A stretch of DNA of 37,142 bases. Origin: Alphaproteobacteria bacterium. Lineage in GTDB: Bacteria > Pseudomonadota > Alphaproteobacteria > UBA2966. The stretch spans positions 1-37,142 of the forward strand of contig JASLXG010000186.1 of NCBI GenBank assembly GCA_030740435.1, given 5' to 3'. The position numbers were made by a program, and so were the translations under genes. Below, piece by piece: positions 1 through 37,142 of this stretch; the first letter of the stretch is position 1; the number at the start of each line of letters is the position of its first letter. The notes beneath the pieces were generated by a model. The model saw only the letters and a program-made list of their open reading frames with translations. It searched no databases and had not been told where the DNA came from.

Positions 1-459
1 TCCCACCAATTCGGACTCGACATCGATAACGCCATATCCTGGATGGCCGATCCCGATTTCGTTGCCGCCCGCGATCCCGAGACCGGACTGGTGCCCCACG
101 CCATCAACTCCTGGTCAAACCACGTCAAGAGCTGGACCCGGGTGGAGCATGATACGTTGCACGTGGTGCGCTACGAGGACCTGCACCAGCATCCCGCAAA
201 GTTCTTCCGCGGCATCGCCAAATTCCTCGGCCTGCAGCCACCGCGAGAGCGTCTCAAGCGGGCCATCCGGCATTCCTCCTTCAAAGTGCTGCGCGGACAG
301 GAGGACAAACACGGCTTCGTCGAGCGTAGCGTTCATGCCGAGCGTTTCTTCCGCCAGGGCAAGATGGGGGTCTGGCGCAAGATCCTGACCCCGGGCCAAG
401 TCGAGCGCGTGGTCAAGGCCCACGGCGAGCAGATGGAACGCTTCGGCTATCTGCCGTAA
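1..459 (+). CDS. Sulfotransferase, C-terminal part (cut by window edge)
   Basis: The reading frame is open from base 1 and ends with TAA at 457-459, so the N-terminal half with the PAPS 5'-phosphosulfate loop lies outside the window. The visible 152 residues match the end of the Sulfotransfer_1 fold: a VRYEDL motif, a following helix of the type FFRGIAKFLGL, and the closing signature RQGKMGVWRKILTP, which in this family contacts the 3'-phosphate of PAPS. Such enzymes move sulfate from PAPS to a hydroxyl or amino group of a glycan, lipid or small molecule. It is followed after 12 bases by a TPR protein with a sulfotransferase-like tail, so the two are probably co-transcribed. Family is clear; substrate is unknown. 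Confidence 0.85.
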   Translation, partial: SHQFGLDIDNAISWMADPDFVAARDPETGLVPHAINSWSNHVKSWTRVEHDTLHVVRYEDLHQHPAKFFRGIAKFLGLQPPRERLKRAIRHSSFKVLRGQEDKHGFVERSVHAERFFRQGKMGVWRKILTPGQVERVVKAHGEQMERFGYLP

Positions 460-471
460 GCGACGGGTGCC

Positions 472-2142
472 ATGGAATACGACGGGCTTAACACGCGGAG
501 CGCCCGCAGCCTCTTCCAACAAGCCGCCGCCTGTCACAAGGCGGGCGATTTGGTTGCCGCCCGCCGAAAATACCAACAGGTGCTCAAGCGCGAGCCCTAT
601 TTGGTTGAGGCGTCATACCACCTGGGCATGGCCCTGGTGGGGGCTGGCGCCTATGGCAAAGCGATATCCCAACTCGGCTGGACTTTAGTGCTGGAACCCG
701 GACACCGAGATGCGCTTTTTGCCCTGGCCCGGACGCTGCAGATCACCGGCCGCGAGGGACAGGCCATAGAACGTTTCCACGCTCTGGTCAGTGAGGTTCC
801 AGATCACGCCGAAGCCTGGCACGCCTTGGGGGTGACTCAAAAGGCGCTTGGCCGACTGGACGATGCGGAGGCGAGTTGGCGCCGGACCGTCGAACTGGCA
901 CCACTGCAGGGCGAGACCCGGGCGCTGCTGGGCAGCCTGCTGCAGAGCCTGGGCCGGGAGGCCGAGGGCGAGGCCGAACTCGACCGCGCCCAGGCCCTGG
1001 ATCCGGACAATCCCGGAATCCTCTGCCTGATCGCCGACGGCTACCGGGGGGCCGGCCGCTGGCCCCAGGCGGAGGCACTCTACGATCGCGCCCTGGCCAC
1101 CGAACCCGGCCACGTCGGAGCGTCCACCGGGAAAGCCTTAGCTCTGGCGGCGCGGGGCGAGGCCGCCGCCGCCACGATGCTTCTCGAACCCATCATCGCC
1201 ACCGGTTCGACCGTGGTCGATCTGGCGCTGGCCTACGCCGAGGTGGTGCCGGCCGAGCGCACGCGAGCCGCCATCGGGCTGCTCAACCGGGCCCTCAAGC
1301 CGGGGCCGCCGCCGGGCGCCGAACGTCGGGCGCTGCTCTTTGCGCTCGGCGATCTTTGCGACCGGGCCAACATTGCCGTCCGCGCCTTCGCCGCTTACCA
1401 AAGCGCCAACGCCCTGGCCCAGGGGCATTTCGATGGCGCCCTCTTCGAACGCCAGGTGAGCGCCCGTATGGAGGCCTTCGGCCCTGATGCCATCAGACCC
1501 CAAGCCGCCAAAGAGAACGGCCCGGCGCCGCTGCTGCTGCTGGTCGGCCTGCCTGGTGGCGGCGTCGATCTGGTGGCCGCCACCTTGACCCGCCATCCGG
1601 GGGTGAGGTTGCTGCCGGCGGCACCACTTCCGCACCACGACGATCCCCGGCCGGACAATCCGACGGCGGCCGACCTGGCGGCGGCGGCGGCGGCGCTGGC
1701 CCCCGATCTCGCTGACGGCGACGAGCGCCTGGCGGTGCTGCCGCTGGAGGTCCTCGATCTGGGCCTGGCGACGTTGTGCTGGCCGGGCGTCCGAGTGATC
1801 CACGGCAACCGCGACGCCCTGGATGCCGGCCTGCACTGCTTCAGCCACGACCTCGGGCCGGCCGGCGCCTTCGCCGCCGACCTGGACTTGCTGACCATGC
1901 GCTTCGCCGCCGAGCGGCGCCTGCTCGAGCACTGGCAGGAGGTTCTCGATATGCAGTTCCTCGAGGTGGCCTACGAGCGCCTGCTGCGGCGCAGCCAGGA
2001 AACCTTGGGGGCACTCTTTGATTTTTGCCGCCTTGATTGGCACGACGCCTGCCTGGAGCCGGCGGCAGCGGCCGAAAGCCCGGGACGTCACCGCCGCTAC
2101 GCCCGGCATTTACGCCGTCTCAGGCTGGCATTGGAGGATTAA
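472..2142 (+). CDS. TPR-repeat protein with degenerate sulfotransferase-like C-terminus
   Basis: This is a 556-residue protein. Residues about 10-330 are tandem TPR-like helical repeats, with recurring A-x-Y/W, G/A and terminal P spacing, including LVEASYHLGMAL and AEAWHALGVTQKALGRLDDA. Residues about 345-550 resemble the sulfotransferase domain of TPR-sulfotransferases. The order is kept: a strand with LLLVGLPGGGVDL, a VIHGNRDALDAGLHCF segment, an LLEHWQEVLDMQFLEVAYERLL segment, and a final LDWHDACLE. The first of these should be the phosphosulfate loop (usually G-x-P-R-S-G-T-T), but the R, S and T are replaced (GLPGGGVDL), so catalysis is doubtful. It may be a scaffold or partner of the upstream sulfotransferase, 12 bases away. 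The start is the ATG at 472. Its stop TAA shares the bases TTAA with the convergent regulator gene. Confidence 0.75.
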   Translation: MEYDGLNTRSARSLFQQAAACHKAGDLVAARRKYQQVLKREPYLVEASYHLGMALVGAGAYGKAISQLGWTLVLEPGHRDALFALARTLQITGREGQAIERFHALVSEVPDHAEAWHALGVTQKALGRLDDAEASWRRTVELAPLQGETRALLGSLLQSLGREAEGEAELDRAQALDPDNPGILCLIADGYRGAGRWPQAEALYDRALATEPGHVGASTGKALALAARGEAAAATMLLEPIIATGSTVVDLALAYAEVVPAERTRAAIGLLNRALKPGPPPGAERRALLFALGDLCDRANIAVRAFAAYQSANALAQGHFDGALFERQVSARMEAFGPDAIRPQAAKENGPAPLLLLVGLPGGGVDLVAATLTRHPGVRLLPAAPLPHHDDPRPDNPTAADLAAAAAALAPDLADGDERLAVLPLEVLDLGLATLCWPGVRVIHGNRDALDAGLHCFSHDLGPAGAFAADLDLLTMRFAAERRLLEHWQEVLDMQFLEVAYERLLRRSQETLGALFDFCRLDWHDACLEPAAAAESPGRHRRYARHLRRLRLALED

Positions 2143-3115
2143 GGCGTTTCCAGACTGCTCCCTGCCAGATCCCGGAACGACGACGGGTTCATGCCCGCGC
2201 CGCGGCGAAACTCCCGCGAGAAATGGGCCTGGTCGCTGTAGCCGGCCAGGAAGCCGACCTCGACCAGGGGCGTCGCCGTTTCGACCAAGTTGCGTGCCGC
2301 CACCTCCAGCCGAGCCAAAGCAACGACGTCCTTGAAGCCCGCGCCGGCGGCAGCCAAACGTCTTTGCAAGGTACGTCCCGAAAGACCCAGGCCGCCGGCA
2401 CACTGGGCCAGACTGAGTTGCCTCGTGGGATCGCTGAAAACGGTCAGAAAAACCTTGCGCAAGGTTTGATCATCCAGCTTGAACCCGGTCAAAACCCAGC
2501 GCCCTGGGGGGCCTCGGGCGGCGGCACGATTTCGCGGCGGGCTGCGAATTCCGACCACGAGAGACGCCAACACTTGCAGTCCACAGGTGGCGCCGCGGGG
2601 CAGGGCTTGACCACCTCTCCGCTCCGTAACGCCGGCCAACTCCCCGCCTCGGAGATGAAGTCCAAATCCACGGCATGGGCGCCCAGCCAACCGGCCAGGG
2701 CCGCCAATACGGCGGCGACCACCAGATCCTCGGCGCTTCCGGGTGGTGGGCCGGAGCGTTGATAGTGTTCGATGATCGCCGAATTCGCCGTCGTCTCGAC
2801 GATCCGGGTGCGGTGGCGCGAATGATAATAGCGCTCGATCCGCCGCCAGCGCGCCAGCAGATCGAAGGGATCCCGGGCCGAGCCCAGCACGCCGGCCAGC
2901 GGCGTTTCGACGAAAGCGTCGAGCGCCAGTCCGATGCGCAACAGCGGCCCCGGTCCGTGTGCCGCCAACACGGTTTCGAGGAGTTCCTTCTTGGCCGCCA
3001 ACGAGGTGGTCACGGCCCGCGGCCGATCGTCGGCGAGCACGGGAGGCGCGATGCCCTGTCGCGCCAGTGCCTCTCTGATCAGGGCTACGAACAGCGCGCT
3101 GGAATGGTTGGCCAC
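2139..3115 (-). pseudogene. AraC-family transcriptional regulator, frameshifted
   Basis: Two reading frames together make one regulator of about 325 residues, the normal size for AraC proteins with an arabinose-binding-like N-terminal domain. The N-terminal frame runs from the ATG at 3115 to about 2506 (MANHSSALFVALIREALARQ and onward). The C-terminal frame runs on to 2139 and holds the double helix-turn-helix, including LGLSGRTLQRRLAAAG and VGFLAGYSDQAHFSREFRR. The frames meet at a run of six G on the + strand (2506-2511). Adding one base there restores a continuous sequence (EAPPGRWVLTGFKLDD). The gene starts 17 bases after the iorB-like gene and is probably the last gene of that operon. 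The disruption may be a true pseudogene or a homopolymer error. Confidence 0.8.
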
Positions 3116-3132
3116 GGTTTCCTCCGCACCCC

Positions 3133-5295
3133 TCAGCCGGCTTCGCGATCATAGGGCAGCGAAGTGACGGTGGCTCCCGTCAGTGCCGCAATGGCGTTGG
3201 TGATCGCCGCGGCGCCGGCCACGATCGCCGTCTCGCCCGCTCCACTGGGCGCATTCTTCTCGCCAACCAGGGCAATGTCGATCTCCGGCACGTCGGAATA
3301 ACGCGCCACGGCGTAATCGGCGTGACTTTCGGCCGCGATGCGTCCCTCGCTCAGCCGCAGTTTCTCATGCAGCGCCATACCGATGCCCCAAACCAGGTTG
3401 CCCTCGATCTGCGCCTTGACCTGATCCGGGTTGACCACCAAGCCGCAGTCATGGGCGCACCAGAGCCGGCGGAGGCGTGGAACGGCGGCCTCCTGCATGG
3501 CGATTTCCGCCACCACGGCGGCATAGGACATGCCCTTGTAGACGCCACAGGCAACACCCCAACCGCGGCCCGCGCCCGAACGCCGTGAAGACCAGTTCGA
3601 ATGCTCTGCCACCGTCTTCAGGACAGCGGCCAGCCGCGGCTTGTGGCCGGCCAGGGCGGCCAGGCGAAAATCCACTGGATCGCGTCCGGCCCGGCGTGCC
3701 AGCGCGTCGATGGCGGTCTCGATGGCCCAGTTGTTCGGTCCGGCGCCAAGGCCGCGCCAGGGACCGGTGGGAACCGGCAGTCGCACATCCTCGAATTCGA
3801 TCCGCCGCCGCCGGGCCCGGTAGGGCGCGAGCGCACCGCGCTTGCTGCCGGGATCGGCGACGAAGCTGGTGGCGAACTGGAGAAAGCGTCCCATGGCGGC
3901 CGAGGTGAATATCACGTGGCCGGAACGAAAGGCGTGCCACCAGGCCTCGATACCGCCATCCGGCGCCAGCCGCGCCCGTATGCGATGGCTGGATGGCGGC
4001 CGCTGAAAGGCGTTGGCGAACTCTTCCCGTCGCGACCACTGAACCTTGACCGGCCGCCCAACGGCACGGGCCAGGCGGGCCGCCTCCAGCTCGACAATAC
4101 AAAGCGTTTTGCCGCCAAAGGCACCGCCCGTACGCATGCCGTGAACCACCACGGTCTCCTCTGAAAGGTCAAGCTCGTTGGCAACGGTGTCACGCACGAA
4201 GAAGACATCCTGCGTGCCGCTCCAGATTTCCAGCTTGCCGTCGTCGTCGAAGCGGGCCACGGCGGTTCTGGGTTCCATGGCGACGTGCCCGGCCATGGGC
4301 ACTTGCAGAACCAGGTCGACGTCATAGTCCGCCGCCGGCTCCATGTCGTCGTCCTCCAGCACGTGCTCCAGCGCCCCGTCAGCCAACGCGGTATCGACGT
4401 TCATGGCCTTGGCGATGACGGTCTCGCTGACCTTGCGGCTTGGCTTGAGCTTGATTTCGAGCACGCTCATGGCGCGCTTCAAAGCGCCACGGCGCTCCGC
4501 CAACATGCCGATGAAGTCGCCATCGCGGTGCAGGCCCAGATATCCGGCAATCCCGCGGCAAGGGCGATCATCGACCGCGGCGATTTCGCCCTCGATCAAT
4601 CCGGGTCGGACCTGGGCACCGAAGACCATGTCGGGAAGACGAACGTCGTCGGCAAAGATCGGCGCCGCCGCCGTCACCAGGGCCTTGATGCCATCGCTGG
4701 GTTGAGGCTTACCGACGATCGTATGCGCCTTGCCGGGCTGCAGGGCCTGTGGTCTTGCAGCCGCCACGGCCTCTTCGTCGATGATCAATGGCTTGCCCTC
4801 GGCGAGACGGGAGAACGCCACCCGAGTCCCTGACGCGGCCTGGAATCCAGCCTCCGCGAGGGTCAGCGAAGCGGCGGCGACGCCGAGCAGAGTGGCCGCC
4901 CGCGCCCGCATGGCTGCGGCCAGGGCCGCCGCCTGGGCCAGCAGGGGACCGTAGTCCTTTATGGAATCCGATCCCACGGTGGCCCGGGCCGGGTTGATCA
5001 GCCCGGTGTCGGGTGCAATACAGCGCACGAGATCCAGTGCCACACCGGTTTCCTCGGCCACGATCTGACGCAGCGCAACGGCGATGCCCTGACCGATTTC
5101 CGCCCGCGGTGAGTAAACCTCGATGGTGCCGTCCGGGCGCAGGCTCAGCCAGGCGGCGGCATCTTCGGCCGTCGGCGCGCCGCGATGGGGAAATGCCGGG
5201 AACGCCAGGGCGCTGCCCGCGCCTCCGAATACGATGATGCCACCGGCAGTCCAGCCTAGCGCCTTCAGGAGTTTGCGGCGGGAGATATCCCTCAT
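3133..5295 (-). CDS. iorB: Molybdenum hydroxylase large subunit (isoquinoline 1-oxidoreductase beta type)
   Basis: A 720-residue molybdopterin-binding subunit of the xanthine oxidase family. I placed the start at the ATG at 5295, not at an upstream in-frame ATG, for two reasons. This start overlaps the stop of the small-subunit gene by one base, and it gives a Tat-type leader (MRDISRRKLLKALGWTAGG). The enzyme is therefore probably exported folded to the periplasm, as known for IorB-type subunits. Family marks include EIGQGIAVALRQIVAEE near residue 65, GGAFGGK for the cofactor, a WRGLGAGPNNWAIET segment, and the C-terminal GAGE, whose Glu is the expected catalytic base. Such enzymes hydroxylate N-heterocycles or oxidise aldehydes with water as oxygen source. 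The exact substrate cannot be read from sequence. Confidence 0.85.
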   Translation of the reverse strand: MRDISRRKLLKALGWTAGGIIVFGGAGSALAFPAFPHRGAPTAEDAAAWLSLRPDGTIEVYSPRAEIGQGIAVALRQIVAEETGVALDLVRCIAPDTGLINPARATVGSDSIKDYGPLLAQAAALAAAMRARAATLLGVAAASLTLAEAGFQAASGTRVAFSRLAEGKPLIIDEEAVAAARPQALQPGKAHTIVGKPQPSDGIKALVTAAAPIFADDVRLPDMVFGAQVRPGLIEGEIAAVDDRPCRGIAGYLGLHRDGDFIGMLAERRGALKRAMSVLEIKLKPSRKVSETVIAKAMNVDTALADGALEHVLEDDDMEPAADYDVDLVLQVPMAGHVAMEPRTAVARFDDDGKLEIWSGTQDVFFVRDTVANELDLSEETVVVHGMRTGGAFGGKTLCIVELEAARLARAVGRPVKVQWSRREEFANAFQRPPSSHRIRARLAPDGGIEAWWHAFRSGHVIFTSAAMGRFLQFATSFVADPGSKRGALAPYRARRRRIEFEDVRLPVPTGPWRGLGAGPNNWAIETAIDALARRAGRDPVDFRLAALAGHKPRLAAVLKTVAEHSNWSSRRSGAGRGWGVACGVYKGMSYAAVVAEIAMQEAAVPRLRRLWCAHDCGLVVNPDQVKAQIEGNLVWGIGMALHEKLRLSEGRIAAESHADYAVARYSDVPEIDIALVGEKNAPSGAGETAIVAGAAAITNAIAALTGATVTSLPYDREAG

Positions 5296-5768
5296 CACAT
5301 GTCCCTCCCGCCGTTGGCCTGCACCAGCGCTATGGCCTGGCGAATTCGGGCCTGGGTGCCGCAGCGGCAGATCACCCCGTCCATCGCCGCCGCGATGGTC
5401 TCCGGCCCGGCCTTGGGGTCGGCGGCAAGCAGTGCGGCGGCGGTCATGATCTGGCCGTTCTGGCAGTAGCCGCATTGCGGCACGCTGGCCTCGATCCAGG
5501 CCCGTTGCACGGCATGCAGGCCGTCGCGCCGCCCGGCGCCCAGGCCTTCGAGGGTGACGATCGTCCGGCCGTCGACGTCTTTTGGGGTGAGTTGGCAGGA
5601 GCGCTCGGCGGCGCCATCGACCAGCACCGTGCAGGCGCCGCAGGCACCGACGCCGCAGCCGAACTTGGGTCCCAGCAGACCGAATCCATCGCGCAGTACG
5701 TAGAGCAGCGGATCATCGTCCATTGCCGAGGGCGATACGACCGGCCGGCCGTTGAGCGAAAAATTCAT
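5295..5768 (-). CDS. iorA: Molybdenum hydroxylase small subunit, two [2Fe-2S] clusters (isoquinoline 1-oxidoreductase alpha type)
   Basis: A 157-residue iron-sulfur subunit. The N-terminal plant-type ferredoxin cluster motif is FGCGVGACGACTVLVDG, followed by the fourth ligand in ERSC. The second, all-helical cluster domain has CGYCQNGQ and ICRCGTQARIRQAI. Length and cysteine pattern match IorA/CoxS-type subunits, which pass electrons from the molybdenum site of the large subunit to an external acceptor. No FAD (CoxM-type) subunit is encoded here, and two-subunit members usually use cytochromes. The gene is first in the operon, its stop overlapping the start of the large subunit. A 16-bp perfect palindrome lies about 125 bases upstream. 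Confidence 0.88.
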   Translation of the reverse strand: MNFSLNGRPVVSPSAMDDDPLLYVLRDGFGLLGPKFGCGVGACGACTVLVDGAAERSCQLTPKDVDGRTIVTLEGLGAGRRDGLHAVQRAWIEASVPQCGYCQNGQIMTAAALLAADPKAGPETIAAAMDGVICRCGTQARIRQAIALVQANGGRDM

Positions 5769-5972
5769 CCCTTGCTTCCTCCCGAGATCGCGCTTGTCCG
5801 ACGAATATGGCCGCTATCGTCGTCGCTGTCTTGAACGAACGCGCCAAATAATGGGCCGACGCCGTGATGCTCGAGCCTTATCTGAAATCGAGTTCAGCGC
5901 TGAACTAGGAATTTTAATTCAATAAAAACAATAGGCTCAGGCTTAAGAATCGGATCGAATGGAAAATTTCGG
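5769..5972. other. Intergenic region upstream of the iorA-like gene
   Basis: About 200 bases between the iorA-like start and the end of the glycosyltransferase gene. The part near 5905-5945 is rich in A and T, unlike the surrounding DNA, and a perfect palindrome sits at 5891-5906. This is where the promoter of the molybdenum hydroxylase operon should be. I could not choose convincing -35/-10 boxes. Confidence 0.5.
5891..5906. promoter_or_regulatory. 16-bp perfect palindrome, candidate operator of the iorA-iorB-araC operon
   Basis: AGTTCAGCGCTGAACT reads the same on both strands with no spacer. It lies about 125 bases upstream of the iorA-like start. Its symmetry suits a dimeric regulator, but AraC-type proteins usually bind direct repeats, so the broken AraC gene of the operon may not be its partner. 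Confidence 0.45.
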
Positions 5973-7241
5973 CTAGCTGGCGCCGCCGGCTGCTATGCGT
6001 TCCGCCAGGTCGGCCCGGACGAAATCGACCAGCGCCATGCGCTGGTCCGACAGGGCCGCGACGCAGGGCACCGGCTCGTGCAATACCAGGCGTTCCACCG
6101 CCTCGGCGTCCTGGCCTTTGGGTGTCGTCGGCAGATCCTCGAGATCGACGTCCAGCGAAGCCATGCAGCCCACTGCCCCGGCCGCCGTCTGGCGCAGCTT
6201 GGCCAGGCCGCAAGGTGCGGTGCAACGCGGACCCTGGAAGTCGACCGCGAAGCGGCGCAGGTTCTCGAAGCGGCCCTGCAAGACCTCACCGGGCGCCGAG
6301 GTGTAGACGGCGACCCCGGGGGTGGCGAAAAGTTTGGCCATGTGGGCCGGGCCGGAATCGGCCAGTACGGCATAGTCGAAGCCGTCGATGGCCGCCAGCA
6401 GCTCGCCGATCGAGGCGAAGCCGTCGATCACCGTCACGCCGGCCGGCAGCCGGTGCTTGAGCTCGCGGGCATAGAGCACGCCCTGGTGCTGGCTGCGGTT
6501 GAGGCATAGCGTCACCTCGCCCTCCGCGACCAGGGCCTGAGAGAGTGCTTCCGTGAGCGCCACCGGCAGGGTGCGCAGCGGCGACGAAGCCAGCGGCAGC
6601 AGGCCGAAGTGCGGCTTGGCCTTGGGCGCAAATGGCCGTGCCCGGGCCGGATAGCGCGGGCTCGGCTCGAGGCCGAAGGCGGCCAACAGGTCGGCCTCCA
6701 TGTCGACCGGCCAGATCTCGATGTCGCGCCGGTTCTCGAGCTGGCCGAGATCGATGACCACGTCGTAGCGCTTGAGCTGGCGCCGCCCCAGCCACAGCGT
6801 ATGCACCTCGACGCGTTCGGAAAGCAGGTAGATATCGGCCGTCGAGCCGGCGCAGAAGACACCCAGGCCGGCCGGCCGGTGGCGGCCGGCGAAAGCCTCG
6901 AGAAAAAGCAATGTGGCGACGTTGCCCCCCAGCGCCTGCGAGGGCAGCAGAAACAGCACCCGCCGGCCGCGAAAGCCGGTCTCGGCCCAGCGCTCGGGCG
7001 CCAGCACGGGGATGCGGCGATGGGCGGCCAGGATGCGGAAGACCTGGGGATTGGCCGCCACCACGCGGTTTGAGAACTGGCTCAGCGAGGTCAAGTATCG
7101 CTCGCCGCTGACGCCTTCCTGGGCCGTCGTCGGCGAGGCGTTTTGCTGGCTGAAGCGGAAGGGCTGGTTGGCGCTAAATTCGAGCAGCGGCGTCGAGCTC
7201 CGATGGCTGCCTTTGCCTTTCCCTGTGGTGCGGCGCGCCAC
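5973..7241 (-). CDS. Glycosyltransferase family 9-like protein (heptosyltransferase type)
   Basis: A 422-residue protein with the two-domain layout of GT9 (ADP-heptose:LPS heptosyltransferase-like) enzymes. After a polar N-terminal stretch of about 85 residues there is a Rossmann-like start (GRRVLFLLPSQALGGNVATLLFLEAF). The C-terminal domain has the family's key motif, DSGPAHMAKLFATPGVAVYT, preceded by a strand ending in DYAVLA. GT9 enzymes add heptose or similar sugars to lipid-linked or core oligosaccharides at the inner membrane. The N-terminal extension is not typical. The gene follows a methyltransferase gene with a 3-base gap on the same strand, so both probably act on one surface glycan. 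A second start further in is possible. Confidence 0.7.
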   Translation of the reverse strand: MARRTTGKGKGSHRSSTPLLEFSANQPFRFSQQNASPTTAQEGVSGERYLTSLSQFSNRVVAANPQVFRILAAHRRIPVLAPERWAETGFRGRRVLFLLPSQALGGNVATLLFLEAFAGRHRPAGLGVFCAGSTADIYLLSERVEVHTLWLGRRQLKRYDVVIDLGQLENRRDIEIWPVDMEADLLAAFGLEPSPRYPARARPFAPKAKPHFGLLPLASSPLRTLPVALTEALSQALVAEGEVTLCLNRSQHQGVLYARELKHRLPAGVTVIDGFASIGELLAAIDGFDYAVLADSGPAHMAKLFATPGVAVYTSAPGEVLQGRFENLRRFAVDFQGPRCTAPCGLAKLRQTAAGAVGCMASLDVDLEDLPTTPKGQDAEAVERLVLHEPVPCVAALSDQRMALVDFVRADLAERIAAGGAS

Positions 7242-7244
7242 GGC

Positions 7245-7811
7245 TCAGCCGTCGACCTTGATGGCGCGCAGTACGATCTGGCTTTCGGCGATCACGTTGT
7301 TGAGCTGACGCGCCGCTTGGGCCAGCTCGACCTCGCCGATCTCGCCGCTCTCCAGGCGCCGGCGCCAGATCTCGTCGGGCACCAGGTTGACCGAGACGAG
7401 TTCGAAGTCGACGCCCGTCTGCAGGCCCAGTGGCGTGTTGCCGAAGCCCTTGGCCAGCCACTCGCGGTTGCGCCGGACCGAGAAGAGCTCCAAACCCTGC
7501 GGCGTGATGGGGCGCACGTGGGTGGGATCGTTGAGGTAATGGTCGTGCCTGGGATGGGGCACGATGACCCTCACCGAAGCGCCCGGTCGGCAGACCCGCC
7601 AAAGTTCCTTGATGATGCCGAGGTAGACTTCCGGCTGGCGCCCGAGATGTTCGAGCACATGCTTGAGCAGCACCTCCTGGGCGGCGTTGTCGGGCCAGGG
7701 CCAGGGCAGGGCCTCGAGGTCGACGATCTCGTCGGCCCCGCCGTCGGGGACGATGTCGACGTTGTGATAGCCCTCGATCCTGTCGTGGCCGCAGCCCAGA
7801 TTGAGGCGCAT
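7245..7811 (-). CDS. Class I SAM-dependent methyltransferase
   Basis: A 188-residue protein starting at the ATG at 7811, preceded by a GAGGA ribosome-binding site. Longer upstream frames run antisense through the next gene and are not credible. The SAM-binding motif I is MRLNLGCGHDRIEGYHNVDI at the very N-terminus. The acidic residue ending strand 2 and LKHVLEHLGRQPEVYLGIIKELWRVCRPGASVRV follow, as in the Methyltransf_11/predicted SAM-dependent group often found in polysaccharide loci. The motif HPRHDHYLNDPTHVRPIT is typical of that group. It is paired with the downstream GT9-like gene and divergent from the CysN/CysC-like gene. It likely methylates a sugar or lipid-linked intermediate; the substrate is unknown. 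Confidence 0.75.
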   Translation of the reverse strand: MRLNLGCGHDRIEGYHNVDIVPDGGADEIVDLEALPWPWPDNAAQEVLLKHVLEHLGRQPEVYLGIIKELWRVCRPGASVRVIVPHPRHDHYLNDPTHVRPITPQGLELFSVRRNREWLAKGFGNTPLGLQTGVDFELVSVNLVPDEIWRRRLESGEIGEVELAQAARQLNNVIAESQIVLRAIKVDG

Positions 7812-7988
7812 GAAATTTTCCTCGTGGTCGCCCGGCGCGGCGGCGGAGTCTAGCACCCGATTTCCGGGCTCGGCAACGCGCCCCGGAGCGGCTCTCTCAT
7901 GTTCTTGACAGGGGGGGGAAAAACCGCTTCCTTGGCGCCGCTCCCGGGGGGCCGGAACTGCTCCCCACGATCGATGCCGGAGACCACC
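7812..7988. promoter_or_regulatory. Divergent promoter region between methyltransferase and CysN/CysC-like genes
   Basis: About 177 bases between divergent genes. It contains TTGACA at 7905-7910, a perfect -35 match on the + strand, followed directly by a run of eight G. A matching -10 box at the right distance is weak (around 7928), so the promoter assignment is tentative. An in-frame ATG at 7899 and another at 7974 were passed over in favour of 7989. Confidence 0.35.
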
Positions 7989-9620
7989 ATGACCGCCGAA
8001 CATGAGCCGCTTCGCATTGCCTTGGTGGGACCCGCCGCCGACCAGGCCCTGGCGCAGCGCCTGGAAGCTGCCGGCCGGGCGCCCGGGGCGATTCTTTTGG
8101 CGGCCGGAGACGCCAGTTCCCTGTTGGCCGGCGGTGCGGCCGACGCTGCCCTGATCTGGCTGGCGGCAGGTGATGATGTTGCCGCCATCGCCAGCTTGGT
8201 GCCGCTTCTGGATTGGCTGGGACTGGCCCGGGCCAGCGTCGTCGCCGTCGAGGTCGACGGTGACGCCGAACGCCTGGCGGCGGCGCTGTCCGCCTGGCGC
8301 CAGGCCGCGCCGGCCGGCAACGAAGCACCGCTGGCGGCCGTACCGGTGAACGCCGCGGGTGAACGGCCGGCCTGGTACGAGGGACCTGGGCTGGTCGAGG
8401 CATTGGCTCGCCTGGAGGCCATGACAGAGCGGCGGCCGCCGCCGTTCAGGCTGCTGGTCGAGGCTGGCGAAAGCGCCCCGCCCGGCACCAGCCTGGCCGG
8501 GCGGCTGCTCGGCGGCCAAGCCGCGGTGGGCGACGAGATCGTGCTCTCGCCTTCCAACCAGGTGGCCCGCATCAGCGCCCTGGCAGGCGGTGAGCGCCTG
8601 GTGCTCGAGCTCGATCGTGCGGTCAGCGCCGAGGCCGGCGAAATCGTTAGCCTGACCGGCGACGCGCCCATCGAAACCGACGTCTTTCGTGCCCGCTTCC
8701 AGTGGCAGGAGGCAACGGAGCTGGAGGTCGGCGATGAGCTCGAGCTGGAGCTTTGCGGCCGCCACACGCCGGTGCGGGTGCAGTCGCTGGAGGCCGTGAT
8801 CGGCCGCCCGCCGCCAGCGACCGCGGTGGCAAAGGGCGAACTGGCCGAGGCCATCCTGCGCAGCTACACCATGCTCGCCCTCGATGCTTTCGCGCACAGC
8901 CCGGCCAGCGGCCGTTTTTCCCTTTTGCGCCAGGGCCAGGTGGTGGGCCGGGGCATCGTCAGCATGGCTGGCTATGCCGATCAGCGCGACCTGGTCACCG
9001 TGCGCGCTACCAACGTCACCCGCGTTCCCCACACCGTGACCACCGAGGCCCGAACCCGGCTCAACGGCCATCGCGGCGGCGTGCTTTGGTTCACCGGCCT
9101 CTCGGCCTCGGGCAAGTCGACGCTGGCGGTCGAGGTCGAACGCCAGCTCTTTGCCCGCGACTTCCAGGTCTACGTACTGGATGGTGACAACATCCGCCAC
9201 GGCCTCAATGCCAATCTGGGATTCTCGCCCGAGGACCGCTCGGAGAACATCCGCCGGGTCGGCGAGGTGGCGGCGCTGTTCGCCCGCGCCGGCTTCATCG
9301 CACTGACCGCTTTCATCTCGCCCTACCGTTCCGACCGCCAGCGGGCGCGAGAGGCGGCCGAGGGGGATTTCCACGAGATTTTCGTCGACGCCGATCTGGC
9401 GGCCTGCGAGGAGCGCGACCCCAAGGGCCTATACAAACGCGCCCGAGACGGCGAGATCCCCGATTTCACCGGCATCTCGGCACCCTATGAGGCGCCCGAG
9501 AGCCCGGAGCTGGCGGTCGATACCGTCAACCACGACGTGGCTGCCTGTGTCGAGCAGATCATCGACTATATCGAGAGCGAACTCGGCACCGAGGCGGCAC
9601 AGCGGCGTTCGGCGGGGTAG
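7989..9620 (+). CDS. Adenylylsulfate kinase fused to a degenerate CysN-like (sulfate adenylyltransferase GTPase) region
   Basis: A 543-residue protein. The start is the ATG at 7989 with GGAGA 6 bases upstream. Residues about 350-543 are a complete APS kinase: P-loop GLSASGKST (370-378), DGDNIRHGLN, FISPYR (442-447) with the phosphorylated-serine position, and DPKGLYKRARDGEIPDFTG. It converts APS to PAPS. Residues about 150-345 match the two beta-barrel domains of CysN. Residues 1-150 still align to the end of the CysN GTPase domain (LGLARASVVAVEVD at 77-90, WYEGPGL at 129-135). However, the P-loop, switch regions and the NKxD motif are missing, so GTP cannot be bound in the usual way. No cysD lies nearby. 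The context of sulfotransferases and a glycosyltransferase suggests PAPS supply for surface sulfation. Confidence 0.82.
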   Translation: MTAEHEPLRIALVGPAADQALAQRLEAAGRAPGAILLAAGDASSLLAGGAADAALIWLAAGDDVAAIASLVPLLDWLGLARASVVAVEVDGDAERLAAALSAWRQAAPAGNEAPLAAVPVNAAGERPAWYEGPGLVEALARLEAMTERRPPPFRLLVEAGESAPPGTSLAGRLLGGQAAVGDEIVLSPSNQVARISALAGGERLVLELDRAVSAEAGEIVSLTGDAPIETDVFRARFQWQEATELEVGDELELELCGRHTPVRVQSLEAVIGRPPPATAVAKGELAEAILRSYTMLALDAFAHSPASGRFSLLRQGQVVGRGIVSMAGYADQRDLVTVRATNVTRVPHTVTTEARTRLNGHRGGVLWFTGLSASGKSTLAVEVERQLFARDFQVYVLDGDNIRHGLNANLGFSPEDRSENIRRVGEVAALFARAGFIALTAFISPYRSDRQRAREAAEGDFHEIFVDADLAACEERDPKGLYKRARDGEIPDFTGISAPYEAPESPELAVDTVNHDVAACVEQIIDYIESELGTEAAQRRSAG

Positions 9621-9627
9621 CCCGCCT

Positions 9628-11095
9628 TCAAATGGCCCGGAAAATCCGGCTCCAGTAGGGCGTCTCGAGCAGCGGCGCCAGGGCATCGAGGTATTCCGGG
9701 GCGTTCGAAACGAGCGTCAGGCCGGGACCGGGTAGCTCGCGGCTTTGGCAGCTTTCGTGGCGGAAGACGATGTCGCTGCCTTGGGTGCGGTGGACGGTGT
9801 AGTCGTACCAGGCCAGCCAGGTCGGGTTCATCGAGATCTCGCCGGCAAAGGGCGGGGCCTCGAGGTGGGAGGCGAAATCGGGATCGTAACCGAGTTCGGC
9901 CAGCAACTCGCCATAGCCCAGGTCTTCCAGGATGGGACGGTGGGCCGAGGTCAGCCAGCGCCGCCACTTGCCCCGTGCCCGGCGCCCAGAGGTGGCTGCG
10001 GCCCATCACGGCGTCGGCCGAGCCCGCCTGCTGCAGGGTGCGGTTGAGGTAGCGCTCGGCGAGGTCGCGGGACTCTGTTTCGTCGAGCGCCAGGCCGAGC
10101 AGTTGGCCCAGCGCCTGCACCGCCGCCGCCGGCTCGGCCATCAGATCCTCGTAGCGGGCGAAGTGGAGCCGTCCCCGGTTGGCCAGCGCGCACTGGAACC
10201 ATTCGGCCAGCGCCGCCGCCTGGCAGCGGAACCAGCCAAGGTCGTGTAAGACGGCGTCGGGCGGGCGCCAGTACTTGGCGGCCAGCGAGACCAGCACGTC
10301 GAGCGGGTGGCGGCAGACGGCGACGGAGGTGTAGTTGAGCGCATCCATCTCGTCGAGGATGGCGGCGCTGGGTTTATGGTGGGTTTCGAAGCGATAGGCC
10401 GCCAGTTGGCTGTGGGCGCGCAAGCCCGCCACGTAAAGGAACTTTTCCGAGGCAAATCCGCGTTCGTCGGCACTGGGCCGGTAGGGGCCGCCGCTCATGG
10501 CCAGGTCTAGGCCGCCCAAGCCGATCTGGCGATGCTGGGTGACCCAGATGCCGAGGCCGCGGCAGAGCGTCACCAGGGCACCGGTGAGGAAATTCATGTG
10601 CTCGTTACAGAGGATGCGCAACAGGTTGGTGGTGAGGTCGATCTCCGGCTCCTCGTCCCCCAGCCGGAGCAGCAAGATTTCGTAAAGCAAATGCCCGATT
10701 ACCGTGTTGCCGCTGCTGGGATAGCCAAACAGCGCCACGCCGGTGGGAAAGGGTGCGGCCAGGTAGGCCTTGATGAAGGCGGGGTGCAAAATCCTGCCCT
10801 CGAGCCCCCATTTGTTGATGGCCGCCACGGCGCCCAGCTCGAAGGCCGTGCTCGAGCGGTCCGGCGAGCGGCTGGCGATGATCAGTGGTGGCTGGCCGGC
10901 GGCAAAGTGTGCCGCCGCGGCCTCGGCCTCGGCATGCACCGGCACGCCCTCGACGTCGGCCGGGCCGTCGTCGGCGATGTAGAAGGCCACGGGAAAGCCC
11001 ACCCGTTCGAGCAGTTGCGCGTAATAGGCGCTCCAGTCGTTGAGGCCGAAGATTGCCACCTTCTGGCCGGGCGGCAAGGGACGAGAATCCGACAT
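9628..11095 (-). pseudogene. Sulfotransferase with N-terminal Rossmann-like domain, frameshifted near the C-terminus
   Basis: The ATG at 11095 opens a frame with a Rossmann-like domain (KVAIFGLNDWSAYYAQLLER, residues about 12-110). A sulfotransferase domain follows: phosphosulfate loop ALFGYPSSGNTVIGHLL, 3'-phosphate site VAVCRHPLDVLVSLAAKYW, and HFARYEDLMAEP. At the closing signature the frame breaks. After SHLWAPGTG the expected GKWRRWLTSAHRPILEDLG continues only in another frame, which runs to the stop at 9628 and ends YWSRIFRAI. The break is at four C on the + strand (9971-9974); one base fewer restores a protein of about 489 residues. The CysN/CysC-like gene converges on it with a 7-base gap, and its product would make the PAPS used here. 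The defect may be real or a homopolymer error. Confidence 0.8.
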
Positions 11096-11308
11096 GCAAA
11101 TTCGATTCGGGCAATTTGAGCTCGGTTGGGCCGTCTCAGCATAGCAGGAAACCGCCCCCAGCCCGGATTCTGCCTTTGTTGCAAGGGGTTATTAACAGCA
11201 TGAACAAAATGTTAAATACATTTGATCAAAATATATTTTAAATTTCAGGTAATATCCATCGATTACCCTGGGGCTGTACTGAACCGGAAAATCGGCAGCG
11301 CCTGAACC
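11096..11308. other. AT-rich intergenic region with a TTTGATCAAA palindrome
   Basis: About 210 bases between the divergent sulfotransferase and hypothetical-protein genes. The stretch 11190-11275 is strongly AT-rich in an otherwise GC-rich window and holds the 10-bp palindrome TTTGATCAAA (11221-11230) followed by ATATATTTTAAATTT. It probably carries promoters. I see no gene in it. Confidence 0.5.
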
Positions 11309-11785
11309 TTGTCCACGCTAACCAACATTGCGCTTTTCGACCCCCGCGGCACGACCGCGGTCAAGCCCGCCGCGCGTCCGGCCGGCACGCGCTTCGACGA
11401 TCTCCTGGGCCGCCAGCGGCCGCGCTTTCGCCGCGCCCCCGATGACGATCTCGGCATTCATCTAAAAAGGCGGCGCTCCGACGCTGCCGCCGAGGGCCTG
11501 GCCCGCGAGCCCGCGGCGGGCGGCGAACGGGCCAACGACAACCGCCCCGAGAGCGCTGCCCGGCGCGGGCTCAGCGATCCCTTTACCACCCGGGCCGACC
11601 GTTTCGGTGGCCTTTTGCATCTCGATGTCGGCTTCTTGGCGCAGGTCATCTCGCAGGAAGTGATGCCCGAGGACGGCGCCCACAGCTCCCGCTACAGCGC
11701 TGCCGGCTCGGCCGCCTACCGCGCCACCATCCAACGCACCGACGCCTATCTGGTGCCCGATCTTGAAGAGCTGCTTGTCACCTAG
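11309..11785 (+). CDS. Hypothetical protein, 158 residues
   Basis: I do not recognise this family. The frame opens at a TTG (11309) giving MSTLTNIALFDPRGTT; no ATG precedes the well-formed N-terminus and no strong ribosome-binding site is visible. The first 90 residues are Arg/Ala/Pro-rich and probably disordered (FDDLLGRQRPRFRRAPDDD). The last 60 look folded: DRFGGLLHLDVGFLAQVISQEVMP, then RATIQRTDAYLVPDLEELLVT. No signal peptide or membrane segment is evident. An antisense frame covers much of it, but the amino-acid composition of the + frame is more protein-like. The gene sits downstream of an AT-rich region and 49 bases upstream of the acyl-CoA ligase gene. Confidence 0.5.
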   Translation: MSTLTNIALFDPRGTTAVKPAARPAGTRFDDLLGRQRPRFRRAPDDDLGIHLKRRRSDAAAEGLAREPAAGGERANDNRPESAARRGLSDPFTTRADRFGGLLHLDVGFLAQVISQEVMPEDGAHSSRYSAAGSAAYRATIQRTDAYLVPDLEELLVT

Positions 11786-11834
11786 CCCGGCCCCTGGCAC
11801 TCTCGCGCTGACCTGAAAGCCAGCGTAGCGAGCC

Positions 11835-13355
11835 ATGTCGAATACCGTCACCGAATTGATCGAGGCCGGAGCCGCCGAGGCCCCGGCGCTGGGCGCCCCG
11901 GGGCGGCCGGAGCTCGACTACGCCGGGCTGAGAAAGTTGGCCGCCGAGGTGCGCGGCGCCCTCAACGCCGCCGGCATCGGGCGGGGCGACCGCCTCACCA
12001 TGGTGCTGCCCAACGGCCCCGAGATGGCCGCCGCCTTCGTCGCCGTGGCCGGCGCCGCCACCACGGCGCCGCTCAACCCGGCCTACACGGCCGACGAGTT
12101 CGCCTTCTATCTCGACGATCTGGAAGCCCGGGCGCTGCTGGTGGAGGCGGGTTCCGAGAGCCCGGCCCTGCAGGTTGCGGCCGAGCGCCGGATTCCGATC
12201 ATCGAACTCCGGCCGCAAGAGGGGCCGGCGGGACGCTTCACGCTTTCTTCCGCAACCGGCGGCGAGGCTGCCAAGCCGGGCCCCGCCGGGCCCGACGACG
12301 TGGCCCTGGTGCTGCACACTTCGGGCACCACCTCGCGGCCCAAGCTGGTGCCGCTGAGCCAGCGGAACGTTTCAGCCTCGGCCGGCCACATCGGCGCCAC
12401 CCTGGGGCTGGGTCCGGACGACCGCTGCCTCAACGTGATGCCGCTTTTCCACATCCATGGCCTGATGGCGGCGCTCTTGGCCAGCCTCGGCGCCGGCGCC
12501 TCGGTGCATTGTGCGCCGGGCTTCAACGCGCTCAGCTTTTTCGCCTGGCTGGCCGAGGTCGAAGCCACCTGGTACAGCGCCGTGCCTGCCATGCACCAAG
12601 CCATCCTGGCTCGGGCCGGGCGCAACCGCGAGATCATCGCCGCCCACCGCTTGCGCTTCGTGCGCTCCTCGAGCTCATCGCTGCCGCCGCAGGTGCTGGC
12701 CGAGTTGAGCGCCGCTTTCGCTTGCCCGGTGGTCGAGGCCTACGGCATGACCGAGGCGGCCCACCAGATGGCCTCGAACCCGGTCGACCGGGACCGCGTC
12801 AAACCCGGAACGGTGGGGCTGGCGGCGGGACCGGAAGTGGCCCTGATGGACGCCGCCGGCGAGCTGCTGGAGGCGGGCCAGACCGGCGAAATCGTCATCC
12901 GCGGGGCCAACGTCACGGCTGGCTACGTGGCCAATCCCAAGGCCAACGCCGAGGCCTTCACGAACGGCTGGTTCCGCACCGGCGACCAGGGCTGGATCGA
13001 CGCGGACGGCTATCTCACCATCTCGGGCCGGCTCAAGGAGATCATCAACCGGGGCGGCGAAAAAATCTCGCCGCGCGAGGTCGACGAGGTGCTGATGGAC
13101 CACCCGGCGGTGGCCCAGGCGGTGGCCTTTGCGCTGCCCCACGACAAATTGGGCGAGGAAGTGGCGGCAGCGGTGGTGCTGGACGAAGGCGCAACGGCCA
13201 TTGAGGCGGAGCTGCGCGACTTCGTGGCCGGGCGGCTGGCCGCCTTCAAGGTGCCGAAACGGATCGTGCTGCTTGACGAGATCCCCAAGGGCCCGACCGG
13301 CAAGCTGCAGCGCATCGGCCTGGCCGGCGTGCTGGGCATGACGGAGAAGGATTGA
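11835..13355 (+). CDS. AMP-dependent acyl-CoA ligase, Pcs60/AAE3 (oxalate-CoA ligase)-like
   Basis: A 506-residue member of the ANL superfamily. It activates a carboxylic acid to an acyl-adenylate and then to a CoA thioester. Motifs in order: the AMP-binding loop HTSGTTSRPK (161-170), VMPLFHIHGL, AYGMTEAAHQM, the hinge region TGDQGWIDADGYLTISGR, KEIINRGGEKISPREVDEV, and the C-terminal catalytic lysine in PTGKLQRIGL. The sequence around NPAYTADEFAFYLDD and HIHGLMAALLASLGAGASV resembles yeast Pcs60 and plant AAE3, which act on oxalate; the resemblance is from memory and substrate is not certain. The next gene starts 7 bases downstream, so it is probably co-transcribed with the PanE-like and GNAT genes. 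Confidence 0.8.
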   Translation: MSNTVTELIEAGAAEAPALGAPGRPELDYAGLRKLAAEVRGALNAAGIGRGDRLTMVLPNGPEMAAAFVAVAGAATTAPLNPAYTADEFAFYLDDLEARALLVEAGSESPALQVAAERRIPIIELRPQEGPAGRFTLSSATGGEAAKPGPAGPDDVALVLHTSGTTSRPKLVPLSQRNVSASAGHIGATLGLGPDDRCLNVMPLFHIHGLMAALLASLGAGASVHCAPGFNALSFFAWLAEVEATWYSAVPAMHQAILARAGRNREIIAAHRLRFVRSSSSSLPPQVLAELSAAFACPVVEAYGMTEAAHQMASNPVDRDRVKPGTVGLAAGPEVALMDAAGELLEAGQTGEIVIRGANVTAGYVANPKANAEAFTNGWFRTGDQGWIDADGYLTISGRLKEIINRGGEKISPREVDEVLMDHPAVAQAVAFALPHDKLGEEVAAAVVLDEGATAIEAELRDFVAGRLAAFKVPKRIVLLDEIPKGPTGKLQRIGLAGVLGMTEKD

Positions 13356-13362
13356 GGGTGGC

Positions 13363-14343
13363 ATGAAAATCGCCGTCTTCGGCGCCGGCGCCATCGGCGG
13401 CCTGCTCGGCGCCCGCCTGGCCAAAGTTGGCGCCGACGTTACCCTGATCGCCCGCGGCCCCCACCTGGCCGCCATGCGGGCGGGTGGCTTGACGCTCATC
13501 GAAGCCGACGGCAGCCAAAGCACGGTGGCCGTCGCGGCCACCGACGATCCGGCCAAGGCCGGGCCGCAGGACTACGTCATCGTTACGCTCAAGGCCCATT
13601 CCGTGGCCGCCGTTGTCGCTGACATCGCGCCGCTGCTGGGCTCCGAGACGGCCGTGGTCTGGGCCGTCAACGGCATACCCTGGTGGTATTTCCACGGGCT
13701 GGCGGGGAATCACGAAAACCACCGCCTGGAATGCCTGGACCCGGATGACGTGCAATGGCGGGGTCTGGGACCCGAACGCCTCATCGGCTGCGTCGTCTGG
13801 TGGGCTTCCGAAGTCGTCGAGCCCGGCGTGGTGCGCCACGAATACGGCAACCGCATGCCGCTGGGCGAGCCCGACGGCAGCCGAAGCGCGCGCGCCAAGG
13901 CACTCAGCCAACTGCTCATCGAAGCCGGCTTCAAATCGCCCTTGCGGCCCCGCATCCGCAACGAGATCTGGATGAAGCTCTGGGGCAACCTTTCCTTCAA
14001 TCCCATCAGCGCACTGACCGCTGCCACCATGACCGGGATGGCAACCGATCCCGGCACCCGGGCCGTGGCCAGGGCCATGATGGCGGAGGCCCAGCAGGTG
14101 GCCGAGGCGCTGGGCGCCGAGTTCTCCATCGACGTCGATACCCGTATCGAGGGCGCCGCCGAGGTCGGCGATCACCGCACCTCGATGCTGCAGGACCTGG
14201 AGCGCGGCCGGCCGTTGGAGCTCGAGGCCCTGGTCGGCGCCGTGGCCGAGATGGGCCGCCTGGTGGGCAAGCCCACCCCCACCATCGACAGCGTTTACGC
14301 CCTGGTGGCCCAGCGCGCCCGCACCCGCTCGGCGGGCTCTTAG
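13363..14343 (+). CDS. 2-dehydropantoate 2-reductase family (PanE/ApbA-like) oxidoreductase
   Basis: A 326-residue NADP-dependent reductase with the N-terminal Rossmann motif KIAVFGAGAIGGLLGARLA, the VIVTLKAHS segment with the catalytic lysine, and the C-terminal helical domain with NEIWMKLWGNLSFNPISALT. In the PanE family this reduces ketopantoate to pantoate in coenzyme A synthesis, but many paralogues act on other 2-keto acids. An insertion around WWYFHGLAGNHENHRLECLD, predicted between the domains, is common in the paralogues rather than in true PanE. The gene lies 7 bases after the acyl-CoA ligase and its stop overlaps the GTG start of the GNAT gene by one base. I would call the family with confidence but not the pantothenate role. 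Confidence 0.8.
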   Translation: MKIAVFGAGAIGGLLGARLAKVGADVTLIARGPHLAAMRAGGLTLIEADGSQSTVAVAATDDPAKAGPQDYVIVTLKAHSVAAVVADIAPLLGSETAVVWAVNGIPWWYFHGLAGNHENHRLECLDPDDVQWRGLGPERLIGCVVWWASEVVEPGVVRHEYGNRMPLGEPDGSRSARAKALSQLLIEAGFKSPLRPRIRNEIWMKLWGNLSFNPISALTAATMTGMATDPGTRAVARAMMAEAQQVAEALGAEFSIDVDTRIEGAAEVGDHRTSMLQDLERGRPLELEALVGAVAEMGRLVGKPTPTIDSVYALVAQRARTRSAGS

Positions 14344-14849
14344 TGGCGACCTTGATTCGCGAGGAAACCGGAACCGACAGCGCTGCCATCGCCGCCGTCG
14401 TCGAGGCCGCCTTCGGCCGGCCCGAGGAGGCCGATCTGGTGGCCGCGCTCCGCGTCCAGGATGCCTTGACGATTTCCCTGGTCGCCGAGCGCAGCAATGC
14501 GCTGGTCGGCCATATCGCCTTCAGCCCCATCACCGTCGAGGCAAACCCGCATGATCTCTGCTGCCTCGGCCTGGCGCCACTGGCCGTGGCGCCGCACCAG
14601 CAGGGCCGCGGCATCGGCGGCCGCCTGATCAAGGCCGGCCTTGCCGCGGCGGCTGGCTGGGATCTGGTTTTCGTGCTCGGCGATCCCGGTTACTACGAAC
14701 GTTTCGGCTTCGAAGTGGCCCAGCGCCACGGTCTGGCCTGCGAATACGAAGCCCCGCCCGAAGCCTTCCGGGTTCTCGAATTGCGCCCCGGCGCCCTGGC
14801 CGCCGTCAGCGGCACGGCGCGTTACAACGAGGCGTTTGCGGAGGTCTAG
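14343..14849 (+). CDS. GNAT-family N-acetyltransferase
   Basis: A 168-residue acetyltransferase starting at the GTG at 14343, which overlaps the previous stop by one base. A longer frame on this strand is antisense-like noise upstream of that point. The acetyl-CoA-binding motif is LGLAPLAVAPHQQGRGIGGRLI, followed by LVFVLGDPGYYERFGFEVAQ, the pattern of YhbS-like enzymes. It transfers an acetyl group from acetyl-CoA to an amine; the substrate is unknown. The TAG stop (14847-14849) is the first three bases of a palindromic repeat element, so the present C-terminus (FAEV) may have been shaped by the insertion. Confidence 0.75.
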   Translation: MATLIREETGTDSAAIAAVVEAAFGRPEEADLVAALRVQDALTISLVAERSNALVGHIAFSPITVEANPHDLCCLGLAPLAVAPHQQGRGIGGRLIKAGLAAAAGWDLVFVLGDPGYYERFGFEVAQRHGLACEYEAPPEAFRVLELRPGALAAVSGTARYNEAFAEV

Positions 14850-15010
14850 CCCGCATTTCTCACCTGGGGGCGACCCTTCGGGCGCCGCTGTCGCACCGAC
14901 AGGGTGCGTCACGCTGCTTGCCCGATGTCCCACATCGCGCATTGCTGCGTTCCTACCCTGTCGGCGCGACAGCGACGCGCAGGCCATGACCCGGTGAGAA
15001 ATGCGGGCTA
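14847..15010. mobile_element. 164-bp palindromic MITE-like element
   Basis: The ends are perfect 18-bp inverted repeats: TAGCCCGCATTTCTCACC at 14847-14864 and its complement at 14993-15010. A second nested pair, 20 bp with one mismatch, lies at 14886-14905 and 14955-14974 (CGCTGTCGC-x-CCGACAGGGT). A small hairpin is in the centre (14923-14937). The element codes for nothing and could fold into one long hairpin. No target-site duplication is obvious. It fills almost the whole gap between two convergent genes. Without it the gap would be about 12 bases, similar to the other convergent pairs in this window. Confidence 0.7.
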
Positions 15011-15022
15011 GGCAGAGCGCCG

Positions 15023-16606
15023 CTAATAGCCAATCGCGCAGCCGTCCTTGCGCGGATCCGAACCGGCCGCCAGCGTGCCTTGCTGCCAGTCGATCCAGAT
15101 GGCCTGGCCGCCGCCGAAGGGGCTGGCGACGCGGCTCGTGCTGTGGCCCAGGCCGCTCAAGCCGGCAGCCACCGCTTCGGGAACGCCGCTTTCCAGCCCG
15201 TAAACCCCGTTGAAGTGGAAACCGCGGGGGCAGTCGATGGCGGCCTGCGGGTCCATGCCGAAATCCAGCATGTTGGTCAGCACATGAACCTGGCCGACGG
15301 GTTGGAAGTGGCCGCCCATGACGCCGTAGGGCATGACGGCGCGGCCATTACGGGCCAGCATGCCGGGCATGATGGTGTGCAGGGGGCGTTTTCCGGGTGC
15401 GATGCAGTTGGGGTGGCCGGGCTCGAGGCGAAAGCCGCTGCCGCGGTTTTGCAGCACTACGCCGGTCGGGCTGCACAACCCCGAGCCGAAGGGATGGAAG
15501 GTCGAGTTGATGAAGGAAACGGCGTTGCGGTCCTTGTCGACGACGCTGAGGTAGATGGTATCGGGGTGGCCGGGCGGGCGGATGGCCTCGAGCGCCATGG
15601 CGCGGTCGCGGCTGACCTCGCGGGCCAACACCTGGGCGAAGTCCTTGCTGAGCAGGTTCTCCACCGGCACCTCGGCCTGGCGCGGATCGCCGAGGTAGGT
15701 CTCGCGCACATTGAAGGCCAGGCGCGTGGCTTCGCCCTCGAGATGAAAACGCTCGATGCTCAGGGGATCGAGGCCGGCAAACGAGAAATTCTTGAGGATG
15801 TTGAGCATCAGCAGCGCCGTGATGCCCGGGTTGTTGGGCGGTACCACGAAAACCTGGTGGCCGCGGTAGGTGGTGCTGATGGGGGCCAGGACCTCGGTCT
15901 CCTGGGTCGCGAAATCCTCCAGGGAATGCAGCCCGTCGAGGGAATTCAAGTAACCCACGATGTCTTCGGCTATGGGCCCTCTATAGAACCCATCCCGGCC
16001 CTCGGCGGCGATGGTGCGCAGCGTTGCCGCCAGGTCCGGCTGGCGGTGCACGTCGCCCACCGCCGGGGCTTTGCCGCCGGGCAGGAAGATGCGCGCCGCA
16101 TTCTCGTCCCGGGCCAGCTTGTCGGCCGCCAACTGCCAGTCGCGGGCCACCCTCTCGTGCACCACATAGCCATCATCGGCAAAGTCGATGGCGGCGCCCA
16201 GCAAGCGGCCGAGTTCCATGGTGCCGAAACGATCGAGCAGCGTGGCCCAGGCGTCGATGGCCCCCGGTACGGTCACGGCGTGGCTCTCGTAATGCGGTAT
16301 GCGCCCGATCTTGCGCTCCAGGTACCAGTCCACTGTGGCCCGTGCCGGGGCCCGGCCCGAGCCGTTGACGGCAACGATGTCGGCGCTGCCCTCGGGCGCC
16401 ACCAGGGCAAAACAATCGCCGCCGATGCCCGTCGACTGGGGCTCGACGACGCAGAGCACGGCGCTGGCGGCGATGGCCGCATCGACGGCGTTGCCGCCGG
16501 CCTTGAGAATCTCGACCGCCGCCTGGCTGGCCAGGGGATGAGAGGTCGAGGCCATGCCGTTGAGCGCCCGTACCGCCGAGCGGCCGGGAGACTGGAAATC
16601 ACGCAT
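15023..16606 (-). CDS. ggt: Gamma-glutamyltransferase family protein
   Basis: A 527-residue Ntn-hydrolase of the GGT family. The start is the ATG at 16606 (MRDFQSPGRSAVRALNGMAS), preceded by GAGAGG; an upstream GTG is less likely. The fold markers are present: HPLASQAAVEILKAGGNAVDAAIAA near residue 25, EPQSTGIGGDCFALV, and the autocleavage nucleophile Thr350 in DTIYLSVVDKDRNAVSFINS, where the precursor should split into large and small subunits. The later FGSGLCSPTGVVLQNRGSGF and MGGHFQPVGQVHVLTNMLDFG are family marks. It has no clear signal peptide, unlike the periplasmic E. coli enzyme. This group also includes acylases, so the glutathione role is not proven. The FAD oxidoreductase gene is divergent from it. 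Confidence 0.85.
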   Translation of the reverse strand: MRDFQSPGRSAVRALNGMASTSHPLASQAAVEILKAGGNAVDAAIAASAVLCVVEPQSTGIGGDCFALVAPEGSADIVAVNGSGRAPARATVDWYLERKIGRIPHYESHAVTVPGAIDAWATLLDRFGTMELGRLLGAAIDFADDGYVVHERVARDWQLAADKLARDENAARIFLPGGKAPAVGDVHRQPDLAATLRTIAAEGRDGFYRGPIAEDIVGYLNSLDGLHSLEDFATQETEVLAPISTTYRGHQVFVVPPNNPGITALLMLNILKNFSFAGLDPLSIERFHLEGEATRLAFNVRETYLGDPRQAEVPVENLLSKDFAQVLAREVSRDRAMALEAIRPPGHPDTIYLSVVDKDRNAVSFINSTFHPFGSGLCSPTGVVLQNRGSGFRLEPGHPNCIAPGKRPLHTIMPGMLARNGRAVMPYGVMGGHFQPVGQVHVLTNMLDFGMDPQAAIDCPRGFHFNGVYGLESGVPEAVAAGLSGLGHSTSRVASPFGGGQAIWIDWQQGTLAAGSDPRKDGCAIGY

Positions 16607-16692
16607 TTTTTTCCTCTCCGCGAAACCGGCGCAGTATGCACGATAGGAATCGCCGGGCACAATGTGGGCGGGAAGCGGGGAAAGGTTCGGGA

Positions 16693-17868
16693 ATGGACGA
16701 GAAAGCCGACGTGTTGATCATCGGCGGCGGCGTCATCGGCAGTGCGGTGGCGTATTTTTTGGCGGCCGAGCCGAATTTTGCCGGCACGATCACCGTCGTC
16801 GAGCGTGATCCAACATACGCCACCTCGTCGACGGCGCTGTCGGTGGCTTCGATCCGGCAGCAGTTCTCGACGCCGGAAAACATCCGCATGTCGCTGTTCG
16901 GCGCCGAGTTCTTTCGCTCCGCCGGTCAGCACCTGGCCGTCGACGGCGAGGCCCCCGATATTGCCTTCCGCGAATCGGGTTATTTGTTCCTTGCCAGCGA
17001 GCAGTCGCTCCCCGTTTTGCAATCCAACCACCAGACGCAGATCGAATGCGGCGCCACTGTTGCGCTGCTGACGCCGGCCGAACTGGCCCAGCGTTTTCCC
17101 TGGTTGGCCGTAGACGACCTGGCGGCCGGCTCGCTGGGTCTGGCCAACGAGGGCTGGCTCGACCCCTATGCGCTGCTACAGGCCTTCAAGCAAAAAGCCA
17201 TCAGCCTGGGGGTGCGCTACCGGCGCGACGAAGTGGTCGCTCTGGAGCGCCAGGGAAACGCCTTGGTGGCTGCCGAGCTCGCTTCGGGCGAAAAACTCGA
17301 ATTCGCCATCGCGGTTAACGCCGCCGGCCCCCGCGCCGGCCGCCTGGCGGCCCTGGCCGGCCTTGAACTTCCCGTGCGGGCGCGAAAACGCATCGTCCAT
17401 GTCATAGATTGCCCCCAGCCCATCAGCGACTGCCCGCTGGTCATCGATCCCACGGGGCTCTACTTCCGGCCCGAGGGCCAAACTTTCCTCAGCGGCATCT
17501 CGCCGCCCGCCGACCAGGACCCCGACCGCGACCGCCTGGAGGTCGACAACGACCTTTTCGAGACCATCTGGCCGCTGCTGGCGCGCCGCGTGCCGGCCTT
17601 CGAGACCCTCAAGCTCCAGCGCACATGGGCCGGCTATTACGCCTACAACACGCTCGACCAGAACGCCATCCTGGGGCCCCATCCCGAGGTCGAAAACTTC
17701 ATCTTGGCCAACGGCTTCAGCGGCCACGGCCTGCAGCAAAGCCCGGCCGTGGGCCGGGCGCTCAGCGAACTCATAACGTTCGGCAGCTACGCCACGCTCG
17801 ACCTCTCGCGCTTTGGCTGCGAGCGCATCATCGAACAAAAGCCGGTGCGCGAGCTCAACGTGGTCTGA
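16693..17868 (+). CDS. FAD-dependent oxidoreductase (DAO family, FOXRED1-like)
   Basis: A 391-residue flavoprotein. I chose the ATG at 16693 over an upstream ATG because it puts the dinucleotide-binding motif (VLIIGGGVIGSAVAYFLA) at the N-terminus. Other markers are SVASIRQQFSTPENIRMSLF, NEGWLDPYALLQAFKQKA, VNAAGPRAGRLA, and the closing FAD loop LANGFSGHGLQQSPAVGRAL. Members of the DAO family oxidise amino acids, sarcosine or similar amines; the RQQFS and EGWLDPY segments recall FOXRED1. It is transcribed divergently from the gamma-glutamyltransferase gene, so the two may handle related amino compounds, but that is only context. The MAPEG gene follows about 107 bases downstream. Confidence 0.8.
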   Translation: MDEKADVLIIGGGVIGSAVAYFLAAEPNFAGTITVVERDPTYATSSTALSVASIRQQFSTPENIRMSLFGAEFFRSAGQHLAVDGEAPDIAFRESGYLFLASEQSLPVLQSNHQTQIECGATVALLTPAELAQRFPWLAVDDLAAGSLGLANEGWLDPYALLQAFKQKAISLGVRYRRDEVVALERQGNALVAAELASGEKLEFAIAVNAAGPRAGRLAALAGLELPVRARKRIVHVIDCPQPISDCPLVIDPTGLYFRPEGQTFLSGISPPADQDPDRDRLEVDNDLFETIWPLLARRVPAFETLKLQRTWAGYYAYNTLDQNAILGPHPEVENFILANGFSGHGLQQSPAVGRALSELITFGSYATLDLSRFGCERIIEQKPVRELNVV

Positions 17869-17975
17869 TCGCCTTTTACGGAATGGCGTCAAACTTCAAT
17901 ATCTAGCATCATGCTCGACGGCTTATACTATATCTCGTGGCCATCGCACAGTTTGACAAGACAGGAGAGTTACCG

Positions 17976-18377
17976 ATGTCGGAACTTTCGATCGAACTCA
18001 GGTTGCTGGCCTATGCGGCCCTGATCTGCATCCTGCTCTGGCTTCCCTACGTCCTGGCCCGCGCCCAAACCTGGGGCCTAGCCGCCACGGCCGGCTATCC
18101 CGAGGACCCGCCGGCCCTGCCCGGTTGGGCACTGCGCAGCATTCGCGCCCACGCCAACTGGGTCGAAAACCTGGCGCCCTTCGCGGCCCTGGTGCTGCTG
18201 GCCCACGTCGGCAACGCCAGCAACGAAATGACGGCGCTGGGCGCCAGGCTCTTCTTCTGGGGCCAATTGGTCCGCACCGTCGTCCACATCGCCGGCGTGC
18301 CCTGGATCCGTACGGGAGCGTTCATGGTGTCGTGGCTCGGTATGGTGCTGATCTTCTTGCAGGTGATCGGGTACTAA
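17976..18377 (+). CDS. MAPEG-family integral membrane protein
   Basis: A 133-residue protein with four hydrophobic segments (about residues 8-27, 55-75, 80-100 and 108-130). The family signature RAHANWVENLAPFAALVLLAH stands near residue 50. I placed the start at the ATG at 17976 because AGGAGAG lies at the right distance, rather than at the GTG 13 codons upstream. MAPEG proteins include membrane glutathione transferases and related enzymes in eicosanoid and glutathione metabolism; bacterial members are mostly uncharacterised. It converges on the following gene with an 18-base gap. Confidence 0.85.
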   Translation: MSELSIELRLLAYAALICILLWLPYVLARAQTWGLAATAGYPEDPPALPGWALRSIRAHANWVENLAPFAALVLLAHVGNASNEMTALGARLFFWGQLVRTVVHIAGVPWIRTGAFMVSWLGMVLIFLQVIGY

Positions 18378-18395
18378 AAGCGCCCCTGGCGCCGC

Positions 18396-20741
18396 TTAGA
18401 TCCGTAGCGCCGATAGATCCGGGGCCGGCGCCGCGTCATCCGTGGGCCGGGCCGGCTTGACAGCCAGGCGGAGCTCGACGAGTTCCTCGTTCTGGCGCTC
18501 GGCCAGCGTTAGCGCCTGGTCGCGGCCGGCGCTGTATTGCTCGGGCCAGGGCTGGTCGGCCTGGCCGTAATGGGCCGCGGCGCGCAGCGTGAAGTAGGGA
18601 TCGGACAAGTGTGGCCGGGCCAGGACGCAGAGATCGGCGCGGCCGGCCGCGATGATGGTGTTGACCTGGTCGGCGCTGGTGATGTTGCCCACCGCGATGG
18701 TGGGAATGCCGGCTTCCAGGCGGATGCGTTCGGCGAATTGGGTCTGGAACATGCGGCCGTAGACGGGTTTGGCCCGGGTCGAGGTCTGGCCCGCCGAGAC
18801 GTCGATGATGTCGCAACCCAGTGCCTTGAGCCCGCGCGCCAGCTCGACCGCTTCGGCCGCCTCGAAACCCTCGCCGGGTACCCAGTCGGTGGCCGAGAGG
18901 CGCACGGATATGGGTTTCTGCCAGACTTCGCGCACAGCCTGGAAGACCTCGAGGGGGTAGCGCAGGCGGTTTTCCAGGATGCCGCCGTAGTCGTCGCCGC
19001 GCTGGTTGGAAAGCGGCGAGATGAAGCTCGAGAGCAGGTATCCGTGCGCCATGTGGACTTCGATCATGTCGAAGCCGGCTTCCTGGGCATAGCGCGCGGC
19101 ACGCACGAATTCGTGGCTTACCCGGCCCATGTCTTGGCGGTCCATCTGGCGCGGCACTTGGCTATGGGGGAACCAGGGCAGCGGCGAGGCCGATATGATC
19201 GGCCAGGAGCCTTCGTCCAGCGGTTCGTTGTCGCCTTCCCAGATCAGTTTGGTCGCCGCCTTTTGTCCGGCGTGGCCCAGTTGCAGGCAGATCTTGGCGG
19301 CTGAGCTGGCGTGCACGAAATCGACGATGCGAAGCCAGGCGTCGCACTGGGCTTGGTTGTAAATGCCGGTACAGCCGGGCGTGATGCGGCCCTGGGCCGA
19401 GACGCCGGTCATTTCGCTGAAGACCAGTCCGGCACCGCCGACGGCGCGGCTGCCCAGGTGCACCAGGTGCCAATCGCCGGGCAGACCGTCCCGGGCCGAA
19501 TACTGGCACATGGGCGAGACCACGACGCGGTTTGCCAGCACCAGGTCGCCAAGCCGGAAGGGCGTGAACATGGGCGGCGGATTACCTGCCAGGGGCAGGC
19601 CTTTCTTTCTCACGTCCTCGGCGAACCAGGCGTCGATGCCGGCGATGTAGTCCGGGTCGCGCAGCCTGAGATTCTCGTAGGTCACGCGCTTGGAGCGGCT
19701 GAGCAGACTGAAGGCGAACTGTTCGGGCTCGAGGCCGTGGTAGCGTTCGGTGTCCTCGAACCAGATCAGGCTGGTCTCGGCGGTGCGTTGCAGCCTGGCC
19801 ACTTCGTCCTGGCGGCCGCCCTGGTAGGCGGCCAGGGCGTCGGCCACGTCCGGGGTGGCTTGCAAGGCCTCGTGCAGCGCGATGGCGTCCTCCATGGCGA
19901 GCTTGGTGCCCGAGCCGATGGAGAAATGCGCCGTGTGCAGGGCATCGCCCAGCAGCACCACGTTGCCATCATACCAGCGCTCGTTGCGCACCGTCGGGAA
20001 GGTGCGCCAGAGCGAGCGGTTGGCGACCAACTCGTGGCCCTCGAGGTGGGCGGCGAAAAGCTTCTGGCAATAGGCCAACGTGTCGCTCTCTGCCGCCTGG
20101 TCGAGGCCGGCGCGGCGCCAGGTCTCCTCCGTGCACTCGACGATAAAGGTGCTGGTCTCGGCCTCGAACTGGTAGGCGTGGACGCGGAAGAGGCCGTGCT
20201 GGTTTTGCTCGAAGATGAAAGTGAAGGCCTCCAGCGGCAAGCTGGTGCCGAGCCAGACGAACTTGTTCCGCCGCCAGTCCAGGCTGGTGCCGAAGGCCTC
20301 TGGGCGGGCGTCGCGAAGGGCGCTGTTGATGCCGTCGGCGGCCAGGATCAGATCGCTGTCGGCAAAGCCCGAGGGGTCAATGATCTCGTGTTCAAAATGC
20401 AGCGCACAGCCCGCGGCTTGGGCATGGTGTTGCAGAATCTGCAACAGCTTGCGCCGCGACATGCCGCAGAATCCGTGGCCGCCCGAGCGCACAACCCGGC
20501 CGCCAAGGCGCACGTCGATCTCGTGCCAATAGGCGAAGCTGTCGACGATCTCGCGGTGGCTGGCGCGGTCATAATCGAGAAAGCCCGACAAGGTCTCGTC
20601 GGAGAACACCACGCCGAAGCCGAAGGTGTCGTCGGGCCGGTTGCGCTCATAGATGTCGATCTGGCGGTCCGGCTCGGCCTTTTTGGCCAGCAGCCCGAAG
20701 TAAAGCCCGGCGGGGCCGCCGCCGACGATGCTGATCTTCAT
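18396..20741 (-). CDS. Bifunctional salicylyl-CoA 5-hydroxylase / 2-aminobenzoyl-CoA monooxygenase-reductase
   Basis: A 781-residue two-domain flavoprotein. The start is the ATG at 20741, giving the FAD motif [20 protein letters not shown]; a longer upstream frame is not needed. Residues 1-400 are an FAD monooxygenase ([22 protein letters not shown] is the second FAD motif). Residues about 410-780 are an old-yellow-enzyme NADH:flavin oxidoreductase ([43 protein letters not shown]). This exact fusion is known as 2-aminobenzoyl-CoA monooxygenase/reductase (anthranilate breakdown in Azoarcus) and as salicylyl-CoA 5-hydroxylase. It hydroxylates and then partly reduces the ring of an aryl-CoA. No aryl-CoA ligase or ring-cleavage genes are adjacent; the ligase at 11835 is not of the benzoate type by its motifs. 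Confidence 0.85.
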
Positions 20742-20817
20742 GATGCGCTTCCGGGAAAGAGGAATTTGCGCAATTATGGTAGGTCTAAAGCGCCCGGAAA
20801 CAAGCGGAAGCGGCGAA

Positions 20818-21306
20818 ATGGCAGGGGTCAGCAGGACCATGCGGGGCGCCCTGGCCGGTGTGCCGGAGGGCGCCGGGGCCTATGCCCTGGTGCTGGACTT
20901 GCGCGCTCCCAGGCGGCTGCCCCAGCGCCTGGCGCCGCAACCGCTGGCGCCGGGGCCTTACCTTTACGCCGGCAGCGCCCGGGGGCCGGGTGGCCCGCGA
21001 GCCCGCCTGGCGCGGCACCTCAGGCGCCAGAAGCCGCGGCACTGGCACCTCGATTGGCTGACCGGGGCGCCGCCCGCGCTGGTCCGATTCTATGGTTTCG
21101 CGGCCTTCGCGGCGGCCGGCGAATGCGACGTCGTGGACTGGCTGACGGCCCGCGGCGCGACGCAGGTTCCGGGTTTCGGAGCCAGCGACTGCCGCCGTTG
21201 CCAGGGCCACTTGCTGGCTCTTTCAAGGGCGCCGGGGCTCGGCGAGTTGGCCGAAGCACTAGCGGGAACCCTGATCTGGAGCCGGGATATCCCAAGGATA
21301 CGTTAA
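20818..21306 (+). CDS. DUF123 (GIY-YIG-like) domain protein
   Basis: A 162-residue protein matching the DUF123 family. It has [46 protein letters not shown] and a Cys-containing end ([15 protein letters not shown]). The AYA and YAGSA spacing corresponds to the GIY-YIG nuclease core. Biochemical function is unknown; archaeal and bacterial members stand alone or are fused to endonuclease III. Two ATG starts are possible, 20818 and 20839; the latter has an AGGA about 5 bases upstream and leaves the domain intact. The gene is divergent from the two-domain flavoprotein and lies just before the Flp pilin. Confidence 0.7.
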
Positions 21307-21333
21307 CCAATCGCTGTTACAACCGGACCTGCC

Positions 21334-21518
21334 ATGAACGCACTTGGACCCCTCCTCAAGCGGCTCCGGCGCGACGCCGGCGGCGTCACGGCAGTGGAGT
21401 ACGGCCTCATCGCCGGGGCCTCATCGCCGTCGCCATCATCGCCATTGTGACGGCGCTGGGCAGCGATCTTACGAATATTTTCAACGACGTCTCGGACGGC
21501 CTGCAAAACGGCGGCTGA
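21334..21518 (+). pseudogene. Flp/Fap-type pilin, frameshifted
   Basis: A short pilin of about 61 residues is split over two frames. The ATG at 21334 gives MNALGPLLKRLRRDAGG, then VTAVEYGLIAG. The prepilin peptidase should cut after the Gly before VTAVEY, the usual Flp site with Glu at position 5. The second frame continues with LIAVAIIAIVTALGSDLTNIFNDVSDGLQNGG and stops at 21518. The frames meet at GGGG (21415-21418); one more G restores GGLIAVAII. No other tad/cpa pilus genes lie in the window, so it is an orphan pilin or one outside its operon. The broken frame may be an assembly error in the G run. Confidence 0.75.
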
Positions 21519-21582
21519 AGGCAGCCGCGATCCGTCAGATTGAGGCTGCGCCGTGCGGCCCACTGCGTTTACGCTAGCCCCC

Positions 21583-22818
21583 ATGCTCGCCGAGTCCCTG
21601 TCCCCAATCGCAAAGCTCCCATGGCGCCGCCGGCCCGAGGTGATGCTGATGCTGATGGCCTCGGCCTCGGCGCTAGCCTTCGCCACCTGGAACGTGCTGC
21701 TCAACAACTTCGCCATCGAACGAGCGGCCTTCGACGGCGCCGACATCGGCGTGTTGCAAAGCCTGCGTGAGGTGCCGGGATTTCTTGCCTTCGCCGTGGT
21801 TTTCCTCTTGCTGGTCCTGGCCGAGCAGACCCTGGCCCTGGCGGCCCTGGTGCTACTCGGGCTGGGCATCATGGTGACGGGCTTTTTCCCCAGCTTCATG
21901 GGTCTCTGCCTCACCACGCTGGTGATGTCGCTGGGCTATCACTACTACGAGACCCTGCAAAGCTCGCTAGCGCTGCAGTGGTTCGACAAGCAACGCGCGC
22001 CGGCACTGCTGGGCCGCTTGATCGCTGCCACCTCGCTGGCCTCGCTGCTGGCCTATGCCCTGGTCTACGCCGCCATGGAATTGCTGGCGCTCGATTTCCG
22101 CTGGGTTTACCTGATCGGCGGCGCCACCACGGTGGCCCTGGCCGTCACCGCCCGCCTGGCCTTCCCAAGCTTTGCCGCCCAGGTGCCCCAGCGCAAGCAG
22201 ATGGTGCTGCGCCGACGGTACTGGCTTTATTACGCTCTGGTCTTCATGTCGGGAGCGCGGCGCCAGATTTTTGTCGTCTTCGCCGCCTTCCTGATGGTCG
22301 AGCGCTTCGGCTTCGACGCCGCCGCCATTGCGCTGATGTTCCTGGTCAACTGCCTGGCCAACATCCTGTTTGCCGAGCGTATCGGCCGTCTCATCGGGCG
22401 CTGGGGCGAGCGCCGGGCGCTCACGTTCGAATACCTCGGGCTGATCCTGGTCTTCACCGGATATGCCTTCGTCGAAAGTGCCGCCCTGGCGGTGGGGCTC
22501 TACATTCTCGATCATCTGTTTTTCGCCATGGCCATCGCCATCCAGACCTATTTCCAGAAGATCGCCGACCCGGCCGACTTCGCCGGCTCGGCCGGCATGG
22601 CCTTTACCATCAACCACATCGCCGCGGTCGGCCTGCCGGTCGTGCTGGGGCTCTTGTGGCTGGCCTCGCCGGCCGCCGTCTTTCTCTCTGGCAGCGCCAT
22701 GGCGCTGGCCTCATTAGGCCTCGCCCGGCTGGTGCCCCAGGCGCCCGCATCCGGACAGGAATGGCAGGCGCCGCAAATAATCACCCCTCTTCTCCGCAAA
22801 GAAAGGACCCCCTCATGA
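21583..22818 (+). CDS. Major facilitator superfamily transporter
   Basis: A 411-residue integral membrane protein with about 12 hydrophobic segments. I chose the ATG at 21583; a GTG 10 codons upstream and a later Met (MLMLMASAS) are also possible because no strong ribosome-binding site is visible. The short loop motif between helices 2 and 3 is atypical (SLREVPGFLAF). ERIGRLIGRWGERRALTFEYLG in the second half matches the repeated MFS loop motif. The substrate cannot be read. The gene overlaps the following amidohydrolase gene by 4 bases (ATGA), so the transporter may import or export a compound that the hydrolase handles. Confidence 0.75.
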   Translation: MLAESLSPIAKLPWRRRPEVMLMLMASASALAFATWNVLLNNFAIERAAFDGADIGVLQSLREVPGFLAFAVVFLLLVLAEQTLALAALVLLGLGIMVTGFFPSFMGLCLTTLVMSLGYHYYETLQSSLALQWFDKQRAPALLGRLIAATSLASLLAYALVYAAMELLALDFRWVYLIGGATTVALAVTARLAFPSFAAQVPQRKQMVLRRRYWLYYALVFMSGARRQIFVVFAAFLMVERFGFDAAAIALMFLVNCLANILFAERIGRLIGRWGERRALTFEYLGLILVFTGYAFVESAALAVGLYILDHLFFAMAIAIQTYFQKIADPADFAGSAGMAFTINHIAAVGLPVVLGLLWLASPAAVFLSGSAMALASLGLARLVPQAPASGQEWQAPQIITPLLRKERTPS

Positions 22819-23795
22819 CGGTGATCGACGTCCACACCCATATGCTCAACGACGAATGGCTGGCCCGCATCAAGCAGCACGGCGGGCCGCACTACTCCGT
22901 CAAGGAATTCAAGGGCCAGCAGGTGGTGCACATGGACGGCGCCCCCTTCATGACCTTGCAGGACGGCATGTTCGATTACGACCTGCGCATCAAGAACATG
23001 GACCAGGCGCGGGTCGACTTGGCCATCGTTTCGCTGACCTGTCCCAGCGTCTATTGGGGCGACGAGGCCGTGAGTGCCGAGAGCGCGCGCCTGATGAACC
23101 ATGACATGGCGGCCCAACAAACCGCCTATCCCGACCGCATCCGCTGGTTCGCGACGCTGCCCTGGCAATATCCCAAAGCCGCCGTGGCCGAGCTCGAACG
23201 CTCGGTAGCGGCCGGCAGCGCCGGCGTCTTCGTCACCGCCAACGTGCGCGAGATGTCGCTCACCGACAAAACGCTCGCGCCCATCTGGCAGGCCATCGAC
23301 GACCGGGCGCTGCCCGTGCTGGTGCATCCCGCGGCGCCGCCGGGCGTCGGTGCCATGGACATGTTCAGCTACAACCTGGTGGCTTCGGTGGGTTTCACCT
23401 TCGACACCACCTTGGCGGTCTCGCGCATGATCTTCGACGGCTTTTTCGAGCGCTACCAGAAGCTCCGCATCATCGCCTGCCACGGCGGCGGCTATCTGCC
23501 CTACCTGGCCGGCCGCTTGGACATCTGCTACGACAACATGCCGTCGACCCGCGAGCACATCGATCGCGCGCCCTCGACCTACCTGCCGCAGCTCTATTAC
23601 GATTCAGTGGTCTTTAGCCAGGGCGCGCTTGAGCTATGCCTCAACGTGGCGGGGTCCGAGAACGTGCTCTACGGCTCCGACTATCCCCACAACATCGGCG
23701 ACATGCGGGGCTGCCTGCTGCGCGTCGATTCGCTGCCCGCCGATAGCCGCTTCAAGGTCCGCGGCCGGAATGCCGAGCGCGTGTTCGGGCTTTAG
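22815..23795 (+). CDS. Amidohydrolase, ACMSD/gamma-resorcylate decarboxylase-like
   Basis: A 326-residue member of the amidohydrolase_2 family. The start is the ATG at 22815, overlapping the MFS stop and preceded by AAAGGA. Metal ligands expected in the family are seen: IDVHTHM at residue 4, LPVLVHPA in the middle, RIIACHGGGYLPYLAGR, and the aspartate in LYGSDYPHNIG. Members decarboxylate (aminocarboxymuconate semialdehyde, resorcylate, uracil-5-carboxylate) or hydrolyse ring or amide bonds. With a transporter fused in expression, and an aryl-CoA hydroxylase 2 kb upstream on the other strand, a role in aromatic breakdown is plausible but not shown. Its stop codon overlaps that of the convergent CoA-transferase gene. 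Confidence 0.82.
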   Translation: MTVIDVHTHMLNDEWLARIKQHGGPHYSVKEFKGQQVVHMDGAPFMTLQDGMFDYDLRIKNMDQARVDLAIVSLTCPSVYWGDEAVSAESARLMNHDMAAQQTAYPDRIRWFATLPWQYPKAAVAELERSVAAGSAGVFVTANVREMSLTDKTLAPIWQAIDDRALPVLVHPAAPPGVGAMDMFSYNLVASVGFTFDTTLAVSRMIFDGFFERYQKLRIIACHGGGYLPYLAGRLDICYDNMPSTREHIDRAPSTYLPQLYYDSVVFSQGALELCLNVAGSENVLYGSDYPHNIGDMRGCLLRVDSLPADSRFKVRGRNAERVFGL

Positions 23796-24970
23796 ATTAC
23801 GCCGGCCCCACGCAGCCCCTCCAGCTCGGTTTCGTCGAGTCCGGCTTCAGCCAGGACCTCGTTCGTGTGCTCGCCATGCAACGGCGCCGGTCGCACCTCG
23901 AAGTCGAAATCCGTCATCTTCAGCGGGAAGGCCGCCTGGACGATCTTGCCATCGACCGGGTGGTCGTATTCGACGAACATCTCGCGGGCCCGGAAAAGCG
24001 CACTTTCGTGCGCCTCTTCAAGTGTCCAGACCGGGGCCACGCAGGTATCCAGATGCGCCAGCGTTTCGACCCAGTGGTCGCGGGTGTCGGTGAGGAAATG
24101 GGCGGCGATGGCGGCGTGGATGGCGGCCGCCTCGGGGCCTTCGGCGTACTGCTTTTCGCCCCATTCGGAGTGGCCGATGGCGTCACAGAAATTCTGCCAA
24201 AAGCGCCATTCCAGGGCACCGAGGTGCACGTACTTACCGTCGCTTGTTTCTTAGAAGCCGTACCAGGGGTACTTGCCCGAAATAATATCGTTGCCGCGTT
24301 CGGGGACGCTTCCGTCGGCGTTCCAGCTCGACATGGGGATCACCGTCATGTCCAGCGTACAGTCGGTGATCGAGGCGTCGACATAGCGCCCCCGGCCCGA
24401 GCGCCGGGCGTCGTAGAGCGCCGCCAGCATGCCCATCAGAGCGCCCGTGGTGCCGCCGGCGATGTCGGCGAACTGGAAGTTGGCGTCCGACGGCGGGCCG
24501 CCTCGGCTGCCTATTTGGTCGGTTAGGCCGGCGTATGAGGCGTAGTTCATGTCGTGGCCGGCCCGGCCACTGAGCGGCCCGGTTTGGCCGAAACCCGAGA
24601 GCGAGCAATAGACCAGCCGCGGATTGAGCGCGCTCAAGGTTTCGTAATCGAGCCCGAGCTCGGCCATGGCACCGGGCCGGAAGCCCTCCAGCAGGATATC
24701 GGCGTTGGCCGCCAGTCGCCCAACCGCGTCGCGGCCCTCCGGCCTGCGGTAATCGATGCGCAGCGACCGCTTGTTGCGGTTGAGCACATGGAAACGGGCC
24801 GAGTTCTCGCCACTCATCGGCCCGATCTTGCGGATGTAGTCGCCGAACTTGGTGTCCTCGACCTTGATCACGTCGGCGCCCAGGTCGCCCAAAAACATGG
24901 CGGCCAGCGGCCCCGGCAGGAGGCGGGTGAATTCGAGTACGGTAACGCCCGCCAGCGGCTTTTCGGCCAT
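23792..24970 (-). pseudogene. Family III CoA-transferase / alpha-methylacyl-CoA racemase-like, interrupted by TAA
   Basis: From the ATG at 24970 (MAEKPLAGVTVLEFTRLLPG) to the TAA at 23792-23794 one frame gives 393 codons, normal for the CaiB/BaiF family, but it holds an in-frame TAA at 24251-24253. The N-terminal part has VIKVED, RRPEGRDA, GHDMNYASYAGL and ADIAGGTTGALMG. These include the His and Asp used by alpha-methylacyl-CoA racemases. After the stop the same frame goes on with ETSDGKYVHLGALEWRFW, the usual C-terminal domain start. Relatives have a Tyr just before E-T-x-D-G, so a Tyr codon (TAC/TAT) changed to TAA would explain it. A GTG at 24229 could restart translation. It is the last gene of the TetR-hydratase-SDR operon. 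Confidence 0.8.
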
Positions 24971-24978
24971 GTTGCCCC

Positions 24979-25758
24979 CTACTTCTTGTAAGCCTTGCGG
25001 CTGGCCAGGGTCATGGTGTTGAGCTGTTGGCCGCCGTCGATGTCGATCTCGGCGCCGTTGAGGTAGCCCGACTGGGGGCCGCAGAGGAAGGCGATGACGT
25101 TGGCCACCTCCTCGACCGTGCCGAAGCGCCGGACCGGGCTGGTGGCCATCAGGCCGTCGCGGATCTCGGTTGGCATGGCCAGTACGGTTTCGGTCTCGAT
25201 GAAGCCGGGCAGCACGGTGTTGCAGGTGACGCCGTGGCGGCCGTGCTCGACAGCGACGTTGCGGGCCACGCCCAAGAGACCGGCCTTGCTGGCGCTGTAG
25301 CCGATCTGGCCGGGCAGGCCGCCCCGCGCCGCCGTCGAGGAGACGTTGACGATGCGGCCCCAGCCCTTGTCGATCATGGCCTGGATGCTGGCCTGAATCA
25401 TGTTGAAGGTGCCGCCGAGGTTGACGCCGAGCTCCCACTGCCATTTCTCCGGCGTCATGCGGGTGAGCGGCGCGATGTTGGCCACGATGCCGGCCACGTT
25501 GGCCAGGATGTCGGCCGGGCCGAGCGCCTCGGCCGCCGCCGCCACGGCGCCGCGCACCGCCTCGGGATCGGCGATGTCGACGACCTGGGTAGTGGCGCGC
25601 CGCCCCATGTCCTCGACCGCCCGGGCCACCTCGGCGACCTCGGGATTGATGTCGAAGAGCGCTACGTCGGCGCCCTCGGCCGCCAGGCGTTCGGCGCTGG
25701 CCCGGCCGATACCCTGAGCGGCGCCGGTGACGATGGCGATCTTGTTTTCGAGTGTCAT
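24979..25758 (-). CDS. Short-chain dehydrogenase/reductase
   Basis: A 259-residue classical SDR. The NAD(P)-binding motif is IVTGAAQGIGRASAERL at residues 9-25. The Asp after strand 2 (VALFDINPEV) favours NAD+ over NADP+. Catalytic residues are Ser in NVSSTAARG, Tyr and Lys in YSASKAG, with Asn in LANVAGI. In size and motifs it is FabG/3-hydroxyacyl-CoA-dehydrogenase-like. It lies between an enoyl-CoA hydratase and a CoA-transferase, so it likely oxidises a 3-hydroxyacyl-CoA or an alcohol from the same pathway. Gaps to its neighbours are 45 and 8 bases, consistent with one transcript. Confidence 0.87.
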   Translation of the reverse strand: MTLENKIAIVTGAAQGIGRASAERLAAEGADVALFDINPEVAEVARAVEDMGRRATTQVVDIADPEAVRGAVAAAAEALGPADILANVAGIVANIAPLTRMTPEKWQWELGVNLGGTFNMIQASIQAMIDKGWGRIVNVSSTAARGGLPGQIGYSASKAGLLGVARNVAVEHGRHGVTCNTVLPGFIETETVLAMPTEIRDGLMATSPVRRFGTVEEVANVIAFLCGPQSGYLNGAEIDIDGGQQLNTMTLASRKAYKK

Positions 25759-25803
25759 GCGATGGCTCCCGGTTTTGCTCCCGGCGGCAAGTCTATCCGG
25801 CCC

Positions 25804-26610
25804 TCAGGTCGCCGTCGCGTGTTTGCCGACGCGGCCCCGGTCGCGCTTGTCGTAGAAGGCCTGCAAGCGCTCCATCACCGGCGGGTTGGCAACGCCCGTA
25901 TAGCCGTAGATGCAATCGATCCTGAGCTGGTCCTCGAGATTGCGGCCGATCATCTCGAACACCGTCTCCTTGGCCGAGCGGATGGCCCAGGTGTCGTTGC
26001 GCAGGATCTTCGACGCCGTCTCTTCGGCCGCCGCCAACAACTCGCCGTGCGGCACCACGCGGCTGACCAGGTTGACCTGTTGCGCCCGCTGGGCCTCGAT
26101 GGGCTCGCCGGTGAGCAGCATCTCCAGGGCGAACCCGCTGCCGCAGATGTTGACCAGCCGGGCCACGCCGCCGTCGCCGTGGTGGTAGCCCCGGCGCACC
26201 TCGAAGGAGCCGAACTGAGCCTGATCGGAAGCGATGCGAATGTCGCAGGCCATGGCCAGCTCGAAGCCGCCGGCCAGGGCCCAGCCGTTCACGGCGGCGA
26301 TGATGGGTTTCAAGATGCGGTGCTGGCCGCGGGTGATACCGCCAAAGCCGTCGGCCACCTTTTGGCGGGGATAGAGGGCGTCGGCCGTCAGCAACGGCGG
26401 AATGTAGTGCTTGAGATCGGCACCGGCGCAAAACGCTTCGTCGCCGGCCCCGGTGAATATGGCCAACTCGACCTCGTCGTCGGCGTCGAATTCGGCCCAG
26501 GTTTCCCACAACAAGCGATGGGTGTCGGGATCGATGCAGTTCATCACCTCGGGGCGGTTGATGGTGACGTTGGCGATCTTGCCCCGCTTTTCGTAAAGCA
26601 CGGTCGGCAT
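25804..26610 (-). CDS. Enoyl-CoA hydratase/isomerase
   Basis: A 268-residue crotonase-family protein. Residues 1-20 (MPTVLYEKRGKIANVTINRP) and EAFCAGADLKHY form the usual start and oxyanion loop. AVNGWALAGGFELAMACDI carries the first catalytic Glu (GGFELAM). AQFGSFEVRRGYHHGDGG carries the second Glu, with Phe where most relatives have Pro. ALEMLLTGEPIEAQRA follows. Both catalytic Glu positions being filled suggests true hydratase activity. The double His in RGYHHGDGG, where most have GxxPGxGG, is uncommon. The gene follows the TetR regulator by 34 bases in the same operon and precedes the SDR. Confidence 0.87.
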   Translation of the reverse strand: MPTVLYEKRGKIANVTINRPEVMNCIDPDTHRLLWETWAEFDADDEVELAIFTGAGDEAFCAGADLKHYIPPLLTADALYPRQKVADGFGGITRGQHRILKPIIAAVNGWALAGGFELAMACDIRIASDQAQFGSFEVRRGYHHGDGGVARLVNICGSGFALEMLLTGEPIEAQRAQQVNLVSRVVPHGELLAAAEETASKILRNDTWAIRSAKETVFEMIGRNLEDQLRIDCIYGYTGVANPPVMERLQAFYDKRDRGRVGKHATAT

Positions 26611-26644
26611 AGGGTTCTCCTCGAGTGGAACGAATCGTGCGGTG

Positions 26645-27277
26645 TCAGCCGTCGGCGCCGAGCGCCCGGCTGAGGTAATCGCGGATTTCCAGGTGGTAGG
26701 CGGCCGCCAGTTCGGCCTCGCTGCGGCCGGTGACGCCGGCCAGGGTGGGCAGGCCGGCCTGGAAGTAGCTGATCGAGCCGATCATGTGAAAGAGGAAGAG
26801 CATGGCGTCGGGGCGTGAGAAACGGCCGGCCAAAGCCTCGTCCACCAGGCCGGCCATGCGGTGCAGCACCTCGCCGAAGATCCAGTGCTCGACGCGTTCG
26901 GTGCGGCCTACGTTGTCCATCAGCTCGCGCATCACGATCTGGGCGTAGTGGGGCCGGCGCTCGGTCCACTCGAGCAGCGCATCGGCCAGCGCCATGACCC
27001 GGCCGTCGGGCGCCAGGCCGGCCTCGGCTGCCTGGGCGTAGACCTCCTCGAGGCTCTCGGCGATGCGCTCCAGCACGGCCGCATAGATGGCGGCCTTGCT
27101 GGAGAAATGGTGCAACAGCGAGGCGTTGGGCATGCCCAGCCGGCGGCCCATGTCGCGCAGGCTGGTGCCGTAGAAACCCCTGGCGGCAAAGCCCTGCTCG
27201 GCCTCCTGCAAGAGCCGCTCGCGGGTCTCCTTACCGCGTTGGACGCGGCTGCTCGGAGCTTGTGTTTCTGTCTGCAT
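26645..27277 (-). CDS. TetR-family transcriptional regulator
   Basis: A 210-residue regulator starting at the ATG at 27277 (MQTETQAPSSRVQRGKETRE). A longer upstream frame is not supported. The N-terminal DNA-binding domain has ERLLQEAEQGFAARGFYGTS, LRDMGRRLGMPNASLLHHF and SSKAAIYAAVLERI, a classic TetR helix-turn-helix. The ligand-binding half is variable, as usual. It is the first gene of the hydratase-SDR-CoA-transferase operon and diverges from the DUF1446 gene. Acyl-CoA-responsive repressors of this family often sit like this and control both sides. An imperfect palindrome lies directly upstream (27286-27301). Confidence 0.87.
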   Translation of the reverse strand: MQTETQAPSSRVQRGKETRERLLQEAEQGFAARGFYGTSLRDMGRRLGMPNASLLHHFSSKAAIYAAVLERIAESLEEVYAQAAEAGLAPDGRVMALADALLEWTERRPHYAQIVMRELMDNVGRTERVEHWIFGEVLHRMAGLVDEALAGRFSRPDAMLFLFHMIGSISYFQAGLPTLAGVTGRSEAELAAAYHLEIRDYLSRALGADG

Positions 27278-27285
27278 TTCATTTC

Positions 27286-27301
27286 TACCGATCAGTTGGT
27301 A
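27286..27301. promoter_or_regulatory. Candidate TetR operator between the TetR and DUF1446 genes
   Basis: TACCGATCAGTTGGTA is an imperfect palindrome 8 bases upstream of the TetR start. TATAAT follows at 27304-27309 on the + strand, so a repressor bound here could block the promoter of the DUF1446 gene and that of the regulator itself. CGATCA-TTGGT recurs at 35406-35417, in front of the acyl-CoA mutase gene. Confidence 0.45.
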
Positions 27302-27437
27302 AGTATAATAGGCAATCCCACCAGGTTTGTAAAGCCCCGCCGTTTCCGGTTTCCTTCGCCGCCCTGGTGTGCCAACGTTGAAGAGGAAAAAAGGCCCCCG
27401 TGGGGCCCGGCGGGGGGCCACAGAGCGGGAGAGAAAA

Positions 27438-29258
27438 ATGGCCAAGGACATCGTGAGAATAGGCGGCGCCGCCGGTTTCTGGGGCGACACCAACGCGGCC
27501 CCGGTGCAACTGGTGGAGGGCGGCAAGCTCGACTACGTGGTTTTCGACTACCTGGCCGAGGTCACCATGTCGATCCTGGCCCGGGCCAAGGCGAAGAACG
27601 CGGACGCCGGCTACGCTATCGACTTCATCCAGTACGTCATGCCGGCCATCGTCAGGCCGGTGGCGGAACAGGGCATCCGCGTCATTGCCAACGCCGGCGG
27701 CATGAATTCCCAGGCCTGCGCCGAGGCCGTGCGCAAGATCGCCGCCGAGGCCGGCGTCAGCCTCAAGGTAGCGGTGGTGCTGGGCGACGATTTGATGCCG
27801 AGACTCGACGAGGTCCGGGCGCTCGGGCCCACCGAGTGGGCCAGCGGCGAGGCGTTGCCGGAAAAACTCGCCAGCATGAACGCCTATCTTGGTGCCTTCT
27901 CCATCGCCGAAGCCCTGGCCGATGGCGCCGACGTGGTGATCACCGGCCGCGTCGTCGACAGTGCCGTGACGCTGGCGGCCTTGATCCACGAATTCGACTG
28001 GCAGGTGGACGATTACGACCTGCTGGCGGCCGGCAGTCTCTGTGGCCACATTCTCGAATGCGGAACCCAGGCCACCGGCGGCAACCACACCGACTGGCAG
28101 CTCGTGCCGGGCTGGGACGACATGGGCTATCCCATCGCGGAATGCAAAGCCGACGGCTCCTTCGTGCTGAGCAAGGTGGACGGCACCGGCGGCCTGATCA
28201 CGCCGGGCACGGTGGGCGAGCAGATGCTCTACGAGATCGGCGACCCGCGGGCCTACCTCTTGCCCGACGTCTCCTGTGATTTTACCGCCGTCACCATGAC
28301 CCAGGCCGGAGAAAACCGGGTGGCGGTGAGTGGTGCCCGTGGACGGCCGCCGAGCGCCACCTACAAGGTCTCGGCCACCTACATGGACGGCTTTCGCTGC
28401 GCCACCTCGGTAATGCTGGGCGGCCGCGACGCCGCCGCCAAGGCGCGGCGCACGGGCGAAGCCATCTTCGAGCGCACGCGGCGCATGTTCCGCGAACGCA
28501 ATCTCGGTGATTATCGCGAAACCCGCATCGAGACCTTCGGCGCCGAAGAGATGTACGGCGCCCAGACCCGCGCCGGCGCAGCCCGCGAGATCGTGCTCAA
28601 GGTCTCGGCGAGGCACGACCAGAAGGAGGCGCTGGATCTCTATTCGCTGGAAATCGCCCAGGCGGCGCTGGGCGCGGCGCCCGGCATCAGCGTTTTCCAG
28701 CCCGGCCGGGCGCGTCCCCAGCCGGTGATCCGGCTGTTTTCCTTCCTCATCGACAAGGCCGCCGTGCCGGTCGAGGTCGACGTCGAGGGCGAAAGCCGGC
28801 CCAGCGAGCTGGCGACGGACGGCGGATTCGATCCGGCCAGCCTGCCCGACCAGACTCCGGCTCTTCCCGAATCGGATCCCGAGGATCCGGTCACCGTGCC
28901 GCTGATCGCGCTGGCTTATGGCCGCAGCGGCGACAAGGGCAACCATGCCAACATCGGCCTGGTGGCCCGGGATCCTGAGTTCCTGCCCTGGATCAACCGG
29001 GCCGTCACCGAGGCGGCGGTGGCGGAATATTTCGAGCACTATCTCGAGGGCAACGTGGTGCGCTACCAGCTGCCCGGCATCCATGGCCTCAATTTCATGC
29101 TGCTGGATGCGCTTGGCGGCGGCGGCATCGCCTCGTTGCGCACCGACCCGCAGGGCAAGGCCTACGCCCAGATGCTGCTGGATTTGCCGGTCAGCGTGCC
29201 ACGGGCGCTGGCCGAGGCCCATGAGTTGCCGCAAGAGGAGGCCCAGGACGCGGCGTGA
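27438..29258 (+). CDS. DUF1446 / acyclic terpene utilization AtuA-like protein
   Basis: A 606-residue protein with the AtuA layout. Residues about 5-450 are the DUF1446 domain: IVRIGGAAGFWGDTNAAPVQ at the start, then GDAD-like ADGADVVITGRVVDSAV, GNHTDWQL and KVDGTGGLITPGTV. About 480-595 is the C-terminal AtuA-like ferredoxin-fold domain (LAYGRSGDKGNHANIGLVAR). The start is the ATG at 27438 with GGGAGAG in front. In Pseudomonas atuA belongs to citronellol/geraniol breakdown, but the biochemical role of the protein is not established. Divergent TetR, hydratase and SDR genes recall the atu locus. The geranyl-CoA carboxylase subunits and an acyl-CoA dehydrogenase are absent here, so a terpene role is uncertain. 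Confidence 0.82.
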   Translation: MAKDIVRIGGAAGFWGDTNAAPVQLVEGGKLDYVVFDYLAEVTMSILARAKAKNADAGYAIDFIQYVMPAIVRPVAEQGIRVIANAGGMNSQACAEAVRKIAAEAGVSLKVAVVLGDDLMPRLDEVRALGPTEWASGEALPEKLASMNAYLGAFSIAEALADGADVVITGRVVDSAVTLAALIHEFDWQVDDYDLLAAGSLCGHILECGTQATGGNHTDWQLVPGWDDMGYPIAECKADGSFVLSKVDGTGGLITPGTVGEQMLYEIGDPRAYLLPDVSCDFTAVTMTQAGENRVAVSGARGRPPSATYKVSATYMDGFRCATSVMLGGRDAAAKARRTGEAIFERTRRMFRERNLGDYRETRIETFGAEEMYGAQTRAGAAREIVLKVSARHDQKEALDLYSLEIAQAALGAAPGISVFQPGRARPQPVIRLFSFLIDKAAVPVEVDVEGESRPSELATDGGFDPASLPDQTPALPESDPEDPVTVPLIALAYGRSGDKGNHANIGLVARDPEFLPWINRAVTEAAVAEYFEHYLEGNVVRYQLPGIHGLNFMLLDALGGGGIASLRTDPQGKAYAQMLLDLPVSVPRALAEAHELPQEEAQDAA

Positions 29259-29869
29259 GCGATCCGGTCGTCGAGCGGCGTGAGCACTGGCAGGGGGTCT
29301 ACGCCGGCAAGGAAGTCGACCAGGTGGGCTGGCACCAGACCGAGCTCACGGTTTCGCTGGAACTGATCGGGCAAGCCGGCCTGGCCGCCGGGGCGGCGGT
29401 GATCGACGTCGGTGGCGGCGCCTCGACCTTGGCCGACAGCCTGCACGGCTTGGGCTACGCCGTCACCGTGCTCGATACCACGGCGGCGGCCATCGAGGCC
29501 GGCCGGGCGCGGCTGGGAGACCAGGTCAACTGGCTGCAAGCCGACGTCACGACCTGGCGGCCTGACACCGAATTCGATCTCTGGCACGACCGCGGGGTCT
29601 TTCATTTTCTCACCAAGGCGGCCGAGCGCGCCGCTTACCTCACGACTCTCGGCGCGGCCCTGAAGCCGGGCGGCCACATCGTCGTCGGCACCTTCGCCAT
29701 GGACGGCCCGGAACGCTGCTCCGGCCTGCCCGTGGTGCGCTACGACGCCGCCCGCATGGGCCGCGAGCTGGGCCCCGGGTACGCCTTGCGGGCCGAGGCC
29801 TTCGACGATCACGTCACGCCTGGCGGCATGGTCCAGCGCTTCTGGTTCGGGCTATTCCGTAGGGTTTGA
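29255..29869 (+). CDS. Class I SAM-dependent methyltransferase
   Basis: A 204-residue methyltransferase beginning at the GTG at 29255, which overlaps the stop of the DUF1446 gene by 4 bases (GTGA). Its SAM-binding motif I is AAVIDVGGGASTLADSL; motif II ends in VTVLDTTAAAI; WLQADVTTWRP and DLWHDRGVFHFL follow. The N-terminal HWQGVYAGKEVDQVGWHQ is characteristic of a thiol/thiopurine-like methyltransferase subgroup. The substrate is unknown. Translational coupling to the DUF1446 gene suggests that the two proteins act together. It converges on the first radical SAM gene with a 7-base gap. Confidence 0.8.
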   Translation: MSDPVVERREHWQGVYAGKEVDQVGWHQTELTVSLELIGQAGLAAGAAVIDVGGGASTLADSLHGLGYAVTVLDTTAAAIEAGRARLGDQVNWLQADVTTWRPDTEFDLWHDRGVFHFLTKAAERAAYLTTLGAALKPGGHIVVGTFAMDGPERCSGLPVVRYDAARMGRELGPGYALRAEAFDDHVTPGGMVQRFWFGLFRRV

Positions 29870-29876
29870 ACGTCCC

Positions 29877-30800
29877 TCAGATGCTGCCGCCCGAGATCGG
29901 CAGGTGGCCGAGATCCCCCTGGGCCAGATGGTGGGCCTGATTGAAGACCATGTAGGCGCCACAGCGCTCGCAGTCGACGTCGTTGCCGTAGCAGCAAAAG
30001 GTGCGCTCGAAACTGCCTTCGTCGCCCATGTATAGCGGCAGCACGTTACGCAACAGGCACTTTTCGCCATTCTCGCCGATTGATTCCATGCAGATGTCCG
30101 ACATCATCATCTCGAGGGTTTCGATGTTCGATTTGATGAGGTTGGGGTGCTTTCGCTTGAGCGCCATCAGGCGCTCGACAACGCGGTCGCGTTCCTTGAG
30201 ATCCCGCCAAAAAAGCGGGCTCTCGTCGTTCCGGGTGGGCACGTAGAAAGTAAAGGCGAGACCTGTGACGGGCCAGTCCTTGACCTGTTCGACGAAGTCC
30301 TCGAGGTGGGCCTCGTTCTGCCGCGTCAGCACCATCTGCAGCATCACCGAGGTGCCGTCGCCGAGCTCGCGGTCATGGATGGCGTCTTTGACCTTTTGGA
30401 AAACGCCTTCGCCGCGGATGGCGTCGTTGGGCTCTTCCGGCCCGTCCAGCGACACCGTCACCAGATGCCCGGGCACCGAGGGAATGCCATAGGTGCCGTT
30501 GGTGACGATGGAGCACTGCTCGAAGAGCTCCATGGCTTCGAAAACCAGGTCCTTGCGGATCATCGGCTCGCCGCCCATGAAGAGCATCGACTTGATGCCG
30601 TGCTTGTCCCGGAGCTGGCGCAACTGGTGCAGCATGTTGGCGTCGTCCATCTTGTCGCGCGGCGAGTTGGGATTGTCGTCGCGGTAGACGAAGCAATGGC
30701 TGCAATCGAGATTGCAGGCGTTGGTGACCAGAACCAGCGCCGCCGGAAAGCTGCGCTCGCCAAAATCGGTCGGGTTCTTGAGCTCGTTCTTGGCACCCAT
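29877..30800 (-). CDS. Radical SAM protein with C-terminal SPASM-like cysteines (copy A)
   Basis: A 307-residue radical SAM enzyme, started at the ATG at 30800. The [4Fe-4S]-SAM motif C-x3-C-x2-C is CNLDCSHC (Cys29, Cys33, Cys36). LFMGGEPMIRKD is the GGE motif, and VSLDGPEEPNDAIRG follows. The last 60 residues have further cysteines (EKCLLRN, then FCCYGNDVDCERCGAYMVF) suited to an auxiliary Fe-S cluster of SPASM or related type. The protein ends GHLPISGGSI. Copy B at 31339 is about three-quarters identical by eye, and a MarR gene lies between them. No small precursor peptide gene was seen, so a small-molecule substrate is as likely as a peptide. Function is unknown. Upstream is the MarR operator region. 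Confidence 0.82.
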   Translation of the reverse strand: MGAKNELKNPTDFGERSFPAALVLVTNACNLDCSHCFVYRDDNPNSPRDKMDDANMLHQLRQLRDKHGIKSMLFMGGEPMIRKDLVFEAMELFEQCSIVTNGTYGIPSVPGHLVTVSLDGPEEPNDAIRGEGVFQKVKDAIHDRELGDGTSVMLQMVLTRQNEAHLEDFVEQVKDWPVTGLAFTFYVPTRNDESPLFWRDLKERDRVVERLMALKRKHPNLIKSNIETLEMMMSDICMESIGENGEKCLLRNVLPLYMGDEGSFERTFCCYGNDVDCERCGAYMVFNQAHHLAQGDLGHLPISGGSI

Positions 30801-30860
30801 GTCGGCCTCCCTCCCTGTGCAGCCCGCGGCGATTGAGAACGTTGGGCCGGTGTGACAGTA

Positions 30861-30882
30861 TATATCTCGTTTCCGAGATATA
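30861..30882. promoter_or_regulatory. MarR operator candidate 1 (perfect palindrome)
   Basis: TATATCTCG, four bases (TTTC), then CGAGATATA: 9-bp perfect arms. It lies 20 bases before the MarR start and 61 bases before the radical SAM A start, in the shared intergenic region, so it could govern both divergent genes. MarR proteins typically bind palindromes of this size. Confidence 0.7.
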
Positions 30883-30894
30883 CTCAAGGAAAGA

Positions 30895-30910
30895 ATTTCG
30901 TATGCGAGAT
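30895..30910. promoter_or_regulatory. MarR operator candidate 2, overlapping the MarR start codon
   Basis: ATTTCG-TATG-CGAGAT has the same arm-spacer-arm pattern as the core of site 1 (ATCTCG-TTTC-CGAGAT), with one mismatch in the left arm. The spacer contains the ATG start codon (30902-30904). The centres of the two sites are 31 bases apart, three helical turns, which places them on the same DNA face. Confidence 0.6.
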
Positions 30911-31342
30911 AATCCCCTGCGGGCGCGCTTCGAGGACTCGGCCGCCAACGAGTTGGGCCGGGTCTTCCGCCACCTCAACCGCAGCTTTGGCGAGGCCCTC
31001 AAGGGCCATGGCCTGTCGGCCCTGCAGGCCAACATGCTGATGGAACTGTGGCTCCAGGGGCCGCTCTCGGTAGGCGCCCTGCAGCGCCACATGTCGCTGG
31101 CCTCGTCGAGCCTCAGCGGTGCGCTGGACCGCATGGAGCGGGCCGGACTGGTGCGCCGCGTGCCCTCGCCCGAAGATCGCCGCTCGTTCGTCATCGAACC
31201 GGCGGATTGGCACGGCGATCAGAAACAGGCGGTGATGCAAACGCTGGTCGACACCGAGGATGAATTCTTGGCGCCCTTGAGCCCTTTGGAGCGTCGGCAG
31301 CTGCTCGGTTTGCTGCGCAAGATCAGCACCCCGGAGGCCTAG
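30902..31342 (+). CDS. MarR-family transcriptional regulator
   Basis: A 146-residue winged-helix regulator starting at the ATG at 30902 (MRDNPLRARFEDSAANELGR). Its core has LSALQANMLMELWLQGPLSVGAL, QRHMSLASSSLSGALDRMERAGLVRRVPSPEDRRSFVI, which is the recognition helix and beta wing in the standard MarR order. It stands alone between two radical SAM paralogues and may control the divergent copy A directly. Two operator-like palindromes overlap its promoter and start codon, so it probably represses itself. Many MarR proteins respond to aromatic or acyl-CoA ligands. Its TAG stop and the stop of radical SAM B share the bases CTAG. Confidence 0.87.
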   Translation: MRDNPLRARFEDSAANELGRVFRHLNRSFGEALKGHGLSALQANMLMELWLQGPLSVGALQRHMSLASSSLSGALDRMERAGLVRRVPSPEDRRSFVIEPADWHGDQKQAVMQTLVDTEDEFLAPLSPLERRQLLGLLRKISTPEA

Positions 31343-32274
31343 ATACTGCCGCCCGAGATGGGAAAATGCCCGCTGTTGCCCCGGGCCAAATGGAAGGCCT
31401 GGTTGAAGACCATGTAGGCGCCGCAGCGCCCGCAATCGACGTCGTTGCCGTAGCAGCAAAAGGTGCGTTCGAAACTGCCCGCGTCACCCATGTATAGCGG
31501 CAGCGTCTTGCGCAATTCGCAGTTTTCGCCGTTCTCGCCGATGGTCTCCTGGCAGACCTCCGACAGCATCAGTTCGAGCGCCTCGACGTGGCTTTTGATC
31601 AGGCCGGGATAGCGGCGTTTGAGGGCTATGAGACGCTCGACCACGGGGTCGCGATCGGCGAGGTCCCGCCAGACCAACGGCCCGTGGTCGTCACGGGCAG
31701 GCACATAGAAGGTAAGTGCGAGGCCCGAGATGGGCCAGTCCTTGAGCTCCTCGACGAAGTCCTCGAGGTGGGATTCGTTTTGCCGCGTCAGCACCATCTG
31801 CACGATCACCGAGGTGCTGTCGGCCGCATCGCGGCCATGAATGGCCTCTTTGACCTTTTCGAACACGCCCTCGCCGCGGATGGCGTCGTTGGGGCGCTTT
31901 GGCCCATCCAGCGAGACCACCACCGTGTGCCCCGGCACGCTTGGAATGCCATAGGTGCCGTTGGTGACGATGGTGCTTTTGTCGAACAGCTTCATCCCCT
32001 CGAGCACCAGATCACGGCGGATCATCGGCTCGCCGCCCACGAACAGCATCGATTTGATGGCGTGCTTGTCCCTGAGCAGGCGCAACTGGTGCAGCATGTT
32101 GGCCTCGTCCATCTTGTCGCGCGGCGAGTTGGGGTTGTCGTCGCGGAAGACGAAGCAGTGGCTGCATTCCAGATTGCAGGCGTTGGTGACCAGGACCTGC
32201 GCTTCGACGTAGCTTTCCGGGCCGAAGTCGGTCGGCTCCCTGAGTTCGCGCTCCACCCTGGCCTTGGCCGTCAT
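31339..32274 (-). CDS. Radical SAM protein with C-terminal SPASM-like cysteines (copy B)
   Basis: A 311-residue paralogue of the radical SAM protein at 29877. The ATG at 32274 gives MTAKARVERELREPTDFG. The SAM-cluster motif is CNLECSHC, the GGE motif is FVGGEPMIRRD, and the C-terminal cysteines (FCCYGNDVDCGRCGAYMVF) and the tail GHFPISGGSI match copy A. Identity is about 75 percent by eye, including long identical runs, so the pair arose by duplication. It follows the 3-hydroxyacyl-CoA dehydrogenase gene by 23 bases and is the last gene of the mutase operon, which ties the radical SAM pair to that pathway. Whether the copies work as a heterodimer or one after the other cannot be told. Confidence 0.82.
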   Translation of the reverse strand: MTAKARVERELREPTDFGPESYVEAQVLVTNACNLECSHCFVFRDDNPNSPRDKMDEANMLHQLRLLRDKHAIKSMLFVGGEPMIRRDLVLEGMKLFDKSTIVTNGTYGIPSVPGHTVVVSLDGPKRPNDAIRGEGVFEKVKEAIHGRDAADSTSVIVQMVLTRQNESHLEDFVEELKDWPISGLALTFYVPARDDHGPLVWRDLADRDPVVERLIALKRRYPGLIKSHVEALELMLSEVCQETIGENGENCELRKTLPLYMGDAGSFERTFCCYGNDVDCGRCGAYMVFNQAFHLARGNSGHFPISGGSI

Positions 32275-32297
32275 GGGGCCCCCTTGGCGCCTTGTGG

Positions 32298-33233
32298 CTA
32301 GCCCTTCTTCTTCTTTTCCGGCTTGGGCGGCCGCTCGGCGCCGAGGAATTCGTACCAGCCGCCCTTGGAATCGGGCTTGAACTTGGGATCGCCCTTGTAG
32401 CCGGCCAGGATCACCTTGCGGGCCAGCGCCGGCACGGCGTAGCGCTCGCCCAGCGTCTCGAAAAGATAGCTCTGGGCCTGCACGAAGCTGTCGAAGCTGG
32501 CGGTGTCGTCCAAGAGCTCGAAAACGCCCATGGGCCAACCCAGGCCGGTCTTGACCATCTCGTCGATCTCGGCCGGGCCGGCGACGCCGAGTTCGACCAG
32601 GCGGATGGCCTCGGCGACATAGAGGTTGATGAAACGCGTCATGAAGAAGCCCGGCGAATCCTTGACCACCACCGGTTTCTTGCCGATGGCGGCGAGGTAC
32701 CCGACCACCTTATCCAGTTCGGCCTGGCCGGTGAGCTCGCTACGCCCCACCTCGACCAGCGGCAAGATGTTGGAGGGATAGAACCAGTGCGTGCCCACCA
32801 GGCGGCTGGTGTTATCCATCTTGGCGGCCAGCTCGGAGATCATGATGGAAGACGTGTTGGAGGCGAAGACGGCGTCGCTGGCAACGTGTTTTTCCGCCTC
32901 ACAGAGCGCATCCTGCTTGACGTCGACGATCTCGGGAATGGATTCGAAGACCAAATCGGCGCCGGCCAAGCCCTTGGCGTAGTCGGTGCTGCCCGCGACC
33001 CGGCCCATGATCTCGGTGGCCTGATCCTCCGTGATCTTGCCGCGTTTTACGCCCTTTTGCAGGCCGAAAGGGCCCTTCTCGATGAGCTCCATGCCGAGGT
33101 CGATGCTGGCCTGCTTGCGCGAGACCAGGGTGACACGAACGGCGCTGGCCTGCAGGCAGGCCAGCGCAATGCCGTGGCCCATCAGGCCGCCGCCGCCGAG
33201 GATGGCGACGTGTTTGAATGCGTCCGCGCTCAT
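32298..33233 (-). CDS. 3-hydroxyacyl-CoA dehydrogenase
   Basis: A 311-residue single-domain-pair 3HCDH. The start is the ATG at 33233, which overlaps the B12-subunit stop (ATGA). The NAD-binding motif is VAILGGGGLMGHGIALACLQA near residue 9. The catalytic His is in GTHWFYPSNILPLVEV, with the Glu expected in this segment, and SNTSSIMISELA precedes it. The C-terminal domain (GLGWPMGVFELLDDTASFDSF) fits the family. The tail is very lysine-rich (PPKPEKKKKG). It oxidises the 3-hydroxyl of an acyl-CoA with NAD+. In this operon it probably acts on the product of the mutase, as the dehydrogenase does after 2-hydroxyisobutyryl-CoA mutase. Confidence 0.85.
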   Translation of the reverse strand: MSADAFKHVAILGGGGLMGHGIALACLQASAVRVTLVSRKQASIDLGMELIEKGPFGLQKGVKRGKITEDQATEIMGRVAGSTDYAKGLAGADLVFESIPEIVDVKQDALCEAEKHVASDAVFASNTSSIMISELAAKMDNTSRLVGTHWFYPSNILPLVEVGRSELTGQAELDKVVGYLAAIGKKPVVVKDSPGFFMTRFINLYVAEAIRLVELGVAGPAEIDEMVKTGLGWPMGVFELLDDTASFDSFVQAQSYLFETLGERYAVPALARKVILAGYKGDPKFKPDSKGGWYEFLGAERPPKPEKKKKG

Positions 33234-33640
33234 GCTGCGTCCTCCTTTGCCCGGCCAAGGTTTTCCTGGATCAGCTCGATGGCCGATTCGGCGCTGGTGC
33301 CGGGACCGAAGATGGCGGCGACGCCCCATTCCTTGAGCTGCACTTCGTCGTCGGCCGGGATGACGCCGCCGGCCAGCAAGAGCACCTCGCCGAGGCCGAT
33401 CTCCTCGAGGCCGGCGACGAGCTCCTCGAAGACCGGCATATGGCCGCCCGACGAGCTCGAGACGCCGATCACGTTGACGTCCTCTTCCAGCGCCGTGGCG
33501 ACGATCTCGGGGGCCAGCAGGAAGTTGGTGAAGATGACCTCGAAACCGGCGTCGCGAAACTTCTTGGCGACATAGCGGATACCGCGGTCGTGGCTGTCCA
33601 TGGCGGGTTTGGCCAGCAGTACGCGTACGGGTTCGCTCAT
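33230..33640 (-). CDS. B12-binding subunit of an acyl-CoA mutase
   Basis: A 136-residue cobalamin-binding domain of the methylmalonyl-CoA mutase family. The DxHxxG motif is DSHDRG (residues 15-20), whose His replaces the lower axial ligand of cobalamin. VSSSSGG and LLAGGVIPADD complete the nucleotide-tail pocket. The start is the ATG at 33640; longer frames on this strand are noise. It lies 14 bases after the large subunit. A separate small B12 subunit is known for isobutyryl-CoA and 2-hydroxyisobutyryl-CoA mutases, unlike the fused form in methylmalonyl-CoA mutase. Confidence 0.88.
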   Translation of the reverse strand: MSEPVRVLLAKPAMDSHDRGIRYVAKKFRDAGFEVIFTNFLLAPEIVATALEEDVNVIGVSSSSGGHMPVFEELVAGLEEIGLGEVLLLAGGVIPADDEVQLKEWGVAAIFGPGTSAESAIELIQENLGRAKEDAA

Positions 33641-33654
33641 GGTGATTCCTCCGC

Positions 33655-35385
33655 CTAATACTCGTGCGGTGCGTTCCAGCCCAGCGCGTCTTTCATGACC
33701 TTCATCATTTCGCCGTTGGTGGCGTCGGCCCGCGAGGCCTCGATGGCGGTCTCGATGATGTCGCCCCGGCCCAGATCCTTGATCTCGCTTTCGGCAAAGG
33801 CGGCCATGGCCTTCTCGAAGGCCGCCATGGCCTTTTTGTGGCGCTTCTGATCGCGGCTTTGGCGCAATTCGTCGAGGCGCTCGAGGGTCACGCGCTCGAC
33901 CTCGGGATCGATCTTGAATAGGTCCTGCTGGTTCGACTCTTCCTCGGTCTGGTAGCAATTGAGGCCGACGACGCGGCGGCTGCCCTGGTTGATCATCTCG
34001 CGCCAGCGCTCGGCCGAGGCCTCTATCTGGCGGCGGATCCAGCCGTTGCGCTGGGCCTCGACGTAGCCGCCCTGGGCTTCGATCTCGTCGACCATCTCGA
34101 GCGCCGCGTTGGCGATCTGGTCGGTCAGCGCCTCGACGTAGTAGGAGCCGGCCAGGGGATCGGAGACCGAGGTGATGTTGGTCTCCTCCTGGATCACCTG
34201 TTGAACGCGCAGCGCCAGAGTTGCCGAATCCTCGGTGGGAATGGCGAAGGCCTCGTCGTAGGACGAAACCTCCATGGCCTGGACGCCCGACATGGCGGCG
34301 CCGAAGGCGTGCAGCGTGGTGCGCACAAGATTGACCAAGGGCTGCTGGGCCGTCAGCGCCGAGCCGGCGGTGTGGGTGTGGATGCGCACGTGCATGCCGC
34401 GCGGGTCCTTGGCGCCGAAGCGTTCCTGCATGGTCGAGGCCCAGATGCGCCTGAGCGCCCGGATCTTGCAGACCTCCTCGAAGAAGTCGTTGGACTGGGC
34501 GATCTGGAAGCCGATGCGCAGCAGCGCCTGGTCGGCATCGAGGCCCGATTCGACGCAAGCCCGCACCAGGTCGATGCCGTAGGCCAGCATCAGCGCGATC
34601 TCGTGCACGGCGTTGCCGCCAGCCTCCTCGATGCCGTAGCCGAAGAGGTTGGTGGTGTTCCAGCGCGGCATGTTCCTGGAACAGTAATGAATGAGCTCGA
34701 CGGCCAGCTTGAGGCCCTGGGCGGGAGGGAACGTACTCATGCCGGTGTAGGCCGACTGGTGGTACCAGTTCATCGAGTTGCCGCGCAGATCGCCGGGGCC
34801 CAGGTCCCTTTCCTCGGCCAGCGCGATGTACTGCGCCAGCGCCGGAATCACCTGAAAGTAGGTGATGTGGATGACGTTCATCTTGGTCAGGTCCATGTCG
34901 GCAAACAGCGTCGCCATGTCGGCCTTGGTGTAGGTCGCCATGCCGCACTGGCCGATGCGGCCCCGGGCCCCGGGATGGTCGGGGTCGATGCCTTCATGGG
35001 AGACCAGGTCGTAGACCAGGTTGTAGAACTTCTGGCCGAAGTAGCCGATCATGCCTTGGGCCGAAAGGGCGTCCATGCGCTCGCGGGTGTGTTCCGGCAG
35101 GCCGTAGCCGATGACCGGCTGGTTGGCCCAGTGCATGAGTTGGTACTGGGCCGCCAGGTTGCCCCGCGTAAAGGGATACTGGCCCGGCGCCCCGATCTGG
35201 CTGAAATCGATACCCTCGACATCGTGGGGAAAGTAGGCCGTCTTGATGGGCAGGCCGGAATGGGTCTCCGGATTGCGCGCCCGGGCCGGTGCCTGGTTGC
35301 CGAACTTCTCGACCATCTTGGCGTAGGTCGCCTCGCGCTCTTCGCCCAGTTCCTGGGAAACCGCCAGGGTATCTTTGTCGAACAT
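33655..35385 (-). CDS. Divergent coenzyme-B12-dependent acyl-CoA mutase, large subunit
   Basis: A 576-residue mutase large subunit; the ATG at 35385 follows AGGAGGG. The CoA-binding TIM barrel can be aligned to methylmalonyl-CoA and 2-hydroxyisobutyryl-CoA mutases throughout, for example GQYPFTRG (68-75), FFEEVCKIRALRR, YDEAFAIPTEDSATLALR and DPLAGSYYVEALT. Three key positions differ. The RQ[Y/I]AGF motif is QPVIGYG (89-95). The substrate-choosing Arg/Gln position appears to be Thr214 (SAYTGMSTFPP). The active-site His of SGYH is Gly251 (FGYGIEEAGG). It is thus neither a typical methylmalonyl-, isobutyryl-, ethylmalonyl- nor hydroxyisobutyryl-CoA mutase. The B12 domain is a separate subunit next door. 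Dehydrogenase and thiolase neighbours suggest rearrangement of a CoA ester before oxidation and cleavage. Confidence 0.85.
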   Translation of the reverse strand: MFDKDTLAVSQELGEEREATYAKMVEKFGNQAPARARNPETHSGLPIKTAYFPHDVEGIDFSQIGAPGQYPFTRGNLAAQYQLMHWANQPVIGYGLPEHTRERMDALSAQGMIGYFGQKFYNLVYDLVSHEGIDPDHPGARGRIGQCGMATYTKADMATLFADMDLTKMNVIHITYFQVIPALAQYIALAEERDLGPGDLRGNSMNWYHQSAYTGMSTFPPAQGLKLAVELIHYCSRNMPRWNTTNLFGYGIEEAGGNAVHEIALMLAYGIDLVRACVESGLDADQALLRIGFQIAQSNDFFEEVCKIRALRRIWASTMQERFGAKDPRGMHVRIHTHTAGSALTAQQPLVNLVRTTLHAFGAAMSGVQAMEVSSYDEAFAIPTEDSATLALRVQQVIQEETNITSVSDPLAGSYYVEALTDQIANAALEMVDEIEAQGGYVEAQRNGWIRRQIEASAERWREMINQGSRRVVGLNCYQTEEESNQQDLFKIDPEVERVTLERLDELRQSRDQKRHKKAMAAFEKAMAAFAESEIKDLGRGDIIETAIEASRADATNGEMMKVMKDALGWNAPHEY

Positions 35386-35405
35386 CGCCACCCTCCTGTC
35401 GCTGT

Positions 35406-35417
35406 CGATCAATTGGT
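35406..35417. promoter_or_regulatory. Copy of the TetR-upstream motif in the mutase leader
   Basis: CGATCAATTGGT, 20 bases before the mutase start codon, matches CGATCAGTTGGT upstream of the TetR gene at 11 of 12 positions. It may be a second site for the same repressor. A 12-base match could also be chance. Confidence 0.3.
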
Positions 35418-35449
35418 TGGCGCGCTTTGCCGTGTTCGGTAACAATGCA

Positions 35450-35476
35450 AACCAAACAATCGTTAGGTTAAGGTAT
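35450..35476 (+). promoter_or_regulatory. Operator-promoter copy 1 in the mutase/thiolase divergent region
   Basis: A 27-base sequence made of AACCAAACAATCGTTAGGTT followed by AAGGTAT. Its core, CCAAACAATCGTTAGG, is an imperfect 16-bp palindrome of TetR type. It matches copy 2 (35551-35577, opposite strand) at 24 of 27 positions, including the trailing TAAGGTAT, which may be a -10 box. It points toward the thiolase gene. Confidence 0.6.
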
Positions 35477-35550
35477 CGACGTGCCCCCGGGCGGTCAAGG
35501 GCAAAAATGTTGGGCCGGCAAAAAACACTTGCCAGGGCAAATCGAATCCC

Positions 35551-35577
35551 ATACCTTAGCCAAACGATCGTTTGGTT
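35551..35577 (-). promoter_or_regulatory. Operator-promoter copy 2 in the mutase/thiolase divergent region
   Basis: Read on the minus strand it has AACCAAACGATCGTTTGG, CT, then AAGGTAT. Its core CCAAACGATCGTTTGG (35560-35575) is a perfect 16-bp palindrome. It faces copy 1 and points toward the mutase gene. The centres of the two palindromes are 108 bases apart, near ten helical turns, which would allow looping by one regulator. Confidence 0.65.
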
Positions 35578-35661
35578 AAAGACGGAAAACCGAAAGATCC
35601 GCGACGGGGACTGAACCCGGCCCGGCAAACAGCTCAAGGACCAGGACAAGGACAAGGAAAA

Positions 35662-36858
35662 ATGGCCTCGCAAGCATATCTGGTTGATGGCGTGAGAAGC
35701 CCGATCGGCGGGCTGGGCGGCTCGCTGTTGCCGCTCAGGGCTTCCCAATTCGGCGCCACCGTGAGCCAGGCGCTGCTCGAGCGCAACGGCGTCAAGCCCA
35801 CTGACATCGAGCACATCGTCGCTGGCATGGTGATGCATGATCTGATCGAATCGAACCCTGCCAGGGTGGTGGGCAAGCTCATCGGCGTGCCGGACGAGGT
35901 GGCGTCCTTTACCCTCAACATGCAGTGCTGTTCGGGCATGCAGGCGCTGATCCTGGCGGCCCAGCAGGTGGCGCTGGAGCAGTACGACTGCGTGCTGGCG
36001 CTGGGCCTCGAATCCATGAGCCAGGCGCCGCATATCGTGCGCGGCGCGCGCTGGGGGTTGCGCATGGGGGGGACCGTGTTTCACGACATGTTCACTGAAG
36101 CCTCCTACGCCGGCTCCAAGATGTGGGACGATCCCAAGGTCATGATCGACGTAGCCGAGAAACACGCCCGTGTCGACGGCGTCAGCCGCGAGGACATGGA
36201 CGCCTACGCCGTGGTCTCCCACACCCGGGCGTTGGAAGCCATGGACGCGGGCCGGCTCGACGACGAGATCGTGCCCATCGAGGTGCCCCAGCGGCGCAGC
36301 GGCGCCAAGCTATTCGAGCGCGACGAACATCCCCGTCCCGGCATCAGCGTCGAGGCCCTGGCCGGATTGCCGCCGGTGCAGGAGGGCGGAACGATTACCG
36401 CCGGCAACGCCGCCGGCATGAACGACGGCGCTGAGGCGGCGCTGGTGTGCAACGAAAAGGGCTTGAAAAAGCTCGGCCTCGAGCCCTTGGCGCGCTTCAT
36501 CATGCCGGGCATGGCCCAAGTGGGCTGCGATCCCAACCTGATGGGCTATTCCTGCGTCGACGCCCTCAACGCCGCCCTGCAAGCGGCCGAAATGCGTACC
36601 GAAGACCTGGATCTCATTGAATGCAACGAGGGCTTCGCGGTGCAACTGGTGGCCTGCCAGCGCCAGGGCCAGTGGGCCTCAGAGCGTCTCAACGTCGACG
36701 GCGGCTCGGTCGGGCTGGGCCATCCCGTCGGCATGTCGGGCATGCGCATCGCCGTCCACCTGGCGCATGCGCTGAAGCAGCGCCATCTCAAACGCGGCGG
36801 CGCCACCATCCCGGCCGGCAGCGGCCTGGGTACCGCGGTGCTGCTGGAAGCTGCCTAA
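35662..36858 (+). CDS. Thiolase-family acyltransferase lacking the second catalytic cysteine
   Basis: A 398-residue thiolase starting at the ATG at 35662 behind AAGGAAAA. The nucleophile region is NMQCCSGMQA with Cys89 in the N-x-x-C-x-S-G pattern. NEGFAVQ (322-328) and the His of GLGHPVGMSG (His354) are in place. The fourth motif, normally C-x-G-G-G-x-G with the acid/base Cys, reads TIPAGSGLG here: Pro384 stands where the Cys should be. Condensing or cleaving activity may therefore be altered, or another residue may take over. It is divergent from the mutase operon and shares its operator region, so it probably acts in the same pathway, perhaps splitting a 3-ketoacyl-CoA made by the dehydrogenase. 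A hairpin follows the stop codon. Confidence 0.85.
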   Translation: MASQAYLVDGVRSPIGGLGGSLLPLRASQFGATVSQALLERNGVKPTDIEHIVAGMVMHDLIESNPARVVGKLIGVPDEVASFTLNMQCCSGMQALILAAQQVALEQYDCVLALGLESMSQAPHIVRGARWGLRMGGTVFHDMFTEASYAGSKMWDDPKVMIDVAEKHARVDGVSREDMDAYAVVSHTRALEAMDAGRLDDEIVPIEVPQRRSGAKLFERDEHPRPGISVEALAGLPPVQEGGTITAGNAAGMNDGAEAALVCNEKGLKKLGLEPLARFIMPGMAQVGCDPNLMGYSCVDALNAALQAAEMRTEDLDLIECNEGFAVQLVACQRQGQWASERLNVDGGSVGLGHPVGMSGMRIAVHLAHALKQRHLKRGGATIPAGSGLGTAVLLEAA

Positions 36859-36887
36859 AGCGAACCCCAGTTCCTGGGATTCACTTT
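36857..36887 (+). terminator. Hairpin after the thiolase gene, possible terminator
   Basis: AAAGCGAACCCCAG, a three-base loop, then CTGGGATTCACTTT pair at 12 of 14 positions. The hairpin begins within the stop codon. The following bases have only short T runs, so it is a weak intrinsic terminator or a 3'-end stabiliser. Confidence 0.5.
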
Positions 36888-36889
36888 AG

Positions 36890-36935
36890 GTCTTTATCGC
36901 TCACGGCGGCGGGAGTCTTGTCGCTCACGGCGGCG
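36890..36935. repeat. Two tandem copies of a 24-base unit between thiolase and IS
   Basis: GTCTTTATCGCTCACGGCGG at 36890 and GTCTTGTCGCTCACGGCGG from 36915 repeat the 15-base core TCGCTCACGGCGGCG at 36897-36911 and 36921-36935. No coding frame is convincing here; the rest up to 37005 is GC-rich and holds nothing I recognise. Confidence 0.5.
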
Positions 36936-37005
36936 ACCCTGGCGGGCCGCAGCCTCCGCGGGGGCGCCGCAGTAGCGGCGGGTCGCGCTTGCTCCCGTTG
37001 CACTA

Positions 37006-37142
37006 GGGCCTGTTGACATTTAAGGGATTCCCAAGAGCGTCAAAAAGTGATTCAAACTTCCTTTTGCAAGGAGGTTTTGATGAACACGGGACGTTTCGTC
37101 ATCAGGGATGAGGTCTGGGAAAAGGTTTCCCCCCATCTTCCG
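37006..37142 (+). mobile_element. Left end of an IS5-like insertion sequence (cut by window edge)
   Basis: GGGCCTGTTGACATTTAAGG at 37006 resembles the terminal inverted repeat of IS5-group elements (IS427/IS1031 type). A transposase start follows 74 bases inside. Upstream CACTA may hold the TA/CTA target. The element continues past the window, so the right end and target duplication cannot be checked. Confidence 0.6.
37080..37142 (+). CDS. IS5-family transposase, N-terminal part
   Basis: The ATG at 37080 follows AGGAGG (37069-37074). The 21 visible residues include MNTGRFVIRDEVWEKVSPHL, matching the start of IS5-family transposases (R-F-V-x-x-D-x-W-x-x-x-x-P-x-L-P). The catalytic DDE domain lies outside the window. 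Confidence 0.7.
   Translation, partial: MNTGRFVIRDEVWEKVSPHLP

Follow-up and report, generated by a model that had tools for sequence, protein, structure and literature searches.

Two old radical SAM paralogues and a MarR-family regulator with paired palindromic boxes in an alphaproteobacterial genome

Two radical SAM genes, rSAM A and rSAM B, flank a MarR-family regulator gene on contig JASLXG010000186.1 of an alphaproteobacterial genome (GCA_030740435.1), of which a stretch of 37,142 nucleotides was analysed (the window). The feature is real and represents an uncharacterised family of a known enzyme kind in an informative regulatory arrangement. The account that we favour, and consider somewhat probable as a whole, is that A and B are old paralogues with one predicted auxiliary cluster, each acting alone on a small molecule, with A controlled by MarR through a pair of palindromic boxes and B expressed with a neighbouring mutase operon.

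Results

The locus and its two radical SAM genes

The features of the locus are as follows (positions in the window).

27369 to 29258, plus strand: AtuA-family protein, context only; an AtuA gene also adjoins the A-type gene of the sister species (locus L014)
29255 to 29869, plus strand: methyltransferase-like protein, convergent with A, context only
29877 to 30800, minus strand: rSAM A, 307 aa, with a short twitch-like cysteine domain predicted C-terminal to the radical SAM core; counterpart in L014
30863 to 30880, no strand: palindromic box 1, TATCTCGTTTCCGAGATA, without mismatches; candidate operator for MarR, between the divergent A and MarR genes
30894 to 30911, no strand: palindromic box 2, which has 2 mismatches and is spaced 31 nt from box 1
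30902 to 31342, plus strand: MarR-family regulator, divergent from A
31339 to 32274, minus strand: rSAM B, 311 aa, at the end of the mutase operon; grouped with L015 in the tree
32298 to 33236, minus strand: 3-hydroxyacyl-CoA dehydrogenase, upstream of B
33230 to 33658, minus strand: B12-binding small subunit of acyl-CoA mutase
33655 to 35400, minus strand: divergent large subunit of acyl-CoA mutase, nearest solved relative 2-hydroxyisobutyryl-CoA mutase

Gaps between these genes are short, with 7 nt between the methyltransferase-like gene and A, 101 nt between A and MarR and 23 nt between B and the dehydrogenase, while MarR and B overlap tail to tail by 4 nt. The A and B proteins align without gaps and are identical at 229 of 305 residues (75%), and their genes have 81% of their DNA sequence in common. 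Both match Pfam Radical_SAM (PF04055) above its cut-off and carry, within that domain, the CX3CX2C and GGE motifs of the superfamily. The CX3CX2C motif (C29-x3-C33-x2-C36 in A) is invariant across all 26 aligned family members, as are GGEP, present in both proteins, and five C-terminal cysteines (C248, C269, C270, C277 and C280 in A numbering). The initial annotation, made by eye, had described close paralogues of about 75% identity with a common C-x3-C-x2-C and C-terminal cysteine pattern, both on the minus strand with a MarR gene on the plus strand between them, and all of this is borne out, with exact coordinates. The common tail that it singled out, PISGGSI, is indeed the C-terminal end of both proteins; tails of this type are confined to a subclade of five of the 26 members compared, so the tail is less telling than it looks.

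Distribution of the family

No NCBIfam model came near its cut-off against A or B, and the C-terminal 127 residues (181-307) searched alone matched no model in that collection. The family is uncharacterised and, on these searches, without a curated model, and the match to a characterised family that the initial annotation had named as grounds for abandoning its reading did not appear at any curated cut-off. HpnH (TIGR03470), a candidate prompted by a C-terminal YG...CxxC seen by eye, was rejected: its model matched four other places in the same genome (E up to 0.001) and none of A, B or the third copy described below.

The family is rare: members were found in 7 of 385 genomes sampled from the class, and the window's own genome (G000) was the sole carrier among 398 sampled from the phylum. 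Further members come from the second genome of the genus (G001, a sister species), from several genomes belonging to one other family and from a single deltaproteobacterial MAG. Phages and viral contigs held no relatives, and plasmid relatives reached at best 28% identity, in Methanosphaera. Whether genomes carry one copy or two, a check proposed in the initial annotation, has no fixed answer: copy number ranges from one to four, with a single copy in 8 of 14 family genomes. The window genome has three, the third (G000:C116, 69%) lying elsewhere in the genome and missing from the initial annotation, and G001 has three counterparts.

Several other loci are recorded here as observations in their own right. 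In G756 two family members stand in tandem on the same strand, 12 nt apart (L058, 8319-9284 and 9300-10259). At the deltaproteobacterial locus (L012, 1315-16879) the family gene has a corrinoid-binding protein nearby; inspection by eye adds a UroD-like methyltransferase, a reductive-activator-like protein and a glycyl-radical-like enzyme. Two small conserved ORFs of ~126 aa and ~66 aa separate the third radical SAM copy from a flavin oxidoreductase gene (L013, 2862-3470; L016, 10165-10743); the shorter encodes a ribbon-like protein with four cysteines, a possible carrier or substrate.

Predicted structure and auxiliary cluster

An AlphaFold2 model (mean pLDDT 80.6, under 50 in the core cysteine loop) shows a partial barrel followed by a C-terminal two-strand hairpin and helix. 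The predicted hairpin spans residues 254-266, with C248 before it, C269 and C270 after it and C277 and C280 next. SPASM domains hold two auxiliary clusters and a seven-cysteine motif, CX9-15GX4C-gap-CX2CX5CX3C-gap-C, whereas the one-cluster twitch layout of BtrN and SkfB has cysteines before and after a hairpin and further cysteines beyond (PMC6231123). In the predicted structure the order of cysteines and hairpin resembles the twitch layout. A SPASM assignment was rejected, as only five C-terminal cysteines are invariant, GX6C stands in place of GX4C and CX5CX3C is missing. Since the layout is like that of twitch and unlike that of the seven-cysteine SPASM domain, the family is predicted to be of twitch type, with one auxiliary Fe-S cluster.

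History of the two copies

In G001 the counterparts of A and B lie on separate contigs with different neighbours. The A-type gene (L014) adjoins AtuA, as A does, and the B-type gene (L015) adjoins a MarR gene and the dehydrogenase-B12-mutase genes. L015 groups with B in the tree (support 97/90); the fork joining A and L014 (81/45) does not settle that grouping, and their putative orthology rests on AtuA synteny and identity. Tree and synteny together place the A/B split before the split of the two species of the genus. Synonymous divergence (dS) is 0.61 for A/L014 and 0.42 for B/L015, near the 0.42-0.52 of neighbouring genes, and dN/dS is 0.17 and 0.29 respectively, compared with about 0.09-0.13 for neighbouring genes and 0.41 for MarR. 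Because of these dS and dN/dS values, both genes are judged to be old, real and under purifying selection, with amino-acid change faster than in their neighbours. That one copy might be a collapsed assembly duplicate, as the initial annotation allowed, is contradicted by the independent sister-species genome, which carries both on separate contigs, and assembly duplication is unlikely. A member from a different family (L050, in G763) differs from L015 by a dS of only 0.26, below the gene divergence between the two sister species, which suggests transfer between lineages; a mis-binned contig in this 83%-complete MAG is a possible alternative.

The MarR gene and the palindromic boxes

The palindrome TATCTCGnnnnCGAGATA, absent from the initial annotation, is doubled at 31-nt spacing in the divergent region between A and MarR, where box 2 overlaps the MarR start codon (30902). 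The locus thus combines a MarR protein (Pfam MarR, PF01047, 57 bits) with a palindromic site in a common promoter region. When the sequence upstream of all family genes was scanned for TATCTCGnnnnCGAGATA, pairs at exactly 31 nt were present only upstream of A, L014, L015 and L050, and no other such pair occurred in the 385,600 bases of fetched loci. Sites with at most one mismatch number one in the whole window genome, at A/MarR, and four in G001, three of them at its two radical SAM promoters. A MarR orthologue is present only in these two of the 14 family genomes (G370 has a distant 31% match), and the one MarR gene of G001 would therefore serve two radical SAM promoters on different contigs. 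In L050 (5160-5276) a broken MarR remnant of 39 codons with an in-frame stop lies beside decayed boxes with 2 and 3 mismatches, a drift that is expected if the regulator has gone.

From this arrangement MarR would bind the boxes and probably represses A and its own gene. That MarR has so few sites suggests that its ligand is related to what A acts on. A strict sigma-70 scan at the boxes found no promoter, and exact box matches in 98 stretches of viral contigs were taken as chance. A search for literature on MarR with radical SAM and acyl-CoA found nothing.

rSAM B and the mutase operon

B has no palindromic box. It closes a B12-mutase/3-hydroxyacyl-CoA dehydrogenase operon that the initial annotation did not describe, and is probably co-transcribed with the dehydrogenase and mutase genes. 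The large subunit (33655-35400) is not assigned as 2-hydroxyisobutyryl-CoA mutase, as it has Val/Val at the positions aligned to Ile90 and Asp117, which we take to be the signature of that enzyme. It also has Gly where aligned mutases carry an active-site His (SGYH to FGYG). Elsewhere in the window (18396-20840, minus strand) a fused FAD monooxygenase and NADH:flavin oxidoreductase protein is encoded, of a kind seen in CoA-linked aromatic hydroxylation.

An acyl-CoA-type enzyme lies within two genes of the family member in at least 9 of the 15 loci examined. Across the family no gene is a constant partner, a tally of near against far neighbours that covered the top 25 families could not establish formal enrichment, and the acyl-CoA enzymes may be there because these genomes have many genes of that kind.

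Discussion

According to the favoured account, A and B probably each work alone, in monomeric or homodimeric form, and act on a small molecule. SAM would be cleaved by the CX3CX2C cluster, the resulting 5'-deoxyadenosyl radical would abstract a substrate hydrogen, and the auxiliary cluster would anchor the substrate or take the second electron. With a MarR dimer bound at each box, the A and MarR genes would be blocked until MarR is released by a ligand, perhaps the substrate of A or a related compound, while the box-less B would be expressed with the mutase operon, making the same kind of chemistry available whenever the operon is on. Small-molecule chemistry is the likeliest role, and an acyl compound as the substrate is a weaker guess. 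Distinct roles, offered in the initial annotation as a reason for keeping both copies, are plausible from the separate control of the two genes, and the old split and purifying selection agree with them.

The position of B raises the question of whether the enzymes belong to the mutase pathway, with B (and A) transforming a pathway intermediate or maintaining the mutase. The B gene follows the dehydrogenase by only 23 nt and in a second genome the B-type gene, L015, has the same surroundings, but the operon core (thiolase, mutase, B12 subunit and dehydrogenase) occurs without this radical SAM gene in three other genomes (G015, G021 and G197), and most family members have no mutase nearby. The mutase therefore does not need the radical SAM enzyme, its status as obligate partner is rejected by co-occurrence, and B resembles a passenger or accessory that was added, so this reading is possible, if unlikely. 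A role as peptide (RiPP) maturases with a precursor encoded elsewhere is improbable: the sactipeptide maturase SkfB ranks with the closest structures, but no precursor gene fits into the gaps and overlap of the locus, only ~20 residues precede the core, leaving no N-terminal peptide-binding domain as in SkfB, and the neighbours are not conserved. Both an adjacent precursor gene and a peptide-recognition domain are thus missing, which argues against peptide maturation, and the initial annotation was right to report no precursor nearby, the 101-nt gap between A and MarR holding the proposed operator.

The same annotation suggested a heterodimer of A and B, a suggestion that draws on two neighbouring, conserved paralogues on one strand and could also draw on the tandem pair in L058. 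It is unsupported, because copy number varies from one to four, many genomes having a single copy, and because the adjacency of A and B is not conserved, their counterparts lying on separate contigs in G001; the two genes are also under separate control, and we regard a heterodimer as very unlikely. Almost no credence is given to reading the locus as a form of the radical SAM mobile pair system, whose gene inventory is the same, with a MarR gene and two genes for radical SAM proteins. The MarR protein does match TIGR04472 weakly (29.9 bits against a cut-off of 240), but A and B, unlike the proteins of that system, are close paralogues, and the pair models TIGR04470 and TIGR04471 fail on both at E up to 1.

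The radical SAM superfamily has many uncharacterised members, and the family described here is rare, compact and highly conserved. As the predicted regulator sites are few, the MarR ligand could give a lead to the substrate. Were this an acyl compound, radical SAM chemistry would be extended into catabolism; the fuller version of this idea, an inducible class of radical SAM enzyme acting directly on acyl or CoA-linked compounds in catabolism with a MarR sensor almost solely for it, is rather unlikely.

Among solved structures BlsE (PDB 7vob), with Z 16.4 over 251 aligned residues, and SkfB, with Z 15.8, are tied as the closest. BlsE is a cytosylglucuronate decarboxylase, a radical SAM enzyme with a small-molecule substrate and perhaps two clusters, its C-terminal cysteines being the proposed ligands of the second (PMC3715490). 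It is the best full-length structural match and likewise has CX3CX2C and GGEP, but identity is 16%, its C-terminal cysteines are arranged as CxCxxC rather than C-x20-CC-x6-C-x2-C, and it comes from an antibiotic pathway in Streptomyces. By sequence, SkfB is the solved structure that matches best (family profile, E 1e-10), and like it and other SPASM/twitch enzymes A and B have a radical SAM core and, after it, a cysteine domain predicted to be of hairpin type, although they lack the N-terminal peptide-binding domain and the precursor gene and space their cysteines differently. In MarR-type divergent autoregulated promoters, the regulator and its target are read outwards from one promoter region that carries palindromic boxes. 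A and MarR likewise lie on a common region with such boxes, but here, unlike in MarR-type promoters generally, the boxes are paired at a fixed 31 nt and the sites are apparently very few.
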